DNA of 64,000 nucleotides. Source: Sediminitomix flava (lineage in GTDB: Bacteria > Bacteroidota > Bacteroidia > Cytophagales > Flammeovirgaceae). The notes under the pieces were generated by a model. It saw only the letters and a list, made by a program, of their open reading frames with translations. It searched no databases and was not told the DNA's origin. Location of the stretch: assembly GCF_003149185.1 (NCBI RefSeq), contig NZ_QGDO01000001.1, forward strand, positions 682,001-746,000. Reading direction: 5' to 3'. A program made the position numbers and the translations under genes. Below are positions 1 to 64,000 of this stretch, piece after piece (the stretch's first letter is position 1; each line of letters begins with the position of its first letter).

Positions 1-1
1 A

Positions 2-601
2 CACCTATCAATTAGTATGGACATAGATGCAAATGGAGGAGACTTCAATTCAGATGTAATGATCCGACTTTTGAAAGCTGATAAAACTCCATTTGAACAA
101 CAAATTATAACGAGTGTAGGTGGAGCAAATGGCTATGAACCTGGTACGGAAGAAATTTCAAGTAACCTTATCAAGGTAATATCAAATAATCAGAAATTAG
201 GTTATAAAAATAATGGAGATGGAGCAAATGGAGATGTTCAGAATAAAAGGTTTTCTATTGTTATTGATCCTGCATTGGAGATAAAAAACATTGATCCAGA
301 AATCTTTATCTGTCGTACTTTTGATCGATCTCATGAAATTCATGGAGATGGATACCCTGTAACATCAAACTTTAATTCAGCAATGCAAAATACAGGACAT
401 GACGGTGGAAACTTTATGACTTCAGAAGGCTACCCTTGGAGACTTGAGATATTTTCAAGTACAAAGTTCGACCATCCTAAAGAAGGTGTGAGCATCATCA
501 ATGCCTATCCACAATTTGCCAATTGGGTACAAAACAACAAACAAAGTTATACGGATTGGATGGAGACTCCTTTAGAAAGTAAAGTCTTTGATATGGACTA
601 A
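2..601 (+). CDS. LruC/DUF4842 domain protein, C-terminal part
   Basis: The reading frame is open to the window edge, so the N-terminus lies outside; 199 codons are visible. The C-terminus carries the pattern EGYPWRLEIFSS, then INAYPQFANWVQ and a short W-rich tail, which I recognise as the DUF4842 half of LruC-type proteins. These are large exported proteins of unknown function in Bacteroidota. The central part (HGDGYPVTSNFNSAM) fits a beta-rich surface domain. No T9SS tail follows, because the protein ends shortly after the DUF4842 motif. It is followed by a hairpin terminator. Family assignment is from memory of the motif, not from a search. Confidence 0.6.
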   Translation, partial: HLSISMDIDANGGDFNSDVMIRLLKADKTPFEQQIITSVGGANGYEPGTEEISSNLIKVISNNQKLGYKNNGDGANGDVQNKRFSIVIDPALEIKNIDPEIFICRTFDRSHEIHGDGYPVTSNFNSAMQNTGHDGGNFMTSEGYPWRLEIFSSTKFDHPKEGVSIINAYPQFANWVQNNKQSYTDWMETPLESKVFDMD

Positions 602-905
602 AATAGAACTTCAATCCTAAAGTCTCATTGTGAGATACCTTAGTCAATAGATTAAAAATAAAGAACCTTTTAGAAGATGATAACATCCTACAAAAGGTTC
701 TTATTTGTTTGTCAGCTTTGTTATTTCAGAAAAATAGTTTGATAGTCAAAAGTAAATTTCCAACTAAAAAATTCGCAAATACCGATCAATCCCCTACTCA
801 ATTCAGAACTTTAATTCGATAACCGCTCATAATTATCTTGTTCTAAACAACTCACTTTTGACCTATCAATACTTATCTTTCTTCCTATTTATACAGATAC
901 TATTA
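602..905. other. Intergenic gap with convergent terminator
   Basis: This gap separates the LruC-type gene from the oppositely oriented SusD gene. Apart from the hairpin at 661-702 I see no gene, tRNA or repeat in it. Confidence 0.6.
661..702. terminator. Bidirectional hairpin terminator
   Basis: A perfect 11-bp stem, AAGAACCTTTT (661-671) with AAAAGGTTCTT (692-702), encloses a 20-nt loop and has A/T-rich flanks on both sides. It sits between converging genes, so it can serve the LruC-type gene on the plus strand and the SusCD operon on the minus strand. The same stem sequence recurs at 17994-18037. Confidence 0.75.
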
Positions 906-2459
906 CTACCAGTTCGGATTCTGAGTAAGATTAGTAGCCGCCACTAACTCTGATTGAGGGATTGGCCATAAAGCATGTTTAGCCTGATATCCCAAATCAC
1001 CTAACTCTCTTTCTGCTAACCCCCATCTCTTTAAGTCTACATATCTCTGTCCTTCAAAAGCAAGTTCAAGGAAACGCTCTTTTACAATGGCTTCAAACAA
1101 ATCGTTGCCAGTTACTCCCATCAGAGGAGTCAATGAAACTCTTTCTCTTACTTTATTCAATTCAACCAAGGCTTGTGCATCATTCCCAGATTTATGGTAA
1201 GCCTCTGCCGCCATAAGTAATACATCAGAAAAGCGAAGCAATCTCCAGTTTGAACCATAGTTTAATGCCGTTTCTCCATTAGTACTGGTCTCATCTAAAT
1301 AAGTACCAAACTTAGCTCTGAAGAAGCCTTCAAAATCATGGAATTCACTAAAATCAGGTGTTACAAGTTCATCCTCTGCTACTCCTGCATCTCTTTGTGC
1401 TTGCAAGTCTGAATCAATAAATTCTTGAGCGGTAATAATTACAGCAGATCGTCTTACTACATCACCTTCTGCTTCATAAGCATCGTAAAGTTTCGGACTT
1501 GGCAACAAGAATCCCCAGCCATCCAACATATCTAAATCAACAACAGCTCCAGCTCTTGGCCCCATCAATTGTGTATGGATATTAGATTGTGCTCTTTGTC
1601 CCCAAGGGAAATTCCCCCAGTTATACGCTTGAGAATTAGAATATGAACCCTCAAGAATTGACTCTACTCCAAACTCGCCTTCTGTACTAAAAACAGTTGC
1701 ATAATCCATCTCCAACTGATATTCTCCAGAAGAAATTACAGAAGCAAATGTACTTGCTGCCTCGCTATATTTCTCTTGGAAAAGGTAAGCCTTTCCTAGT
1801 AAAGTTTGTGCTGTTCCTTTAGAAATACGGAATTGATCAGCAGAAGAATACTCACTTTTTAGAGGCAAATCCGCAATTGCTTCCGTTAAATCTTTTTCAA
1901 TTTGTTGATAAACTTCAGCCGCGGGTGTTCTTGCTTGGTTATACTCAGAAACGATAAGTTCCTCAAGCACCAAAGGAACATCTCCCCAAAGAGAAACCAA
2001 TTCCATGTAATAATATGCTCTCAAAGCTTTTGCTTCTGCAATAAGTCTTTTACGGAAATCACTTTCTGGATCAATGTTATTGATCGCAAGGTTTGCTCTG
2101 TAAATTCCAAAGTAATTTACCCCCCAAGTAGCCAAAACCTTATCGTTGGAAGCATCAAAAGCATAATCATCTAAGGTTTGATAACCTGGTTGGTCACCTG
2201 CACCACCACCACCACACTGACCTTCATCAGATGGTAATATCTTTGAAAGAATTGGGCTACCCCAACCCCATTGATTATGGTGCCAGATTAACATATCATA
2301 GGCTACGGTCACAGACATTTCAGCATGATCATCATTCTGAAAGAAATTTTCACTTGCTACTCCACCATTCAACGGTGTCTCTAAATAATCTTCACAAGAG
2401 GTTAACGTCCCCATAGAAAGACCACAAGTAAAAAGTATTGGGATTATATATTTTTTCAT
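906..2459 (-). CDS. RagB/SusD family nutrient-uptake lipoprotein
   Basis: A 517-residue SusD-like lipoprotein that would cap the partner SusC channel at the outer membrane and bind oligosaccharide. The signal peptide ends in a lipobox (LTSC, acylated Cys22). The helical TPR-like core is visible (AEAKALRAYYYMELVSLWGD, ARTPAAEVYQQIEKDL), and the C-terminal SusD motif appears in KERFLELAFEGQRYVDLKRW. The length is typical of the family. It lies 20 nt downstream of the SusC gene on the same strand and surely shares its transcript. Substrate specificity cannot be read from the sequence; the neighbouring sulfatase and GH3 enzyme suggest a sulfated glycan. Confidence 0.95.
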   Translation of the reverse strand: MKKYIIPILFTCGLSMGTLTSCEDYLETPLNGGVASENFFQNDDHAEMSVTVAYDMLIWHHNQWGWGSPILSKILPSDEGQCGGGGAGDQPGYQTLDDYAFDASNDKVLATWGVNYFGIYRANLAINNIDPESDFRKRLIAEAKALRAYYYMELVSLWGDVPLVLEELIVSEYNQARTPAAEVYQQIEKDLTEAIADLPLKSEYSSADQFRISKGTAQTLLGKAYLFQEKYSEAASTFASVISSGEYQLEMDYATVFSTEGEFGVESILEGSYSNSQAYNWGNFPWGQRAQSNIHTQLMGPRAGAVVDLDMLDGWGFLLPSPKLYDAYEAEGDVVRRSAVIITAQEFIDSDLQAQRDAGVAEDELVTPDFSEFHDFEGFFRAKFGTYLDETSTNGETALNYGSNWRLLRFSDVLLMAAEAYHKSGNDAQALVELNKVRERVSLTPLMGVTGNDLFEAIVKERFLELAFEGQRYVDLKRWGLAERELGDLGYQAKHALWPIPQSELVAATNLTQNPNW

Positions 2460-2479
2460 GATTCTTTTCGATTAAAAAA

Positions 2480-5400
2480 TTAAAACTTCACAGATAAACC
2501 TGTCATCATCAATCTTGGTGTTGGGTAAACCCCTCTATCAATTCCTAAACTTTTATCATCGTTACTTCCACCAATTTCAGGGTCAAAGCCTTTGTAAGAA
2601 GAGAAGGTGAAGAAGTTATCCAATGACACATAGAATCTTGCACTACCCAATTTCAATTTGTCTAATGCAGCGCTTGGTAAATTATACCCCAATTGTAGCT
2701 GTCTGATTTTTACGAATGAAGCATCTTGTACCATAAAGTCTGATGATAGCGCCTTTTCATCGAAATTAGCTCCAAACCAATCATTTGTCGCATTCGATTC
2801 TGTCCATCTATCTTCATAGAAGAAGCTCGGATAATTCGCTCCATTTACATCCGTTCTAGCATAGCCGATCAATACATCATTCCCAAATGAACCCTGAGCA
2901 AAAACTTGAAGGTCAAAGTTTTTATATTCTACTTTTGCATTCAATCCCAAATAAAGGTCTGCATGAGGACTTCCAATTTCTGTAAAATCACCCGAGTTAA
3001 TCTGGCCATCTCCGTTTACATCAACAATAATCGGATCACCTTTTTTAGCAGGATAAGAACCTGCATCTATTGTAGCATGGTATTCATCTATTTGTTCTTG
3101 ACTTTGGAAGATTCCATTGGTTTTATAACCTCTAAAGTACCATAACGGATAACCTTCTTCCATAGCTGTTGCACCATTCCAATGTCCTCCAATATTTGTC
3201 CCTTCTTCTCTTAGTTTATTTGGGTCGATCTCGGTCACTACATTTTCAATTCTTGTCATATTTGCCGAGATGCTGTACTTCACAGGTCCAGTATTTTTGT
3301 CATAAGTAATTCCTAATTCAAAACCTGTATTTTTAACTGTACCCGAGTTTACAATTGGAGGGAAATTACCTACAAAGCTCGGAGGAGTACCAGGATTCAA
3401 AAGGTCTTTTGTTTGCTTATCGAAATAATCTGCTGTTACAGTCAATCGGTCATCCAAGAAGCCCAAGTCCATACCAATGTTCAATTGTTCAGAAGTTTCC
3501 CAAGTCAATTCAGGATTAGAAAGACGTAGTGGCTCTGCACCAATGACAACTTCTCCATCTGCGTTTGTATACTGGAATGTAGGACTTACTAAACCAATGG
3601 AAGCTCCAGGATAAAGATTTGACAAACTACCATTTCGTCCCCAAGAAGCTCTCAACTTTGCAAAAGCAATCGCTGGTACATCAAAGAATTCTTCATTTGA
3701 GATTACCCATCCCCCAGATACTGACGGGAAAAATCCCCATCTTTTACCTTCAGCTAATAATGAAGAGCCATCTGTTCTTGCGGTGATCCCCAATAAATAC
3801 CTCTGCTTATAATTATACTGAAAACGTCCGTAGTAAGACATCAATTTCACCAATTCCTCATTACCGAAAGCTCTTGTATTTTCTTGACCATTCGGAATAG
3901 AACTTAAGTATGATAACTCATCGGTTTCACCAAAAAGAGGCCCACCTTCACCTGCTACAAAGGTTGTTTTTTGAGAAAGTACTGAGCTACCCAATATCAC
4001 ACTGATATCATGGTCTCCAAATTGTTTGTCATAGCTCAACCAATTTTCCCACTGCGAACTTACAAACTTACTCATTGAACTTCTTGAATTGGCTTGACCG
4101 TTCGTGGCTGTAGTGGTATAAAAATATGTTCTTTGCCAGCTATGTGTCGAATTGTTAGACATAGCCATACCCATTCTTGAATTCAACTTCAACCCGTCCA
4201 TCAAGTCTGCTGAACCAAGGAATGAACCATAGAATAAGCCTGTTTCACTTGTATTCTTGTCGGCATTTAACAATCCGATTGGGTTACCAATCTCTTGAGT
4301 TGTAAAGGTGGAAACACCATAATACTGTCCATTTGTAGCTTGCTGATAAGGAAGGTCTGTTCCAAACTTGGTAGTTACATAAGTTGGTAAACCATTTGAA
4401 AATGTAACAGGTGTTGCTGGATCAAACATCATTGCCGTTTGAACGATACCACCATAAGAATCATTTTCTAGAATGTTGTTTCTTTTAAAACTTGCATAAG
4501 ATGCTTGATGCGAGAAATTCAACCAATCTTTTACTTGATGAGAACCGTTCAATCTGATTGAGAAACGATCAAACTTGGATAAGTCACCTCCAATCACACC
4601 ATCTTGCGTAAAGAAATTACCCGATACAAAGAATGTTGATTTTTCATTTCCTCCACTGATCGTTAAAGCATGTCTTTGTTGTGGTGCAGTTTGGAAAAGT
4701 TCGTCTAACCAATTTGTTTCAGCCAGAGGATCATGATCTCTAGTCAAACCTCTCTCTCCCCAATACTCTTCAAATTGATTCAGATTCATCAAATCAATAC
4801 GAGTGTCTACACTTTGTACCCCATACTGCAAATCATACGTAATACGGGTTTCTCCTGCTTTTCCTTCTTTAGTTGTTACATAAACAACACCATTTGCTCC
4901 TTCTGCTCCATAAATAGCTGTAGAAGCTGCATCTTTTAATACTTGCATTGAACCGATTTCAAGAGGGTCTAAGAAATCGATATTGGGTACACGCATACCA
5001 TCTACAATGTAAAGTGGATCAGAATTTCCGTTTGAACCAGTACCCCTAACTCTCACTTTTATTCCTGCTCCTGGTGAACCGCCCGAAGGCACAACGTTTA
5101 CACCTGCAATACGTCCAGTCAGTGAATTTTGAACAGAACCGGCAGAGTAACTCTCCAAGTCGGCAGTTTTTACACTAGAAACAGAGGTTGTCATCAAAGC
5201 CTTGTTCTGCTTACCGTATCCGACCACAACCACTTCCTCCAACTGACTTACGTCTTCGTCTAAGGTCAGATTAAAGTTTGTTTGATTACCTACTTCAACT
5301 TCCAATGTTTTGTATCCCACTGCTGAGATTTGCAATACTGGAAGTGTAACATCTTGTGGAAGAGCTAGTTTAAAAACTCCATCAATAGACGTTGTAGTAC

Positions 5401-5578
5401 CTACGCTGGAACCTACAATCAAGATATTAACACCTGGCAATGTAATCCCAGCATTATCCTTGATCGTTCCTGTAATCATGCGTTCTTGTGCTGATACTGT
5501 TGTCACAGTTAGTATACTGATGATGCACAGTAATGAGTAAAAGGTTAGCACACCTTTTTGTAATTGGGAAAAATTCAT
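2480..5578 (-). CDS. SusC/RagA family TonB-linked outer-membrane transporter
   Basis: A 1032-residue SusC-like receptor. After a signal peptide (cleaved near SAQE, residues 29-32) comes a carboxypeptidase-D-like beta-sandwich (about 33-110, ITGTIKDNAGITLPGVNI), the TonB-box/SusC signature VVVVGYGKQNK, the plug domain (LYIVDGMRV) and a 22-strand-type barrel ending in F, as outer-membrane barrels usually do. It imports SusD-delivered oligosaccharide using TonB energy. It starts the SusCD operon. An 18-bp palindrome and direct repeats lie about 80-110 bp upstream, directly after the stop codon of the hybrid sensor gene, which is the likely regulator. Confidence 0.95.
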   Translation of the reverse strand: MNFSQLQKGVLTFYSLLCIISILTVTTVSAQERMITGTIKDNAGITLPGVNILIVGSSVGTTTSIDGVFKLALPQDVTLPVLQISAVGYKTLEVEVGNQTNFNLTLDEDVSQLEEVVVVGYGKQNKALMTTSVSSVKTADLESYSAGSVQNSLTGRIAGVNVVPSGGSPGAGIKVRVRGTGSNGNSDPLYIVDGMRVPNIDFLDPLEIGSMQVLKDAASTAIYGAEGANGVVYVTTKEGKAGETRITYDLQYGVQSVDTRIDLMNLNQFEEYWGERGLTRDHDPLAETNWLDELFQTAPQQRHALTISGGNEKSTFFVSGNFFTQDGVIGGDLSKFDRFSIRLNGSHQVKDWLNFSHQASYASFKRNNILENDSYGGIVQTAMMFDPATPVTFSNGLPTYVTTKFGTDLPYQQATNGQYYGVSTFTTQEIGNPIGLLNADKNTSETGLFYGSFLGSADLMDGLKLNSRMGMAMSNNSTHSWQRTYFYTTTATNGQANSRSSMSKFVSSQWENWLSYDKQFGDHDISVILGSSVLSQKTTFVAGEGGPLFGETDELSYLSSIPNGQENTRAFGNEELVKLMSYYGRFQYNYKQRYLLGITARTDGSSLLAEGKRWGFFPSVSGGWVISNEEFFDVPAIAFAKLRASWGRNGSLSNLYPGASIGLVSPTFQYTNADGEVVIGAEPLRLSNPELTWETSEQLNIGMDLGFLDDRLTVTADYFDKQTKDLLNPGTPPSFVGNFPPIVNSGTVKNTGFELGITYDKNTGPVKYSISANMTRIENVVTEIDPNKLREEGTNIGGHWNGATAMEEGYPLWYFRGYKTNGIFQSQEQIDEYHATIDAGSYPAKKGDPIIVDVNGDGQINSGDFTEIGSPHADLYLGLNAKVEYKNFDLQVFAQGSFGNDVLIGYARTDVNGANYPSFFYEDRWTESNATNDWFGANFDEKALSSDFMVQDASFVKIRQLQLGYNLPSAALDKLKLGSARFYVSLDNFFTFSSYKGFDPEIGGSNDDKSLGIDRGVYPTPRLMMTGLSVKF

Positions 5579-5658
5579 ATTCAGTTAGATTAATCAAAAA
5601 ATGTGTTCTTTCAACACTTCCAAACTTCCAGAAAATGAATCAATCTATACTTCGGTAA

Positions 5659-5690
5659 ATGTTCCAAAGCTGTATGGAACATGTTCCATA
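5659..5690 (-). promoter_or_regulatory. Candidate hybrid-sensor operator upstream of susC
   Basis: ATGTTCCA occurs at 5659-5666 and again at 5681-5688. Start-to-start spacing is 22 bp, about two helical turns, as expected for direct-repeat binding by AraC-type domains. The second copy is half of a perfect 18-bp palindrome, TATGGAACATGTTCCATA (5673-5690). The site lies between the sensor stop codon and the susC start. Binding by the adjacent sensor is inferred. Confidence 0.55.
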
Positions 5691-5694
5691 AGTG

Positions 5695-8600
5695 TTACAC
5701 GGACGTTTTAAGCTGTTTTTTATCCAAACTTTCTAAATATTCTGAAGGGTTTACACCGAATTGTTTCTTGAAACAATCTCTGAAATACTGTAAATCATTA
5801 AAACCTACTTGGTAAGTTACTTCAGCAATTGTCATTTGATTTTGTTCCAACAACTGAGCGGCTCTCTTCATACGAATAGAACGGATAAATTCATTTGCAG
5901 ACTGACCGACTAAACCTTTCAATTTTCGGTAAAGTTGAGTTCGACTCAAACCCGATTCTTTGCAAAGGTCGTTTACACTAAAATCAGAATTGGCTATATT
6001 TTCTTCTACACATGCCAAAATCTTTTTTAGAAACTGCTCATCCCTAGAAACTAGCTGGACTATTTTCGGACTAAGCTCTTCAGAAGAACCTTGCATTAGT
6101 TTTTCACGAATGAGTTTACGTGTATTGAGCAAGTTCTGAATTCTTAATTCTAGTAATTGGGGGTTAAATGGTTTTGTGATGTAATAGTCTGCACCTAATT
6201 CCAAACCTTGAATTTCACTTTCTTGGCTTGCTTTTGCAGTAAGCATAATCATAGGAATATGAGATGTCTTTTCATCCGATTTAATTGCTTTACCCAATTC
6301 ATAACCATTCATTTCAGGCATCATGATATCGGTAATAATCAAATCTGGAAAATGCATCTGAGCTAGTTTGAGAGCTTCTACCCCATTTTCTGCTTCTAAA
6401 ATTTTATAAGAAGTACTCAAATAGTTTTTGATAAAACTTCTCAAATCTTCGTTATCCTCTGCAATCAGAATTGTCTTACTTGATTTGTTCGCGACAGCTG
6501 GAACCTTCCTTTTTTCTTTCTGCTTGGTATCTAGTGCATTATTTTTTGTCGGCGAATAAGAAAAGCTGTCTTTATCTACACTCAAACGTTCATCTATTTC
6601 ATCAGATGTAAAATGAGCATCTCCTTTTCTCAGAGAAATCGTGAATTGCGTACCTTCATTCAAAGTGCTTTCAACCAATATTTTACCGCCATGTAACTCT
6701 ACCAACTCTTTAGTAAGTGCCAAACCAATACCCGTTCCTTGGTATTTCTTGTCATTCACTTGGTAAAAACGATTGAAAACATATTGAAGATGTTCTTCTG
6801 CAATCCCTACTCCTGTGTCTTTGACAATAATTTCTACAGAATCTTCTGTATCTGTAATTCTAAATAAAATCTGCCCATACTCTGGTGTGTACTTGAAAGC
6901 ATTTGACAGTAAATTGGTGACAACCTTCTCTATTTTTTCCTTCTCAAAAAATACGTTTAATGTCTTTGTCTCAAATTCACATTTGAAATCAATACATTTT
7001 CTTTCCGCATAAGATGTAAAAGAGTATGCAATTGGTTTCAGGAAGCTGATAATATTGTGTTCGCCAACCTGCAACTTCATATTTCCAGACTCCAACTTAG
7101 ATAGTTCCAATAACTCATTAATCAAATGGAGCAGACGTTCAGCATTTTTGAGCATGATCTGATACAGGTTATCCACATCTCCTTGATAGTTATTCGATAA
7201 TAATGCTTTGATTGGATCGATAATCAGCGTAAGAGGCGTTCTGAACTCGTGAGAAATATTTGCGAAAAACCTAGATTTGATCTCATCCATTTCATGGAGC
7301 TTTTCCAACTCAAAATGCTCGATTTCTAACCTATTCTTCAATCTTTCCCTTGCCAAGGTAGTTCGTCTTACCATAAATAAGGCAAATAAAAACAGTCCAA
7401 AATAACAGAAATAAGCCAAGTTGGTTTCCCACCAAGGTTTGTCAATAAACACATAAATCAGTGAACCTTCTTCATTCCAAACCCCATCATTGTTTGCACC
7501 TTTTACTCTAAATTCATATTCGCCAGGAGGTACATTCGTATAATTAATTCTATCATTTGGTTGTACATGTATCCACTCTGTATTATAAGGATACAACATG
7601 TAGGCATACTGATTTTGCGAAGGTTGAGAATAGTTTAGAACTGAAAAATCAAATTCAAAATCATTCTGATTATGATCTAATACAATACGACTTTCAGGAT
7701 AGATATCTGATAATAAACGTCCATTTTTGAAATTCAAATCTGCATTATCGGATACCGAAAAACCTGTAAGCAGTACTTCAGGAATTTCTTTATTTCTATT
7801 AATATCTTTAGGGTAAAAACGGTTAAAGCCATTGATTCCACCAAAAAACAGCTCTCCATCTGGACTTACAAAGCTTGCATTCTTAACATATTCGGCATCC
7901 TGCACCCCGTCTTCTGTATCGAAAACTTCAATCTTACCATTTGGATGGATAAGGTTAAGTCCTTGACTGGTTGTCACCCATGTTCCTCCATCATGGTCAC
8001 TTTCAATTCCCAAAATCACATTTCCTGTCAAGCCCGTTTTCGATGTGATATAGCTGAATGTTTCTGTCTTTCTATCAAGAATATTGATTCCGCCACCAAA
8101 CGTACCAATCCATAGATCGCCATTTCTGTCTTCGTGAATCGTAGTTACGGTGTTATGATTCATGCTCAACGAGTCAGCAACTCGGTATTCATAGTTTGTT
8201 TTCTCAATGATCTTATAATTCTCATCGAGAATAAGTTTATCCAAACCCGAGCCTTCCGTTCCGAGCCAAATCACACCATCATCGGTCTGATGAATAACTC
8301 TATTTTTTGAAGAGCTAATAGCTAAAGCATCAGTGTCTGAGACTTCTAATGTTCTAAAGGATTCTGTCTTTTTATCAAAAATACCTACTCCACCTCTAAA
8401 CATGGATACCCAAATATTTTCATTCTGGTCTTCCATCAAGAAGTATGCATAATCATCTTTCTTAGATTCATCTTTAAAGCCATTCAGCGGATAATGTATA
8501 AAAGCATCTTTTCCTTTAATTTTTTTACTCAAACCTCCCTGCCAAGTAGCTATCCATAAGTCTCCTTCTTTATCAATCAATAAGTTTAAAACGGCATCAC

Positions 8601-9867
8601 TTACCAAGCTTAAAGCTCTTTTTTTGTCATGCTTAAAGTAGGTGTATGCTCCTGTTTTCTCATTGTAATAATTCAGTCCGCCACCATCTGTTCCTATCCA
8701 CAAATTCCCTTTTTCATCTTGCGCAAAAGAGCTAATAGTATTGTAGCTCAATGTGTTTTTAATATCTTTCTTTCTAAAGATATGCTTGAATTTACGTTGA
8801 TAGCGATCATACTTATTGACCCCATTATTAAATGTCCCGACCCAAAGTGTATTGGATTTATCTACAAATAATGACCAAATAGAATTACTTGCTAAGCGGT
8901 CATTATCTCCTTTATCACTCGTAAAAACACGAAGGTTCTTCGTCTTCTGATCATAGAGATACAGTCCACCATTTTCAGTACCTATCCATACATGATCAAG
9001 CTCGTCTTCTACTACAGAAAGGATGGTATAAGATTGCAATTCTTGCAAAAGACCTTTTTGAACACAATCTATTTCTTTAATGATCACATCAGTGAGACCT
9101 TCTCCTATGCTTAAATGATAGAGTCCTTTTTCTGAGCCTATCCACAATCCTGTTTTGCTTTTTCCCAATGAAAAAATAAAATCATTACTCAACAGCCCAT
9201 TTGACCTACTTAGAGAAAGAAAACTATTGTCTTTCGGATTAAATAAGTTCAAACCACCACCGAGGGTAGCCACCCAAAGATTCCCTAAATGATCTTCCTC
9301 TATATCCATGATATGATTATGAGAAATTGATTTAGGTTCGTGTTCATCATGAAGGTAATGTTTGAAGCTTTGGCTTTGAGCACTATAAAGATTTAGCCCT
9401 TTATTTTCTGTCCCTACCCATAGTTGATGATTCTTGTCTATGAATACGGTACTTGTATTTTTTTCTGAAAGTGAATTTGGGTTATTAGCATCATGGTTGA
9501 AGTTTATGAAAATATCTTTTTTTGTATCAAAGTAATCTAACCCTTCTGCTTCGGCTGCTATCCAAAAATTCCCTAGAGAATCCATCACCATGCTACGTAC
9601 GTTGTTACTGGAAATGGAATGTACATTTTCGGGAGCATGGATATAGCTATAAAATTGCTTACCATCATATTTATTCAGTCCATACCTTGTGCCGAACCAC
9701 ATAAATCCATCTTGATCACGAAGAATTGTAGAGACCGTTTTTTGGGATAAACCTTTATGAATATGAGTAAAAGAAATATTGTCTTGAGAAAATACCTTTA
9801 AGGACAAAGGCATCATTAGGATAAGTGAAAGAATAATCCTCAGATGTAAAAAATACTTCATATTCAT
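5695..9867 (-). CDS. Hybrid two-component system sensor/AraC regulator (HTCS)
   Basis: A single 1390-residue protein combining periplasmic sensor, kinase, receiver and DNA-binding domains. An N-terminal signal/membrane segment is followed by about fourteen Reg_prop blades (repeats of the DxxGxLWIGT type, residues about 30-690) forming two propellers, then a Y_Y_Y domain (PPGEYEFRVKGANNDGVW). A membrane helix follows at about 816-833, then HisKA with His873 (SHEFRTP), a HATPase, a receiver with Asp1180 (LIITDIMMPEMNG) and a C-terminal AraC HTH (about 1285-1383). Such proteins bind an oligosaccharide directly and switch on their own utilisation locus. It lies next to SusCD and ends a few bases from the candidate operator. 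Confidence 0.95.
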   Translation of the reverse strand: MNMKYFLHLRIILSLILMMPLSLKVFSQDNISFTHIHKGLSQKTVSTILRDQDGFMWFGTRYGLNKYDGKQFYSYIHAPENVHSISSNNVRSMVMDSLGNFWIAAEAEGLDYFDTKKDIFINFNHDANNPNSLSEKNTSTVFIDKNHQLWVGTENKGLNLYSAQSQSFKHYLHDEHEPKSISHNHIMDIEEDHLGNLWVATLGGGLNLFNPKDNSFLSLSRSNGLLSNDFIFSLGKSKTGLWIGSEKGLYHLSIGEGLTDVIIKEIDCVQKGLLQELQSYTILSVVEDELDHVWIGTENGGLYLYDQKTKNLRVFTSDKGDNDRLASNSIWSLFVDKSNTLWVGTFNNGVNKYDRYQRKFKHIFRKKDIKNTLSYNTISSFAQDEKGNLWIGTDGGGLNYYNEKTGAYTYFKHDKKRALSLVSDAVLNLLIDKEGDLWIATWQGGLSKKIKGKDAFIHYPLNGFKDESKKDDYAYFLMEDQNENIWVSMFRGGVGIFDKKTESFRTLEVSDTDALAISSSKNRVIHQTDDGVIWLGTEGSGLDKLILDENYKIIEKTNYEYRVADSLSMNHNTVTTIHEDRNGDLWIGTFGGGINILDRKTETFSYITSKTGLTGNVILGIESDHDGGTWVTTSQGLNLIHPNGKIEVFDTEDGVQDAEYVKNASFVSPDGELFFGGINGFNRFYPKDINRNKEIPEVLLTGFSVSDNADLNFKNGRLLSDIYPESRIVLDHNQNDFEFDFSVLNYSQPSQNQYAYMLYPYNTEWIHVQPNDRINYTNVPPGEYEFRVKGANNDGVWNEEGSLIYVFIDKPWWETNLAYFCYFGLFLFALFMVRRTTLARERLKNRLEIEHFELEKLHEMDEIKSRFFANISHEFRTPLTLIIDPIKALLSNNYQGDVDNLYQIMLKNAERLLHLINELLELSKLESGNMKLQVGEHNIISFLKPIAYSFTSYAERKCIDFKCEFETKTLNVFFEKEKIEKVVTNLLSNAFKYTPEYGQILFRITDTEDSVEIIVKDTGVGIAEEHLQYVFNRFYQVNDKKYQGTGIGLALTKELVELHGGKILVESTLNEGTQFTISLRKGDAHFTSDEIDERLSVDKDSFSYSPTKNNALDTKQKEKRKVPAVANKSSKTILIAEDNEDLRSFIKNYLSTSYKILEAENGVEALKLAQMHFPDLIITDIMMPEMNGYELGKAIKSDEKTSHIPMIMLTAKASQESEIQGLELGADYYITKPFNPQLLELRIQNLLNTRKLIREKLMQGSSEELSPKIVQLVSRDEQFLKKILACVEENIANSDFSVNDLCKESGLSRTQLYRKLKGLVGQSANEFIRSIRMKRAAQLLEQNQMTIAEVTYQVGFNDLQYFRDCFKKQFGVNPSEYLESLDKKQLKTSV

Positions 9868-10181
9868 AAGTTATTAAAAAATGTAACAAAAACACTTTTA
9901 TGTGTGATTTTATACCACTTAAAACTGAATTAAATTCTATTACATGAGATAAACCATCAGTATAAAAGTCAACAAAACTATACTATATGAGCTAAATGCA
10001 ACAAGGGTATTTGATTCATTTATACTTGATACATGTTTCCTTCCCTTCGCAATACATTTTCTTGAAAATAGAAAAAATCCATTCTTAAACACATTCCAAA
10101 AGGAAAGCAAAGAATGGACTTTTTATGATTACACAAAAGGAGGTTTTAAAGCTCCTTAGGAAAATGAAACAATTATGTAGA
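9868..10181. other. Intergenic gap between sulfatase and HTCS genes
   Basis: The gap holds the sulfatase terminator (10073-10124) and presumably the promoter of the sensor gene. I could not identify a convincing TTTG/TAnnTTTG promoter here, and I see no small gene. Confidence 0.5.
10073..10124 (-). terminator. Terminator of the sulfatase gene
   Basis: TCCATTCTT (10078-10086) pairs with AAGAATGGA (10110-10118). The stem extends through flanking A and T runs with one mismatch, giving a hairpin with a T tract in either direction. It lies 58 nt downstream of the sulfatase stop codon. Confidence 0.65.
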
Positions 10182-12524
10182 CTATTTTACACTATATTCT
10201 TCTATCAAATCTATTGTTACTCGCTTAAGTAAACCTGTATACTTACTATCCTTTACTTTATAAAGATCGCAAACAGAAGTACCTGTATCATGCCCTACGT
10301 CTAACGTTTCATCCAAAGAGTATATATTTGGAATTGTCCTTCCGATTCTTCCCTCACCTACAATTTTTCCATCTACCATCAGCTGAATTGTTGCAGGAGT
10401 GTATGGCTTCATCTCATCCATAATCACTTTTGCTTGCATTTCTTTTGCTCCTGCAGATACTTTCGTTTTCGACTTAATAATATAAGGCTTAGTAGTATCA
10501 TTATATACATACACCAAATAACCCGATTTGTCTACGAATAAGCTAAACCCAGCAAATCGGCCACCTTGTGTGATGAGTACACCTTTATCACCACGTTTAT
10601 ACCCTTCATCTAATTTTGCTGTAAACTGATGTGAAATAAACTTAATAAAAGGTGTTCCACCTTCAGGAATACGTAGTCCATTCGGGTATTTAAATGTTGT
10701 TCTTCCAGATGCCAACGAAGGACGATTAGTAGATCTAAGACGTTCTGCACGACGGTCATCTATTGGTAGAGCTTTATTTTTGGCAGCTTCTGCAAAGAAC
10801 ATATGTTTCATATATTCCAATTTCTTTGGCATTTCTGCGGCTAAATTATGTGCTTGAGAAAAATCTTCCTCCAAGTTATAAAGCTCCCATTCCATATCCA
10901 TCAAGTCGATCTTCGTAGAGGCAGCTTCCCAAGGTTCAACTCTCATTGCACCTGCCCACCATCCATCGTGATAGATTCCTAAGTTTCCTAAGATTTCGAA
11001 GTACTGTGTTGTGTGCTTCTCTTCTGCATGTTCATCTTCAAATGAAGAGACAAAAGATGTTCCATCAAAAGGATCTTGATCTACTCCATCAATTGATTTT
11101 GGCATTTCCAGTCCAGCTATCTCCAAGATTGTAGGAGCGATATCAGTTACGTGTGTAAACTGCGAACGGATTCCTCCTTTTTCTTTAATCCCATTAGGGT
11201 ATGAAATAGCCATTGCATTTCTTACACCTCCCAAGTGCGAACTTACTTGTTTTGTCCATTGGTAAGGTGAGTTTACCGCCCAAGCCCAAGCCGCAGGCAT
11301 ATGGTTGAAGTACAACTCAGAACCTAAAGTACCACTTTTTACAGCTGCTACTTTATCTTCCCAAGGTTCTTCAATACCATTGAATAGAGCCATTTCATTC
11401 AATAGCCCATCCATTCCACCTTCTGCCGATGCACCATTATCACCCGCCATGTAAATGAATACCGTATTATCTAGTTTACCCATTTCCTCCACAGCATCAT
11501 ACACTCGATTAATCTGGTCATCGGTGTGTTCTGTAAATCCAGCAAATACCTCCATCATATTTGCAAAAACCATTCTTTGCTCATCTGTCAGACTATCCCA
11601 AGCTGGCAAGTTTGCAGGACGAGGCGTTAATTCTGCATTTTCAGGAATGATGCCTTTTACTTTCATATTTGCGAAAGCTTTCTCACGAAATACATCCCAT
11701 CCTTCATCAAATTGTCCTTTGTATTTCTCTATATATTCTTTCGGTGCTTGGTGAGGTGCATGAACTGCTCCTGGTGAGAAATAAAGCAAGAAAGGTTTAT
11801 CTGGCGCTAAAGCATCAACTGACTCTATATAACTAATTGCCTTATCTGCCATATCGTGTGTGAGGTGATACGGCGAGCCATCTGCATTTGTAGAAGGTGC
11901 TTCTATTCTAGTCCTATTTTCTACTAAAGCTGGATGAAACTGATCTGTATCTCCCCCTAAAAATCCGTAGAAATAATCAAAGCCAAGCTCATTTGGCCAT
12001 CTGTTGAAAGGCCCTGTTATTGTAGCTTCCCATGCAGGAACATTATGGTTTTTACCAAACCAAGAAGTAGAGTATCCTGCATCTTGCATAACCTTTGCAA
12101 AAGAAGCGGTTTCATCTGGTAACATAGAAGTATATCCTTCATTACCATTCCCCAACTCCATAATAACACCCGTTTCAGCATGATGATGATTTCGACCTGT
12201 CAACAAAGCTGCACGTGTAGGAGAACTGAGTGCCGTAGTATGGAAACGATTATAAAGGAGTCCATCTTCTGCAATTCGGTCAAATGCGGGGGTTTTAATT
12301 TGACCACCAGTAGCTCCCATTTGGGCAAAACCAACGTCATCCGTAAGAATTACGACAATATTTGGGTTTCCAGCTATTCCATTAGTTTGATAATTTAACT
12401 CTTTAGGTTTAGAGTCTTCAGAATCATGTACAGACAAACCTTTTACAGGTTCTTGAGCCAATGCTGGTGTTGCTAATAAAGCACACGGCAACCATGTACT
12501 CATCCATTTACTATTCAAGTTCAT
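10182..12524 (-). CDS. Arylsulfatase-type sulfatase, serine type
   Basis: A 780-residue type I sulfatase with a signal peptide ending near ALAQE. The catalytic signature is S-S-P-T-R at residues 100-104, followed by AALLTGRNHH, so formylglycine would form from Ser100 rather than Cys. That requires an anaerobic-type sulfatase-maturing enzyme, which is not in this window. Metal ligands Asp62-Asp63 (ILTDDVGF) and the FGKNHNVP and HAPHQAP motifs are intact. The C-terminal 250 residues form the usual beta-rich domain. The overall pattern resembles PAS-like arylsulfatases (family S1, probably subfamily 4; not verified). It would remove sulfate esters from the glycan handled by the adjacent SusCD system. 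It lies divergent from the AraC gene. Confidence 0.93.
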   Translation of the reverse strand: MNLNSKWMSTWLPCALLATPALAQEPVKGLSVHDSEDSKPKELNYQTNGIAGNPNIVVILTDDVGFAQMGATGGQIKTPAFDRIAEDGLLYNRFHTTALSSPTRAALLTGRNHHHAETGVIMELGNGNEGYTSMLPDETASFAKVMQDAGYSTSWFGKNHNVPAWEATITGPFNRWPNELGFDYFYGFLGGDTDQFHPALVENRTRIEAPSTNADGSPYHLTHDMADKAISYIESVDALAPDKPFLLYFSPGAVHAPHQAPKEYIEKYKGQFDEGWDVFREKAFANMKVKGIIPENAELTPRPANLPAWDSLTDEQRMVFANMMEVFAGFTEHTDDQINRVYDAVEEMGKLDNTVFIYMAGDNGASAEGGMDGLLNEMALFNGIEEPWEDKVAAVKSGTLGSELYFNHMPAAWAWAVNSPYQWTKQVSSHLGGVRNAMAISYPNGIKEKGGIRSQFTHVTDIAPTILEIAGLEMPKSIDGVDQDPFDGTSFVSSFEDEHAEEKHTTQYFEILGNLGIYHDGWWAGAMRVEPWEAASTKIDLMDMEWELYNLEEDFSQAHNLAAEMPKKLEYMKHMFFAEAAKNKALPIDDRRAERLRSTNRPSLASGRTTFKYPNGLRIPEGGTPFIKFISHQFTAKLDEGYKRGDKGVLITQGGRFAGFSLFVDKSGYLVYVYNDTTKPYIIKSKTKVSAGAKEMQAKVIMDEMKPYTPATIQLMVDGKIVGEGRIGRTIPNIYSLDETLDVGHDTGTSVCDLYKVKDSKYTGLLKRVTIDLIEEYSVK

Positions 12525-12742
12525 TTGATAGTGGGTTAAGATTAGTGTTTTACAAAAGCAGTCAAAAGCTTTTGTTTTTATTACAGTTGCAAAGTAGCAA
12601 CATACCCCATGAACTTTAATTATAAATAAAGAGATTGTATTTATAAATTTCGGTCATAATATTGGGGTGTAAATCTGACAAGATTAGTCTAATGACCTAT
12701 TCCATAACCGTAATATATTTCCCCATCTAATTAGAGACTAGA

Positions 12743-13708
12743 ATGAAAAATGAAGAATTAATCGAATTTAGACTTAAAGATTATGATGCCATTGGCTTTT
12801 TTAAAAGAACTAGTAAAAAAAGAAAAGGGAATTGGGATGGGGAAGCCCTAAACTTTACGGACCAATTTGGTAGCTACGATATCGTGTCCTTAAAATACCC
12901 AAATGGTATAAATATAGGGGTTACAAATCTTTTCATTAAAAGAGGAATACGATTTATCAATGAAAGTTCGGATTATGAAAAATACTTTGCCATTCGTATT
13001 GGTTTTCATGGAGGGATATCAAATGTCAAAAATGAAATCACCAACTCTGAGGGTATTTTTATGTACGATGCTACACAAAGTTTTGAAATCATCTATGCTG
13101 CAGAACAACAATTTAAATGGTTTGTCATTCGTATCCCTTATTCTTTTGTTGTTGAATGGGGCGACTTGCTCCACCCCGCAATTAAAGAATTGATGAGTAA
13201 TAACCTCAAATGGAATTATTATTCAAGATTAACTCCCGAAATTGAGAGCTTAGTTAGAGATTGCTTCATGATTTCAAAAGATGTAAAACAGAGAAGGCAC
13301 CTTTTCTATGCGAGAGCTTTTGAGATCTTAGGACATATATCCAACTTGATAGAAAAAGAAAAAAATAGCTTCATCCCAACCAATATTCACAAAGATGATT
13401 TGAGTATGATGCTCCAACTCAAAGAAGAACTCTTATATGATTTCGCTCATTCTCCAGAAATAGAAACGCTGAGCAAAAAATATCACATGAGTATCTCTAA
13501 ACTTCAGCGTAGTTTCAAAGCAGTTTACGGGATGCCCATTCTAAAATTCTTCAATCTTCACAGACTGGAAGAGGCACACAGACAAATCAAATATTCTTCG
13601 AAGACCTTATTAGAAATTAGTGAAAACTTAGGTTTCAATAGCCTTCCTCACTTTAGTGCAGCCTTCAAAAAACATTTTGGCTTTCCTCCAATTGAACTAA
13701 GATCATAG
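12743..13708 (+). CDS. AraC family transcriptional regulator
   Basis: A 321-residue cytoplasmic regulator. The last 100 residues contain the two helix-turn-helix motifs of AraC proteins (IETLSKKYHMSISKLQRSFK and LLEISENLGFNSLPHFSAAF, then KKHFGFPP). The N-terminal 210 residues are an unrecognised ligand/dimerisation domain with no membrane segment. It is divergently transcribed from the sulfatase across a 218-bp gap and lies upstream of the GH3 gene, so either may be its target. It is distinct from the HTCS-linked AraC domain, so the locus has two regulators. Confidence 0.9.
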   Translation: MKNEELIEFRLKDYDAIGFFKRTSKKRKGNWDGEALNFTDQFGSYDIVSLKYPNGINIGVTNLFIKRGIRFINESSDYEKYFAIRIGFHGGISNVKNEITNSEGIFMYDATQSFEIIYAAEQQFKWFVIRIPYSFVVEWGDLLHPAIKELMSNNLKWNYYSRLTPEIESLVRDCFMISKDVKQRRHLFYARAFEILGHISNLIEKEKNSFIPTNIHKDDLSMMLQLKEELLYDFAHSPEIETLSKKYHMSISKLQRSFKAVYGMPILKFFNLHRLEEAHRQIKYSSKTLLEISENLGFNSLPHFSAAFKKHFGFPPIELRS

Positions 13709-14095
13709 AAATCACAACCATCTAAAGCACAAGGCTACACGGGAGAATATTTAGCGTGTAAGAGAACGTTATTACCAATAATGAAACACTAAAAAAATAT
13801 TATAATTTTTTAAGAACTCATTTTAACACTCTTTCCACTCATCATTTTTTGTACATAAGAAGTATAACTTTTTCTAGAAGAAAAAAACAGAAACACTAAT
13901 AATCAATGCATTAAACGTGTATAGAAGTGTTTTTTAAGTGCTACAAAAAACTAGACAAGTCTACTTTTCTTCTCAGAATGTAGAAATTACGTACTTGTAT
14001 ATCATTTTGAATTCTGTGATATTGGCTATCATACAAATGGCAGAAAACACATGCTTCTGCACACTTAGCATTCAGATTATAAAGACCATAAACAG
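13709..14095. other. Intergenic gap upstream of GH3 gene
   Basis: 387 bp without a supported gene. A weak hairpin (TACACG with CGTGTA, near 13736-13762) may end AraC transcription. Another hairpin, GCAGAA with TTCTGC near 14040-14061, lies in the presumed GH3 leader. Neither is strong. Confidence 0.35.
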
Positions 14096-16426
14096 ATGAA
14101 AAAGGTAAGCACTTTTTTCCGATTACATGTACTTTCATGTTTATCGGTGCTTGTCATATGGGGATGTACAGGAACAACAGCCCAGAGCAACAATGAAGAC
14201 AAGCTGAAGATTCAAGAAATTATTAGTCAAATGACCCTAGAAGAAAAAGCAGGTCAGATGACCCAAGTAACTTTGGAAGTAGTTTCTAAAGGAAAAGACC
14301 CTTTCAATATTATCCAACCTTTAGAACTCGATGAAGCAAAACTTAGAAACATTATCGTAGAACATAAAGTAGGTTCTATTTTAAACTGTGGAGGATTTGC
14401 ACATACACCGCAAAAATGGCAAGACCTTATTTCTTTGATGCAAGAGGTAGCCACAAAAGAAACAAGATTAGGCATTCCGATTCTCTATGGTATTGATGCC
14501 ATTCATGGGGCAAACTACACCGACGGTGCAACACTTTTCCCTCAACAAATTGGTTTGGCTGCTACTTGGAATAGAGAGTTGGTAGAAGCTGGAGCAAAAG
14601 CAACAGCCTATGAAACTAGAGCGTCTTCTATTCCTTGGACATTCAGCCCTGTATTAGGATTAGGAAAAGACCCAAGATGGCCAAGAATCTGGGAAACATT
14701 TGGCGAAGACCCATACCTTATTTCTGAAATGGGAGTAGCAATGATAAATGGCTTTGAAGGTGATAACACCGCTGATAAATTTAGAGTAGCTTCTTGCCTT
14801 AAACATTATATCGGATATTCCACTCCGCTAAGTGGTAAAGACCGTACCCCAGCTTGGATTCCTGAAAGACAGTTATTAGAATATTATGTTCCTTCTTTTG
14901 AGGCTTCAATAAAAGCGGGAGCAAAAACGATCATGATTAACTCGGGTGAAGTAAATGGCGTTCCAGTTCATGGAAGTTATAAACTTCTAACGGAGTTGTT
15001 AAGAGATAAATTGGGCTTTGAAGGTGTGGCAGTTACTGATTGGGCAGATATTGATTACCTACATACTCGACACCGCACCGCAGATAGTCAGAAAGAAGCT
15101 GTAAGACAAGCGATCATGGCAGGTGTAGATATGGCTATGGTTCCATACAATGTTGAGTTCACAAAACACCTTATTGAACTTGTAAAAGAAGGTGCTATCC
15201 CAGAAAGTCGTTTAGATATTTCAGTCGAAAGAATTCTGAAGCTAAAAATGGACTTAGATTTATTTGAACATCCTGTGATGAGTTTTGAAGACTATCCTGA
15301 TTTTGCCTCTACAAAACATCAACAATTAGCTTTAGATGCAGCACTTGAGTCAATTACTCTTCTTAAAAATAACAAAGACATTCTACCAATAACGAAAGAC
15401 AAGAAAGTTCTGATCACAGGGCCTAATGCAAATTCGATGCGATCACTGAACGGAGGATGGTCTTACAATTGGCAAGGAAGTGTAACTAACGATGCCATAG
15501 AAGCTGAAAACACCATCAAAGAAGCCATTGAAAATACCCTTGGAAAAGCAAATACTATTTTTGTTCCGACCATTACTTACAACGAAAAAGACGTTTATTC
15601 GGCAGAAAATAAATCAAGCTTCAAAAAAGCAGTAAATGCAGCCAAAAGCGTAGATTATATCCTTCTTTGTTTAGGGGAAAACAGCTATACCGAAAAACCA
15701 GGAGATTTAGAATCTTTAGTTATTTCTGAAAACCAAATTGAATTGGCTAAAGAAATGGCAAAAACAGGAAAACCAATCATCTTGATTCTTAACGAAGGTC
15801 GTCCTAGAATTATCAGAGAAATTGAAGAGGTATCTGAAGCTGTTCTTCATGCTTACTTACCAGGAAATAAAGGAGGTGAAGCAATTAGTCAAGTACTATT
15901 TGGAGACTATAACCCAAATGGGAAACTACCATACACCTACCCTAGGTTTGAAAATGACATCGTTCCTTATTACCACAAATACACAGAACAACTTCCTCCT
16001 TCAGATGGAAGTGTTTATCAAAAGTCACTTTTCTATCCACAATGGGAATTTGGTTTTGGTTTGAGCTATACCACTTTTGAATATACTGACTTGAAAGTTG
16101 ATAAAACTGAACTGACTTCTTCTGAGACCGTAAAAGTTGAGGTAACAGTGCGTAACACAGGTAAAAGAGATGGTAAAGAGGTCATTCAATTGTACAGCAG
16201 TGATCTATATGCTAGTATCACTCCAGAAGTGAAGCGTTTACGAGACTTCAAAAAAATAGAAATCAAAGCAGGAGAAAGCCAAAAAGTGAGTTTTGAACTG
16301 CCTATGAATAAGCTTGCATTCACAGGAAGAAAGCTCAACAAACAGCTTGAAGCAGGTGAATTTATACTCAGTATTGGTTCTGAAAAAGTTAGCATAAATC
16401 TAAAAGACAGTAAGACAGACATCTAA
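14096..16426 (+). CDS. Glycoside hydrolase family 3 beta-glycosidase, lipoprotein
   Basis: A 776-residue GH3 enzyme with a lipoprotein signal (VIWGC), so probably membrane-anchored in the periplasm or at the surface. The (alpha/beta)8 domain shows the family motifs ILYGIDAIHGANY, TFSPVLGLGKDPRWPRIWET and SCLKHYIGYS. The nucleophile is Asp315 in VTDWADIDY. The second alpha/beta domain (KNNKDILPITKDKKVLITGP) and a C-terminal FnIII-like domain (TFEYTDLKVDKTELTSSETV) complete the usual three-domain BglX-like architecture. It hydrolyses non-reducing terminal beta-glycosyl (often beta-glucosyl) residues. Exact linkage is unknown. It completes the saccharolytic locus. Confidence 0.93.
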   Translation: MKKVSTFFRLHVLSCLSVLVIWGCTGTTAQSNNEDKLKIQEIISQMTLEEKAGQMTQVTLEVVSKGKDPFNIIQPLELDEAKLRNIIVEHKVGSILNCGGFAHTPQKWQDLISLMQEVATKETRLGIPILYGIDAIHGANYTDGATLFPQQIGLAATWNRELVEAGAKATAYETRASSIPWTFSPVLGLGKDPRWPRIWETFGEDPYLISEMGVAMINGFEGDNTADKFRVASCLKHYIGYSTPLSGKDRTPAWIPERQLLEYYVPSFEASIKAGAKTIMINSGEVNGVPVHGSYKLLTELLRDKLGFEGVAVTDWADIDYLHTRHRTADSQKEAVRQAIMAGVDMAMVPYNVEFTKHLIELVKEGAIPESRLDISVERILKLKMDLDLFEHPVMSFEDYPDFASTKHQQLALDAALESITLLKNNKDILPITKDKKVLITGPNANSMRSLNGGWSYNWQGSVTNDAIEAENTIKEAIENTLGKANTIFVPTITYNEKDVYSAENKSSFKKAVNAAKSVDYILLCLGENSYTEKPGDLESLVISENQIELAKEMAKTGKPIILILNEGRPRIIREIEEVSEAVLHAYLPGNKGGEAISQVLFGDYNPNGKLPYTYPRFENDIVPYYHKYTEQLPPSDGSVYQKSLFYPQWEFGFGLSYTTFEYTDLKVDKTELTSSETVKVEVTVRNTGKRDGKEVIQLYSSDLYASITPEVKRLRDFKKIEIKAGESQKVSFELPMNKLAFTGRKLNKQLEAGEFILSIGSEKVSINLKDSKTDI

Positions 16427-16662
16427 GTAAATCGAAGTGTAGACAACAGTGTAGACTGTTTGTAAGCATAAGTAGTTTTCATATTGAGGGTAAATTACTT
16501 ATCGTAACGCCCAATTGAGAGTTAATTCATTGAGTTAACTCTCTTTTTTATACCCATCCCCTAAATAAATCTATTTTAGATTCTAACATTTTTTTCCATA
16601 TCTTTAATTTGTACATTTCTCATTTTGAGTAGAATCATTCAAATAAGATATTTTTTTTAATC

Positions 16663-17127
16663 ATGAACTTTTTATCCAAAATCTTTAGCTCTGAAGCCAA
16701 AGGGATCATAGACAGTGGCGGGAAACTTATTGATAATATTAGTACTTCTGACGAAGAGAAAAGCGCTGCCAAAAATGAATTGAGTGAAATTGTAATGACA
16801 GGTCTTAACAATCTTCAGAAGGCTCAGTCTGAAATCATTCAATTAGAAGCAAGAGGAAACTGGCTTCAAAGATCATGGAGACCTATTCTCATGCTTGCTT
16901 TTGGCTTTATCGTGATTTATGCCTACTTCATTGAACCTGCATTTATGAATGTGGCCTCAGAAGACCTCATTTCAAAAAGACTTGACCCTAAATTTTGGGA
17001 CTTACTTCAAATTGGTTTAGGTGGTTATGTGATCGGACGATCTGCCGAGAAAGTGGCAAGTACGCTTACACGAAATGTAGATATGCCATTTATCAAGAAA
17101 AAAGATAGGTCTAAAATATTTGGGTAG
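16663..17127 (+). CDS. Three-TM holin family protein (GTA/phage holin type)
   Basis: A 154-residue protein resembling the 3TM holins linked to gene-transfer-agent release (PF11351 type, from memory). The amphipathic N-terminal half (residues 1-62) is followed by the hallmark WLQRSWRPILMLAFG and a membrane helix (GFIVIYAYFI). A second hydrophobic segment carries LLQIGLGGYVIGRSAEKVAS, and the tail is basic. It ends exactly one base before the start codon of the amidase gene, so the two are translationally linked. No phage structural gene is nearby. It may be a domesticated lysis cassette or a remnant. Confidence 0.75.
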   Translation: MNFLSKIFSSEAKGIIDSGGKLIDNISTSDEEKSAAKNELSEIVMTGLNNLQKAQSEIIQLEARGNWLQRSWRPILMLAFGFIVIYAYFIEPAFMNVASEDLISKRLDPKFWDLLQIGLGGYVIGRSAEKVASTLTRNVDMPFIKKKDRSKIFG

Positions 17128-17946
17128 ATGATGAATTTTCAAATCGATGACAACCATAGATTAGAAGGCAAGGTAACGCACTTGGAATGTTCAAAAAACA
17201 CAAAAAAGTTTCAACAATTACCGAGTAGCATAATTTTGCATTATACCGCAGGACGAGATGCTTTATCTTCTGCCAAATATCTGTGCAAAGAGAATATCAA
17301 AGCTTCCGCCCACCTTGTGATTGGCAGAAAAGGAGAAGTCATTCAACTCGTACCTTTCAATACAATTTCGTGGCATGCAGGAAAAAGTAGTTACAAAGGA
17401 AGAAATGGCTTCAATAACTTTTCGATTGGTATTGAAATAGACAATGCTGGCCCACTCGAACCCATAGGTCAAAGTTACAGTGCTTGGTTCGGAAAAAAAT
17501 ACCCAGCTACAGCGGTTGTGAAAGCCACACACCGTAATGAAAAAGTTGAACGATACTGGCACAACTACACCGAAAAGCAAATTGATACAGTTGAAAAAAT
17601 CTGTGAACTTCTGTTAGCTACTTATCCTTCAATCAAAGAGATTTTAGGGCATGAGGAAATTTCTCCAGGTAGAAAGCAAGACCCAGGACCTGCATTTCCA
17701 TTAGACAATCTCAGAAGTCGTCTTACAGAAGAAAGAGACTCTGAAGAAGCTTTTACAGCTATGAAAGCAGAAGTTAGTGTGCCTCTTCTAAATATCAGAG
17801 AGATGCCTAGCATCCAAGCTGAAAAAGTGATGGAACCTCTTCCTGAAGGCACAAGGCTAAAAATTTTAGGAGAAAGAGACGGTTGGCTCAAAGTCAGAAC
17901 GCAGGTTGAAGGATGGGTCGCAAGTGATTATGTAGATATCGTTTAG
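17128..17946 (+). CDS. N-acetylmuramoyl-L-alanine amidase with C-terminal SH3 domain
   Basis: A 272-residue peptidoglycan amidase of the Amidase_2 (T7 lysozyme-like) family. The zinc ligands appear to be His38 (IILHYTAG), His175 (LGHEEISPG) and Asp185 (KQDPGP). Residues about 212-272 form an SH3-like wall-binding domain (LNIREMPSIQAEKVMEPLPE, WVASDYVDIV). There is no signal peptide, so export would rely on the adjoining holin, as in phage endolysins. Two ATG codons stand in tandem (17128 and 17131); the first abuts the holin stop codon. A strong terminator follows. Confidence 0.88.
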   Translation: MMNFQIDDNHRLEGKVTHLECSKNTKKFQQLPSSIILHYTAGRDALSSAKYLCKENIKASAHLVIGRKGEVIQLVPFNTISWHAGKSSYKGRNGFNNFSIGIEIDNAGPLEPIGQSYSAWFGKKYPATAVVKATHRNEKVERYWHNYTEKQIDTVEKICELLLATYPSIKEILGHEEISPGRKQDPGPAFPLDNLRSRLTEERDSEEAFTAMKAEVSVPLLNIREMPSIQAEKVMEPLPEGTRLKILGERDGWLKVRTQVEGWVASDYVDIV

Positions 17947-17993
17947 CTTGAAGTTAAGTGTCCCCATTCTATATTTAAGATTTAGTCATTTTC

Positions 17994-18044
17994 AAAGAAC
18001 CTTTTAGAGGATAAACACATCTGCTAAAAGGTTCTTTTTTTATC
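17994..18044 (+). terminator. Terminator of the holin/amidase pair
   Basis: A 14-bp perfect stem, AAAGAACCTTTTAG (17994-18007) with CTAAAAGGTTCTTT (18024-18037), is followed by T residues. The core matches the hairpin at 661-702. Confidence 0.85.
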
Positions 18045-18100
18045 ATTTAAATTCAAGCAAACTTATTTGAATCAACTTTGTATTGACTAACCCAATTCTC

Positions 18101-18706
18101 ATGAAAAAAATATTCATCATACTCTCTTTGCTATTTTCTGCTCATTTCACATTTGCCCAATCAAGTATTCTGAATATCGGACTTAAAGGAGGAGTTGGAA
18201 GTAGCAAATTCACCTTCGATGAATCCGCTCTAGCTTCAGAAGCCGATCGAGAAGCTTCATGGCATGTAGGTCTTATGGCGCGTATAAAAATTCCAGTATT
18301 TGGCATTTATGTTCAACCAGAAGTTTACTATTCTCGCACGCAAGGGCAAATTGAAGTCCTTCAAGGCTTAGGGGGAAATGAGTCTTTTAGTCAAGACCGA
18401 ATTGATATACCTGTACTTTTAGGTTGGAGATTAGGCCTTGATGTCATTGCCATACGTTTCAATGCTGGAGTGGTGGGTATCATTATGCTAGATAATGGAT
18501 TAGATGATCTATCAAATACACTACTCGAAACAGAAACCAATGATTTTATTTGGGGCTACCAAGCAGGTGTGGGTGTAGATTTTTGGAAATTATCCTTCGA
18601 TGCCCGCTATGAAGGTAACTTCAATAAGTTTATAGAAGAATCTGCAGGAGTCAATATCGATGGAAGGATTAATCAATGGGTTTTTAGCTTGGGTTATTGG
18701 TTCTAA
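18101..18706 (+). CDS. PorT-like outer-membrane beta-barrel protein, copy 1
   Basis: A roughly 201-residue small outer-membrane barrel. I place the start at ATG 18101, which gives a clean signal peptide (MKKIFIILSLLF...FAQSS); an upstream TTG would add six polar residues before it. The mature protein alternates polar and hydrophobic residues in eight-strand fashion (FGIYVQPEVYYSRTQG, DIPVLLGWRLGLD, FDARYEGNFN) and ends in GYWF with terminal Phe, the usual barrel-assembly signal. Residues WHVGLMARIKIPV are shared with the two following genes. The function in this family is unknown. Confidence 0.85.
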   Translation: MKKIFIILSLLFSAHFTFAQSSILNIGLKGGVGSSKFTFDESALASEADREASWHVGLMARIKIPVFGIYVQPEVYYSRTQGQIEVLQGLGGNESFSQDRIDIPVLLGWRLGLDVIAIRFNAGVVGIIMLDNGLDDLSNTLLETETNDFIWGYQAGVGVDFWKLSFDARYEGNFNKFIEESAGVNIDGRINQWVFSLGYWF

Positions 18707-18886
18707 CATTGAGATATCGACCTTTTAACGGTATAGAATATCTAAAAAAACAGATCATCTTTTTTGAAATTTTCTAAGTCAGAAATTGTCTGATCACAAA
18801 AAAGGATTGTCATAATAGAAATTTCATAAGAATATTGAATCAACTACGTTCTTAAAGTAGTTAATCATTCCTTAAACGTTATCAAA

Positions 18887-19489
18887 ATGAAAAAGCTATT
18901 ATCAATTCTTTTTGTTTTTGCATTAATTCAAACTGCGAATGCACAATCTGATATTTTTAACCTAGGTATCAAAGGTGGCTTTGGTAAAAGTGAAATTGCT
19001 TTTGACAAATCAACGCTTATTCAAGATTCAGACAAAGCACAATCTTGGCACTTTGGTGTAACTAGCCGTATTAAAATTCCAGTAGTAGGACTTTACATTC
19101 AGCCTGAAGTTTATTATTCAAGAACAGGTGGTGAAATTCAAATCCATAATGATGGACTTCCTCAAGTAAGCGGAATCACTCAAGATCGTTTGGATATTCC
19201 AGTTCTTTTGGGTTGGAGATTAGGTATTGATGCTGTGGCTTTCAGACTTAACGCTGGTCCTATGGGTATTTTGATGCTTGACAACGGACTTTCAGACCTT
19301 CAAGATATAGGAGATGTAACGACTAATGACTTCATTTGGGGTTACCAAGCAGGTGTTGGTGTAGATGTTTGGAAATTCTCTCTAGATGCTAGATACGAAG
19401 GAAATATCAATGATTTTGTAGAGTATAACGATAGTAATGCTAGTGGTAAAATCAGCCAATGGACATTAGGACTTGGTTACTGGTTCTAA
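18887..19489 (+). CDS. PorT-like outer-membrane beta-barrel protein, copy 2
   Basis: A 200-residue paralogue of the gene just upstream. It has the same order of elements: a signal peptide ending in NAQSD, NLGIKGGFGKSEIAF, WHFGVTSRIKIPVVGLYI, QPEVYYSRTGGE, LDIPVLLGWRLGID, WGYQAGVGVDVWKFSLDARY, and the terminal GYWF. It appears somewhat closer to copy 3 in the AGPMGILMLDNGLSDL region. Its own terminator follows, so the copies are probably transcribed at least partly independently. Confidence 0.87.
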   Translation: MKKLLSILFVFALIQTANAQSDIFNLGIKGGFGKSEIAFDKSTLIQDSDKAQSWHFGVTSRIKIPVVGLYIQPEVYYSRTGGEIQIHNDGLPQVSGITQDRLDIPVLLGWRLGIDAVAFRLNAGPMGILMLDNGLSDLQDIGDVTTNDFIWGYQAGVGVDVWKFSLDARYEGNINDFVEYNDSNASGKISQWTLGLGYWF

Positions 19490-19508
19490 TCCAACTATAA
19501 TTGAAGTA

Positions 19509-19548
19509 AAAGAGACTGTTTCAGGTTTATGAGGCAGTCTCTTTTTTT
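19509..19548 (+). terminator. Terminator after barrel copy 2
   Basis: AAAGAGACTG (19509-19518) pairs perfectly with CAGTCTCTTT (19535-19544) and is followed by a T run. Confidence 0.85.
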
Positions 19549-19660
19549 ATGCTTTCCATTCAAACAGTTAAGACTTATTACAATATATATTTTCAATCAA
19601 ATACTAACTTGCACGCTTTGATTTCACTAACAAATTATAAACTAAACCGACTACAGTTAA

Positions 19661-20242
19661 ATGAAAAAATTACTAAGTTTTTTCTTCTTCATCCTAATTG
19701 CACAAGCCGCACACGCACAATCAGGAATCATTAATGTTGGACTAAAAGGAGGCATGGGATTTAGCCAAAGCAAATCTTATGACTTCGAAAATGCACAATC
19801 TTGGCATGCAGGTATTGCCGCAAGAGTCAAAATTCCATTGGTAGGCTTTTATGTTCAGCCAGAACTTTACTACAGCAGAAATGGTGGCGAATTCTCTTTT
19901 GAAGAAGCTGCTACAACAAAAGATTTCACACAAGAACGAATTGATTTACCAGTTCTTTTAGGGTTCCGAATCGGGTTAAAATCTTTAGCTGTCAGATTAA
20001 ATGCAGGACCAATGATGTCCTTTGTACTTGAAGATGGATTCAGTTCTCTTCCAGAAGTAAATGACATTAATAGCAACAACCTCGTTTGGGGTTACCAAGC
20101 AGGTGGTGGCGTAGATATTGGCAAATTCTCGATTGATGCACGCTATGAAGGAAACATCAATAAATATGTAAAATCTATAAATGGTGCCGATGTAAATGGC
20201 CGAATGAATCAAGTTGTTTTGGGACTAGGATATTGGTTCTAA
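19661..20242 (+). CDS. PorT-like outer-membrane beta-barrel protein, copy 3
   Basis: A 193-residue third member of the tandem array. The signal peptide (LLSFFFFILIAQAAHAQSG), barrel strands (VGFYVQPELYYSRNGGE, IDLPVLLGFRIGL, FSIDARYEGNINKYV) and GYWF ending are conserved. The segment after the first strand is about seven residues shorter than in the other two, so this copy has diverged most in that extracellular-loop region. A terminator follows. Confidence 0.87.
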   Translation: MKKLLSFFFFILIAQAAHAQSGIINVGLKGGMGFSQSKSYDFENAQSWHAGIAARVKIPLVGFYVQPELYYSRNGGEFSFEEAATTKDFTQERIDLPVLLGFRIGLKSLAVRLNAGPMMSFVLEDGFSSLPEVNDINSNNLVWGYQAGGGVDIGKFSIDARYEGNINKYVKSINGADVNGRMNQVVLGLGYWF

Positions 20243-20264
20243 ATCACTTAAAATTGACCTCTTC

Positions 20265-20308
20265 AAATGCGATTTTCATTTTAAATGGGAATCGCATTTT
20301 TTGTTTTT
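20265..20308 (+). terminator. Terminator after barrel copy 3
   Basis: AAATGCGATT (20265-20274) pairs with AATCGCATTT (20290-20299) in a perfect 10-bp stem followed by T-rich sequence. Confidence 0.85.
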
Positions 20309-20358
20309 TTGTTTTTAAACTATATCAAATTCTAAGTAATTTAAAGAATCACTTTTTA

Positions 20359-20802
20359 ATGATAAGAATGAAAGTTTTCAAAAACATCATGGCAGTCCTT
20401 GTCGGGCTTGTCATTGGAAGTGCAGTCAATATAGGACTTATCGTAATTGGTCCTTCAATCATTCCTCCTCCAGAAGGCTTTGATGCTATTGATGTGGAAA
20501 GTCTTGCAGAAGGAATACACCTTTTCAAGCCAAAACACTTTTTATTCCCGTTCTTGGCACAAGCACTCGGTACTTTTACAGGGGCTTTATTAGCTTATTT
20601 ACTAGCTGCTACTTATAAAAGGACATTTGCTTTCGCTATCGGATTTCTTTTCTTATTGGGAGGCATTGCGAGTATTATCAGCCTTGAATCACCCATGTGG
20701 TTCACATTAACAGACCTCATTTTTGCATATGTTCCAATGGCTTGGCTCGGAACCTTGGTCGGGAAACATCTTTTAAATAAAAAACATGCTAGAAATTATT
20801 GA
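20359..20802 (+). CDS. Small integral membrane protein of unknown function
   Basis: About 147 residues with four predicted membrane helices (IMAVLVGLVIGSAVNIGLIV, FLFPFLAQALGTFTGALLAY, FAFAIGFLFLLGGIASII, LIFAYVPMAWLGTLVG) and a basic C-terminus. The open frame extends upstream through the preceding terminator, so I place the start at ATG 20359, or at ATG 20368 (MKVFKNIM). I recognise this as a family of short Bacteroidota membrane proteins without an assigned function. The 3' end overlaps a small downstream frame. Confidence 0.75.
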   Translation: MIRMKVFKNIMAVLVGLVIGSAVNIGLIVIGPSIIPPPEGFDAIDVESLAEGIHLFKPKHFLFPFLAQALGTFTGALLAYLLAATYKRTFAFAIGFLFLLGGIASIISLESPMWFTLTDLIFAYVPMAWLGTLVGKHLLNKKHARNY

Positions 20803-20959
20803 ATTCATATTTGAAGTCTTAGCAGCTACATCCACTTCAAGTTTAAAGCCTGCCATTAAAATCATTATATTTTTTACATTTATTCTACTTATTATAAATG
20901 ATTATAGAAATCAAAAAAGTCCTCCCAATATGCAGATTGAGAGGACTCAAATTATTTAA
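20786..20959 (+). CDS. Possible 57-residue single-TM protein overlapping the upstream gene
   Basis: An ATG at 20786 opens a 57-codon frame that overlaps the end of the preceding membrane protein by 17 nt. The product starts MLEIIEFIFEVLAA, has one strongly hydrophobic helix (AIKIIIFFTFILLIIN) and a charged tail. The overlap would allow translational coupling. Against it, the last codons run through a terminator hairpin (20918-20947), and no homologue is known to me. Treat as a candidate only. Confidence 0.35.
   Translation: MLEIIEFIFEVLAATSTSSLKPAIKIIIFFTFILLIINDYRNQKSPPNMQIERTQII
20918..20947. terminator. Bidirectional terminator between converging genes
   Basis: AGTCCTC (20918-20924) pairs with GAGGACT (20941-20947), preceded by an A run and followed by AT-rich DNA. 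It lies 22 nt beyond the icmF stop codon on the minus strand. Confidence 0.65.
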
Positions 20960-20969
20960 TAAAATTCGA

Positions 20970-23900
20970 TTACATATTTCTACGGTATTGCCCGCCTACT
21001 TCAAATAGTGCATTTGTAATTTGACCTAGTGAACATACTTTTACAGCATCCATCAGTGCCTCAAAAGTATTTCCGTTTTGAACAGCGATTTCTTGCAGCT
21101 TTTTCAGTGCCAACTTCCCTGCTTCTTCATTTGATTTTTGAAGACCTTGAAGAGAACTAATCTGTGCTTCTTTTTCTTCAGTGGTCGAACGAATCACTTC
21201 CTCTGGAATAACCGTTGGCGAACCTTCTTTTGAAAGGAATGTATTCACCCCAATAATCGGGAATTGACCATTGTGTTTCAAATGCTCATAATACATTGAT
21301 TCTTCTTGAATCTTCGAACGCTGATACATGGTTTCCATCGCTCCTAAAACACCTCCACGTTCCGTAATTCTATCAAACTCCGTAAGCACAGCTTCTTCCA
21401 CTAAGTCTGTCAATTCTTCAATGATAAATGAACCTTGAAGCGGATTTTCATTCTTAGCTAGTCCCAATTCTTTATTGATAATCAACTGAATAGCCATCGC
21501 TCTACGCACAGACTCTTCTGTAGGAGTTGTAATTGCTTCATCGTAAGCGTTGGTATGCAAAGAGTTACAGTTGTCGTAAATAGCATACAGTGCTTGTAGC
21601 GTTGTTCGAATATCGTTGAAAGCAATTTCTTGCGCATGAAGTGATCTACCCGAAGTCTGAATGTGGTATTTCAGTTTCTGCGAACGCGAGTTTGCACCAT
21701 ATTTCAATTTCATGGCTTTTGCCCAAATTCTACGAGCTACACGTCCGATTACGGCATATTCTGGGTCAATACCATTTGAGAAGAAGAAAGAGAAATTCGG
21801 AGCAAAATCATCGATATTCATTCCTCTACTCAAGTAGTATTCTACAAAAGTGAAACCATTTGAAAGCGTCAATGCCAATTGAGTAATTGGGTTAGCACCA
21901 GCCTCTGCGATGTGGTATCCAGAAATAGAAACCGAGTAGAAATTCTTGACTTTCGAATCAATGAAATACTGCTGTAAATCTCCCATTAAACGAAGTGAGA
22001 ATTCAGTAGAGAAAATACAGGTATTTTGCGCTTGATCTTCTTTGAGGATATCTGCTTGAACGGTACCTCTTACTTTCGTAAGTGTTTCAGCCTTTATTTT
22101 TTCATAGACCTCTTTTGGTAAAACTTGATCTCCTGTTACCCCCAAAAGCATCAAACCAAGACCATCATTTCCTTTTGGCAATTCACCAATATATTTTGGT
22201 CTCTCAACACCTTTTTCTTTATAGATTGCTTCTATTTTTTGCTCAACTTCAGCTTCCAATCCATTGGCTTTGATATACAATTCACATTGCTGATCAATTG
22301 CCGTATTCATAAAGAAAGCGGTCATGGCTGCCGCAGGCCCGTTTATGGTCATGGAAACCGATGTATTTGGAGCAGAAAGATCAAAGCCCGAATACAACTT
22401 CTTGGCATCATCTAGAGAGCAAACGTTTACTCCAGAGTTTCCGATTTTACCATAAATATCTGGTCTGTGGTCTGGGTCTTCACCATAAAGTGTCACCGAA
22501 TCAAATGCTGTTGAAAGGCGATTTGCTGGTTGACCAAACGATAGATAATGGAAACGCTTGTTTGTTCTTTCTGGGTTTCCTTCTCCAGCAAACATACGAG
22601 TAGGATCTTCACCTTCACGTTTGAATGGGAATACGCCTGCCGTATATGGAAAATGTCCTGGTACATTTTCTTGTGCGCACCATTTCAGAATATCACCCCA
22701 AGCCGTATATTTTGGCAATACCACTTTTGGTATTTTAGAATGAGAAAGCGATTCCGAGTAGGTTTTCATTCTGATTTCTTTATCTCTTACTTTAAAGATA
22801 AATTCATCAGCAGCGTATTGAGATTTCAACTCAGTCCATCCTTCCAAAACTTTCAGATGCTCGATGTTGAGTTGTTGTTTTAGGCTTACAGCTTTTGCTT
22901 CCAAGTGTTTCAACAAATCTTGATCTTCATCTTTCAAAAGATCAATAGTTTGTAACACACTCTGATAAGCATTGGCTATTTCTGCCTGTTTATTTATTTC
23001 TTGGTCATAACGACGGTTAGACTCTGAAATTTCGGATAAATAACGTGTTCTATTTGGAGGAATGATGTAGTGCTTTTCAGACTGTTCTTGCACTAGAGAA
23101 AACGAACTATCCCATCCTAAACCGAACTTTTCATTCAGTTTATCGACAATTGCTCTGAAAAGTTGATTTGTGCCTGGATCATTGAACTGACTTGCAATAG
23201 TACCATAAATTGGCATTTCATCTTCCGCAGTTTCCCAAAGCTGATGATTGCGTTGGTATTGCTTTTTCACCGCTTTAAGTGCATCCAAAGCCCCTCTTTT
23301 GTCGAGCTTATTGACCGCTACCAAATCTGCAAAATCAAGCATATCGATTTTCTCAAGCTGAGTCTGTGCCCCAAATTCTGGCGTCATTACATAAAGCGAT
23401 ACATCAGAATGATCTACAATCTCTGTTCCCGATTGTCCGATACCCGAAGTCTCCAAAATCACAAGATCAAACTGAGCAATTTTTAAGATATCTAAGGTCT
23501 CTTGTACATTCTGAGCAATTGAAACATTGGTCTGACGAGTAGCCAAAGAACGCATATATACACGATCACTATTTATGGCATTCATTCGGATTCTATCTCC
23601 GAGCAATGCTCCACCTGTTTTTCTTTTAGATGGATCAACAGATACAATCGCAATCTTTTTATCTTCAAAATCCATCAGAAAACGACGGATCAATTCATCT
23701 ACCAAACTCGATTTACCAGCACCTCCTGTACCTGTAATTCCGAGTACAGGCACTTTTACATCTTCTACCAACTTCAGAATATCTGTCAGTTGTGATTTAT
23801 TATTTTCAGATGCAGAAATGACACGTCCAAGACTTGCTTGTTCTTTGGTTTTGAATTTCTCTAATTCTCCATTCAGATTGATGCCTGTCGGATAATCACA

Positions 23901-24335
23901 ACGCTCTAGAATGTCATTGATCATTCCTTGCAATCCCATTTCACGACCATCATCTGGGGAGTAAATTCTTGTGACACCATATTCGTGTAATTCATCAATT
24001 TCTGTTGGAAGAATCGTACCTCCTCCTCCTCCGAAGATTTTGATATGCCCACAGTTGTTTTCTTGAAGTAGGTCATACATGAATTTGAAATACTCCACAT
24101 GTCCTCCTTGGTAAGAAGTAATCGCGATCGCTTGTACATCTTCTTGAATTGCACAATTCACAATTTCTTCCACTGATCGGTTGTGTCCTAAGTGGATAAC
24201 TTCAGCTCCCGAACTTTGCATGATACGGCGCATGATATTAATAGCTGCATCGTGCCCATCAAAAAGTGAACCTGCGGTTACAATCCTAATTTTATGCTTA
24301 GGCTGATACACTGTTGTTTGTTGACTGACTTGCAT
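20970..24335 (-). CDS. icmF: IcmF: fused isobutyryl-CoA mutase with G-protein chaperone
   Basis: A 1121-residue adenosylcobalamin-dependent acyl-CoA mutase in the fused IcmF order. The N-terminal B12-binding domain has D26-G-H-D-A-A with His28 as the lower cobalt ligand. A MeaI-type GTPase follows, with P-loop GTGGAGKSS (202-210). The C-terminal substrate-binding barrel shows [14 protein letters not shown] and [11 protein letters not shown]. Phe in GVFPF, where methylmalonyl-CoA mutases have Tyr, favours isobutyryl/n-butyryl-CoA (or isovaleryl/pivalyl-CoA) interconversion over methylmalonyl-CoA. The GTPase loads and protects the cofactor. It would act in branched-chain acyl-CoA catabolism. 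No other pathway gene is adjacent. Confidence 0.93.
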
Positions 24336-24561
24336 GTTTTCGTTGTGTTAATGTTAGTACGTGGTTTAAAAAATTATATGTGTTTATAGTTTATACTCTT
24401 TTCCGACGATTTCGGTTTATAAATATACAATACACAGTATTGTAAATAATCGTTAAGCACTCAATATTATAACAATTTTTCTAGATGAAATTAAAAATCA
24501 TGTTGTTTTCTTCTTTTCCTTATTGATTTAGAACTAAATACGAGGGCAAAAGAAAACGACT

Positions 24562-24680
24562 GTGACTATCCTTAGAGTTAACGAAGTGATCTAAGGATTT
24601 CTCTATGAAAGAAAGAGGCGTACGCAGTTCTTTAGACTCGAAAAATCTGCAAAATGTCGAGTCTGAAGACTCTAACTCCC
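24562..24680 (-). repeat. Composite hairpin repeat, inverted copy
   Basis: This copy reads in the opposite direction to the others. ATCCTTAGA (24568-24576) pairs with TCTAAGGAT (24590-24598), followed by TTTAGACTCG and CGAGTCTGAAGACTC arms (about 24631-24672). It lacks a clear third hairpin. The next 60 bp share AC-TTCGTTAA-type segments with the neighbouring direct copy. Confidence 0.6.
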
Positions 24681-24744
24681 ATTTCTTAATTCGAAGATGC
24701 TGCACTCGCTCACTTCGTTAACTCCCCGAATAGGATACCCGAAA

Positions 24745-24901
24745 AAAATACTGTTCTTAGAGTTGCTCTAAGAACTTAAAATGATTGTAAGAGTCTCTGA
24801 CTCTATGTTTTGGCATATTTTCCGAGTCAGAGACTCTTGCTTTCATTATTAAATCCTTAGATACTGCGTTCGCACACTTCGTTAATTCTAAGGATAGTTA
24901 T
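24745..24901 (+). repeat. Composite three-hairpin repeat, best-preserved copy
   Basis: Three stems in order. A: GTTCTTAGAG (24753-24762) with CTCTAAGAAC, loop TTG. B: AAGAGTCTCTGACTC (24789-24803) with GAGTCAGAGACTCTT (24824-24838), a perfect 15-bp stem. C: ATCCTTAGA (24853-24861) with TCTAAGGAT (24887-24895). The unit begins ATACTGTTCTTAGAG and ends CTAAGGATAGTTATA, as does the copy near 45.24 kb. Confidence 0.8.
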
Positions 24902-25004
24902 AAACAAACTTGTTTTCTTATGTCCTAGAACTTAAAGGTCTAGAAACTCCAAAAATTTAAAAATCCTCTCGAATCCTATTTTGTAATCTTTTTTTCCGCT
25001 TCTT

Positions 25005-25034
25005 TTTGATTTATAAATAATACAATTACATTTG
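25005..25034 (+). promoter_or_regulatory. Bacteroidota-type promoter of the DoxX gene
   Basis: A TTTG -33 element (25005-25008) is separated by 18 nt from TACATTTG (25027-25034), matching the TAnnTTTG -7 consensus of the Bacteroidota primary sigma factor. It lies 43 nt upstream of the DoxX start codon. Confidence 0.7.
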
Positions 25035-25059
25035 TATCGCAAGCGATTTAATCGCGATA
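25035..25059 (+). promoter_or_regulatory. Dyad operator candidate over the DoxX transcription start
   Basis: GCGATT-T-AATCGC (25043-25055) is a perfect dyad nested in TATCGC (25035-25040) and GCGATA (25054-25059). It sits immediately after the -7 element, where a repressor would block initiation. No regulator gene is adjacent, so the binding protein is unknown. Confidence 0.45.
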
Positions 25060-25077
25060 ATTAAAATGAAATAAATA

Positions 25078-25518
25078 ATGAAAAGATATATTGAAACTTC
25101 AACTACACAAAAAGTATTCAGATGGCTTCTAGCTGCTGCAATGCTTTATGCAGGGATCAGTCATTTGAGTATAAATAGGGCACACTTCCAAGCACAAGTA
25201 CCGAATTGGCTTCCTATGGATAAAGACTTGGTGGTTATCCTTTCGGGGCTAGTAGAAATCGGATTGGCTTTGGCTTTAGGCTTTTGGAAGAAGCAACGCG
25301 TGTATGCTGGATGGGCTTTAGGGATTTTCTTCATCCTTATTTTCCCTGGGAATGTCTCTCAATATATCAATGGTATCGATGCTTTCGGGGTATTAAACTC
25401 TGACACTGCTCGACTTACTCGACTATTCTTTCAGCCTGTATTAGTAGCTTGGGCTTTGTGGTCTGCGGGTTCTTGGACTGCTTGGAAAACACGAAATGAG
25501 CTAGTTGTACCCCAATAA
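25078..25518 (+). CDS. DoxX family membrane protein
   Basis: A 146-residue protein with four membrane helices and the DoxX-like pattern of a first helix ending AMLYAGISHL, then a hydrophobic ILSGLVEIGLALALGFW helix. It may act with redox partners at the inner membrane; family members are poorly characterised, with some linked to thiol or oxidative stress. It precedes a nitroreductase gene on the same strand by 104 bp, supporting a redox-related role. A good promoter and an operator-like dyad precede it. Confidence 0.82.
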   Translation: MKRYIETSTTQKVFRWLLAAAMLYAGISHLSINRAHFQAQVPNWLPMDKDLVVILSGLVEIGLALALGFWKKQRVYAGWALGIFFILIFPGNVSQYINGIDAFGVLNSDTARLTRLFFQPVLVAWALWSAGSWTAWKTRNELVVPQ

Positions 25519-25622
25519 AGAAATAATTCAAAATTATTTACAACTAAATCTAAACAACGTTATTTATTTACACGTTATCTATATCGTTGTTCAAAAATTG
25601 ATAAACATTAAAAAACTATATA

Positions 25623-26255
25623 ATGGAATTACTAAACAAACTTAACTGGAGATACGCTACGAAAGCGATGAACGGTCAGACTGTAGAGCAAGAAAAACTT
25701 GATAACATTCTTGAGGCTATTTCTTTATCTCCAACTTCAAGTGGACTTCAGCCATTCGAAGTATTAGTAATTACGAACCAAGAAATTAAAGAAAAAATTA
25801 AGCCTGTTTCTTGGAATCAGTCAGTAGTAACAGACTGCTCTCACCTATTGGTATTTGCAGCATGGGATACTTACACAGAAGATCGTATCAATAGAATGTT
25901 TGATTTGGTAAACGATGTTCGTGGATTCAAAAACGAAGGTTGGGAAAACTACCGTCAGATGCTTTTAGGGACTTACCCACAAAGAGATGCTGAAGAAAAC
26001 TTCAACCATGCCGCTAAACAAGCCTACATTGCATTCTCACAAGCAATTGCAGCAGCAGCTTTTGAAGGTGTAGACTGTACTCCATTGGAAGGTTTCGATC
26101 CTGAAGCTGTAGATGAAATCTTAGGTTTGAGAGAAAAAGGTCTTAGAAGCTGTGTAATGCTTCCTATCGGATACAGAGATGCTGATAACGACTGGTTGGT
26201 AAATCTTAAGAAGGTAAGAAAACCAAAAGATGAATTAGTGACTGTAATTGACTAA
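25623..26255 (+). CDS. Nitroreductase family FMN oxidoreductase (NfsB-like)
   Basis: A 210-residue nitroreductase-fold protein. The FMN phosphate and ribityl-binding N-terminus is seen in LNWRYATKAMNG and LSPTSSGLQPFEVLVI, where family members have RRSxR and PSSxNxQPW. The C-terminal LREKGLRSCVMLPIGYRD corresponds to the conserved G-x-x-LPIGYR region. Such enzymes reduce quinones, nitro compounds or flavins using NAD(P)H. The gene follows DoxX and ends at its own terminator. The physiological substrate cannot be inferred. Confidence 0.9.
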   Translation: MELLNKLNWRYATKAMNGQTVEQEKLDNILEAISLSPTSSGLQPFEVLVITNQEIKEKIKPVSWNQSVVTDCSHLLVFAAWDTYTEDRINRMFDLVNDVRGFKNEGWENYRQMLLGTYPQRDAEENFNHAAKQAYIAFSQAIAAAAFEGVDCTPLEGFDPEAVDEILGLREKGLRSCVMLPIGYRDADNDWLVNLKKVRKPKDELVTVID

Positions 26256-26682
26256 TTCAGGACACCCTATTATTTAAAATTTTAAAACCACTTGTTCTCA
26301 TAGTAGGGCAAGTGTTTTTTTTATGCTAAAAACACCTCTCCTTAACCCAAAAAAGAAGATTAACCGCATATTTTCTGACTAAAAAGAAAAAATAGAATAC
26401 ACTATTATCTTAATTTAAAGATATACTTGACTTCCATTTGACAAAAAACTGAAAAAATAGTCGTTTACAATTAAAGGATTGAATATCAATTTTTAGGAGA
26501 AATTAATAAATGAAGTTTAATTTTTATTTTTTTTATCTAACATATAAAAACATTAAGCTTTAGTTCATTTAAAGGCAACTTATAAGCCACCAAAAGGAAA
26601 TAACAGCCCCGTATGTTTGCAATGTGTTATAACAATAAACACAATTAGCGAATAACTTTATTACATACTGATTTTTAAAGAA
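26256..26682. other. Gap with terminator and long leader of the TonB receptor gene
   Basis: A terminator occupies 26289-26322. The rest is a very A/T-rich leader. A 17-codon frame (MKFNFYFFYLTYKNIKL, from 26510) follows an AGGAGA sequence, but I see no reason to call it a gene. Confidence 0.5.
26289..26322 (+). terminator. Terminator of the nitroreductase gene
   Basis: CACTTG (26289-26294) pairs with CAAGTG (26309-26314), immediately followed by eight T residues. Confidence 0.75.
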
Positions 26683-29484
26683 ATGTCTTTGTGCTGGAAA
26701 AATGTGCTCGCCTTGGTTTTCACACTTTCTATCTTAGGTACTACTCTTAACGCACAAGAGAGAGCTAAGCTAATAGGAAGAGTTACAGACCAAGAGACGG
26801 GGGAAGAAATTATCGGAGCAAGTATTTTGGTGAAAGGTACTGGAACAGGTACTGCTACCGATATATTCGGAAACTATGCTTTGAATCTTGTAAATGGAAC
26901 GCATGTATTACAACTCACTTATATTGGTTATGAAAGCCAAGAAATAGAAGTTGTACTTCAAAATGCGGAAACAAAAGAATTGAACATTACGCTAAAACCA
27001 GATGCCCAACAATTGGATATGGTGGAAGTAGTGGCTAAGAAAGATCAACGAAGTGAGGCTTCAATGATCAATACCGTAAAAGAAAGTGATATGGTAGTCA
27101 GTGGTGTTTCTGCCGAATTGATTGCTAAACAAGGCGGTGGAAGTGCTGCAGACGTCATGAAACGTATTCCGGGAATTACCTTAATCGAGAATCGTTTCGT
27201 TATGGTAAGAGGGCTAAACCAACGATATAACTCTGTTTTGGTAAACGGCGTAGGCGTACCAAGTACAGAGCCAGATGCAAAGGTTTTCTCTTTTGATATT
27301 CTTCCTTCTAGCATGATTGACCAGCTTTTGGTCTACAAATCAGGCTCGGCAGAATTACCTGGAGAAATGGCGGGAGCAGTGATAGACGTAACAACTAGAA
27401 ATGATCTGACGGAGGATTTCAACAGTATCTCTTTATCGTTAGGTGCAAGAGTAGGAACGACTGGGCAACGCTTCTTATTTGACCAAGGTTCGGGTATGGA
27501 TTACACTGGTTTTGGGACAAATAATAGGGCTTGGGGCAATCAATTCCCTCAAAAATTAAGCTCAAATGCCAATGAAGCGGCACAACAAGCACAAAGCCTA
27601 AATAACAATTGGGCATGGAGCGAAGGCACTGCCCTTCCCACAGGAAGTATCTCTTACTCTATGGGAAGACTATTTGATGTAGGAGGACTAGAAATGAGCA
27701 ATATTACTTCTGTAGGCTACAGTAATGATTACAAAACTTCGGAGGTTTCAAACTATAAATATTCACCAGGCGGTACTGCTTCCATCTATAATTCGGAGGG
27801 AAATAAGTTTGAGAATTCTACAAAGACTTATGTCTTATCAAACTTCTCTGCCAGATGGAATTCGAATAACAAAATTGAGTTCAAGAATCTTTTCAATCAG
27901 ATTGGAGAAAGAGAAATGTTTGAGCGTGAAGGCGAAGATTTAGCGAATAACTTCCTTCAGAAGGATTACTCGATGAGGTATCAGTCACGAAGCTTTTACA
28001 TGGGGCAACTGAGTGGTGAACACGAACTTTCTGATGATAAGAAATTGACTTGGACAACAGGACTTTCAACCATGAGAATGAATGAGCCTGATTGGAAAAG
28101 AATCCGATACCAAGGTGGTTATGTTTCAGCAGAAGATAATCCTAACCGATACAATGATTTGCCATTGGCATTCTTTAATCAAGCCAACTTAGATTACAAC
28201 TCAAGATATAGCTCAGAGTTAAATGAGAATATCTACAATGCTAGAGTAGACTATGAGCAAACATTTGAAAACCCATATCATTCGGATAAGAAGATTAAGC
28301 TAAATGCAGGTCTTTATGGAGAAGCATCGAAAAGAGATTTCTCAGTAAGATGGACTTCAATTACTCCATTCCCGAATAACGCACCAGAAACACCAGTTTA
28401 CGGAGCAGATATGAATACAATCTTTGCCCCTGAAAACTTTGGACCTGGCGGATGGACAATGCGAGAAGGAACAAACCCTTCAGATGCTTATTCAGCAGAG
28501 TCTACACTTTTGAGTGGATACTTAGGAGCATCGCTTCCTATCGGGAAATTCACGTTCAATGGTGGTGCAAGAGTTGAATCCTTTAATCAGAATATAATGT
28601 CAGAAGGTCTGATGGAAAATGTAGATAACAACAATCTAAATATTTTACCATTTGCCAATGTCTCTTATGACATTAATGACAAAATGTTATTGAGAGCAGC
28701 CTACAGCAAGACGATCAACAGACCGTCTTTCAGAGAGCTTGCCCCATTCAACTTCTACGACTTTGAAATGAGAGCTAACATTGTAGGTAATAGCAACTTG
28801 AAACAGTCAGAAATTCAAAATATAGATTTGCGTTGGGAGCTTTATCCTTCGGAAAATGAATCGATCTCTATCGGGACGTTCTACAAGAGTTTTAAGAACC
28901 CAATCGAGATGTTTATTCAGCCAAATCAGAATACCATCTTCACCTATGAAAATGCAGAAGCTGCAACATCTGCGGGTATAGAAGTTGAGGTTAAGAAATC
29001 TTTCAAAGATATCTCACATTTTGATCTGATTCATCATTCATCACTTTCCTTGAATGCTTCTCTGATTCACTCAACAATGACTCTAGGTGAAAATTCGATG
29101 GAAGTAAATAGCGAAAGACCGCTTCAAGGACAATCTCCTTATGTAGTGAACTTAGGTTATTACTATGACAACCCACAAACAGGATGGGCTTTTAACCTAC
29201 TCTACAATACCTACGGACAGCGCATCTATTCGGTAGGAGACGGTCAAAATTCATACCCTTGGTACGAAATGCCAAGACAGTTGATTGACTTGAACATCTC
29301 GAAAGAGTTTAACAACAACTGGGAAGTTTCATTGAATGTAGAAAACCTACTGAATGCCAAATACCAACTTTATGTAGATGGTAATGCAGACGGAAAAATT
29401 GATACAAGCAATGAAAATGACAATATGGTCATGGAGTCTTATAGTGGACAAGCTTTCACACTCGGACTTTCTTACAAATTCTAA
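26683..29484 (+). CDS. TonB-dependent receptor with carboxypeptidase-like domain
   Basis: A 933-residue outer-membrane receptor. The signal peptide (ending TLNAQE) is followed by a CarboxypepD_reg-like domain (IGRVTDQETGEEIIGASILV), a TonB-box region and a plug with MKRIPGITLIENRFVMVRGL and RYNSVLVNGVGVPS. The latter resembles the TonB-Xanth-Caul class rather than SusC. The barrel ends YKF. It is co-oriented with a beta-helix lipoprotein 61 nt downstream, which probably acts as its surface partner. There is no SusD and no enzyme nearby, so the ligand is unknown. Confidence 0.93.
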   Translation: MSLCWKNVLALVFTLSILGTTLNAQERAKLIGRVTDQETGEEIIGASILVKGTGTGTATDIFGNYALNLVNGTHVLQLTYIGYESQEIEVVLQNAETKELNITLKPDAQQLDMVEVVAKKDQRSEASMINTVKESDMVVSGVSAELIAKQGGGSAADVMKRIPGITLIENRFVMVRGLNQRYNSVLVNGVGVPSTEPDAKVFSFDILPSSMIDQLLVYKSGSAELPGEMAGAVIDVTTRNDLTEDFNSISLSLGARVGTTGQRFLFDQGSGMDYTGFGTNNRAWGNQFPQKLSSNANEAAQQAQSLNNNWAWSEGTALPTGSISYSMGRLFDVGGLEMSNITSVGYSNDYKTSEVSNYKYSPGGTASIYNSEGNKFENSTKTYVLSNFSARWNSNNKIEFKNLFNQIGEREMFEREGEDLANNFLQKDYSMRYQSRSFYMGQLSGEHELSDDKKLTWTTGLSTMRMNEPDWKRIRYQGGYVSAEDNPNRYNDLPLAFFNQANLDYNSRYSSELNENIYNARVDYEQTFENPYHSDKKIKLNAGLYGEASKRDFSVRWTSITPFPNNAPETPVYGADMNTIFAPENFGPGGWTMREGTNPSDAYSAESTLLSGYLGASLPIGKFTFNGGARVESFNQNIMSEGLMENVDNNNLNILPFANVSYDINDKMLLRAAYSKTINRPSFRELAPFNFYDFEMRANIVGNSNLKQSEIQNIDLRWELYPSENESISIGTFYKSFKNPIEMFIQPNQNTIFTYENAEAATSAGIEVEVKKSFKDISHFDLIHHSSLSLNASLIHSTMTLGENSMEVNSERPLQGQSPYVVNLGYYYDNPQTGWAFNLLYNTYGQRIYSVGDGQNSYPWYEMPRQLIDLNISKEFNNNWEVSLNVENLLNAKYQLYVDGNADGKIDTSNENDNMVMESYSGQAFTLGLSYKF

Positions 29485-29545
29485 TACACAGAATTCATTT
29501 TACAATTCACATAAACAAACAAACTTTTAATTCTTTACTTTCAAA

Positions 29546-31000
29546 ATGAATAATCTATCTAAATTCCTAGCAGTTGGTATGATTGCCGCTTCAACTTCAT
29601 TGTTCACAGCATGTAGCGATGATGACAAAATTGACAACCCTGGCAACGGTGGAGGAGAAACTCCAGAATGGGTAACTGGCGACCAAACAACTGCAGCAAA
29701 CGGAAATACTGTAACAGTATTAACGGGTTCTGTAGATGAAGATTTCACTTTGACAAAAGACACACAGTGGATCATCATCGATAAAGTTTTTGTTCAAAGA
29801 GGAGCAACTTTAACCATTGAGCCAGGAACTGTAATCTACGGTGACACTGAAACTAAAGGTGCTTTGATCGTAAACCGTGGTGCTCAAATCAATGCTGTAG
29901 GTACAGCTGATGAGCCTATCGTATTTACTTCTGAGCAAGAAACAGGTCTTAGAGACAGAGGAGACTGGGCTGGTGTTGTACTTTTAGGATATGCTAAAAC
30001 GAACAACGTAGCAAACTCTGATGTAGAAGGACAAGGTGCATTGATTGAAGGTATTGTAGGTGTTGAAGGTTCTGACGATGGTCGTTATGGCGGGAACACA
30101 CAAAATGACAACTCAGGTAAGATGGAATTTGTACGTATCGAGTTTGCAGGTGTGGCACTTTCTCCAGACAATGAGTTGAACTCTCTTACATTTGGAGGTG
30201 TAGGAAACCAAACTGAAGTAAACCACATCATTGTTTCTCATGCAGGTGACGATTCATACGAGTGGTTTGGTGGAGAGTCTAATCACCAATACCTAGTTTC
30301 TACGGGTTGTATTGATGATGATTTTGATACAGACGAAGGTTACAGAGGTATCTTACAATATGGTGTTTCTATCAAAGACCCTATGACAGCTGACGTTTCT
30401 GGTTCTAGAGCTTTTGAAGCTTCTTCTTCAAAAGATGCTGCAGCCGCAAATGGATACCACTCTCAGCCTGTATTCTTGAACTTTACAGCTGTAGGTCCTT
30501 ATGCTTTCTCTGAGTCAATTCATCCTTATCACCAATCTGGTGTAAGAGCTGATAGAGCTACAGAGATTGAAATCTATAATTCTGTACTTGTAGGTTACCC
30601 TCACGGTATCCAAAGACAAGATAAGAGTGGTGAAATTGCGCCAAACGCTAAATTCATGAATAACTACTTGGCAGGTCACGATGAAACATTTGTTGATATT
30701 GCTGGTGGCGGCATCAATGATATTGTAGCAGATAACCACGAAAAAGCAACAATTGCTGATATCCTGAACTTGCCTACAACAAACTATGGAGACTATGTAG
30801 ATGGTAATGTTGTTCCTCACTTAGCTTCTGAATTAAACGCTTCTTCAATCAATCCTGCTGATGTAATTGAAGGCGATGCTGACCAATCAGTAATTGAAGA
30901 TGTAGATTTCGTAGGAGCAATCAATCCTCAAGGAATTCAAGCAGAATGGAACTGGACATCTAACTGGATGTTAATGGATGCTGTTAATCAACCTTACTAA
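29546..31000 (+). CDS. Right-handed beta-helix lipoprotein, partner of the TonB receptor
   Basis: A 484-residue lipoprotein (lipobox SLFTAC, Cys23, followed by acidic SDDD typical of surface-exposed Bacteroidota lipoproteins). Residues about 70-330 show short beta-helix turns (KVFVQRGATLTIEPGTVIYG, ALIVNRGAQINAVGTADEPI, NSLTFGGVGNQTEVNHIIV). No catalytic residues of polysaccharide lyases are obvious. Proteins of this shape commonly follow receptor genes of this class in Bacteroidota. A substrate-binding or capping role is inferred from position only. Confidence 0.75.
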   Translation: MNNLSKFLAVGMIAASTSLFTACSDDDKIDNPGNGGGETPEWVTGDQTTAANGNTVTVLTGSVDEDFTLTKDTQWIIIDKVFVQRGATLTIEPGTVIYGDTETKGALIVNRGAQINAVGTADEPIVFTSEQETGLRDRGDWAGVVLLGYAKTNNVANSDVEGQGALIEGIVGVEGSDDGRYGGNTQNDNSGKMEFVRIEFAGVALSPDNELNSLTFGGVGNQTEVNHIIVSHAGDDSYEWFGGESNHQYLVSTGCIDDDFDTDEGYRGILQYGVSIKDPMTADVSGSRAFEASSSKDAAAANGYHSQPVFLNFTAVGPYAFSESIHPYHQSGVRADRATEIEIYNSVLVGYPHGIQRQDKSGEIAPNAKFMNNYLAGHDETFVDIAGGGINDIVADNHEKATIADILNLPTTNYGDYVDGNVVPHLASELNASSINPADVIEGDADQSVIEDVDFVGAINPQGIQAEWNWTSNWMLMDAVNQPY

Positions 31001-31028
31001 TTTTAAAAAAAGTTAAGATTGTGATATA

Positions 31029-31057
31029 TAAGTCTGAGAGTTCTTCTCTCAGGCTTA
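31029..31057 (+). terminator. Stable hairpin after the beta-helix gene
   Basis: TAAGTCTGAGAG (31029-31040) and CTCTCAGGCTTA (31046-31057) form a 12-bp stem with one G-T pair and a 5-nt loop. The T tract is weak, so it may attenuate rather than fully stop transcription into the next lipoprotein gene. Confidence 0.55.
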
Positions 31058-31080
31058 TTAAATACTTAATTAAGTTTAAT

Positions 31081-31656
31081 ATGAGAAATTTTGTACTGTT
31101 CAGCTCAATAATTCTATTTATATTTGCATGTGCATATGATCAAACGCCATCAACCAATGTTGATGATTATATCACGACAGTACAGCAAGATACCTTGCAA
31201 TTCCAACTAGCGCTTTATATCGCTAAAAAGCCTAAGCGGAAAGATCCCAAGAAATTTTACGATGAAAATTTTCATTCCTATTACCAACAGAGAGGAAAGG
31301 ATTACGAATTTCTTCACTATTGGATAGACAATGAACATGTTCATCACTTCTCTTTACTCAAAAAAGAGTATAAAAGTCTGCATAACAAGCATAGAGCTAT
31401 AGCAGGTAGGTTTACTTTAAATGATCAGAATAGCATCGAAAATTTCGATTACTACTACTGGTCACCAGCTATACAGCCAGAAGATGCTCGAAAAGTAGCC
31501 AACGATGTTTTTGATGAGATTTTGAAAGAAAAATCGGTTAAAAAACTCTACGGGAGGAAAGATTTGATTGACTTCCCAAATAAAGATACATTTTATGATG
31601 CACCACAAAGAAAGTGGGTATATCAACCTGATACCTTAAAACAGCTGTTTCAATAG
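31081..31656 (+). CDS. Lipoprotein of unknown function
   Basis: A 191-residue lipoprotein, taking ATG 31081 as the start. That gives the signal MRNFVLFSSIILFIFAC; an upstream GTG at 31021 would place twenty residues encoded by a terminator hairpin before it. The mature protein is rich in aromatic and basic residues (KKPKRKDPKKFYDENFHSYY, NFDYYYWSPAI) with no domain I recognise. It follows the receptor/beta-helix pair on the same strand and may be the third member of that system. Confidence 0.65.
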   Translation: MRNFVLFSSIILFIFACAYDQTPSTNVDDYITTVQQDTLQFQLALYIAKKPKRKDPKKFYDENFHSYYQQRGKDYEFLHYWIDNEHVHHFSLLKKEYKSLHNKHRAIAGRFTLNDQNSIENFDYYYWSPAIQPEDARKVANDVFDEILKEKSVKKLYGRKDLIDFPNKDTFYDAPQRKWVYQPDTLKQLFQ

Positions 31657-31868
31657 CATCAGAGGTAAAGGGAGCATCAAACATACTTATGTAATTTCTG
31701 AAAACAGGACAGAGATTGCTATTTTCTAGTGTTTTATACACATAGCAAAGTGTAAGTAAATTACTGAAATTAAGATTCTTACCATAGTTCTACGAACTAG
31801 ACTAAGAATTGAGACAGAACTACTTACCAAACGCATTTACAATACACATTTACAAGCATATATTCAGT

Positions 31869-31904
31869 GGAGGTCCCAATTCTGTTGGGCCTTCCCTTTT
31901 TTTT
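31869..31904 (+). terminator. Hairpin with T tract, distal to the lipoprotein gene
   Basis: GGAGGTCCCAA and TTGGGCCTTCC (31869-31895) pair with one mismatch and one wobble, and nine T-rich bases follow. It lies about 210 nt beyond the lipoprotein stop codon. Confidence 0.65.
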
Positions 31905-32102
31905 GCTCTAAACCGAAGTACCAAATAACAAGGTGTACATTACTCTTATTTTGAAATGCCTGAGCCTATTCTGTATAAATCGCACATTCGTACTTATTTC
32001 ATAGTAACTTATCCTCTCTAGAACTATAGAGTTTTACTAGAAAAACAAAGCTAAGCCTTCTTATTTCTCCCCCTAAACTTGGCATACTCATGATTATTGA
32101 AA

Positions 32103-32164
32103 CGACGATTTATCGCATCTGAGTATTTCAATTTTAAGAGAATTTGAGACGCGATAAATCGTCG
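32103..32164. repeat. REP-like palindrome
   Basis: CGACGATTTATCGC (32103-32116) is a perfect 14-bp inverted match to GCGATAAATCGTCG (32151-32164). The right arm is additionally framed by GAGAC and GTCTC. The sequence resembles palindromes I associate with REP-associated tyrosine transposases in Bacteroidota; no transposase is present here. Confidence 0.55.
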
Positions 32165-32282
32165 TCTCTACCTAGCTAACGAATATTTTAGAATTGAAAA
32201 AGTATTGGGAAACCTTTACTCAAAAAGATGTCCATAAAGGTTGGTTGTTTTCCTTACACTACAGTAAGTTTTCGGGGAGATT

Positions 32283-32990
32283 TTAAAGGTTATAAATTGG
32301 CTCTATTTCAGATAGTTTTTCCTTAAGCTTTAAATAATAAGATTGCCATTCTTGAACTCTAGGTACAGGCCTTGATAAAAATTGATCTACCATTTCTATT
32401 TTGTTAGTGAAATCTGGATCATTACATAATTTTGAAATAATTAGTCCTCTAAAATATGCATCAATTGTACCCGATAAGATTCCTTCACTCTTATCATGCC
32501 ACCTCAGACCTTTACTTGTAAGAATATCCATTACTATCAAAACATTAGGCATATATGAAAACTTATCAACAAAAACACCACCACTATTTGCCAAATAATT
32601 AACAACTAAACCCGATACTCTTAAGGTTGAAGCTTCATCTTTATAAGATAGTCCATCCATTAAAGGTATTTTTATATCTCTAATAGTTGGTAAAAAATAT
32701 TCAGAGTTTATATCTAAATACTTATCTGGATAACCATTTGGTTTATTCACCTCTCGTATTATCTCTTCTACCCTTTCCATTCCCATCGATATTCCAGAAA
32801 AAGCAATAGAAGAATAAGTTGAGTAAAACTCCAACTGAAATCCTACCACAATTCCGTTTTCACGCTTTATAAATCCTGAATTCTCTCCATCACGATATAA
32901 CTTAAAACCTTGGTCTTTTATTCGCGAATATAGATCAGCTAAAAGTATCTTTTTCATATTATTGGTGTAAACAACAACTTCATAACTCAT
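32283..32990 (-). CDS. Hypothetical protein
   Basis: A 235-residue soluble protein without signal peptide or membrane helix; I do not recognise a family. Composition is ordinary for a folded cytoplasmic protein (FKLYRDGENSGFIKRENGIV near the N-terminus, VQEWQSYYLKLKEKLSEIEP at the end). An internal Met (residue 12, MKKILLADLYSRIKDQGF) is an equally plausible start. It stands alone between REP-like repeats and may belong to the accessory stretch that continues to about 41 kb. Confidence 0.65.
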   Translation of the reverse strand: MSYEVVVYTNNMKKILLADLYSRIKDQGFKLYRDGENSGFIKRENGIVVGFQLEFYSTYSSIAFSGISMGMERVEEIIREVNKPNGYPDKYLDINSEYFLPTIRDIKIPLMDGLSYKDEASTLRVSGLVVNYLANSGGVFVDKFSYMPNVLIVMDILTSKGLRWHDKSEGILSGTIDAYFRGLIISKLCNDPDFTNKIEMVDQFLSRPVPRVQEWQSYYLKLKEKLSEIEPIYNL

Positions 32991-33013
32991 TTACATTTAA
33001 CCAAAAAGTAAAT

Positions 33014-33077
33014 TTCGTCCGCAAATATTTTGCGGATGCTCGAATGCGGCACTTTCAGTGCGGACGCAGTGCCAAAA
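33014..33077. repeat. REP-like palindrome unit, left copy
   Basis: CCGCAAA-TAT-TTTGCGG (33019-33035), then GAATGCGGCAC and a small GCAC/GTGC hairpin. A closely matching unit, identical over about 25 bp at its left end, lies at 38791-38845. Confidence 0.65.
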
Positions 33078-33221
33078 CTTAAACTAAATTCAGCTTGAGC
33101 AAGCTATCTAGAAAGATTAGCTACATTTACAAGACCTTACTTTTCCGTACAATCTCTTGCACTGCTATACCTATACTCTGCTACATTCTCCACGAAGCCT
33201 GCCCAAACTGGAGATTTACTT

Positions 33222-34571
33222 TTAGTTAGAATTCATAAAGCTTCCATAAAACTTCATCTCAGAAATACAGATATCATCATACTTTGTCCCCTTATAGACA
33301 TCAGTAATTGTAAATCTTATCTTTTTAATTTTCCCACTTTCAGCAATACATTCTTCTAGAGTTGGATAAGATAAACACCACTCTCCATTATCAAGGATAA
33401 TATCTAACATTGAATAATAATTACTTCTATATTTCATAGGTCTCAAAGACCTATCCGTTAGAGGTATTTCATTCTCTTTATAGAACTCCTCAACAATAAC
33501 GGAATCACCTTGTTCAATCGTGACATCTATTTTATATGATTTTACTTTGTTATTTGTAATGTATGTCCCTTTACTTTTTGTGTAGCCATTCAAAAAAGTT
33601 ACGGCTTCTATCAAAACTCCATCTATAAATTCAACCTCAATCCATTCTCCTATTCCTGCCCCCTTAACTCCTTCTACCCATGCCGTATTTTTATCATCAT
33701 CAATGAGATTATGAGGTGAATAATTACCTACAAGCTGAGAAGAACACCTTATATTTTTGACAACAGAAGAAGGTAAACTCCTTTTTACCTCATCATAATT
33801 CAATAACGAACTCATATCTACAGCAATAAATAATGGTTCATATGCTTTGGGTTTAAAATCAGAAATTGTCTTTGTATAAACTCCATCTTGGATTTGAAAA
33901 TTGTCAAAGCCTCTAATTACGATTTCCTCCTCTGAAATATCTATCCAGGTATCTATTGTTATATTTAGTTGATCTACTATCCCATCACCCCAAAACCCTG
34001 CGGGTTTAACATCATAAATAAAAGATCTATCGGAGTAATATGAAAAGTAAGTCATTCCTCCTCCATTATAATTCTCATAATTTGCAGTTATGGTATAATT
34101 CACCTTTAATACAGCTTCAGAATTTGCCTCAAATTCAAGTTCTGTCAAATACCAATTCCTACTCAATTCAGAACAGGTATAACTCTTACCTCCAAATGCT
34201 ACTACATACTCAGACTGCACTCCTCTTTCAAGCTTATTGTCATAGCTAAGTTTTTCATCATTAAAAGTAAAAGAAAAACCTTCTACATAATCTTCCTCAT
34301 TTTCATTTTGATAAGGAGATAAGTCGACTGGAAACCCATAGCTCACCAGATTAGATTGCCCATGATTTTTGAGATAATAGATAACTTCAACATCAAAATA
34401 GTTTAAATACACTTTAATATTTAAATTCTCTCTAGTTAACTCAATTTCAGATTGATTTAGCATTTTAATTCCTCCTTGTATTTGCGCGAAGATTCCATCA
34501 ATAGGTCCTCCATTAGGGAAAGCAACAAGGCTTGAAAAAATAAATGACAGACAAAAAGTAAACTGTTTCAT
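33222..34571 (-). CDS. Exported protein with DUF4424-like and NADase-type glycan-binding-like domains
   Basis: A 449-residue protein with a signal peptide (cleaved near VAFPNG). The N-terminal 270 residues are a beta-rich region (IELTRENLNIKVYLNYFDVE) reminiscent of DUF4424. Residues about 275-445 resemble the discoidin-like NADase-type glycan-binding domain: SSQLVGNYSPHNLIDDDKNT, AWVEGVKGAGIGEWIEVEF, and an F-L-N-G-Y turn. In other proteins this domain accompanies NAD glycohydrolases or toxins, but no enzymatic domain is evident here. A 16-bp inverted repeat begins 15 nt upstream of the start codon. Domain names are from memory. Confidence 0.65.
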   Translation of the reverse strand: MKQFTFCLSFIFSSLVAFPNGGPIDGIFAQIQGGIKMLNQSEIELTRENLNIKVYLNYFDVEVIYYLKNHGQSNLVSYGFPVDLSPYQNENEEDYVEGFSFTFNDEKLSYDNKLERGVQSEYVVAFGGKSYTCSELSRNWYLTELEFEANSEAVLKVNYTITANYENYNGGGMTYFSYYSDRSFIYDVKPAGFWGDGIVDQLNITIDTWIDISEEEIVIRGFDNFQIQDGVYTKTISDFKPKAYEPLFIAVDMSSLLNYDEVKRSLPSSVVKNIRCSSQLVGNYSPHNLIDDDKNTAWVEGVKGAGIGEWIEVEFIDGVLIEAVTFLNGYTKSKGTYITNNKVKSYKIDVTIEQGDSVIVEEFYKENEIPLTDRSLRPMKYRSNYYSMLDIILDNGEWCLSYPTLEECIAESGKIKKIRFTITDVYKGTKYDDICISEMKFYGSFMNSN

Positions 34572-34997
34572 ATCATGAAAAATAAATACTAAAAAGTAAA
34601 GCTCAAACTAGATTGGTCTTTACTTTTTAGTATTTCAAGTTACAAACTTGATAGTTGCTGCTAACCACAAGTTAGCTCTTCTCACTTCCCAGCTCGCAAA
34701 CTTGCGGTAGCGAAATACATTGGTATATACATGAAATTTATTACATACTGTATCAAAATCAGTATCACTTACTGTTTTCAAATCGATAAGTTAATCTAGA
34801 ACTGTTCACACTAACATCAAACTGAAAACAGAGAGAAAATAACCATTCCTTCATCTTTTCTAATGATGAAACAGCCTCATATACCTCGTTATTTTCAAAC
34901 CTACCTTTTAAGAGATCAAGTGAACTTCAAAACCATTAAAATTTACCTAAATAATAACCAAACTTAAAACTAAACTATTGTCAAAACCTAATTAAAG
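34572..34997. other. Divergent intergenic region with hairpin and repeat fragments
   Basis: 426 bp between divergent genes. It contains the 34586-34633 inverted repeat, a CTAACCACAAGTTAG palindromic fragment (34658-34672), and presumably the promoter of the large T9SS gene. No gene is evident. Confidence 0.5.
34586..34633. repeat. Perfect 16-bp inverted repeat in the leader of the DUF4424-like gene
   Basis: ATACTAAAAAGTAAAG (34586-34601) pairs with CTTTACTTTTTAGTAT (34618-34633) around a 16-nt loop. The loop contains CTCAAACTAG, also found in the terminators at 38718 and 40817. It could be a leader hairpin or an operator. Confidence 0.6.
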
Positions 34998-37900
34998 ATG
35001 AACTCAAGCAAACTAACACTGACTTTGCTGTTGCTAATGTTTTACTTATGCAATAGCCCAAAAATCTATGCCCAAGACAAAGTATTTGATGGAAGCATAA
35101 CCTTTACAACACAAACTCAAGTAGATGAATTTGTAGCTGAAGGCTATAACATTGTATCTAATGAATTTGGGTCTGCAGGAGTCTCCTTTAATAGTGACCC
35201 AACAAGTACTGACCCAATCACAGACGTAAGTCAATTAAATATCAAACACATAGACGGTAGGTTGAGTATCTGTAATTTAGGAACTATCACAAAGCTCAAT
35301 TCTCTTCGTGTGGGCAGTTATAGAAATCTATTCATATCTATAAAGGCGAGTTCGATACTAGAAGAAATGAGTGGAATAGAAGGTACAAATAGAGAAGGAG
35401 ATTATGCTATTTTTAGTGTTTCAACTGCATTAAAGAAGGTCGAAATTCCGACACAAACGCTGTATGACGATATTTCAATTAGTGGATTAAATAGCGATGT
35501 CAAATTCACAATTGCCTCCAATGTACAGGTGAAGAAATTCCGCATGAATAATACAAAATCAAAAACGGATCTTGACGACTTTCATTTTGATGCACAAAAA
35601 CTAGAATCTCTTCGTATCCAAAGTACCTTACTGACAGACCTCTCTTTTCTACAAGGGCAAGCATTGCCTGTTTTAGATCGAGTGGTTGTTTGGGTGAATT
35701 CATTACTCGAAAATATTGATGGTTTGAAATTGCCAAGCAGACACATGAGGCAAATACTTATTTCGAATAACCCAAGATTACAAGAGTGTTGTTCTTTGGC
35801 TAAATCAAGAGCAACGGCAAGTTCATTTTCGATCAGAGATAATGCAGGTGAGTGCTCCATTTTATCTCTAGCTGACTATAATCGTTTGGCAAATTCCTGT
35901 GATCCTACCCTTTTCAGTGGTAGTGCTGACTTTAGAAGTCAAACGGACGTAGATGAATTTGTAGCAGCAGGATACAAGAGAATATTAGGAAGTGTGAGTT
36001 TTAACAGTACATCTACGACTGATCCTATTACAGACCTTAGCCAAATTGATTGGGATGAAGTAAACGGAAATGTACTTATTACTAATCTTGGAGAAATAGA
36101 AGAACTCACTAGCTTAAAGTTAGGTTCTTATAATGCCATCATTTTTGTAAATTCTACGGTACCATCCAAATTAAAGACCGTTAGAGGTATTCAAGGAACC
36201 AATGTAAGTGGGCGTTTTAGTGTCTCCAAAGGCGGAATAAAAACCATAGAAATTCCCACACAATCAGAGCCTATAATATTGCAATTGGGTAGAGATCTTG
36301 AAAATATTGAAATTGACCCTAACACAAAAGTTAAAGAACTGAATGTGAGTCGACTTAACACTTCTCTGAGTATATTAAAAGATATAAATCTAGATTATGT
36401 AGAACGTCTGATATTATTCAATATACAAGACAAAGACCTTTCTGTCTTTAACCATAAACTAATTGAACCGCTTACTCGTATAACCATTAATTCTTGTCCC
36501 AATTTGGAGAGCCTTGAGGGCTTACCCAATTGGACAGATAAACTAACAACCTTACAGATACTATTCAACCCTAAACTTGAAATGTGTTGCCAACTCACAG
36601 ATAGAGTCTTAGACAATCTTATCATTTCTACTCTATTCTCTAATGCTCCAAGCTGTAATAGAGGACCTCAAAGTCGTTTTGATTTCAGCCCCATTTCAGC
36701 CTATTGTTTAGAAAATAATTCGGGTATCAATTTAGTATCTACTTCTTTTAGTACTTCGGAAAAGGGAAGTGTCGCCTTCAATGTTTCCAAACTAACGAAC
36801 CCCGTATTGGCTTGTATAGAAAAACTGAATTTTGAAACAGGCGAGTTTGAGGCTTTTGAAGATTTCAGTCTGACTGATGCTGAAATATACAATGGGAAAA
36901 TACTAATTATCCCCAATGAAGAAGAGGATGAAGCGTTAAGTCTCGATGAGAAAAAAGTAGCTGTGGAAAATCTAGAAAAAGGTACTTACCGATTAAGTAT
37001 CCTAAACTCAGTAGCAGAACAAAAATCTCTGACGGTAAACTTGATTGGAAACAAATTCAAAGTCTTGTCAGCAGTCAACGGAGGCCCATTCACAAAAAAT
37101 TATAGCGATAATCACATTTTTTACCTCCCAAAAGTACCATCCTTATATGATATGAATCCGTCAAATCAAGTAACGACACTTTCATTGACAAATGACGATA
37201 AATTATATCTTCAACTCAACGGAGAAACAGGTATAATTACAGGAATTGTAAGCGCTACTGAAGGCCCCAATTTAGGGACAAAATGGAAAGTCCATATTGT
37301 TTTGGAAAAAGCGTTATTACTTGATGGACATCTTCCAAAGTTTGAGTTTAACAATCAAGCCACTCCAACGATAAAAGATCTTTTAACGAAGGCTTGGAGA
37401 TATTATACCATCAAGCTAAATAACGAATCTTACCTTGAGCTTATTGATGATCAAGCTCCCAAAACTAAAATTGTCATCACTTCTGAAAAAGGAAAGTATT
37501 GCTTACAAATTGGAGATTATGCGAACAATAAAAATGCAAATCTGGGCTGTTCAGACTGGTTCGACTTTAAAATAGAAAGAGAAGGTTTTCCAACATCGTA
37601 TTCTAGTACACATGGAGATATCAATGCTGATCTTGAATGTGTAGATGAAGATGAACTTATCAAGGTTTTGAATAGTGATAACAAGCAAATGGATGCTCGT
37701 TACCAACTAGAAGAGGGAGAATTTTCTTACTTAATGGAAAGCTCAGAAAGTACCGATAAGGAAAGTATGTCATTACTGACACAAGTTATTGCAGATGATC
37801 TACTTGAAAGCTCACATACAGAAGATCATATCGAACTTCAAAAGGAAATGGCTGTCTTTAATTATCAACTCACTGATGAAAAGCAATTAGATGCAAGCTT

Positions 37901-38708
37901 TAAAGGCCTATTCCAAATGGCAGGAAATCTTTGGCATATGAATATTAAGCTTGAAGCGATAAAACGTGGTAAAGAAAAGATTTATGTAGGTAACGGTACT
38001 ATGAGCCTTTGGTATAATGATGATGTTGTTATTCAGCTAAATGAGGTCAGATTAAGTAAATCAAATGACAGAACATTGAATATGGAGTATCAATGGTTAT
38101 ACAAGCTAAATAAAGGGAAAGTTCTTCTAAACTTAAACTATCAATCTGATAATAGGCTGAAGGTTGAAGCAAATCAATGTTCCAAAATAGAAGGGAAATA
38201 CTTCTGGAAACTCAACAACTATGACGCATTTAGTCCGATTCGATTTATACATAAAAATAGGGAAGTGATTATCCCTCCGCTAGATTTTAGACAAGTATAT
38301 AGTGAACATGCGAAAGTAGAAGGTTGGATTGGAAATGCCATTGTTTCTTTCTCTAATGAAAAAGAGGATGCAAATATCTCTTGTGAAGATAACCTTCAAT
38401 TAAGTGCTAAAGATATTGATCTAGATGATTCACTACCTCTCCCTAATTCTCCTCAGCTTCAAGCTATAAAAAAAGCATCCATTCAAGTATATCCAAATCC
38501 TAGTCAAGGAATGTTTACACTTGAGAATATGGAAAAAAAGAGTCTTGTAATCAAAGTAGTTTCCTTGGATGGTCAGGTAGTTTTTAGTAAAAGCATCCTT
38601 GCAAGTGAAAAGAAATCTATCAATTTACAACACTTGAAAAAGGGAATTTATATGCTCATTAGCACCTCAAAAGAAAGCTCTAGTACACAAAAACTGATCA
38701 TCAAATAA
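34998..38708 (+). CDS. Large T9SS-secreted protein with two receptor-L-like domains
   Basis: A 1236-residue exported protein. A signal peptide (ending IYAQDK) is followed by two homologous modules of about 270 residues (about 27-297 and 303-555). Each begins with a FTTQTQVDEFVAEGY-type helix and continues with DPITDVSQLNIKHIDGRLSI and L-domain-like leucine turns, as in receptor L or bacterial LRR domains. Two Cys-containing caps (LQECCSLAK, LEMCCQLTD) end the modules. The central 600 residues are unrecognised beta-rich sequence. Residues about 1160-1236 (IQVYPNPSQGMFTLEN...GIYML) are a type A T9SS sorting domain. The protein is presumably anchored at the cell surface as a binding or adhesion protein. 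Confidence 0.8.
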   Translation: MNSSKLTLTLLLLMFYLCNSPKIYAQDKVFDGSITFTTQTQVDEFVAEGYNIVSNEFGSAGVSFNSDPTSTDPITDVSQLNIKHIDGRLSICNLGTITKLNSLRVGSYRNLFISIKASSILEEMSGIEGTNREGDYAIFSVSTALKKVEIPTQTLYDDISISGLNSDVKFTIASNVQVKKFRMNNTKSKTDLDDFHFDAQKLESLRIQSTLLTDLSFLQGQALPVLDRVVVWVNSLLENIDGLKLPSRHMRQILISNNPRLQECCSLAKSRATASSFSIRDNAGECSILSLADYNRLANSCDPTLFSGSADFRSQTDVDEFVAAGYKRILGSVSFNSTSTTDPITDLSQIDWDEVNGNVLITNLGEIEELTSLKLGSYNAIIFVNSTVPSKLKTVRGIQGTNVSGRFSVSKGGIKTIEIPTQSEPIILQLGRDLENIEIDPNTKVKELNVSRLNTSLSILKDINLDYVERLILFNIQDKDLSVFNHKLIEPLTRITINSCPNLESLEGLPNWTDKLTTLQILFNPKLEMCCQLTDRVLDNLIISTLFSNAPSCNRGPQSRFDFSPISAYCLENNSGINLVSTSFSTSEKGSVAFNVSKLTNPVLACIEKLNFETGEFEAFEDFSLTDAEIYNGKILIIPNEEEDEALSLDEKKVAVENLEKGTYRLSILNSVAEQKSLTVNLIGNKFKVLSAVNGGPFTKNYSDNHIFYLPKVPSLYDMNPSNQVTTLSLTNDDKLYLQLNGETGIITGIVSATEGPNLGTKWKVHIVLEKALLLDGHLPKFEFNNQATPTIKDLLTKAWRYYTIKLNNESYLELIDDQAPKTKIVITSEKGKYCLQIGDYANNKNANLGCSDWFDFKIEREGFPTSYSSTHGDINADLECVDEDELIKVLNSDNKQMDARYQLEEGEFSYLMESSESTDKESMSLLTQVIADDLLESSHTEDHIELQKEMAVFNYQLTDEKQLDASFKGLFQMAGNLWHMNIKLEAIKRGKEKIYVGNGTMSLWYNDDVVIQLNEVRLSKSNDRTLNMEYQWLYKLNKGKVLLNLNYQSDNRLKVEANQCSKIEGKYFWKLNNYDAFSPIRFIHKNREVIIPPLDFRQVYSEHAKVEGWIGNAIVSFSNEKEDANISCEDNLQLSAKDIDLDDSLPLPNSPQLQAIKKASIQVYPNPSQGMFTLENMEKKSLVIKVVSLDGQVVFSKSILASEKKSINLQHLKKGIYMLISTSKESSSTQKLIIK

Positions 38709-38717
38709 TAGCTTAAA

Positions 38718-38752
38718 AAAGCTCAAACTAGTATGATACTAGCTTGAGCTTT
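38718..38752 (+). terminator. Terminator of the large T9SS gene
   Basis: AAAGCTCAAACTAGTAT (38718-38734) and ATACTAGCTTGAGCTTT (38736-38752) form a near-perfect 17-bp stem with one mismatch, 9 nt beyond the stop codon. Confidence 0.8.
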
Positions 38753-38790
38753 CTCTTCTTTATAATTTCAAGTTACTAAATTGCCCCCCA

Positions 38791-38845
38791 TTCGTCCGCA
38801 AATATTTTGCGGATGTTTGAATGCGGCACATCCTGTGCCAACACT
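38791..38845. repeat. REP-like palindrome unit, right copy
   Basis: CCGCAAA-TAT-TTTGCGG (38796-38812), then GAATGCGGCAC and the hairpin GGCACATCCTGTGCC (38825-38839). It has the same orientation as the copy at 33014-33077. Confidence 0.65.
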
Positions 38846-38884
38846 TTAACAAAAAACTAATCTAAGCTACTCTGCTTAATACTC

Positions 38885-38922
38885 AAAACCACTTTATCTA
38901 ACTATCAAGATAAAGTGGTTTT
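38885..38922. terminator. Bidirectional terminator between converging genes
   Basis: AAAACCACTTTATCT (38885-38899) pairs perfectly over 15 bp with AGATAAAGTGGTTTT (38908-38922), giving an A-rich and a T-rich flank. Confidence 0.8.
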
Positions 38923-38962
38923 GATTTTCTATTGCTTCTGATAGAACTTTCGTTTTCATGTT

Positions 38963-39010
38963 GGCATTACAAATGCCGCCCTCGTGCATCCTGATAAATA
39001 TCAGAACGAG
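38963..39010. repeat. Compound hairpin, REP-like
   Basis: GGCATT/AATGCC (38963-38977) precedes a nested hairpin: CTCGT (38981-38985) with ACGAG (39006-39010), enclosing CTGATA/TATCAG (38991-39004). The following AGGACGGACGG is typical of such intergenic elements in this window. Confidence 0.45.
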
Positions 39011-39053
39011 ATTTATTTTTAATCATTTGAGGACGGACGGGGGGGATTTACTT

Positions 39054-40610
39054 TTATTTACTCAGCTCTTCAACTACAATTTTATGACGTACTTTTAATT
39101 CTGGATGCTCCGGTATTTTAACTAAACCTTTTTCAATGATATTCTTTGCTTTAGTATACTTCCTTTCTCTAAAATATGCAGCTCCAGCTTCGGCATAAAT
39201 CAAACCATACTGGTTTTCATCATATCTGAGTTCTTCACCAAAATTTTCTATTAGTTCTTCCATATTTTTTAAATACGCTAAACCTTTTTCAATATCATTC
39301 GCAATTAGATGATTATATGCTTGTATAGTATAAGTATAAAAATAAAGCGATTGATAAAGACTATTTGTTTCTAAAAAAGAGTATTCAATGACATAATCAT
39401 CCATCTTTTTTATCGTATTCAAATTACCTGAACGTCTAGATAAGTCTTGTATTAAAATTTGAGTAATTAATGACTGAGTATTAACATTTACAGGATTTAA
39501 TTTGAATGCTACTGAAGCATACTCCAAAGTCTTTTTAAAATTAGATTTCTGACCATAATAATGAGCTAAATTATTATAGTATAATTCAGAAATATTTCTA
39601 ACTAAAGTCGAGTCTAAAAGACTTTGTTCCAAATATGAAAAGGCAGAATCCATGAAAACTGTATTACTTTCCTGAAACAACCTGTTCTCTGTAATTACAG
39701 AAAATGTTTGAAGTATTTGATTATCATCTGCATTCGAAAGATTCGCATATTGTGCTAGGTATTGTATGTCTTCAAGATTGTCAAACTTAGATTTTAATAA
39801 AATATTCGCAAGTAGTATACCACTGAGGTATTCATTCTTATCTGATGGATATAAAAACTGTGCTTTATAAATTGAATTAAGTGCTTCTTTAAACTTTTGT
39901 TCAGATAAAAAAGTTATTGTCTCATTATAGTACTGCAAGCCTGCCAATTTTTTTAGATCAATTTCATCTTTACTAAAAAAGAATTCATTGTATACTTGAC
40001 GAACCCCTTTTGAAGCTACTTCATCTTGAGTATAATATTTCAACTCTACAAGTGAGTTTACAGCATCATTAATCTCAGTGTCACTTGGTTTATAAAAACC
40101 ATCTTGAGGAGCTGTTGATTCCAAAATTATACCTTTGGTTTTTGGATATGCTATAGCATAAACATGTGTTGGAGTTTCCTTTATTGCATATGGAATATTG
40201 TACTTATCCAAAATGAGACAATATAAAGCTGTAGCTGAAACACAGTTATACTCTTTTACATCAAAAATTTTACTAAAATTCGATACTTCTCTATATTTCA
40301 AAAAGAATTTTCTATGAGTAAGATTAAAGAGTAATTTCAATTTTTTTTCCTCAGATTTTGACTCAAATTTCTTTTTAGAAAGCTCCTCTATCAATAAATC
40401 AATTTCATGACTAGCTTTATCAAGCAATATATTTGAGTTGTCTTCAGATATAGCAAATAGAATTTCTAAAGAACTATGATTTTCTATATCTGTAAGAACA
40501 CCTTTCTCAAAATCATTTTTAAATTCGATATGCTCTAGCTGTGCAGAAACGAAAAAAGGTCTGATCAGAAAAAATATTAAGACGATCCTAAAAAGTTTAT
40601 TACTGTTCAT
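39054..40610 (-). CDS. Exported transglutaminase-like/TPR protein
   Basis: A 518-residue protein with a signal peptide (cleaved after FFVSAQ). Residues about 95-170 resemble a transglutaminase-like fold with a possible catalytic pair Cys123 (YNCVSATALYCLIL) and His149 (THVYAIAYP), and an acidic residue at 164 (ILESTAP). From about 225 to the end the sequence is alpha-helical with tetratricopeptide-like repeats (NNLAHYYGQKSNFKKTLEYA, AEAGAAYFRERKYTKAKNII). It might process or bind a periplasmic or surface protein. Function is unknown. It converges on the large T9SS gene. Confidence 0.7.
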   Translation of the reverse strand: MNSNKLFRIVLIFFLIRPFFVSAQLEHIEFKNDFEKGVLTDIENHSSLEILFAISEDNSNILLDKASHEIDLLIEELSKKKFESKSEEKKLKLLFNLTHRKFFLKYREVSNFSKIFDVKEYNCVSATALYCLILDKYNIPYAIKETPTHVYAIAYPKTKGIILESTAPQDGFYKPSDTEINDAVNSLVELKYYTQDEVASKGVRQVYNEFFFSKDEIDLKKLAGLQYYNETITFLSEQKFKEALNSIYKAQFLYPSDKNEYLSGILLANILLKSKFDNLEDIQYLAQYANLSNADDNQILQTFSVITENRLFQESNTVFMDSAFSYLEQSLLDSTLVRNISELYYNNLAHYYGQKSNFKKTLEYASVAFKLNPVNVNTQSLITQILIQDLSRRSGNLNTIKKMDDYVIEYSFLETNSLYQSLYFYTYTIQAYNHLIANDIEKGLAYLKNMEELIENFGEELRYDENQYGLIYAEAGAAYFRERKYTKAKNIIEKGLVKIPEHPELKVRHKIVVEELSK

Positions 40611-40816
40611 TTTGAAACTGTTTTCAATTCTCTTTTAACAAATCACGATTGACTCGAAACTATTCAAAGTCTTTCTTCAAAACAAAAAAATAATCATATT
40701 ATACTGAGTAATTGTATTTTGATAAGCTAAAGCTAACTGCCGTAAGTTTGCAGGCTGCAAAAAAAGAGTTGGCTTAACTTGTGGCAAATCCTTACAGAAT
40801 AATAAGGCCCTAAAAC

Positions 40817-40860
40817 AAAAAGCTCAAACTAGTAACTATACTAATTTGAGCTTTTTCTTT
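40817..40860 (-). terminator. Terminator of the membrane protein gene
   Basis: AAAAAGCTCAAACTAGTA (40817-40834) pairs with TACTAATTTGAGCTTTTT (40839-40856) with one mismatch. The left arm is nearly the same as the terminator at 38718. It serves the minus-strand gene ending at 40891. Confidence 0.8.
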
Positions 40861-40890
40861 TATACTAAATTCTTAGGAAGCTAACTGAAA

Positions 40891-41769
40891 CTATGCCACT
40901 ACTACTTCCTCTACGTCCAGTTCTTCAACTTTTTGTGTATTCAGACTATGTTGTAGAATGATGAAAGGCAATAAAGCATGTGGTACTCGGTATATCACAG
41001 CAGGAAGCCATTGTAAAAATGTATTCTCTAAAAACTCCAAATGGAAATGCCCTGTCAATCTTGCCAATGACGTTAAACTTCCCCATACAACCATATAGAT
41101 CAACATTGGTCTTTCAATTTTTGAAATAAAAATCCCTATGGCTACGATAAAATCTAGAATGCCTGCTACCAACAACATGTATTTTGCTTGGTCTTCACTG
41201 ACTCCTAAAGTAGCAATGGTCATATCTAGAAACTTCCCTGGTAAAGGATAAAAGCCTACAGCATACAAACCATGGCAGATAAATGTAAGTGCGATAATTA
41301 CTTTTGCGGCTAATACAGGAAATTCTTTCTCCCGATTTCTGATCATATACCAAAGTAAAAATGGTGCTGAAAACTGGGCTGAATATTCCAAAAACTGCGC
41401 AAGTTGCATAAACTTTTCTTTCGCATAAAGAAAGGCCAAAAAGATAAGTGCTACACTACTGATCAACTGCAAACCCATTCCTAGTTTTCTCAAGATGCCT
41501 TCTTTTTGAAGGCCAAAAATGGAAAGAGCTGCAAGTAAATAAAGTACACCAAAAAGAGTAATTGTAGCATTGATCCATTGATCGGTCACAGGGCTAGTCA
41601 CATAGCTGAACCAATCAAATGCTAATGTATTTTCCACAAAATTTCTAAGCAAAGCCTCATCCCATAACAAAGTACGAAATGGAGCATCCCAAACAAGGTG
41701 TTGAAATGCTCGACCGATTAAAACACAAAAAGCACTAATAGAAAGATAAAATAGTAGTTGTTTTTTCAT
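40891..41769 (-). CDS. Multi-pass membrane protein of unknown function
   Basis: A 292-residue protein with about eight predicted membrane helices (LFYLSISAFCVLIGRAF, ITLFGVLYLLAALSIFGL, LQLISSVALIFLAFLYA, KVIIALTFICHGLYAVGF, LLVAGILDFIVAIGIFIS, LIYMVVWGSLTSLARL and others) and a short acidic C-terminus. I do not recognise the family. The third helix region and the HGLYAVGFYP motif recall DoxX/thiosulfate-type quinone partners, but this is weak. It is transcribed alone, divergent from the phosphoesterase gene. Confidence 0.7.
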   Translation of the reverse strand: MKKQLLFYLSISAFCVLIGRAFQHLVWDAPFRTLLWDEALLRNFVENTLAFDWFSYVTSPVTDQWINATITLFGVLYLLAALSIFGLQKEGILRKLGMGLQLISSVALIFLAFLYAKEKFMQLAQFLEYSAQFSAPFLLWYMIRNREKEFPVLAAKVIIALTFICHGLYAVGFYPLPGKFLDMTIATLGVSEDQAKYMLLVAGILDFIVAIGIFISKIERPMLIYMVVWGSLTSLARLTGHFHLEFLENTFLQWLPAVIYRVPHALLPFIILQHSLNTQKVEELDVEEVVVA

Positions 41770-42013
41770 GGGGATACTTTTTATAAGTCAATGAAATAGT
41801 TCGAAAATATAGTTCTATTTATTTTCCTTAATGTCAACCATTTATGAATAAAAGATCACACTTCCTTAGGACATTATAAACAGATTAATACCCCAAGGTT
41901 AACAAGTCAACTATACTTATTATCTCATTGATTATCTATTCATTAGCCATTCATACGATTAAGTCAACTTGCGGCAACTTAACTTTTTTATTCATTCCTA
42001 CTAAAACAGAATC

Positions 42014-45000
42014 ATGAGGAATCTTTTACTCAAAGTATGTATCACAACGCTAATGCTAATGGGGCTAAGCCTTTCAGCAATTATGGCCAATACCGACAAG
42101 TATCGTTTGGTATTACGTGGCAATCCATCAACAACAATGACCATCGCTTGGAATCAAATTTCAGGCAGCAACCCTGTTGTCTATTACGGAACAACAGATT
42201 TTGGAACCAACTACAGTGCTTATCCAATGAGCAAAACGGTAGACCGTTCGGTTTCTTATGCAGGGATGAGTAATCAGTTTGCTCGTCTGACAGGACTTCA
42301 ACCCAATACAGCTTACTATTTTGTCATCAGAGATAGCCAAGGCACTAGCCAACGCTTTTGGTTCAAGACTGCTCCTGCTACTTCGGCTGATCGTTTGTCA
42401 TTTATCGCGGGTGGCGATTCTCGTAACAACAGAACTCCACGACAGAATGCAAATCGAATTGTATCTAAACTAAGACCTCATGCGGTTCTTTTTGGTGGAG
42501 ATATGACTTCCTCTGGTACAAATTCAGAATGGCAAGACTGGTTTGACGACTGGCAATTGACCACAGGTTCTGACGGAAGAATGATTCCGATTGTGGCTAC
42601 TCGTGGAAATCATGAAAGCTCAAACACGATGGTTTATAACCTATTTGATACGCCTTCATCTGATGTATATTATGCCATTACTTTTGGTGGTGATCTGATC
42701 AGAACTTATACCTTAAACACCGAAATGTCTATCAGCGGTAACCAAACTACTTGGCTCGCAAACGACTTAGCAGCCAATGCTAATGTCACTTGGAAAACGG
42801 CACAATACCATAAGCCTATGCGTCCGCATGTGAGTTCTAAGTCTGAAGGAAATACACAATACAGCTCTTGGGCAAATCTTTTCTACGATCACAAAGTTCA
42901 GTTGGTGGTAGAGTGTGATGCCCATACCGTAAAAACAACTTGGCCTCTTAGACCTACTACAGGAAGTGGAAGCGACGAAGGTTTTATCAGAGATGATGTA
43001 AATGGTACGGTCTACGCAGGTGAAGGATGTTGGGGTGCTCCACTGCGTTCTAACAACGATAACAAAGCTTGGACAAGAAATAGTGGAATGTTTAATCAAG
43101 TGAAATGGATTTTTGTAGATGAATCTAAAATCGAGTTGAGAACAGTAAGAGTAGACAATGCCACTAGCGTTGGTACGGTAAGTGACCACAACATTTTCAC
43201 TGCTCCTTCCAACTTAGACATCTGGTCGCCTTCAAACGGTTCGGTCGTGAGCATTTTGAATACAAATGTCAGTGTGCCTGAAGTTAGCCTCACTGCTCCT
43301 ACAAATGGTACTTACTACGAAAGCCCTCAGTCAATTACTTTAAGTGCTTCTGCCTCTGATGCAGACGGCAATATTACGGCTGTTGAATTCTTTGTCAATG
43401 GACAATCGGTTGGGACAGATACATCTGCGCCTTACAGCCTTAATTATAATCTGCCAGCAGATGGAAACTACAGTATTTATGCCATTGCGAAAGATAACGA
43501 CGGATATGCTACAACATCTGAGAGTCGTCAGGTAAACGTAGGACTTGTACAAGAAAGCTTGAGCGTTCGTATTGCTTCTGGTAATGATGATGTGGAAGAA
43601 AGAACTGATGGCTCCATGTATATGAATAGTTCAGATATTGAGCTAGTTTACGACGGAGGAAATCAAACTGTTGGTCTTCGTTTTTTAAGCTTGGATATTC
43701 CTCAAGGAGCAACTATTGACAATGCATCTATTCAATTTACTACGGATGAAACAGGTGGGGCAAACGGTACACTCACTATTTATGCTCAAGATGCAAACGA
43801 TGCTTCTGCCTTCTCTACTTCTAACAACAATGTTTCTTCTCGTACTAAAACTTCTGCTTCAGTAAACTGGTCTCCTTCTAGCTGGTCTAGTATAGGACAA
43901 GCAGGAAGTGCGCAAAGAACTCCAGAATTGAAAACATTGGTACAAGAAGTAGTCAACCGTTCGGGTTGGTCATCTGGAAATGATATGGTTTTTATCATTG
44001 AAGGTAACGGCGAAAGAACTGCTGAATCTTACGACGGCGTTTCGGGTAGTGCTGCATTGCTCAACATCACTTATACTGTAGGTGGCGGGAGTACTCCTAC
44101 TCCAAATGAATATACATTGAGTATAAATACATCTAACGGTAGCGTATCCAAATCGCCAAACCAATCTACTTACACCGAAGGTTCAACTGTATCTTTAACT
44201 GCCACACCAAATAGCGGTTATGAATTTAGCTCATGGTCGGGGGCTGTAAGTGGTTCTCAAAACCCAATCAGCATTACCATGAATTCGAATAAAACGGTAA
44301 GTGCTAACTTCTCTGCCATCCAAACTGGTGGAACTCCTGTAACTATTTCTAAAAGCGTAGCAACAGGAAACGATGATGCTGAAGAGGCTGAAAGTGGAAA
44401 TATGTATCTAAACAGCTCTGACTTGGAGTTAGTATACGATTCACATCAGTCGGCAGGAAACCAAAAAGTAGGTATTCGTTTTACAGGCTTGTCGATTCCA
44501 CAAGGCGTAAGCATCAGCGATGCTTATATCCAATTTACAGTAGACGAGACGAAAAATGATAGTGGAAACCTACAAATCTATGCTCAAGACACAAATGATG
44601 CCGCAGGTTTCAGCAGTTCTTCAAACAACATTTCATCAAGAACAAAAACTTCTGCTTCTGTTTCTTGGACTCCTGCCACTTGGAGTAGTGTAGGCGCTGC
44701 AGGAACGGCACAACAAACACCTAACTTATCTTCATTGGTACAAGAAGTAGTCAATCGTTCGGGTTGGTCATCTGGAAATGACATGGTTTTTATCATTGAA
44801 GGTAACGGTAGAAGAACCGCCGAGTCATACAACGGCTCTAGCAGTAAAGCACCTAAATTGTACATCACATACCTTAGCAATGGAAATGCGCGTAAAGCAA
44901 ATATTTCTCTTGAAGCTACTACTCAATTCCAAATCTTCCCGAACCCCATCCAAGAAATCGTAAACCTTGAATTCAATTCTGAAAAGGATGGACAACTTCA

Positions 45001-45166
45001 AGTTACGTTTACAGATATGGCTGGAAGAACTGTTTTGGTTGAATCCCTTGAGGTAAAAACGGGCTTAAACAAAATAGAGCTAGATGTCAATGGACTTCCT
45101 TCGGGAGTTTATGTAGCGAATATTGTTGGAGCAGGTATATCTGAATCTGTCAAGTTGACGAAGTAG
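42014..45166 (+). CDS. Secreted multidomain metallophosphoesterase with T9SS tail
   Basis: A 1050-residue exported protein. After the signal peptide come a purple-acid-phosphatase-type N-terminal FnIII domain (about 28-115), then a calcineurin-like phosphoesterase (about 130-365). Its metal motifs are IAGGDSRNN, LFGGDMTS, RGNHESS, QYHKPMRPH and ECDAHTVKT. A bacterial Ig-like domain (about 420-510) follows, then two DNRLRE/CBM96-like modules (about 517-690 and 775-955) separated by an InlB-type repeat (NGSVSKSPNQSTYTEGSTVS). The type A T9SS sorting domain (FQIFPNPIQEIVNLEF) ends the chain. It probably releases phosphate from organic phosphoesters at the surface while the accessory modules bind polysaccharide. 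The two modules share nearly identical DNA. Confidence 0.88.
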   Translation: MRNLLLKVCITTLMLMGLSLSAIMANTDKYRLVLRGNPSTTMTIAWNQISGSNPVVYYGTTDFGTNYSAYPMSKTVDRSVSYAGMSNQFARLTGLQPNTAYYFVIRDSQGTSQRFWFKTAPATSADRLSFIAGGDSRNNRTPRQNANRIVSKLRPHAVLFGGDMTSSGTNSEWQDWFDDWQLTTGSDGRMIPIVATRGNHESSNTMVYNLFDTPSSDVYYAITFGGDLIRTYTLNTEMSISGNQTTWLANDLAANANVTWKTAQYHKPMRPHVSSKSEGNTQYSSWANLFYDHKVQLVVECDAHTVKTTWPLRPTTGSGSDEGFIRDDVNGTVYAGEGCWGAPLRSNNDNKAWTRNSGMFNQVKWIFVDESKIELRTVRVDNATSVGTVSDHNIFTAPSNLDIWSPSNGSVVSILNTNVSVPEVSLTAPTNGTYYESPQSITLSASASDADGNITAVEFFVNGQSVGTDTSAPYSLNYNLPADGNYSIYAIAKDNDGYATTSESRQVNVGLVQESLSVRIASGNDDVEERTDGSMYMNSSDIELVYDGGNQTVGLRFLSLDIPQGATIDNASIQFTTDETGGANGTLTIYAQDANDASAFSTSNNNVSSRTKTSASVNWSPSSWSSIGQAGSAQRTPELKTLVQEVVNRSGWSSGNDMVFIIEGNGERTAESYDGVSGSAALLNITYTVGGGSTPTPNEYTLSINTSNGSVSKSPNQSTYTEGSTVSLTATPNSGYEFSSWSGAVSGSQNPISITMNSNKTVSANFSAIQTGGTPVTISKSVATGNDDAEEAESGNMYLNSSDLELVYDSHQSAGNQKVGIRFTGLSIPQGVSISDAYIQFTVDETKNDSGNLQIYAQDTNDAAGFSSSSNNISSRTKTSASVSWTPATWSSVGAAGTAQQTPNLSSLVQEVVNRSGWSSGNDMVFIIEGNGRRTAESYNGSSSKAPKLYITYLSNGNARKANISLEATTQFQIFPNPIQEIVNLEFNSEKDGQLQVTFTDMAGRTVLVESLEVKTGLNKIELDVNGLPSGVYVANIVGAGISESVKLTK

Positions 45167-45234
45167 TACCAAGCTAAGTTAATAAGCTCTGATAAAGGAT
45201 AACTTAAGTACTAGGACAAATAATTTCAGATGAA

Positions 45235-45381
45235 AAAATACTGTTCTTAGAGTAACTCTAAGAACTTACAAACGAATGTGAGAGTCTTCAGACTCGACAA
45301 TATTACTGATTTTGAGTCTAAAGACTCTTTCATTCATAGATTAATCCTTAGATCGCTTAGCTAACTCTAAGGATAGTTATA
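45235..45381 (+). repeat. Composite three-hairpin repeat, copy at 45.24 kb
   Basis: A: GTTCTTAGAGT and ACTCTAAGAAC (45243-45265). B: AGAGTCTTCAGACTC (45281-45295) with GAGTCTAAAGACTCT (45314-45328), one mismatch. C: ATCCTTAGA (45344-45352) with TCTAAGGAT (45366-45374). Start and end sequences match the unit at 24745-24901. Confidence 0.8.
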
Positions 45382-45408
45382 CCTATTTTCCATTCATAGA
45401 AATTCATA

Positions 45409-45718
45409 CACAGTGGAGATTGTATTCCTTACTCAAATGGTAGTCTTCATTTCTTTGCTTGATCAAAGAAACGAAGACTGCGTCCGCCCAGAAAATCAAG
45501 CCACATAAAAAACGGTCAGCGCACTAGCTACCGCTTCTCCGCTTTTGTGGCAAACAACCCACTAGACGCATAAGAGGGAGGCTAGTCCCATCGTGCGAAG
45601 CTTGGGATGATTTGTGGGGAGGATGATAGAATGGGACTTGACTTTTTTTGCTTCGTTTTTTGTGTCAAGACAAAAAATGAAGACTACAATTAAGTAAAAA
45701 ACAATTGTAACCACTGTG
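45409..45718. mobile_element. 310-bp MITE-like element with 68-bp imperfect terminal inverted repeats
   Basis: The left arm 45409-45476 and the right arm 45651-45718 are inverted and align without gaps, about 70% identical by hand count. Blocks CACAGTGG at the tip and GTAGTCTTCATTT inside match exactly. Each arm also folds on itself (TTCTTTG...CAAAGAA on the left; CTTCGTTTTTTGT with ACAAAAAATGAAG on the right). The interior holds an AGTCCCAT/ATGGGACT pair. No open frame is inside, so any transposition would need an outside enzyme. No target duplication was identified. Confidence 0.6.
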
Positions 45719-45793
45719 AAAGATCAATCTGAATGGAAATCGAAATTACTCGAATTCATATACCCACCTACTTATCGACTTATTAAATCAAAG

Positions 45794-45827
45794 AACACCT
45801 ACAGACCGAAGTTTGTAGGTGTTTTAT
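45794..45827 (+). terminator. Orphan terminator
   Basis: AACACCTACA (45794-45803) pairs perfectly with TGTAGGTGTT (45814-45823), followed by a T-rich run. The nearest upstream gene ends 630 bp away at 45166, with repeat DNA in between. Confidence 0.75.
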
Positions 45828-45954
45828 TTTATAACATATCAAGCCTACATAAAATATCACTCTACTTTAAATAGAATATAATTTAACAATCATTGTTTCT
45901 AGCATTATTTTTGCGGATTGATCTTTTTACATTATCAAGCCTTTTTACCAATAC

Positions 45955-46539
45955 TTGAGTCAAAATATACGCCATATCGACCGACAAATCCTTGCACAAG
46001 GGTTACAACTCAAACTTAGCATTACCGCTATTGCTGAAACTTTGAATGTAGCTCCTTCTACCCTATACCGAGAGTTAAAAAGAAATCGTAAGAAAGATGG
46101 CAGTTATGACCCTGACTATGCACATTCATTATATTTAGCACGAAAAAAACGAGTAGGTAGTCGCCCCAAAAGAAAAGCATATAGTCAGAAGAAAAAGCCT
46201 TATCAGTTATATGCGAAAAGGAAAGATATACGATGGTTTTCTGATACGAGTATAGGCCGAAAACCAAAGATAAAAATAGCTTTTGCATCCAAATTCAGTC
46301 ATTTTCTCATTTTTAGAGCTGTTCCGAATGCCTACAAAACATTTGACTACCGAAAAGATGGTTTACTCTATCTTTTACTTTTCCGCCATGAAGGTTGGAA
46401 ATTTAAAACGATGGTCGATGTCTTGTATACTCAAATTCTGGCTTTATCCCCTACGGCTCTTCTCCAAGGCATCAAAGAACAGTTTGTCAAAACCAAAAGA
46501 CAAACTTACATGGGAGAAGTCCGTCCAAAGGTCGCTTAA
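45955..46539 (+). CDS. IS30-type helix-turn-helix protein lacking a transposase domain
   Basis: A 194-residue protein starting at TTG 45955; the frame opens only 33 nt earlier, after a TGA. Residues about 5-50 match the HTH_38 domain at the front of IS30 transposases (LSITAIAETLNVAPSTLYRE, then LKRNRKKDGSYDPDYAHSLY). The remaining 140 residues are basic and then hydrophobic (YRKDGLLYLLLFRHEGWKFK) and do not contain the DDE catalytic core. It may be a remnant or a domesticated DNA-binding protein. No inverted repeats bounding an IS were found. It lies next to the repeat cluster. Confidence 0.55.
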   Translation: MSQNIRHIDRQILAQGLQLKLSITAIAETLNVAPSTLYRELKRNRKKDGSYDPDYAHSLYLARKKRVGSRPKRKAYSQKKKPYQLYAKRKDIRWFSDTSIGRKPKIKIAFASKFSHFLIFRAVPNAYKTFDYRKDGLLYLLLFRHEGWKFKTMVDVLYTQILALSPTALLQGIKEQFVKTKRQTYMGEVRPKVA

Positions 46540-46894
46540 GCACACAAATTGTATCGTTATACACTGTTTTAAGCTACTCTTTTCTGCTCCCAAATAGAAT
46601 TTTCAATAGCAATACACTGATAGCATTCTCTTATTCTTCTTCTTTTCTGTAAAAAAACCGATCAACTGAAGTTCTAATTTCAGTTTTGCATTTGCTCACG
46701 CTTTCACTTCTCTTTTAGACTCGGAGAATTTATTGTAGTTAAAGTCTGAAGTAAAAAAGCAGTATTCTCTCAAAAACATACACACAATATATTTCCTAAT
46801 AAAACCCAAGAAATTTAAGGTCTAGCTCCATTACATTTAGTCTGCGCTAAATTCAGTTCGCTCTTTGCTCTAACTTTGAATAAGTTTTCCCTTT
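46540..46894. other. Intergenic gap upstream of the histidine kinase pair
   Basis: 355 bp with no gene. AACTGAA/TTTCAGTT near 46671-46688 forms a small hairpin, and TAACTTTG at 46871-46878 matches a -7 promoter element but lacks a clear -33 partner. Confidence 0.4.
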
Positions 46895-48256
46895 ATGAAA
46901 CCGATCATTTCTCTTCCAAAATATTTCTCTTCAGCTTTTTTGCTGGGTGATAAAGATAATTTCTCATTCAAAGAGCGAGTGATCAACTGTACATTTTTTT
47001 GTGGATCAATAGCAACATCTACTTTATATATAACTGGGATTCAAACATTCACTCCTCTTTTTTCCATTATCATCATCAGTAGTATAATTTTGGGATTTAT
47101 TGGATATCTCACTACGAGAATATACCGAAGATACCTTGTAAGCTTACTCATATTAATTGTACTTGAGCTAATTATCATAGTGATGCTATGGAAGGAGAAA
47201 GGAGGAGTATTAGGGCTAGTTCCAATTACCTTTATTGGAATTGTTGTTATCGATATTCATTTAATTCCCAAAAAATACAATCCTCTATTCATCATCACTT
47301 CTGTATTACTTTTTAGTGCTGTCATTTTCGCTGAGGTTAAATTTTCAGAACTCCAAATAGAAGTTTCATCTACCATTGAAGAAAAAATAGCTTTAGCCAG
47401 TATTAATTGGGGCGCAATTATGTTGATCATTTTGGCAATCATTGTGCTATTCAAAAATGAATATGACAAAGCACAAAATATACTTCATGAACAAAAAGAG
47501 GAACTAAAACAGATGCTCCAAAAAGAACAGGAACGGCACCAAATGAAAGGCGCTTTTTTGGCAATGGTATCGCATCAGTTTCGTACTCCAATGACAGTGA
47601 TACAAAGCTCTACAAACCTCATTCAACTTAGGGCTAGCAAAAGTTTTCAAGGTTCTGAACTTGATAAAACTAGCCGACAATTCGAGAATATCTATGGAGC
47701 AATAGACACCCTAACTAACATTATGGAAAGAATGCTCAACTATGAAAGCATACAGGCGAATAATGTAAATTTCAATCCTAAAATGTTAGAACTCCAAAGC
47801 TTTATTCAAAAGATTATTAACAATTATCCTACGACTAAAAAGACTCAAAAGATAGATTTAACCTATACAGGTACTGCAAGACAAATACAAGCCGATCCTA
47901 TTTTGATGGAGCATTGTATTTCAAACTTGATATCGAATGCCGTTAAATATGATCCTCAACATCGCTTCCCTAACATCAATATTTGTTTTACAAAAGATAA
48001 TGTGCAAATAAGCATTTCAGATAAAGGTTTAGGCATTCCAGAAGAACAACAAAAAGAGCTCTTTTCACCTTTCTTTAGAGCAAAAAATGTAGCCAATATC
48101 AAAGGAACAGGCGTTGGTTTATTTGTGGTTAAAAATTTTATAGAATTACATGATGGACAAATCACCGTTAAAAGCAAGGAAGGAGAAGGGACTACCTTCA
48201 AGCTTAGTTTACCCTTTAAAAAGAATAATCTAAAAGTCGAAGCCCCTTCAATCTAA
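46895..48256 (+). CDS. Membrane sensor histidine kinase, first of tandem pair
   Basis: A 453-residue kinase with five or six membrane helices in residues about 25-190, making an integral-membrane sensor with almost no periplasmic domain. A linker coiled coil (EQKEELKQMLQKEQERHQMK) leads to HisKA with His227 (MVSHQFRTPMTVIQSS). The HATPase follows, with N box HCISNLISNAVKYDP, G1 DKGLGIP and G2 GTGVGLFVVK. No receiver domain is fused and no response regulator gene adjoins, so it is an orphan kinase. The next gene, 3 nt away, is its paralogue. Confidence 0.92.
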   Translation: MKPIISLPKYFSSAFLLGDKDNFSFKERVINCTFFCGSIATSTLYITGIQTFTPLFSIIIISSIILGFIGYLTTRIYRRYLVSLLILIVLELIIIVMLWKEKGGVLGLVPITFIGIVVIDIHLIPKKYNPLFIITSVLLFSAVIFAEVKFSELQIEVSSTIEEKIALASINWGAIMLIILAIIVLFKNEYDKAQNILHEQKEELKQMLQKEQERHQMKGAFLAMVSHQFRTPMTVIQSSTNLIQLRASKSFQGSELDKTSRQFENIYGAIDTLTNIMERMLNYESIQANNVNFNPKMLELQSFIQKIINNYPTTKKTQKIDLTYTGTARQIQADPILMEHCISNLISNAVKYDPQHRFPNINICFTKDNVQISISDKGLGIPEEQQKELFSPFFRAKNVANIKGTGVGLFVVKNFIELHDGQITVKSKEGEGTTFKLSLPFKKNNLKVEAPSI

Positions 48257-48259
48257 TAT

Positions 48260-49558
48260 ATGTACGTTCAGAAATTCTCTTCTATTCAACTGCTAGGAGA
48301 TAAAAGTGAGTTTACATTCGAACACCAGATGCTCAATAGCAGTTTATTACTCGTTATTTTTGGTAGTCCTTTTCTTCTTGGTATTGAAGCTAATTCAGGC
48401 AATTTTGACCTTTTTATATACCCAATCACTTTTCTTTTTGTAACGGCAGTATTCGCTTACAGAGCTTCGCGAATCAGAAAAAAATTCTTTACGGCATTAT
48501 ACCTTTTTTCCCTAATTGTTATCATCCTATTATTTATCACTTGGGCTTTCTTAGGTGGTATTAAGGGTTTTCTCCCAATCGTTTCCTTCCCTTTATTGAT
48601 TTTGCTAATTCAATTTTTTCCAAAAGTCTATTTTAAATACATCATTGGCAGTTCATTACTCTTATTCTTTATATTCTTTTATCTAGAGCATGAGCACCAT
48701 GACCTTATTTTAATCAAAGACTTAAGCTTAAAGGATATTATTATCAGATGGATTTTCGCACTTACGATTGCTTTTTACTCATTGTATATATCGAAGAAGC
48801 AATACCACAAATGGAAAAATGCCTTTTATGAAAAAGAAGTACAACTCAAAACTACTCTCAGAAAAGAACAGGAGATAAATCAGCTGAAAGGTAAATTCAT
48901 TATGATGGTAGCCCATCAGTTTAGAACTCCGATGACTACCATACAAAGCTCTGCGGAACTCTTAGAATTGAAAAATAGAATAAGACATAAAGATGATCCT
49001 AATGATGAAATTCAGTACAATCGGATTTATGGTGCCATAGCTGATCTGACTGAAATGATTGAACAAATTACTTATATTGAAAATATAGAAAAGGAAAAAC
49101 TTAGCTTAACTCTCAAACCGACCAATCTTTTGGTGCTCTTGGAAGAGTTGCTTCAGCAGACTACATGGAAAAAAGCGACATCTCATCATCATGCGATCAC
49201 AACGATTGGAGCTATTCAGAATCTAGCCTTAGATGAAAAACTCATCAAAAAAAGTCTTGAAATCTTAATCTCAAATGCTATAAAATTCGACCCAAAACAT
49301 CGGTTACCATTCATCCAAGTTGAGTATAAAACACATCATGTTGAGATCTTCATTAGAGATCGGGGGATCGGAATTCCAGAAACTGAATTTGAGTTTTTAT
49401 TTACCCCGTTTTTTAGAGCATCCAATGCCAACAATATCAAAGGAACAGGCTTAGGCTTACTCACGGTAAAACATTTTATAGAGATACATCAAGGGAGTAT
49501 TTCTGTAAAAAGTAAGGAAAATCAAGGTACTGAAGTTTGTCTTTGCTTGCCATATTAA
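48260..49558 (+). CDS. Membrane sensor histidine kinase, second of tandem pair
   Basis: A 432-residue paralogue of the preceding kinase, in the same operon (3 nt apart). It has the same plan: membrane sensor (about 30-180), linker (KEVQLKTTLRKEQEINQLKG), phospho-acceptor His219 (MVAHQFRTPMTTIQSS) and HATPase (IRDRGIGIP, GTGLGLLTVKHFIEIHQG). Both also share the opening SSIQLLGDKSEFTFE-like segment. They may work as a heterodimer or as divergent sensors for one regulator encoded elsewhere. Confidence 0.92.
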   Translation: MYVQKFSSIQLLGDKSEFTFEHQMLNSSLLLVIFGSPFLLGIEANSGNFDLFIYPITFLFVTAVFAYRASRIRKKFFTALYLFSLIVIILLFITWAFLGGIKGFLPIVSFPLLILLIQFFPKVYFKYIIGSSLLLFFIFFYLEHEHHDLILIKDLSLKDIIIRWIFALTIAFYSLYISKKQYHKWKNAFYEKEVQLKTTLRKEQEINQLKGKFIMMVAHQFRTPMTTIQSSAELLELKNRIRHKDDPNDEIQYNRIYGAIADLTEMIEQITYIENIEKEKLSLTLKPTNLLVLLEELLQQTTWKKATSHHHAITTIGAIQNLALDEKLIKKSLEILISNAIKFDPKHRLPFIQVEYKTHHVEIFIRDRGIGIPETEFEFLFTPFFRASNANNIKGTGLGLLTVKHFIEIHQGSISVKSKENQGTEVCLCLPY

Positions 49559-49718
49559 ACCTTCTCAAAAGATATCTTATTCTGATGATCTCCATCAAGG
49601 TTTTAGTCTTCACACTATACTACATTTAGGTCACTAAAAGATGAGGTCAAAGTAAGAAAAATCATCTGTAACTATACTCGGCTTCATTATCCATTTTTTA
49701 CGCAAAAACTTAACTATC

Positions 49719-49931
49719 ATGAAAAGAAATATGGGCTTACTCGATCGCGCAATAAGAGTTTTTATCGCTCAATTGATTGCAATATTATTTTATATGGATA
49801 TCATTTCTGGCGTTTTAGGAATATCCTTGATCGCTGTGGCATTGGTATTTACATTAACAAGCTTGCTAAGTTTCTGTCCGTTATATGCTCCTTTCGGAAT
49901 AAAAACTTGTACACTGAATAAAGAAGCTTAG
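49719..49931 (+). CDS. YgaP-like small membrane protein (DUF2892)
   Basis: A 70-residue protein with two membrane helices. The N-terminal RNMGLLDRAIRVFIAQLIAI and the C-terminal SFCPLYAPFGIKTC match the DUF2892 pattern seen fused to rhodanese in YgaP. Here there is no rhodanese domain. The two cysteines (CPLYAPFGIKTC) are conserved in the family and may handle sulfur or redox equivalents. A terminator follows. Confidence 0.85.
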   Translation: MKRNMGLLDRAIRVFIAQLIAILFYMDIISGVLGISLIAVALVFTLTSLLSFCPLYAPFGIKTCTLNKEA

Positions 49932-49953
49932 AAAATTATTTAAGGAACAATAC

Positions 49954-49995
49954 AAAGGCGATCATCTAGTTTGGGATGATCGCCTTTTTCTGTTT
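49954..49995 (+). terminator. Terminator of the DUF2892 gene
   Basis: AAAGGCGATCATC (49954-49966) pairs perfectly over 13 bp with GATGATCGCCTTT (49975-49987), followed by T-rich sequence. Confidence 0.88.
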
Positions 49996-50039
49996 TTTTA
50001 GTCTGAGTGAACTATGTGATATTTTCGGATTTTCAAGTT

Positions 50040-50116
50040 TAAAATCGAGTCTGAAGACTCTTGTATCATTAATAAATCCTTAGAACGCTTTGCTAATTCT
50101 AAGGATAGCATAACAG
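50040..50116 (+). repeat. Composite hairpin repeat, 5'-truncated copy
   Basis: Only the right half of stem B (GAGTCTGAAGACTC) and stem C remain: ATCCTTAGA and TCTAAGGAT around ACGCTTTGCTAAT-like sequence, ending CTAAGGATAGCATAAC. It lies between the DUF2892 terminator and the LytTR gene. Confidence 0.6.
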
Positions 50117-50160
50117 GAATAACCTGAATTGATAATTAGGTCTACTCAATGTTGCTGTTT

Positions 50161-50919
50161 TTAATCACTAATCCCCATCCAATCCAAAAAGCTTTTAACT
50201 TTTGCTCTGCTGATAATGATTTCAAAATCATGTTGAGGCTTTAAACTCAATTTCAGACGACTATTGAAATACTTTGAGGCTTTTACAATGGCTTCAATAT
50301 TTACGATCACATTCCGAGTTGGGCGGTAAAATTTTTCGGGTGGTAAAATTGTCTCTAGCTGATTTAAGCTTTTGTCAAGAAGGCTTCGCTTTCCATCAAA
50401 AGAGACTATAGTTGTGTATTTATCTTCTGCTACGAAATAGGCAATTTCGTCTACAGTTATATAGCTGTAGTTATCCCCTGTTTGAATCAATAATCGCTGT
50501 GTTTTTTGAGGACTGTGCTTCGCAAAAATATCCTGAAATATAGCGGTATCTATTTCTTTCTTTTTCTCTGAAGCGCTGAATTTTTCGATTGCTTTTTCAA
50601 GTTCCTCTGAACTGATCGGCTTTAAGAGGTAATCAATACTATTTACTTTGAACGCTCGAATGGCATATTCACTGTAAGCGGTCAAGAATATAATAGGTGT
50701 TTTTACTTCTACCGAATCAAAAATTTCAAAGCTAATTCCATCTGAAAGTTCGATATCCATAAAAATAAGATCAAGCTTATCCCCGTGTTCTTTCAACCAA
50801 CTCACCCCTTCGCTTACGGTTTGGATACACTTTACAACTTCAAAATCTTTATAGTTCTCTAGCAGTTTGATCAACTCTAGCTGAAGTAGCTTTTCATCTT
50901 CAATTATCAATACATTCAT
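50161..50919 (-). CDS. LytTR response regulator, cassette 1
   Basis: A 252-residue response regulator: receiver domain with phospho-acceptor Asp55 (LIFMDIELSDG) and acidic pocket IIEDE, then a LytTR DNA-binding domain (about 141-250; LLIQTGDNYSYITVDEIAYF, FYRPTRNVIVNIEAIVKAS). Its start codon overlaps the stop of the kinase gene by four bases (ATGA), so the two are translationally coupled. The kinase is its obvious partner. It resembles the regulator at 55300-56049 throughout. Confidence 0.94.
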   Translation of the reverse strand: MNVLIIEDEKLLQLELIKLLENYKDFEVVKCIQTVSEGVSWLKEHGDKLDLIFMDIELSDGISFEIFDSVEVKTPIIFLTAYSEYAIRAFKVNSIDYLLKPISSEELEKAIEKFSASEKKKEIDTAIFQDIFAKHSPQKTQRLLIQTGDNYSYITVDEIAYFVAEDKYTTIVSFDGKRSLLDKSLNQLETILPPEKFYRPTRNVIVNIEAIVKASKYFNSRLKLSLKPQHDFEIIISRAKVKSFLDWMGISD

Positions 50920-51965
50920 AAGGCTTCAATAAAAGGAACAAACACTTTAAACACATTATCTTTATTTTCGATGACAATCTCTTGCCCAAAAGTATTGTAC
51001 CTCATTTTTATATTTTCTAGACCAATACCCCATGAGCTCGTGCTCGATTTCATGGCTATTGGATTGGAGACTTCTACCCCATCCTCTTTTACTTTTAGAG
51101 TGACTACCATCGGGTTTTCATCCGACATTTTATTGTGCTTCACTACATTTTCAATCAGTAATTGAAGTACCATAGGTAAAATATATTTGCGGTCACACGC
51201 AGTCTTGTTCTCTATTTTCAGAACAAATGCCTCTCCAAACCTTGTCTTGAGAAGAAAGGTATAATGTTCTAAAAACTTGAATTCTTCTTTCAATTCTATA
51301 AGGTCTGAATCTTTAAAATCAAGTACATGACGAAGTACAATCGAGAAGCTGTTTACGTACTTTTTGGCTTTATCTTGAGAAATACTAATCAACGGGCTGA
51401 GTACACTTAGACTATTGAATAAGAAATGAGGATTGATCTGATTTTTCAATAACTCATACCTATATTTTGTATTCTCATGTAGCAATTGTTTTGTTCTCAA
51501 TTCCGATTCATAATGTGTATTCATCAAAACCATCAGTTCAATAATTGGAACAAGAAACAGATTGACAATAGTGCCTACGGCCAAAAGGTAAACGATTTTC
51601 TCTCCTGTGATTAGATCTTTCCCCACAATCAAAGAAATGATTTGATTGACAAATAAAATCCAAGAAAAGGTAAGTATCGAGAAAACGATAAAGTCTACAA
51701 AAGTACGAATAAAGGCTGTTTTGGATGACCATGCGAGCTTTGTGGTGTTTAACCAATTCACAATTTTGAAAGTCATACCAGCCACAAACAACAGATTGAA
51801 GTAATTGATGATAAACTCGAATAAGAGTCCAAATGAAAATTCTAATGCTCTTCCATTGTAGTGCCAGTCGAAAGCTAGAAGTACAAACTGAAAAATGACA
51901 GAAAAGAAAGCCATAATCAGCAATAAATTCCAACCGAAAAATTGCTTTACCTTTAACTCACTCAT
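50916..51965 (-). CDS. LytS-like sensor histidine kinase, cassette 1
   Basis: A 349-residue membrane kinase of the His_kinase (PF06580) type. Four membrane helices occupy residues about 13-150. The phospho-acceptor His180 lies in QINPHFLFNSLSVLSPLIS, and the ATPase shows LLIENVVKHNK and WGIGLENIKMRYNTF. It would phosphorylate the LytTR regulator overlapping its 3' end. It starts 6 nt after the TonB receptor stop codon, which indicates a three-gene operon of outer-membrane receptor, kinase and regulator. Confidence 0.93.
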   Translation of the reverse strand: MSELKVKQFFGWNLLLIMAFFSVIFQFVLLAFDWHYNGRALEFSFGLLFEFIINYFNLLFVAGMTFKIVNWLNTTKLAWSSKTAFIRTFVDFIVFSILTFSWILFVNQIISLIVGKDLITGEKIVYLLAVGTIVNLFLVPIIELMVLMNTHYESELRTKQLLHENTKYRYELLKNQINPHFLFNSLSVLSPLISISQDKAKKYVNSFSIVLRHVLDFKDSDLIELKEEFKFLEHYTFLLKTRFGEAFVLKIENKTACDRKYILPMVLQLLIENVVKHNKMSDENPMVVTLKVKEDGVEVSNPIAMKSSTSSWGIGLENIKMRYNTFGQEIVIENKDNVFKVFVPFIEAL

Positions 51966-51971
51966 ATTACC

Positions 51972-54341
51972 TTAAAATTCTATTTTGTAGTACAAATTCG
52001 GTATCAAGAACAATACATTATCTTCATCAATAGTGTTCTCTCTCAAGTTATATTTATAACCAGCCATCTGCTGTGTTAACACTGCATTCTGGAAGTCTAA
52101 GCCCCAAGTACGGGTTGTACGTTCCTTGTTGATCTTATAGGTAATCCCTGCATTTAGCCAAAACTCTGGTCTACCCTGCCATTCATATAATCGGGTTTCA
52201 TCATTCACAACCGATCTGTTTTCATGCGTTTCTGCTTCTAGGTAAGGAGTCAATCGTCCACCACCCATATAAGTTGCATTGAAGTTAAAACCTAATAGGT
52301 TTTTCTTTTTCACAACAAACTCTTTCCCAAGTGCAAGCGTAGCCATATAGTTTCTATTGTAAAGGGTGTTACGCTCTATATTCATCGCATCGGTATATTT
52401 AGAATCAAAGATTGATGCGGTGAGCAGGTAGTAGAAACCTCTATCCATTTTGCGTTCTAAGGATACATCTACACCTATATTTGTTCCTGTTCCATCATTC
52501 GTGATTGCGCCATCTACTTGCCATACATTAGAATAATTGGCAAAAGAATAAGGAGTTCCTTCAATCACAGGTACATCAAACAGCTCCTGATAATAAGCTT
52601 CTATGGTTAAGCTTGTATTTTCGGAAAGGTCAAAACCAAGACTTAATACATAATGATCTGCCTTAGATAATTTCAGATCGTTGAACTGATTATCTTCGGG
52701 TCTTTTGTAGAAATATGTCTTCAATTCTTCTCTTTTGGTATGACGACCGTAGGCTAAACCAAAGTTAGCAAAAGGTAAATACTGCCAATTTAATCCTATT
52801 CTTGGTTCTAGCGTTACTTCATCTACCATCTCAAACTTTGTCGTAGAAAGCCCTGTGGTTAAATCTACCGTTGGACTAAGGCTAAACTTGAACTGTGTAA
52901 AGGCACTTACGCTAAAGCTATTCCCCACGACATTGTAATGTTCGTGAAGGGCTGAAGTAGGCTGTGGCGCTTCAGAAGCGTAAGAATCTACATGTAATAA
53001 ACTTGCTCTAACGCCTGTTTCATTCGTAATTTTTCGACTGAGTTTAGAGTACAATCGTGTAGAAAATTCAAGTTTACTTTCGTGCGTTTTATACTTTGCA
53101 TAAGGAGACAATGAGCCTGTGTTCAAGGTATCGGCATCTTGAGTAAAGTAACTCACATCATTTTTATAGTAGTTTGTGGTATAGCCAATATTTGAGCGAA
53201 GTGCCGAAGCCCCTCCTACATTGATATTGTGATTTATCCCTACAGCTCCCATTCCAAAATGAATGTCCTTTTCTAAAAAATCTTGAAAATACGTTCTGTA
53301 TTTTATGTTATACTCGTCTTTATCTTCATCATGTTTTACTTGATATTTTTTGAAAGGTGTTGGGTTACTACTCAAGCCTCCCATACCCCAAACAGATATA
53401 TCTCCTATTTGCTTTGATGGGAAACTCAGATTAAAAGATAAATCTTGGAAATGTGGCGCAGCTCCCCCTGCCAATTCACCATAATAACCAATGAAGCCAT
53501 GTCTGTAGTTTACAAGATAGCTAGAGCCTTTATCTTTGTTAATCGGCCCTTCTGATGCTAAATCTACACCAAGAATACCCATCTGAGCCATATGCTGATG
53601 TTCTTCATTGTTTCCCTGTCTGAAACTCACATCGAACACCCCAGAAGTGGCATTGGAAAACTCTGCTGGAAATGCCCCAGAAAAGAAGTCTGAACCCTTA
53701 AGCATATTTGAACTGTAAATGGAGATTAGACCAGCTCCTGCAAGGTTTCCTCCACCAAAATGTGCTGCACCAGGAACATCCATTCCATTCAATCGCCATA
53801 ATACACTGTTCGGAGAGTTACCTCTAATAACTACACCATTATCTTGTGGAGCTGAAAATGTAACACCAGCAAAATTATAGGCTACACGTGATGGGTCACT
53901 TAAACCTCCTGCAAAACGAGAGGATTCTTCTACTGTAAAAGATCTTGCACTTACAGGCGCCATGGTATTATAAGACTCGCTTCCTTTTCGAGCTGTCACA
54001 ACTACTCCTTCCAAGATTTCGGAATCTTCCTCCAATTTCACATCCAAAAACAATGGTTTGGAAGAAGTCACTAGAATTCCGGGAAGTCGTGATTGCTTAT
54101 ACCCCATATAAGAAACGACGATGGTATGTCTACCTACGCTTACGCTTTCTAAGGTATAATGTCCATCCTGATTGGTAATCGCACCTGTATTTGTATTTTC
54201 AATGCTTACAGTGGCTCCGATAAGCGGTTCTCCTGTGATTACATCGATTACTTTTCCTTTAATTTCTTGAGTAATATTTTGGGCTACTGCTTGTTGAGCA
54301 ATGAGTATGATAATTAGAAACGATACAAGTTTGTTTGTCAT
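51972..54341 (-). CDS. TonB-dependent receptor, cassette 1
   Basis: A 789-residue outer-membrane receptor with signal peptide (ending QQAVAQNI), a carboxypeptidase-D-like domain (IKGKVIDVITGEPLIGATVS), a plug (LEGVVVTARKGSESYNTMAP, GVVIRGNSPNSVLWRLNGMD) and a barrel ending YKIEF. It differs from SusC and has no SusD partner. It is the first gene of an operon with a kinase and a LytTR regulator, so it could transport the ligand whose presence the kinase reports. Confidence 0.92.
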   Translation of the reverse strand: MTNKLVSFLIIILIAQQAVAQNITQEIKGKVIDVITGEPLIGATVSIENTNTGAITNQDGHYTLESVSVGRHTIVVSYMGYKQSRLPGILVTSSKPLFLDVKLEEDSEILEGVVVTARKGSESYNTMAPVSARSFTVEESSRFAGGLSDPSRVAYNFAGVTFSAPQDNGVVIRGNSPNSVLWRLNGMDVPGAAHFGGGNLAGAGLISIYSSNMLKGSDFFSGAFPAEFSNATSGVFDVSFRQGNNEEHQHMAQMGILGVDLASEGPINKDKGSSYLVNYRHGFIGYYGELAGGAAPHFQDLSFNLSFPSKQIGDISVWGMGGLSSNPTPFKKYQVKHDEDKDEYNIKYRTYFQDFLEKDIHFGMGAVGINHNINVGGASALRSNIGYTTNYYKNDVSYFTQDADTLNTGSLSPYAKYKTHESKLEFSTRLYSKLSRKITNETGVRASLLHVDSYASEAPQPTSALHEHYNVVGNSFSVSAFTQFKFSLSPTVDLTTGLSTTKFEMVDEVTLEPRIGLNWQYLPFANFGLAYGRHTKREELKTYFYKRPEDNQFNDLKLSKADHYVLSLGFDLSENTSLTIEAYYQELFDVPVIEGTPYSFANYSNVWQVDGAITNDGTGTNIGVDVSLERKMDRGFYYLLTASIFDSKYTDAMNIERNTLYNRNYMATLALGKEFVVKKKNLLGFNFNATYMGGGRLTPYLEAETHENRSVVNDETRLYEWQGRPEFWLNAGITYKINKERTTRTWGLDFQNAVLTQQMAGYKYNLRENTIDEDNVLFLIPNLYYKIEF

Positions 54342-54488
54342 TTGTCTATAAATTATGATTACAGTACAAAAGACGTTTTGTTATGCCCTATTTCAAATGT
54401 ATATCCGATGAGCTTACAATTACAAGGCATGAACTTAAGGATAGAAGTCATGAAGAAATTTGGAATTGTAGCTTCAGCCAATATCCGA

Positions 54489-55226
54489 TTACGCTTTTCT
54501 CATTCGGACAATCAAAATAGGTGGAAACTTGCTAAATACATCATCTCGGTTATTCTGTTCAAAAGTAGGTTCAAAAAATCCATCAATCACCAGAGCATTC
54601 TGCACTCCTAGATTGAGGTAATAACTGATAGGTCTATGAAAATAAAATTGCTCTTGTTTTTGCGTTGTGATTGCCGTTCCTTTTGAAGTACTTTCTTTCA
54701 TATAATCATGAATAACTAAAGAGTTACTTTCTTGTACTTCTACAAACTCAGAATTAAAACAAGGATGTTGGATTGAAAACACAAAGCTTCCTTCATCGGT
54801 CAATAGCTTATGAATTTGCTTAAATAGTTTCTCGATATCGGGCATATCCATAAAAACCATATTAGATACAATGCCATCGTAGGTCATATCTTGTAAGCTT
54901 TCCAAATCAGCATCATTGGTCGCATCTAAGACTTCATAACTTATATTATCGCAATCGTACTTTTTCGCGTTTCGAATATTGTTCTCCGAAAAATCAAAGG
55001 CTCGAACTTGAATGCCTTTTTTAGCCATTCGTCTGGCAAAGAGTCCATTTCCACACCCAACATCTAAAAGCCTGTCTCCTTCTTTAAGTCCCAAAAGTCG
55101 TTCAGTTTCGGGAGCAATCAATTCTTTATGCCAATCATTCCCTGCTTCTCCCATTGCCTCATCCCAATCATTGGCATTTACATCCCAAATGTTTCTATTT
55201 TCTTTGTTTACTTTTTCTGATTTCAT
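54489..55226 (-). CDS. SAM-dependent class I methyltransferase
   Basis: A 245-residue methyltransferase. The SAM-binding motif I is LLDVGCGNGLFARRMAKKGI, followed by an acidic motif II (VRAFDFS), motif III (ISYEVLDATND) and a YDGIVSNMVFMDMPDIEKLF post-motif. The start MKSEKVNKENRNIWDVNA matches cytoplasmic enzymes without signal peptide. The substrate cannot be inferred. It lies 73 nt downstream of the second LytTR gene on the same strand and may be the distal gene of that operon. Confidence 0.9.
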   Translation of the reverse strand: MKSEKVNKENRNIWDVNANDWDEAMGEAGNDWHKELIAPETERLLGLKEGDRLLDVGCGNGLFARRMAKKGIQVRAFDFSENNIRNAKKYDCDNISYEVLDATNDADLESLQDMTYDGIVSNMVFMDMPDIEKLFKQIHKLLTDEGSFVFSIQHPCFNSEFVEVQESNSLVIHDYMKESTSKGTAITTQKQEQFYFHRPISYYLNLGVQNALVIDGFFEPTFEQNNRDDVFSKFPPILIVRMRKA

Positions 55227-55299
55227 ACGATCGTATCGGTTTTCAATCTAAAACTAAGAATCATTAGCTATGATAAGAGAAAACAAGTCTCAATAAGTC

Positions 55300-56049
55300 C
55301 TAAGAATCAAGCCATCTCAAAAAATCAGCTACTCTTACTCTACTCACTAAAACCTTATCATGAAATGTAGGCGAAAGCGTGATCAACAATCTACTGTTGA
55401 AATACTTAGAGGTACTTTTGATTGCATCTACAGAGGATATAATATTTCGAGCTAGTCTGAAAAAATCTTGTGGATTAAGCGCTGTTTCTATCTTATCTAA
55501 AGTTTCATCTACGATATACTTCTGCTCTTTCTTTGTCACAAGGAAAGTTACCTTCTCTTCTGAATAGACATAAGCAATATCCCTTGTATTTACATGATGG
55601 TAATTATCCCCCAATTTGACGACAAAACGTTTTCGATAAGTCGGACGATTGAGTTGATGAATCAGTTGATTGATTGCGCTTGGTGAGTTTTCTGCTTCTT
55701 TTTTATATGATAATTTTTGAATCGCTTTCTTTAATTCTTCTTCGTCAATGGGTTTTAAGATATATCCAATACTATTTACTTGGAAGGCTTGAATCGCATA
55801 TTCATCGTAGGCTGTGGTAAAGATGATAGGGGTACGAACTTCCACTTGCTCAAAAATCTCAAAACTCTTCCCATCTGTAAGCTGAATGTCCATAAAAATC
55901 AAGTCGCATGAATTATTCTTTAGCCAATCCACACTTTTTTCAACAGACTCTAGAATGGCTACTATTTCATAAGCTTGAAAGTTTTCCGTAATAATTCGCT
56001 TCAGTTGCTCTTGTGCTAAAGGTTCATCTTCTATAATTACTACTTTCAT
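55300..56049 (-). CDS. LytTR response regulator, cassette 2
   Basis: A 249-residue receiver/LytTR protein, a paralogue of the regulator at 50161-50919. The receiver carries Asp54 (DLIFMDIQLTDGKSFEIFEQ). The LytTR domain (about 135-248) shows VKLGDNYHHVNTRDIAYVYS and FFRLARNIISSVDAIKSTSK. It lies 23 nt downstream of its kinase. Targets are unknown; LytTR sites are often direct repeats and were not identified here. Confidence 0.94.
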   Translation of the reverse strand: MKVVIIEDEPLAQEQLKRIITENFQAYEIVAILESVEKSVDWLKNNSCDLIFMDIQLTDGKSFEIFEQVEVRTPIIFTTAYDEYAIQAFQVNSIGYILKPIDEEELKKAIQKLSYKKEAENSPSAINQLIHQLNRPTYRKRFVVKLGDNYHHVNTRDIAYVYSEEKVTFLVTKKEQKYIVDETLDKIETALNPQDFFRLARNIISSVDAIKSTSKYFNSRLLITLSPTFHDKVLVSRVRVADFLRWLDS

Positions 56050-56072
56050 ACATTTAGCTATTTTACGCTTTG

Positions 56073-57110
56073 TTAGATCGTTGGAATTTTTACTCGAAAA
56101 AACAGCTCACTCTCTGTTATTTGCAGCTCCGAATTACAGACAAGCTTAAACCTACTATTCAGATTCATTAGTCCAATTCCATTCGAATCTTCACTTTTCT
56201 TCATTGGGTTCTTGTTGTTTTCAATACAGATCAAATCTTCTTCGGCATAGATTCTTAAGTGTAGTTTCTTGTCTTGCGAAACAATGTTATGCTTCACTGC
56301 ATTTTCAATGAGCAACTGAAAAGTCATGGGTGGAATCGATTTGTTTCGTTCCTCTTTACCTAATTCAACAGAAAAATCAAGGTGATCTCCCAAACGGATT
56401 TTTAATATTTCGATATAGTCGGAAGCAAAGGCTAACTCTTTCTCAACAGCGATAAGCTCCGTTCTGTCATAGTTGAGAACGTAGCGATAGATTTTAGATA
56501 ACTTCTTGGTGAATAGCACTGCATTTTGAGGGTCGGCATTGATTTGTGCACTTAATACATTTAGGCTATTAAATAAAAAATGAGGATTGAGCTGACTTCG
56601 GAGTTGATTATATAAGTACTCTGAGTTTTCACTTTTGAGTTTAATGATTTCTAGTTCTTTCTTTCGTTGATCATCGTATTGGAAAAAAAATTCTAATTGA
56701 AAGATCATCAAGAAATTGATAAAAATCGCTGAGATAGAGGGCACATTTAAGATGAACTTACTCAGAAGTTGATCGAAAATCCGTTCTCCCAAAAACACAT
56801 AATTGGCAATCAGCGAGATACTTACTGATAAAACGGCTCCTAGACTAAGCTCTACTACTAGTCTTAAAATGAAATTGTCTCGGAATAAAACTTTATTACT
56901 GATCCATCTGATCATTTGCATATCAATCAAGATGACAAGTAATAAGAATGGAAATGAAAGCAAGGTTTGATTAATGACGCTTACAATCTGAAAATTGTCT
57001 TTATGCTGAATCAATTGAAGCATCATAAAAAACAAGGCTAGAAAGATCAGTGCTGATGATACAACTAGAAAATATTGTTGATGCTGTAATTTTTTCCGAG
57101 TTAAAGCCAT
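56073..57110 (-). CDS. LytS-like sensor histidine kinase, cassette 2
   Basis: A 345-residue His_kinase-type protein. Four membrane helices (about 12-145) are followed by the phospho-acceptor motif QLNPHFLFNSLNVLSAQINA (His177) and an ATPase (LLIENAVKHNIVS, GIGLMNLNSRFKLV). It parallels the kinase at 50916-51965. It lies 54 nt downstream of the surface-repeat outer-membrane protein and 23 nt upstream of its regulator. Confidence 0.93.
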   Translation of the reverse strand: MALTRKKLQHQQYFLVVSSALIFLALFFMMLQLIQHKDNFQIVSVINQTLLSFPFLLLVILIDMQMIRWISNKVLFRDNFILRLVVELSLGAVLSVSISLIANYVFLGERIFDQLLSKFILNVPSISAIFINFLMIFQLEFFFQYDDQRKKELEIIKLKSENSEYLYNQLRSQLNPHFLFNSLNVLSAQINADPQNAVLFTKKLSKIYRYVLNYDRTELIAVEKELAFASDYIEILKIRLGDHLDFSVELGKEERNKSIPPMTFQLLIENAVKHNIVSQDKKLHLRIYAEEDLICIENNKNPMKKSEDSNGIGLMNLNSRFKLVCNSELQITESELFFRVKIPTI

Positions 57111-57164
57111 AATACATAAAACAAAACATCAGACCAGTTTCCTGATCTGATGAAGTTGATGTTC

Positions 57165-58139
57165 TTAATATCTGATACCAAAAGTGAAACCAATCCAGCC
57201 TTTCAAGTCAACATTTCCGTTGTTACTTTCAAACAATGTGTAAGGAGCTAGTTGAGAGCCGATCAATTCTCCATCTTCCCCTTGGTATTTAGAAACAGTC
57301 ATATTCAATACAGGACCAGCGAAGACCTTCACCCCAGATTTAAACTCTTTTGAACCTGTAACTTTTAACTGTGTCAGCATATTCAAATCAGAAGTAAATT
57401 CCTGTCCTTCTGAAAGTCCATAGCCAAGAAGTTCAATTTGAGTTGCGAAGTTATTTTTTAGAGCAATGTCTTTACCAAAACCTAAACCAACAGCATATTG
57501 AAGGTCATCTGTTTGGTTGATGTAATTTACACCTGCTGAAAAAATAGTATAGAATTTATCAGTACCCAACTTGAAACTTCCATACGTATGAAGTGCATCT
57601 GAGAATCCTATTTCAAATTCTTTTTTACCATTTTTCTTTACAATATTGATCAAGCCAATAGAAGTACCACCTACGCTATCTGCTATATTAATCAGACCTA
57701 TCTGCGTTCCTGCCTTATCGGCTACATTCAGAATTCCACTCAATTGGAAAGCAACATTACCTTTTGCTGTCACATTGGTAATTCCACTGATTTGCACACC
57801 TCTATCTTGATCTGATGCAATATTCGTGATACCCGCAAATTGTACTGCTTTCTCACTTTTTGCACTATAATTTGTCAGTCCAGCAAACTGAACACCTTTA
57901 GTATAGCTAGTATTCACATTATAAAGACCACCTAATTCAAGGACATTATTTCCTCTGCTGTGTCCTCCTAAAAGGTTTAATGAGTAATCATTTATAATCT
58001 CGTTTGCTTGAGTTCCATTTGTTCCAATTGGGCTAATAAAACTTAGTTGAAAAGCTTTTTCTGAAGATTGTGCATTTGCTCCACTTATCATTGCTACTGA
58101 AGCAAAAATTGCCAACATCACTTTGCTTAATCTTTTCAT
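57165..58139 (-). CDS. Outer-membrane protein with LA_2272-like surface repeats, cassette 2
   Basis: A roughly 324-residue exported protein. The open frame extends upstream, but the clean signal peptide (MKRLSKVMLAIFASVAMISG...NAQSS) starts at ATG 58139 (or the adjacent ATG at 58142). Residues about 75-180 are a tandem series of about 20-residue repeats with core GVQFAGLTN, AVQFAGITN, GVQISGITN, AFQLSGILN, GTQIGLIN and GTSIGLIN. The C-terminal half looks barrel-like and ends FGIRY. The repeats recall the LA_2272 surface repeat family, from memory. It heads an operon with a kinase and LytTR regulator. Confidence 0.78.
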   Translation of the reverse strand: MKRLSKVMLAIFASVAMISGANAQSSEKAFQLSFISPIGTNGTQANEIINDYSLNLLGGHSRGNNVLELGGLYNVNTSYTKGVQFAGLTNYSAKSEKAVQFAGITNIASDQDRGVQISGITNVTAKGNVAFQLSGILNVADKAGTQIGLINIADSVGGTSIGLINIVKKNGKKEFEIGFSDALHTYGSFKLGTDKFYTIFSAGVNYINQTDDLQYAVGLGFGKDIALKNNFATQIELLGYGLSEGQEFTSDLNMLTQLKVTGSKEFKSGVKVFAGPVLNMTVSKYQGEDGELIGSQLAPYTLFESNNGNVDLKGWIGFTFGIRY

Positions 58140-58286
58140 CATTATAAATATTGTGTTTGCTTGTTTGTTAATCAATGATGCAAAAGTATAAGAGAATGAG
58201 TGAGATAGGAATGAAAAAAAGAAGAGCTTAAGGATTAGCCCGATGAACTTCACTTTTGGGGTGCTGAATTTAATTGGCGATGTCAG

Positions 58287-58440
58287 CACTATTCTTTGAA
58301 ATAGTTCTAAGAACTTATAAATGAAGAGAGAGGTGGAGGCAGTTCTTCAGACTCTAGTTATTGTAAAGTACACGAGTCTGAAGACGCTCTCATTCATTCT
58401 TCAATCCTTAGAGTGCTACGCAAACTCTAAGGATTGTATT
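58287..58440 (+). repeat. Composite three-hairpin repeat, copy at 58.29 kb
   Basis: Stem A is degenerate (TTCTTTGAAATAGTTCTAAG). Stem B keeps CTTCAGACTC/GAGTCTGAAG. Stem C is enlarged to a perfect 12-bp stem: AATCCTTAGAGT with ACTCTAAGGATT. It lies between the SnoaL gene and the outer-membrane protein gene. Confidence 0.7.
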
Positions 58441-58457
58441 ACAAAAAATAAAGAGAA

Positions 58458-58937
58458 TTACTTATCTGAAAGTAGTTGAATCATATCATATAATGGCCAA
58501 CTCCCCCATGTTTCTGTAATCTTTCCATCTTTCAAACGGAAAAATTCCATTGCCTCCCAAGTTATATTCTTATTTGTAGCTTCAATACCCAAGAAGGTAT
58601 CTTTATGCGTAGCATTCCATGTTAGACGCACAGCAATAAGATCGCCTTCTACAATTACGTCTTCAACTTTCACCTTTAAATCAGGAAAAGTCTTTTCTGC
58701 ACCTTTGATGATGTTTACGGCATCTTGGTTCGATCTTGCTCCATCTGGTCTATGCTCGTAGTAATCATCCGCAAAGAAGTCCATCACATACTGTAAATTC
58801 CCTTTATTGTAAGTCTCTTCAAAGAAGTTTACTACAATTGCCTTATCTAAAGATTCATTGTCTTCCGTTTTTGCATTCTGACAACTTGCAAGCAATAGTA
58901 ACAATACAAGTACGATTCCGCTGTTAACTATTTTCAT
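58458..58937 (-). CDS. SnoaL-like polyketide cyclase family lipoprotein
   Basis: A 159-residue lipoprotein. The start at ATG 58937 gives the lipobox signal IVLVLLLLLASC; the alternative seven codons upstream would precede it with charged residues. The mature part has the SnoaL/NTF2-like pattern (NFFEETYNKGNLQYVMDFFA, DDYYEHRPDGARSNQDAVNI, WNATHKDTFLGIEATNKNIT). These proteins are alpha+beta barrels, sometimes hydrolases or isomerases. The lipid anchor is unusual for the family. It follows the DUF1349 gene by 31 nt, suggesting one transcript. Confidence 0.83.
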   Translation of the reverse strand: MKIVNSGIVLVLLLLLASCQNAKTEDNESLDKAIVVNFFEETYNKGNLQYVMDFFADDYYEHRPDGARSNQDAVNIIKGAEKTFPDLKVKVEDVIVEGDLIAVRLTWNATHKDTFLGIEATNKNITWEAMEFFRLKDGKITETWGSWPLYDMIQLLSDK

Positions 58938-58968
58938 ATTTACTTCCTTACGTTCCAAAACGATTCGA

Positions 58969-59616
58969 TTACTCTTTATTTTCTTCTAGCCATTTAAGTC
59001 TGCGGACATCTGGCGTATGCTTTACTTCAAAATCTTCAAAAGAAGCTTTAAATCCATTGCCATCAGGACTAGCAGCCATCATACCAACCATTACAGGGGT
59101 ATTCTCATCAAGGTGCACCAAATTACTTAGTTGATACTCTTTTCCGTCTAACGAATAGAAGATTTCAACTGCATCTAGTTTTCTTACTGCTTTGATCCAT
59201 ACTGCTTCAGGTTTCTCCGTAAGTTTAACCACACTCCAATTACTATATTTATCTGTGACTACAGTACTAAAATTATAAACACCATCTACATACTCAATCC
59301 CAGTTTTAATCCAACGATTTTCATCAATACGAAGCATTAATCCCATTTGATCATAGCGAGTCTGATAGTCTCCAACCGCTTTTACAGACACTTCAAATTC
59401 ACCACCTTTGGTTGTATAATAAAAAGGGCCATCATCTACCGTAAAACCATAATGAGTTTGACGCCAATAATCGCTTTGAGGGGTGACGTTCATAACTAAA
59501 ACGCCATCTTTAACTTCCCATGATTCAGGTTCATTGAACCACTGCATTTTATCAAGATTTTGTGCCATAGATAAATGTGTAAAGAGCAGAAGACAAATGC
59601 TGAGATAAATTTTCAT
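58969..59616 (-). CDS. DUF1349 family exported protein
   Basis: A 215-residue protein with the signal MKIYLSICLLLFTHLSMAQ, taking ATG 59616 as start. The mature domain has the concanavalin-like DUF1349 pattern (WFNEPESWEVKDGVLVMNVT, TRYDQMGLMLRIDENRWIKT, FYSLDGKEYQLSNLVHLDEN). These bind or hydrolyse glycans in some lineages, though the biochemistry is unsettled. It is the first gene of a pair with the SnoaL lipoprotein and is divergent from the LuxR regulator. Confidence 0.85.
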   Translation of the reverse strand: MKIYLSICLLLFTHLSMAQNLDKMQWFNEPESWEVKDGVLVMNVTPQSDYWRQTHYGFTVDDGPFYYTTKGGEFEVSVKAVGDYQTRYDQMGLMLRIDENRWIKTGIEYVDGVYNFSTVVTDKYSNWSVVKLTEKPEAVWIKAVRKLDAVEIFYSLDGKEYQLSNLVHLDENTPVMVGMMAASPDGNGFKASFEDFEVKHTPDVRRLKWLEENKE

Positions 59617-59673
59617 AATATAACTTAGTTTGTTAGTGTTCATTATTAAGAAGCGTGAAATTGCGGAATAGAG

Positions 59674-59693
59674 TTCAGTATCACAATACTGAA
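59674..59693. promoter_or_regulatory. 20-bp dyad operator candidate, LuxR/DUF1349 divergent region
   Basis: TTCAGTAT-CACA-ATACTGAA is a perfect 8+8 inverted repeat 23 bp upstream of the LuxR-type gene and 57 bp upstream of the DUF1349 start. Its size fits a LuxR-family HTH dimer site. Confidence 0.5.
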
Positions 59694-59716
59694 AAATAAC
59701 CATAGCGACCCGTAAA

Positions 59717-60481
59717 ATGGATATAGTAAAGAAGTTAGAACGTGAGTTATTCGAAGGAAATCTAGAAACAAAAACCTCTAAAGAGGAAGTACTAGAGGTG
59801 ATTGAAATGGTAAAGTCTTTTGTGAAAATTGATGGAGCCTTAGCCGTTATTTCTGATCTAACAAAAGATGTCAGTTATATCTATGCAGGACATTTTGGGA
59901 CATTCTTGGGTGTAAAACCTTTCGAACTTTCAATGCTAGATACAATATGGGAAGATGAAATTTTTCAGAAAATACATGAGGATGATCTATTTGAACGTCA
60001 CCTTCTTGAATATGAATTTCTACATTTCCTTAAAGAAATACCTCCTTCGGAACGATTAAATTACGCCACAAAAAGCTACCTAAGAACAAATACCTCAAAA
60101 GAAAAAGTGCGTTACATTACACATCGTACGTCTTACCTTAAAACGACTGAAAATGGGCAATTAGCATTGGTGCTTTGTTTGTATAATTTTAGTGATGATC
60201 AAGCTCCAAACGTTGGAATAGGTGGGAAAATAATGAACAAAATCACAGGAGATAAAATTGAGGTAAAAACCTATCATCATTCTTCTAGTCTTCTTAGCCC
60301 AAGAGAAGGTGAAATCTTACAACATATTGAACGGGGATTATTGAGTAAAGAGATCGCTAGTGCTTTAAATATCAGCGTACATACCGTGAATAGACATAGA
60401 CAAAATATCCTTGAAAAACTGAAAGCAGGGAATTCTATGGAAGCCGTTCAACGAGCTAAAGCCATGCAGTTGATTACCTAA
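59717..60481 (+). CDS. LuxR family transcriptional regulator with PAS-like N-terminus
   Basis: A 254-residue cytoplasmic regulator. The C-terminal 65 residues are a GerE/LuxR HTH (LSPREGEILQHIERGLLSKE, IASALNISVHTVNRHRQNIL). The N-terminal 180 residues resemble a PAS-type sensor (AVISDLTKDVSYIYAGHFGT, HEDDLFERHLLEYEFLHFLK) as seen in Bacteroidota regulators of this size. There is no receiver domain. It is divergent from the DUF1349/SnoaL pair, which is its likely target through the dyad upstream. Confidence 0.9.
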   Translation: MDIVKKLERELFEGNLETKTSKEEVLEVIEMVKSFVKIDGALAVISDLTKDVSYIYAGHFGTFLGVKPFELSMLDTIWEDEIFQKIHEDDLFERHLLEYEFLHFLKEIPPSERLNYATKSYLRTNTSKEKVRYITHRTSYLKTTENGQLALVLCLYNFSDDQAPNVGIGGKIMNKITGDKIEVKTYHHSSSLLSPREGEILQHIERGLLSKEIASALNISVHTVNRHRQNILEKLKAGNSMEAVQRAKAMQLIT

Positions 60482-60838
60482 GAATGGATTTGTTCAGGTA
60501 TTTTTTTGCAGAATCAATACAATTCTACCTACAAATGAGGGCTCTGTTTTTATTCTATTAAGCAGTAAAAACTAATGGTTGAATAATAATTATACTTCGA
60601 ATTTAGACTTACATATTTCGACTCTAAAACTGTATACTTCATAATCGCGACAAAGTACAAGTTTCGCCTTAGTAGCACTAAGAGAAAAGCTATAATAATA
60701 TACTGTAGTTTACTGAATGATAGTATTTTTTAATTTACAGCATATTCACTGATTACAAATTCAACTTTCTCATGTCTAAATATATCTCATTTGACACTAT
60801 TACTTTTTGAGATTTAATAATTGGACACACTAACTATT
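60482..60838. other. Gap between LuxR gene and the next exported protein gene
   Basis: 357 bp without a gene. Near its end TCATTTGACACT (about 60787-60798) is inversely repeated at 61880-61891, beyond the following gene. Confidence 0.4.
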
Positions 60839-61870
60839 ATGAAGTTTTTTAAATTACTATTAATCTATTTTCTCTTTTTTATCTCTTATGCTAACCTCCA
60901 AGCTCAAGACGATAGCGAGATCGTAAAAGATTCTACGGAACTAAAACAAGAAAAAATTCTTCAAGAATTAGATTCGGTAAAAACATTATTGGATGAGATC
61001 AAAGAACTAAAATCAGACTCTTCTTCACTTAAGGATGCCTATAAAAGTGAATACATTCGATTTTCGATAGGTACAAACTTTGACTTTGAGAATAAACTGA
61101 AAGCTGATCAACTCTATGCTGATGTTGAAGGAGAATTCTTTATCACAAGAGGAAAATCTACGGATACTACTGACATGGCAAAAATTAAAAAGATATTCTA
61201 TTCAGCAAAAAAGCATCCTTTTAAAGTCAACTTTAGAGTATTTCAATCAAAAACATTTTCAGAAAATGATAGCTCTAATGCTATATTAAAAGTAGGTGAA
61301 GATGAAGGATACAATACTTTTCAATCCCGAAAATTTTCACGAGATATCATTGGGCTTGATATGACCTTTAAAAAGGATTTTGGCAAGGGCTTTCAAGTTG
61401 TTTTTCCAGTTTCGGTAGAACACCACTCTATTGTAGATGAACTGACAGTAGAGTATACCGAAGGGGTAGTCCCTGATGGTTATCCAGATAGCCAAAACAC
61501 TAAATATGATTTAAATTTCATACGTGCTGGTTTAGGTCTAGAATTCCAAAAATCAATCGCCAATAGGGTCCTACTTAGAGGTAGTTTTGATTCTGGTTTA
61601 GCTCTTGCATCAAAGTATCGTATTTTCCAAGATACAGATGAATCATCCACTAAAACCTATGCAAATTTTAAAGTAGAATTTCATGAAACTAAAATTGGTC
61701 TAAAATTCGGCTTTAACTATATGCAATACTTTAACTTTAGTAAAAATGAAAATGGTAATAGTCTGATACTAGGTGAAAATCTTATATTCTCTGAACGACC
61801 TATTTATAGCTTATATGCTACAAAAGTTTTCGCTTTACAACAGGTATTTAATTTTATTGGACTAGAATAA
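60839..61870 (+). CDS. Exported protein of unknown function, barrel-like
   Basis: A 343-residue protein taking ATG 60839 as start (an upstream TTG adds six residues). A signal peptide (LLLIYFLFFISYANLQAQ) is followed by a short coiled coil (about 29-60, LKQEKILQELDSVKTLLDEI) and then beta-rich sequence with porin-like alternation (FQVVFPVSVEHHSIVDELTV, RVLLRGSFDSGLALASKYR). The protein ends FNFIGLE, not in an aromatic residue. I do not recognise a family. Coiled coil plus barrel suggests an outer-membrane porin-type protein. Confidence 0.65.
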   Translation: MKFFKLLLIYFLFFISYANLQAQDDSEIVKDSTELKQEKILQELDSVKTLLDEIKELKSDSSSLKDAYKSEYIRFSIGTNFDFENKLKADQLYADVEGEFFITRGKSTDTTDMAKIKKIFYSAKKHPFKVNFRVFQSKTFSENDSSNAILKVGEDEGYNTFQSRKFSRDIIGLDMTFKKDFGKGFQVVFPVSVEHHSIVDELTVEYTEGVVPDGYPDSQNTKYDLNFIRAGLGLEFQKSIANRVLLRGSFDSGLALASKYRIFQDTDESSTKTYANFKVEFHETKIGLKFGFNYMQYFNFSKNENGNSLILGENLIFSERPIYSLYATKVFALQQVFNFIGLE

Positions 61871-61891
61871 TAAATTAAAGTGTCAAATGAT

Positions 61892-61925
61892 AGCCTTACT
61901 TCTAAAGAAGTAAGGCTTTTTTATA
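61892..61925 (+). terminator. Terminator after the barrel-like gene
   Basis: AGCCTTACTTCT (61892-61903) pairs perfectly with AGAAGTAAGGCT (61906-61917) and is followed by a T run. Confidence 0.88.
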
Positions 61926-62017
61926 TACCTGAAATAAACAACTACAGATGTAATTCCTCATAATCCCCACACCCTTTCTTAATATTATCAAATATTCATT
62001 TCTTTGTAAAAAAGAAA

Positions 62018-62617
62018 ATGATGAAAATACAACACTTCGCCCTTTTGGGTATTACATTCTTGACATTGATGTCTTTCTCATTCCTTCAGTATACAGAAGA
62101 GGATGAGCCTAACTATTACTCTAGTGACTATATCATTACCTATGGCCAAGCTGGGCCTTTTACTTTGAATAGTGCTTTCCCTGGGAAAGAAGGAGAATAC
62201 ATGGGCTATCAACTTGTTCAGAGAAAACAAATCCGCTATGCTGAAGATGGAGCTGATACGCTCACAACTTTCCATGCACAGAAAGATGGAATTACGCATA
62301 TTATTATCCACCCAAAATATAATAATGACGCTCTTATTGGAGGCTTAGAAGTGGTTAGCGCTTTGTATGAGACTAAACATGGCGTTGGTGTAGGCAGCTC
62401 TTTGTATGATTTCTATGCTATTTATCCAGATGCAAAAGGCTATTATACTTTTGTAAGTGATATGTATTGGGTAGAATATCCAGTGATGGAAGGCATCCAA
62501 TTTCTTATAGATGCAAAAGCCTGTAAGACAGAACCTGACGCTTTTAGTGATTTAACAGTTATAGAAAAATCGAATCTAAACTTAAAAAGTAGAATTACAG
62601 GTATTCGTATTTTCTAA
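62018..62617 (+). CDS. Exported protein of unknown function
   Basis: A 199-residue protein with a signal peptide (MKIQHFALLGITFLTLMSFS) and a tandem ATG start. The mature part is rich in Tyr and Gly (YYSSDYIITYGQAGPFTLNS, HGVGVGSSLYDFYAIYPDAK) with no domain I recognise. It converges on the 62.7 kb gene across a shared terminator. A surface or periplasmic location is inferred only from the signal. Confidence 0.65.
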   Translation: MMKIQHFALLGITFLTLMSFSFLQYTEEDEPNYYSSDYIITYGQAGPFTLNSAFPGKEGEYMGYQLVQRKQIRYAEDGADTLTTFHAQKDGITHIIIHPKYNNDALIGGLEVVSALYETKHGVGVGSSLYDFYAIYPDAKGYYTFVSDMYWVEYPVMEGIQFLIDAKACKTEPDAFSDLTVIEKSNLNLKSRITGIRIF

Positions 62618-62635
62618 GTTTTTCATTTAACTAAA

Positions 62636-62673
62636 AAATCCCATTGATCACGTTTGTGCAATCAATGGGATTT
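62636..62673. terminator. Bidirectional terminator
   Basis: AAATCCCATTGAT (62636-62648) pairs perfectly over 13 bp with ATCAATGGGATTT (62661-62673), between converging genes. The same stem occurs at 63409-63446. Confidence 0.88.
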
Positions 62674-62701
62674 ATGTTACTTATTATTCTTCAAGAGCAT
62701 A

Positions 62702-63295
62702 TTAAATTTTTTCCAATAGTTCTTTAGGTAAAATCTTACTGAGTAATGGTTTTTGTTTCTCTTCTAGAACTAAAAACTTCCAATCAGCTACTCCATCCGA
62801 TGAAATGGCATACACCTTTTTTATAGATTTTAGTTCAAAAAAATCAGTCTCTTCATTATAAACTACATTCCCTTTCCCAAAACTTTGATCTAAAGAGCTT
62901 TGAAGTATTTTGATTCTTAATCTTTTATCTTTCTTCGATTCTTTCTCTTCGACTAAAAACCGCATTAAGATCTCATTTGAATAAGTCAGAAAGGAATAAT
63001 ATTTTTCATCAATTTTCTGAGCATCTTCAATTTGAATTATCTTAGGATTTTTGAGCTCATACTCCAAAGTAGGGTTATTAAATGTTTGTTCCATAACCAT
63101 AAGAAGTGTCTTTTTAGGAATGTACTCAAAAAACTCAGGTGTCAGATACTCCATAGATTTCTCAAAGTCTTTACTAATAATAGCACTTAGATAATCATTA
63201 AAATCATCTTCGATTTCTTCTTTATAGCTCTGAGCAAAAGAGAACGTATTCACGAAAAATAAAGCTAAAAATATAAGTCCAGTCTTAAGATTCAT
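62702..63295 (-). CDS. Exported protein of unknown function
   Basis: A 197-residue protein with a signal peptide (cleaved after FSFAQS). The mature part is acidic and helical (EEIEDDFNDYLSAIISKDFE) followed by beta strands (KSIKKVYAISSDGVADWKFL). It resembles the many small Bacteroidota proteins of about 200 residues with no assigned function. It lies between two identical terminators. Confidence 0.68.
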   Translation of the reverse strand: MNLKTGLIFLALFFVNTFSFAQSYKEEIEDDFNDYLSAIISKDFEKSMEYLTPEFFEYIPKKTLLMVMEQTFNNPTLEYELKNPKIIQIEDAQKIDEKYYSFLTYSNEILMRFLVEEKESKKDKRLRIKILQSSLDQSFGKGNVVYNEETDFFELKSIKKVYAISSDGVADWKFLVLEEKQKPLLSKILPKELLEKI

Positions 63296-63408
63296 TCTTT
63301 AATATTTTACTTTTTAAAAAGTTAGAATCACGAAATAACAATTTTGCTCAAACACTTACAAAGGATTATTACCTTTCAAGCTAAAAAGGACACAAGCTCT
63401 CAAATAAC

Positions 63409-63446
63409 AAATCCCATTGATCGCCTTTATGCAATCAATGGGATTT
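63409..63446 (-). terminator. Terminator of the DUF1214 gene
   Basis: AAATCCCATTGAT (63409-63421) pairs with ATCAATGGGATTT (63434-63446), the same 13-bp stem as at 62636-62673 with a different loop. Confidence 0.85.
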
Positions 63447-63488
63447 TTGTTGTTTAAGAATTCTATCTAGAATTAGATTTTTTGGTAC

Positions 63489-63999
63489 TTATTTTTTCTG
63501 CAAATCATTTAATTTCCATGTTTTATCATAGAATGATTTCTCAGGACCATAAAGTCTAAATAATAAGAAATAATCATGACCTTCTAGTGTTGGTGCCCAG
63601 TTTACTTCTTTTCCTTTTGGTGCTTTTGGCCCAAAATAGATCGTTGTAGAACCATCTTCATTTATTTCTAAACCTTGGTCCATAGAAGTAACACCTGCTT
63701 TTGGAGTATGCTTTACAAAAGCTCCTGTTTTAAGATCATAGACCAATACAGACCAAAACAACTTTGCAGGAACATTTGGTGGAAGCGTCAACGTATATTC
63801 CTCCCCTCCTTTCAAGAAATCTCCATCAGCATCCATTCCACTTGACAAGTATTGCGTTTGTGTTCCCAATGTCACAACATTACTAAAAGCTGAATAATAC
63901 GTTGCTGCTCTGTAGGTATAATCCAACAGATAAGGATATTTCCAAGTTGCTTTTGTATCTCTATGAGCGTCTACATCCATCAAAAAAGCCCATGTTCGA
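63489..63999 (-). CDS. DUF1214/DUF1254 domain protein, C-terminal part
   Basis: The frame is open to the window edge, so only the C-terminal 169 residues are present. They match the DUF1214 pattern in proteins that also carry DUF1254: YSAFSNVVTLGTQTQYLSSG, LTLPPNVPAKLFWSVLVYDL and YDKTWKLNDLQKK. The exact function is unknown; these are exported proteins in many bacteria. Codons before the first Met continue without a stop, confirming truncation by the window rather than a true start. Confidence 0.85.
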   Translation of the reverse strand, partial: RTWAFLMDVDAHRDTKATWKYPYLLDYTYRAATYYSAFSNVVTLGTQTQYLSSGMDADGDFLKGGEEYTLTLPPNVPAKLFWSVLVYDLKTGAFVKHTPKAGVTSMDQGLEINEDGSTTIYFGPKAPKGKEVNWAPTLEGHDYFLLFRLYGPEKSFYDKTWKLNDLQKK

Positions 64000-64000
64000 T

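Follow-up and report, generated by a model that had tools for sequence, protein, structure and literature searches.

The stretch of DNA analysed here, a 64-kb window of the 6.6-Mb genome of Sediminitomix flava (G000), carries five copies of a unit built of three hairpins, A, B and C (Table 1). When the window was scanned under default filters with R1, a covariance model built from 26 unit cores including that at 45240, the five units were matched at 50.7 to 140.5 bits and nothing else was found at E ≤ 1. The earlier note had named all five as intergenic, and all five are present, one of them (49989-50108) as a partial copy. Their place between genes was borne out as well, as none of 43 units tested overlapped an ORF of at least 90 codons by more than 60 bases. 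The anatomy, however, had to be partly redrawn. The inverted first unit, put at 24562-24680, exists but reaches 24734, and it ends in a hairpin of a third type (ATTCGAAG..CCCCGAAT). The B-arm variant AAGAGTCTCTGACTC, with its matching opposite arm, is real but was seen in one G000 copy only (24750). Likewise, the A-B-C core of about 150 bp stands, but the outer TIRs given in Table 1 had been overlooked. The right TIR of unit 3 is absent at up to three mismatches, and none was seen when TIRs were looked for at units 4 and 5. At 45390-45500 of the window and at a second locus (L069, 4860-6950), another repeat family joins the right shoulder of the unit, by eye at the same point.

Table 1. Units and outer ends in the window (positions counted from its first letter).
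Feature	Position	Strand	R1 score (bits)	Details
Degenerate IS630-type TIR of unit 1	24536-24548	+		3 mismatches; placed by position
Unit 1	24566-24734	-	106.4	C hairpin 24568-24598, B stem, third-type hairpin ~24690-24734
Unit 2	24750-24897	+	112.2	A hairpin 24753-24775, B arms 24780-24803 / 24824-24847, C hairpin 24853-24895
Right TIR of unit 2, AAGTTCTAGGACA	24921-24933	-		1 mismatch
Left TIR of unit 3, AAGTACTAGGACA	45206-45218	+		exact
Unit 3	45240-45376	+	140.5	A hairpin 45243-45265, B stem, C hairpin 45344-45374
Unit 4, truncated	49989-50108	+	50.7	single B arm and C hairpin (50076-50106)
Unit 5	58288-58436	+	116.2	A, B, C present; C hairpin 58404-58434

The earlier note had regarded a genome-wide search returning only these few copies as an argument against its own reading, and the search returned many more. 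R1 gave 107 two-strand matches in G000, which were merged to at least 59 loci. As only 150 of 4775 candidates were scored in this genome and 82 in each relative, all such locus counts are lower bounds. BLASTN with one unit as query yielded 46 matches, and the exact C hairpin pattern with a loop of 4-34 nt occurred at 27 places (reversed control pattern, 0). Five units lie within 24 kb at G000:C2:271947-296222, a few kb from the Y1 gene of G000, whereas the genome as a whole averages 59 per 6.6 Mb.

Outside the core stands the TIR AGTACTAGGACA. At up to three mismatches it was found at both ends of 22 of the 59 G000 units, at one end of 23 and at neither end of 14. Of the 22 two-TIR units, 18 have the left end 33-34 nt outside the core and 19 have the right end at a distance of 28-29 nt. 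Only 84 of 4000 random 70-mers from the window passed the same mismatch limit, and one single TIR, sitting 62 nt out, may be such a chance match. Because 3-mismatch matches are chance-frequent in the window (16 against 18.8 expected), the degenerate end of unit 1 is assigned by its position alone.

BLASTN with a whole G000 element against 37 relatives matched one genome, at the TIR sequence only, and gave no match in G032, a relative of another family. A scan of named genomes returned Flammeovirga aprica JL-4, F. sp. SJP92 and, once, F. sp. EKP202; the genus belongs to the Flammeovirgaceae of the Cytophagales. There the same TIRs enclose short elements, in most cases of 123 to 255 bp, whose cores are palindromic and seemingly unrelated. 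Across L124-L192 of Flammeovirga one TIR pair bounds several element families, some copies standing back to back with a TA in common. The ends read as TA-AGTACTAGGACA...TGTCCTAGTACT-TA. At the Flammeovirga loci TA was present beside the left end in 42/47 elements, the right end in 40/47 and both in 36/47; at the G000 loci the counts were 11/16, 13/16 and 9/16, where the TA frequency of the window is 0.079. In F. aprica (L193) an IS630 transposase in two ORFs is enclosed by AGTACTAGGACAAAAG and AGTACTGTGACAAAAG, which stand 1.1 kb from each other and have TA on their outer sides. Its DDE half scored 109.9 bits against an NCBIfam cut-off of 100, while its HTH half, at 62.8 bits, fell below the cut-off; a diverged relative of this transposase is present in G015 (L194).

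An empty site was also observed. One F. aprica element, which has the same ends and another core than the unit, is missing from F. sp. SJP92, where the joined flanks match ungapped with a single TA. This is the pattern of IS630/Tc1 elements, as described for ISY100 and RUP in the available parts of PMC2170065 and PMC2229807. At a second site, G015 has the scar-like, excision-like AGTACTAGTACT where G013 carries an element. As a general excision scar this footprint was rejected, since it was seen at one place in one of ten genomes. G000 itself has a single DDE_3 match with no TIR within two mismatches, and the search for an autonomous IS bounded by these TIRs found none there. A candidate autonomous copy at C8:234662-236966 (2305 bp), the sole facing TIR pair 1-3 kb apart noticed among matches with at most one mismatch, proved to be a unit that continues into other repeats and a pair of short ORFs, of which one has no Pfam match and the other is DUF922. 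Because the short Flammeovirga elements and an IS630 transposase have these TIRs in common, and TA flanks and an empty site were seen as well, many G000 units, judged by their sequence, sit in an IS630-type, RUP-like MITE of about 200-240 bp with TA as target. At several loci (L071 and L013 in G000, L141 and L147 in Flammeovirga) a change in the TIR at one end is mirrored, exactly or almost, at the other (CTAGGACA to GGTGGACA; CTGTGACA), as though each TIR variant had a transposase variant to suit it.

The core also occurs without these ends. Of the 37 relatives, six were matched by R1: G032 with 34 matches at no fewer than 20 loci, G036 with two and one partial, G037 with two, G014 and G010 with one each (all lower bounds), and G019 with a single, doubtful match near a contig end. 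Intact G032 copies start CTATCC and finish GGATAG. A TIR with up to three mismatches was present within 70 nt at 2 of 54 ends of units outside G000, 51 and 60 nt away, which is about the chance level, and the flanks of 12 G032 units are 27-28% identical, the level of unrelated DNA. Because the G032 flanks thus look unrelated and units outside G000 carry the TIR about as often as chance, the core is, on this comparison of sequences, a real unit by itself, and the MITE ends are a feature of G000 among the genomes seen.

A link to RAYT (TnpA_REP) genes was found in two of these genomes. In G037 (L319) units lie on both sides of a Y1/RAYT gene, at 2022-2133 (41.2 bits) and 1261-1393 (21.9 bits, E 0.006); their orientation is ambiguous because they are palindromic. 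Over 108 residues the encoded protein shares 47% identity with the G000 protein. In G032 the one RAYT gene in the 0.8 Mb examined has a unit on each side, one scoring 25.2 bits (E 0.0002) and the other 22.5 bits (E 0.0008) when 4.5 kb were searched. Since R1 matches at unrelated places reach 16.8-18.5 bits, the scores of 21.9 and 22.5 bits would not convince alone, and the homology of the weaker units leans also on sequence reading by eye and on the 80% identity of the G032 pair over 103 nt. This pair, partial copies of which exist elsewhere, forms a second sub-family (CAGTCTTTGACTG), tied to the dispersed units by its architecture and a short common B core. Both flanked genes may be dead because each reads in two frames. 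In G036, a C-terminal piece of a RAYT gene only was present, about 1 kb from a unit.

The G000 protein, with NHLH, LWQ and YIHNNP motifs and an HUH-to-Y spacing of 83, fits RAYT subclass 2.6, while that of G032 (NHVH, LWQ, YIHNNP; spacing 87) fits subclasses 2.6 and 2.4 alike and that of G037 has NHVH but FWLQ and YTHQNP and departs from both. As far as the available part of PMC6006769 describes them, the spacing medians are 82 for subclass 2.6 and 88 for subclass 2.4, and subclass 2.6 is mostly of Bacteroidetes, with motifs NH[LIV]H, WQ and YIH[QN]NP and atypical flanking structures without GT[AG]G. The hairpin feet of the units read ACTATCC, ACTGTTC or TCTATTC; the canonical foot GT[AG]G is absent from the 5' hairpin feet, and GTAG was seen only inside some stems. 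Subclass 2.6 is therefore preferred over 2.4. The RAYT gene of G000, its only Y1_Tnp match, was rejected as partner of the units, as it is flanked by a different hairpin repeat, TTCGTCCGCAAA..TTTGCGGATG. That repeat stands around the Y1/RAYT gene at L332 7790-8371 and in the window at 33014-33077 and 38791-38854, where a RAYT C-terminal remnant (~33107-33214) lies beside the first copy.

We consider it probable that the A-B-C unit is a REPIN-like element tied to RAYT genes, most likely of subclass 2.6, which in G000 was captured by IS630-type ends. The proposal of the earlier note that the unit could be a non-autonomous mobile element is supported by the TIRs, the TA flanks, the same-ended IS630 transposase of a relative, the empty site (of an element with another core) and the units around RAYT genes in two genomes.

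Pairing in the terminal hairpins is well kept. Of 999 cells in 111 hairpins from seven genomes (one hairpin from G019), 944 were Watson-Crick, with some truncated ends, fitted to wrong stretches, counted among the mismatches. The hairpins came from 32 of 59 G000 units, 19 of 20 G032 loci and eight others; four of the 118 ends were dropped and three were unfitted. Two-sided Watson-Crick changes numbered 71 in G000 against 25.5 after shuffling and 26 in G032 against 8.2 (0/2000 shuffles reached either count), although shuffling leaves relatedness in place, so that independent two-sided events are fewer than counted. Such swaps occur at positions 1, 3, 5, 6 and 9. Stems which differ between genomes yet stay paired include ATCCTTAGA, ATCCGTAGA, ATTCGAAGA, GTTCTTAGA, ATCCGTAGT and GTTCTTAGC. 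Over whole elements (30 aligned) the signal was modest: 89.1% of the cells were paired against 87.1% shuffled and covariation was 0.120 against 0.090 (0/500 shuffles each), and two of the five measures were weak, namely pairs changed on both sides (14 against 10.5; reached by 23/500 shuffles) and pair types (41 against 39.8; 199/500). Within the sub-family of arm types 1-2 (23 rows) the excess was weak (20 against 14.1; 29/1000 shuffles). The B stem, on which the earlier note had based its suggestion of selection on folded DNA or RNA, is not the best-kept helix, one B pair being unpaired in 14 of 29 rows of the 30-element alignment. That suggestion accordingly finds its support in the terminal hairpins, with a modest contribution from whole elements and a weak one from the sub-family.

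When 23 of the 30 rows were taken for a conservation test, private changes were 1-4% in every region, whereas differences from the majority stood at 1.7% in the A stem and 2.4% in the C stem, rose to 9.8% in the B stem and 14% in the TIRs, and came to 17-39% in shoulders, linkers and loops. Because majority differences vary by region while private changes do not, we infer from these aligned copies that constraint acts mainly in the moving lineage and that decay after landing is nearly neutral. Private mutations were slightly rarer in stems (26 of 1634 sites) than in unpaired parts (55 of 2195; p 0.054). Over whole elements, G-T and A-C mismatches were equally frequent, each accounting for 63 of 1625 cells; in the terminal hairpins read inwards they numbered 16 and 6 respectively.

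The arms of a G000 element are typically unlike. Three arm types are combined, and a script called 26 elements 1-2, 11 elements 2-3, four 1-3 and four 2-2, which leaves eight of 53 elements outside by the score cut. Arms of the same type were thus called in 4 of 45 elements against 17.2 expected (0/20000 shuffles gave four or fewer). The four 2-2 calls failed by eye: in L038, L023 and L036 the left arm is a varied type 1, and L045 consists of one element in two pieces, so that no same-type element was left after this check, with the limit that the profile was seeded with 14 chosen elements and 2-2 or 3-3 elements could be under-found. In its available part, PMC3733652 reports that many REP families favour heterodimers and proposes that these are protected from SbcCD; the G000 pattern fits this preference.

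Pairing might also be kept by mutation. Template switching in replicating quasi-palindromes, together with exchange between copies, could rewrite one arm from the other. Such a process would agree with the symmetry of the mismatch classes over whole elements, with the central loop seen in both orientations and hairpin types seen on either arm (both by eye), and with an 11-nt insert present on either or both arms. However, the stem types vary from one genome to the next and pairing persists in most, and the unlike arms in G000 speak against free conversion from arm to arm. We therefore regard this origin of the pairing as rather unlikely, if worth keeping in mind.

It would be simpler if the unit were an ordinary IS630-derived MITE only, its core being the palindromic inside of a RUP-like element and its RAYT likeness a convergence. 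The TIRs, TA flanks and IS630 partner are what such an element should have, and the several seemingly unrelated palindromic cores within the same ends in Flammeovirga suggest that such cores form readily there; moreover, of the four scores for RAYT-flanking units, two exceed the background by little. Nevertheless, five other genomes, three of which belong to other families, have units that stand without these TIRs and are similar in their ACTRTYC ends, hairpin loops and B arms, RAYT genes are flanked by units in two cases, and the other-core MITEs fail to score with R1 (at most 10.0 bits). An IS630-derived MITE with nothing of a REPIN in it thus seems to us improbable.

The gene context of the units was considered together with the structured RNA that the earlier note had offered as another possibility. 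Of 43 G000 units, 20 lie between convergent genes and three between divergent genes, where the corresponding shares of the intergenic bases of the window are 24% and 19% (one-sided p 0.001 and 0.03); the contexts rest on our own ORF picks and the background on this one window. Two of the three divergent units are the neighbouring units 1 and 2. In G032, 10 of 20 units are convergent and two divergent. REPs show the same bias in the part of PMC3733652 available. At the gathering score Rfam gave no match in the window; below the threshold there were 20 matches in five loci, the best being mir-208, an animal microRNA family, at 43.5 against 56.4 bits. A strand-specific RNA was rejected, as the mismatch classes are equal over whole elements, though not in the terminal hairpins. 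A structured RNA or bidirectional terminator maintained by the host and selected after insertion is very improbable: the convergent 3'-end placement, the stable predicted folds, the G-T excess in the terminal hairpins and the slight shortage of private mutations in stems would suit it, but Rfam provides no match at gathering score in the window, G-T and A-C balance over whole elements, the region differences set against private changes point to constraint mostly before landing, and the window copies have, by eye, no T run directly after the C hairpin.

For the REPIN-like element that we favour, the following mechanism can be proposed. The unit has a central stem, each arm of which is itself a small palindrome, enclosed by a pair of terminal hairpins in inverted orientation (ends ACTRTYC...GRAYAGT). 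TnpA_REP, a tyrosine HUH transposase, may act on it as a single-stranded clover fold. In G000 an IS630-type transposase would have spread the units as double-stranded DNA, although a gene for it with these ends was not found in G000. The constraint on the hairpins would act mainly in the moving lineage, and not as a host function after landing.

Several known systems resemble the unit in part, so far as the accessible portions of the cited papers describe them. With the REP/REPIN elements of TnpA_REP subclass 2.6, or RAYT group 5 (PMC6006769; REPIN, PMC3116915), it shares dispersed, extragenic inverted hairpin doublets with a 3'-end bias, and, as for subclass 2.6 (PMC6006769), a place beside a Y1 gene whose motifs resemble NH[LIV]H, WQ and YIH[QN]NP to a varying degree. 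Unlike a REP of 20-40 bp (PMC6006769, PMC3116915), however, the unit has 110-170 bp and a central stem with palindromic arms; a further departure from the subclass 2.6 repeats is that a RAYT gene with these flanks was not found in G000, where IS630-type ends enclose many of the copies. RUP of pneumococcus and IS630-linked MITEs (PMC2229807, PMC3049150) are equally short and intergenic, with IS630-like TIRs, terminal TA and a TIR-paired fold, but the unit has a core that is self-standing outside the MITE, three arm types and, in the same genome, no autonomous partner that could be found. GTAG/CGTC REP dimers (PMC3733652) are alike in their inverted pairs, their convergent and co-directional gene context and, in many families, their heterodimer preference, whereas the hairpin feet of the units carry neither GTAG nor CGTC as a tag. 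ISY100, an IS630/Tc1 element (PMC2170065), likewise duplicates a TA target and is cut and pasted at its TIRs, but is autonomous while the units here are non-autonomous.

The repeats of subclass 2.6 are described, in the part of PMC6006769 at hand, as atypical structures from manual inspection. The present analysis gives a defined anatomy and a covariance model for repeats of this type, and the covariation across genomes indicates which stems matter. Capture by IS630-type ends offers a natural experiment on whether a second transposase helps a REPIN to spread, and the unlike arms make the SbcCD protection of heterodimers, as proposed in the accessible part of PMC3733652, testable. In the literature searched on Flammeovirga MITEs and on RAYT with IS630 no description was found; part of it may be tabulated in the PMC6006769 supplement of 2.6 structures.

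More tentatively, and with less than even confidence, the unit might be pictured as a parasite with two engines, that is, a REPIN-like unit between IS630 ends which could move both as folded single-stranded DNA (HUH) and as double-stranded DNA (IS630). Its four-way clover fold would then be kept across families of the Cytophagales while much of the sequence turns over, and its G000 arms would be kept unlike, so that they never form a perfect palindrome.

Finally, two short inserts recur among the hairpin repeats of this genome. The 11-mer GCGGACGCAGT has 29 genome sites (reversed control, 0) and forms a clean insert in several hairpin repeats that seem unrelated. By eye, 17 of the 29 lie in B arms of units, four in the RAYT-linked repeat, four and two in two other families, one in another hairpin and one within a coding stretch. 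It stands in the window exactly at 33060-33070 and 45477-45487, and with one mismatch at 24617-24628. A 12-nt insert in the C loop, GTTGCACTCGCT, behaves in the same way.
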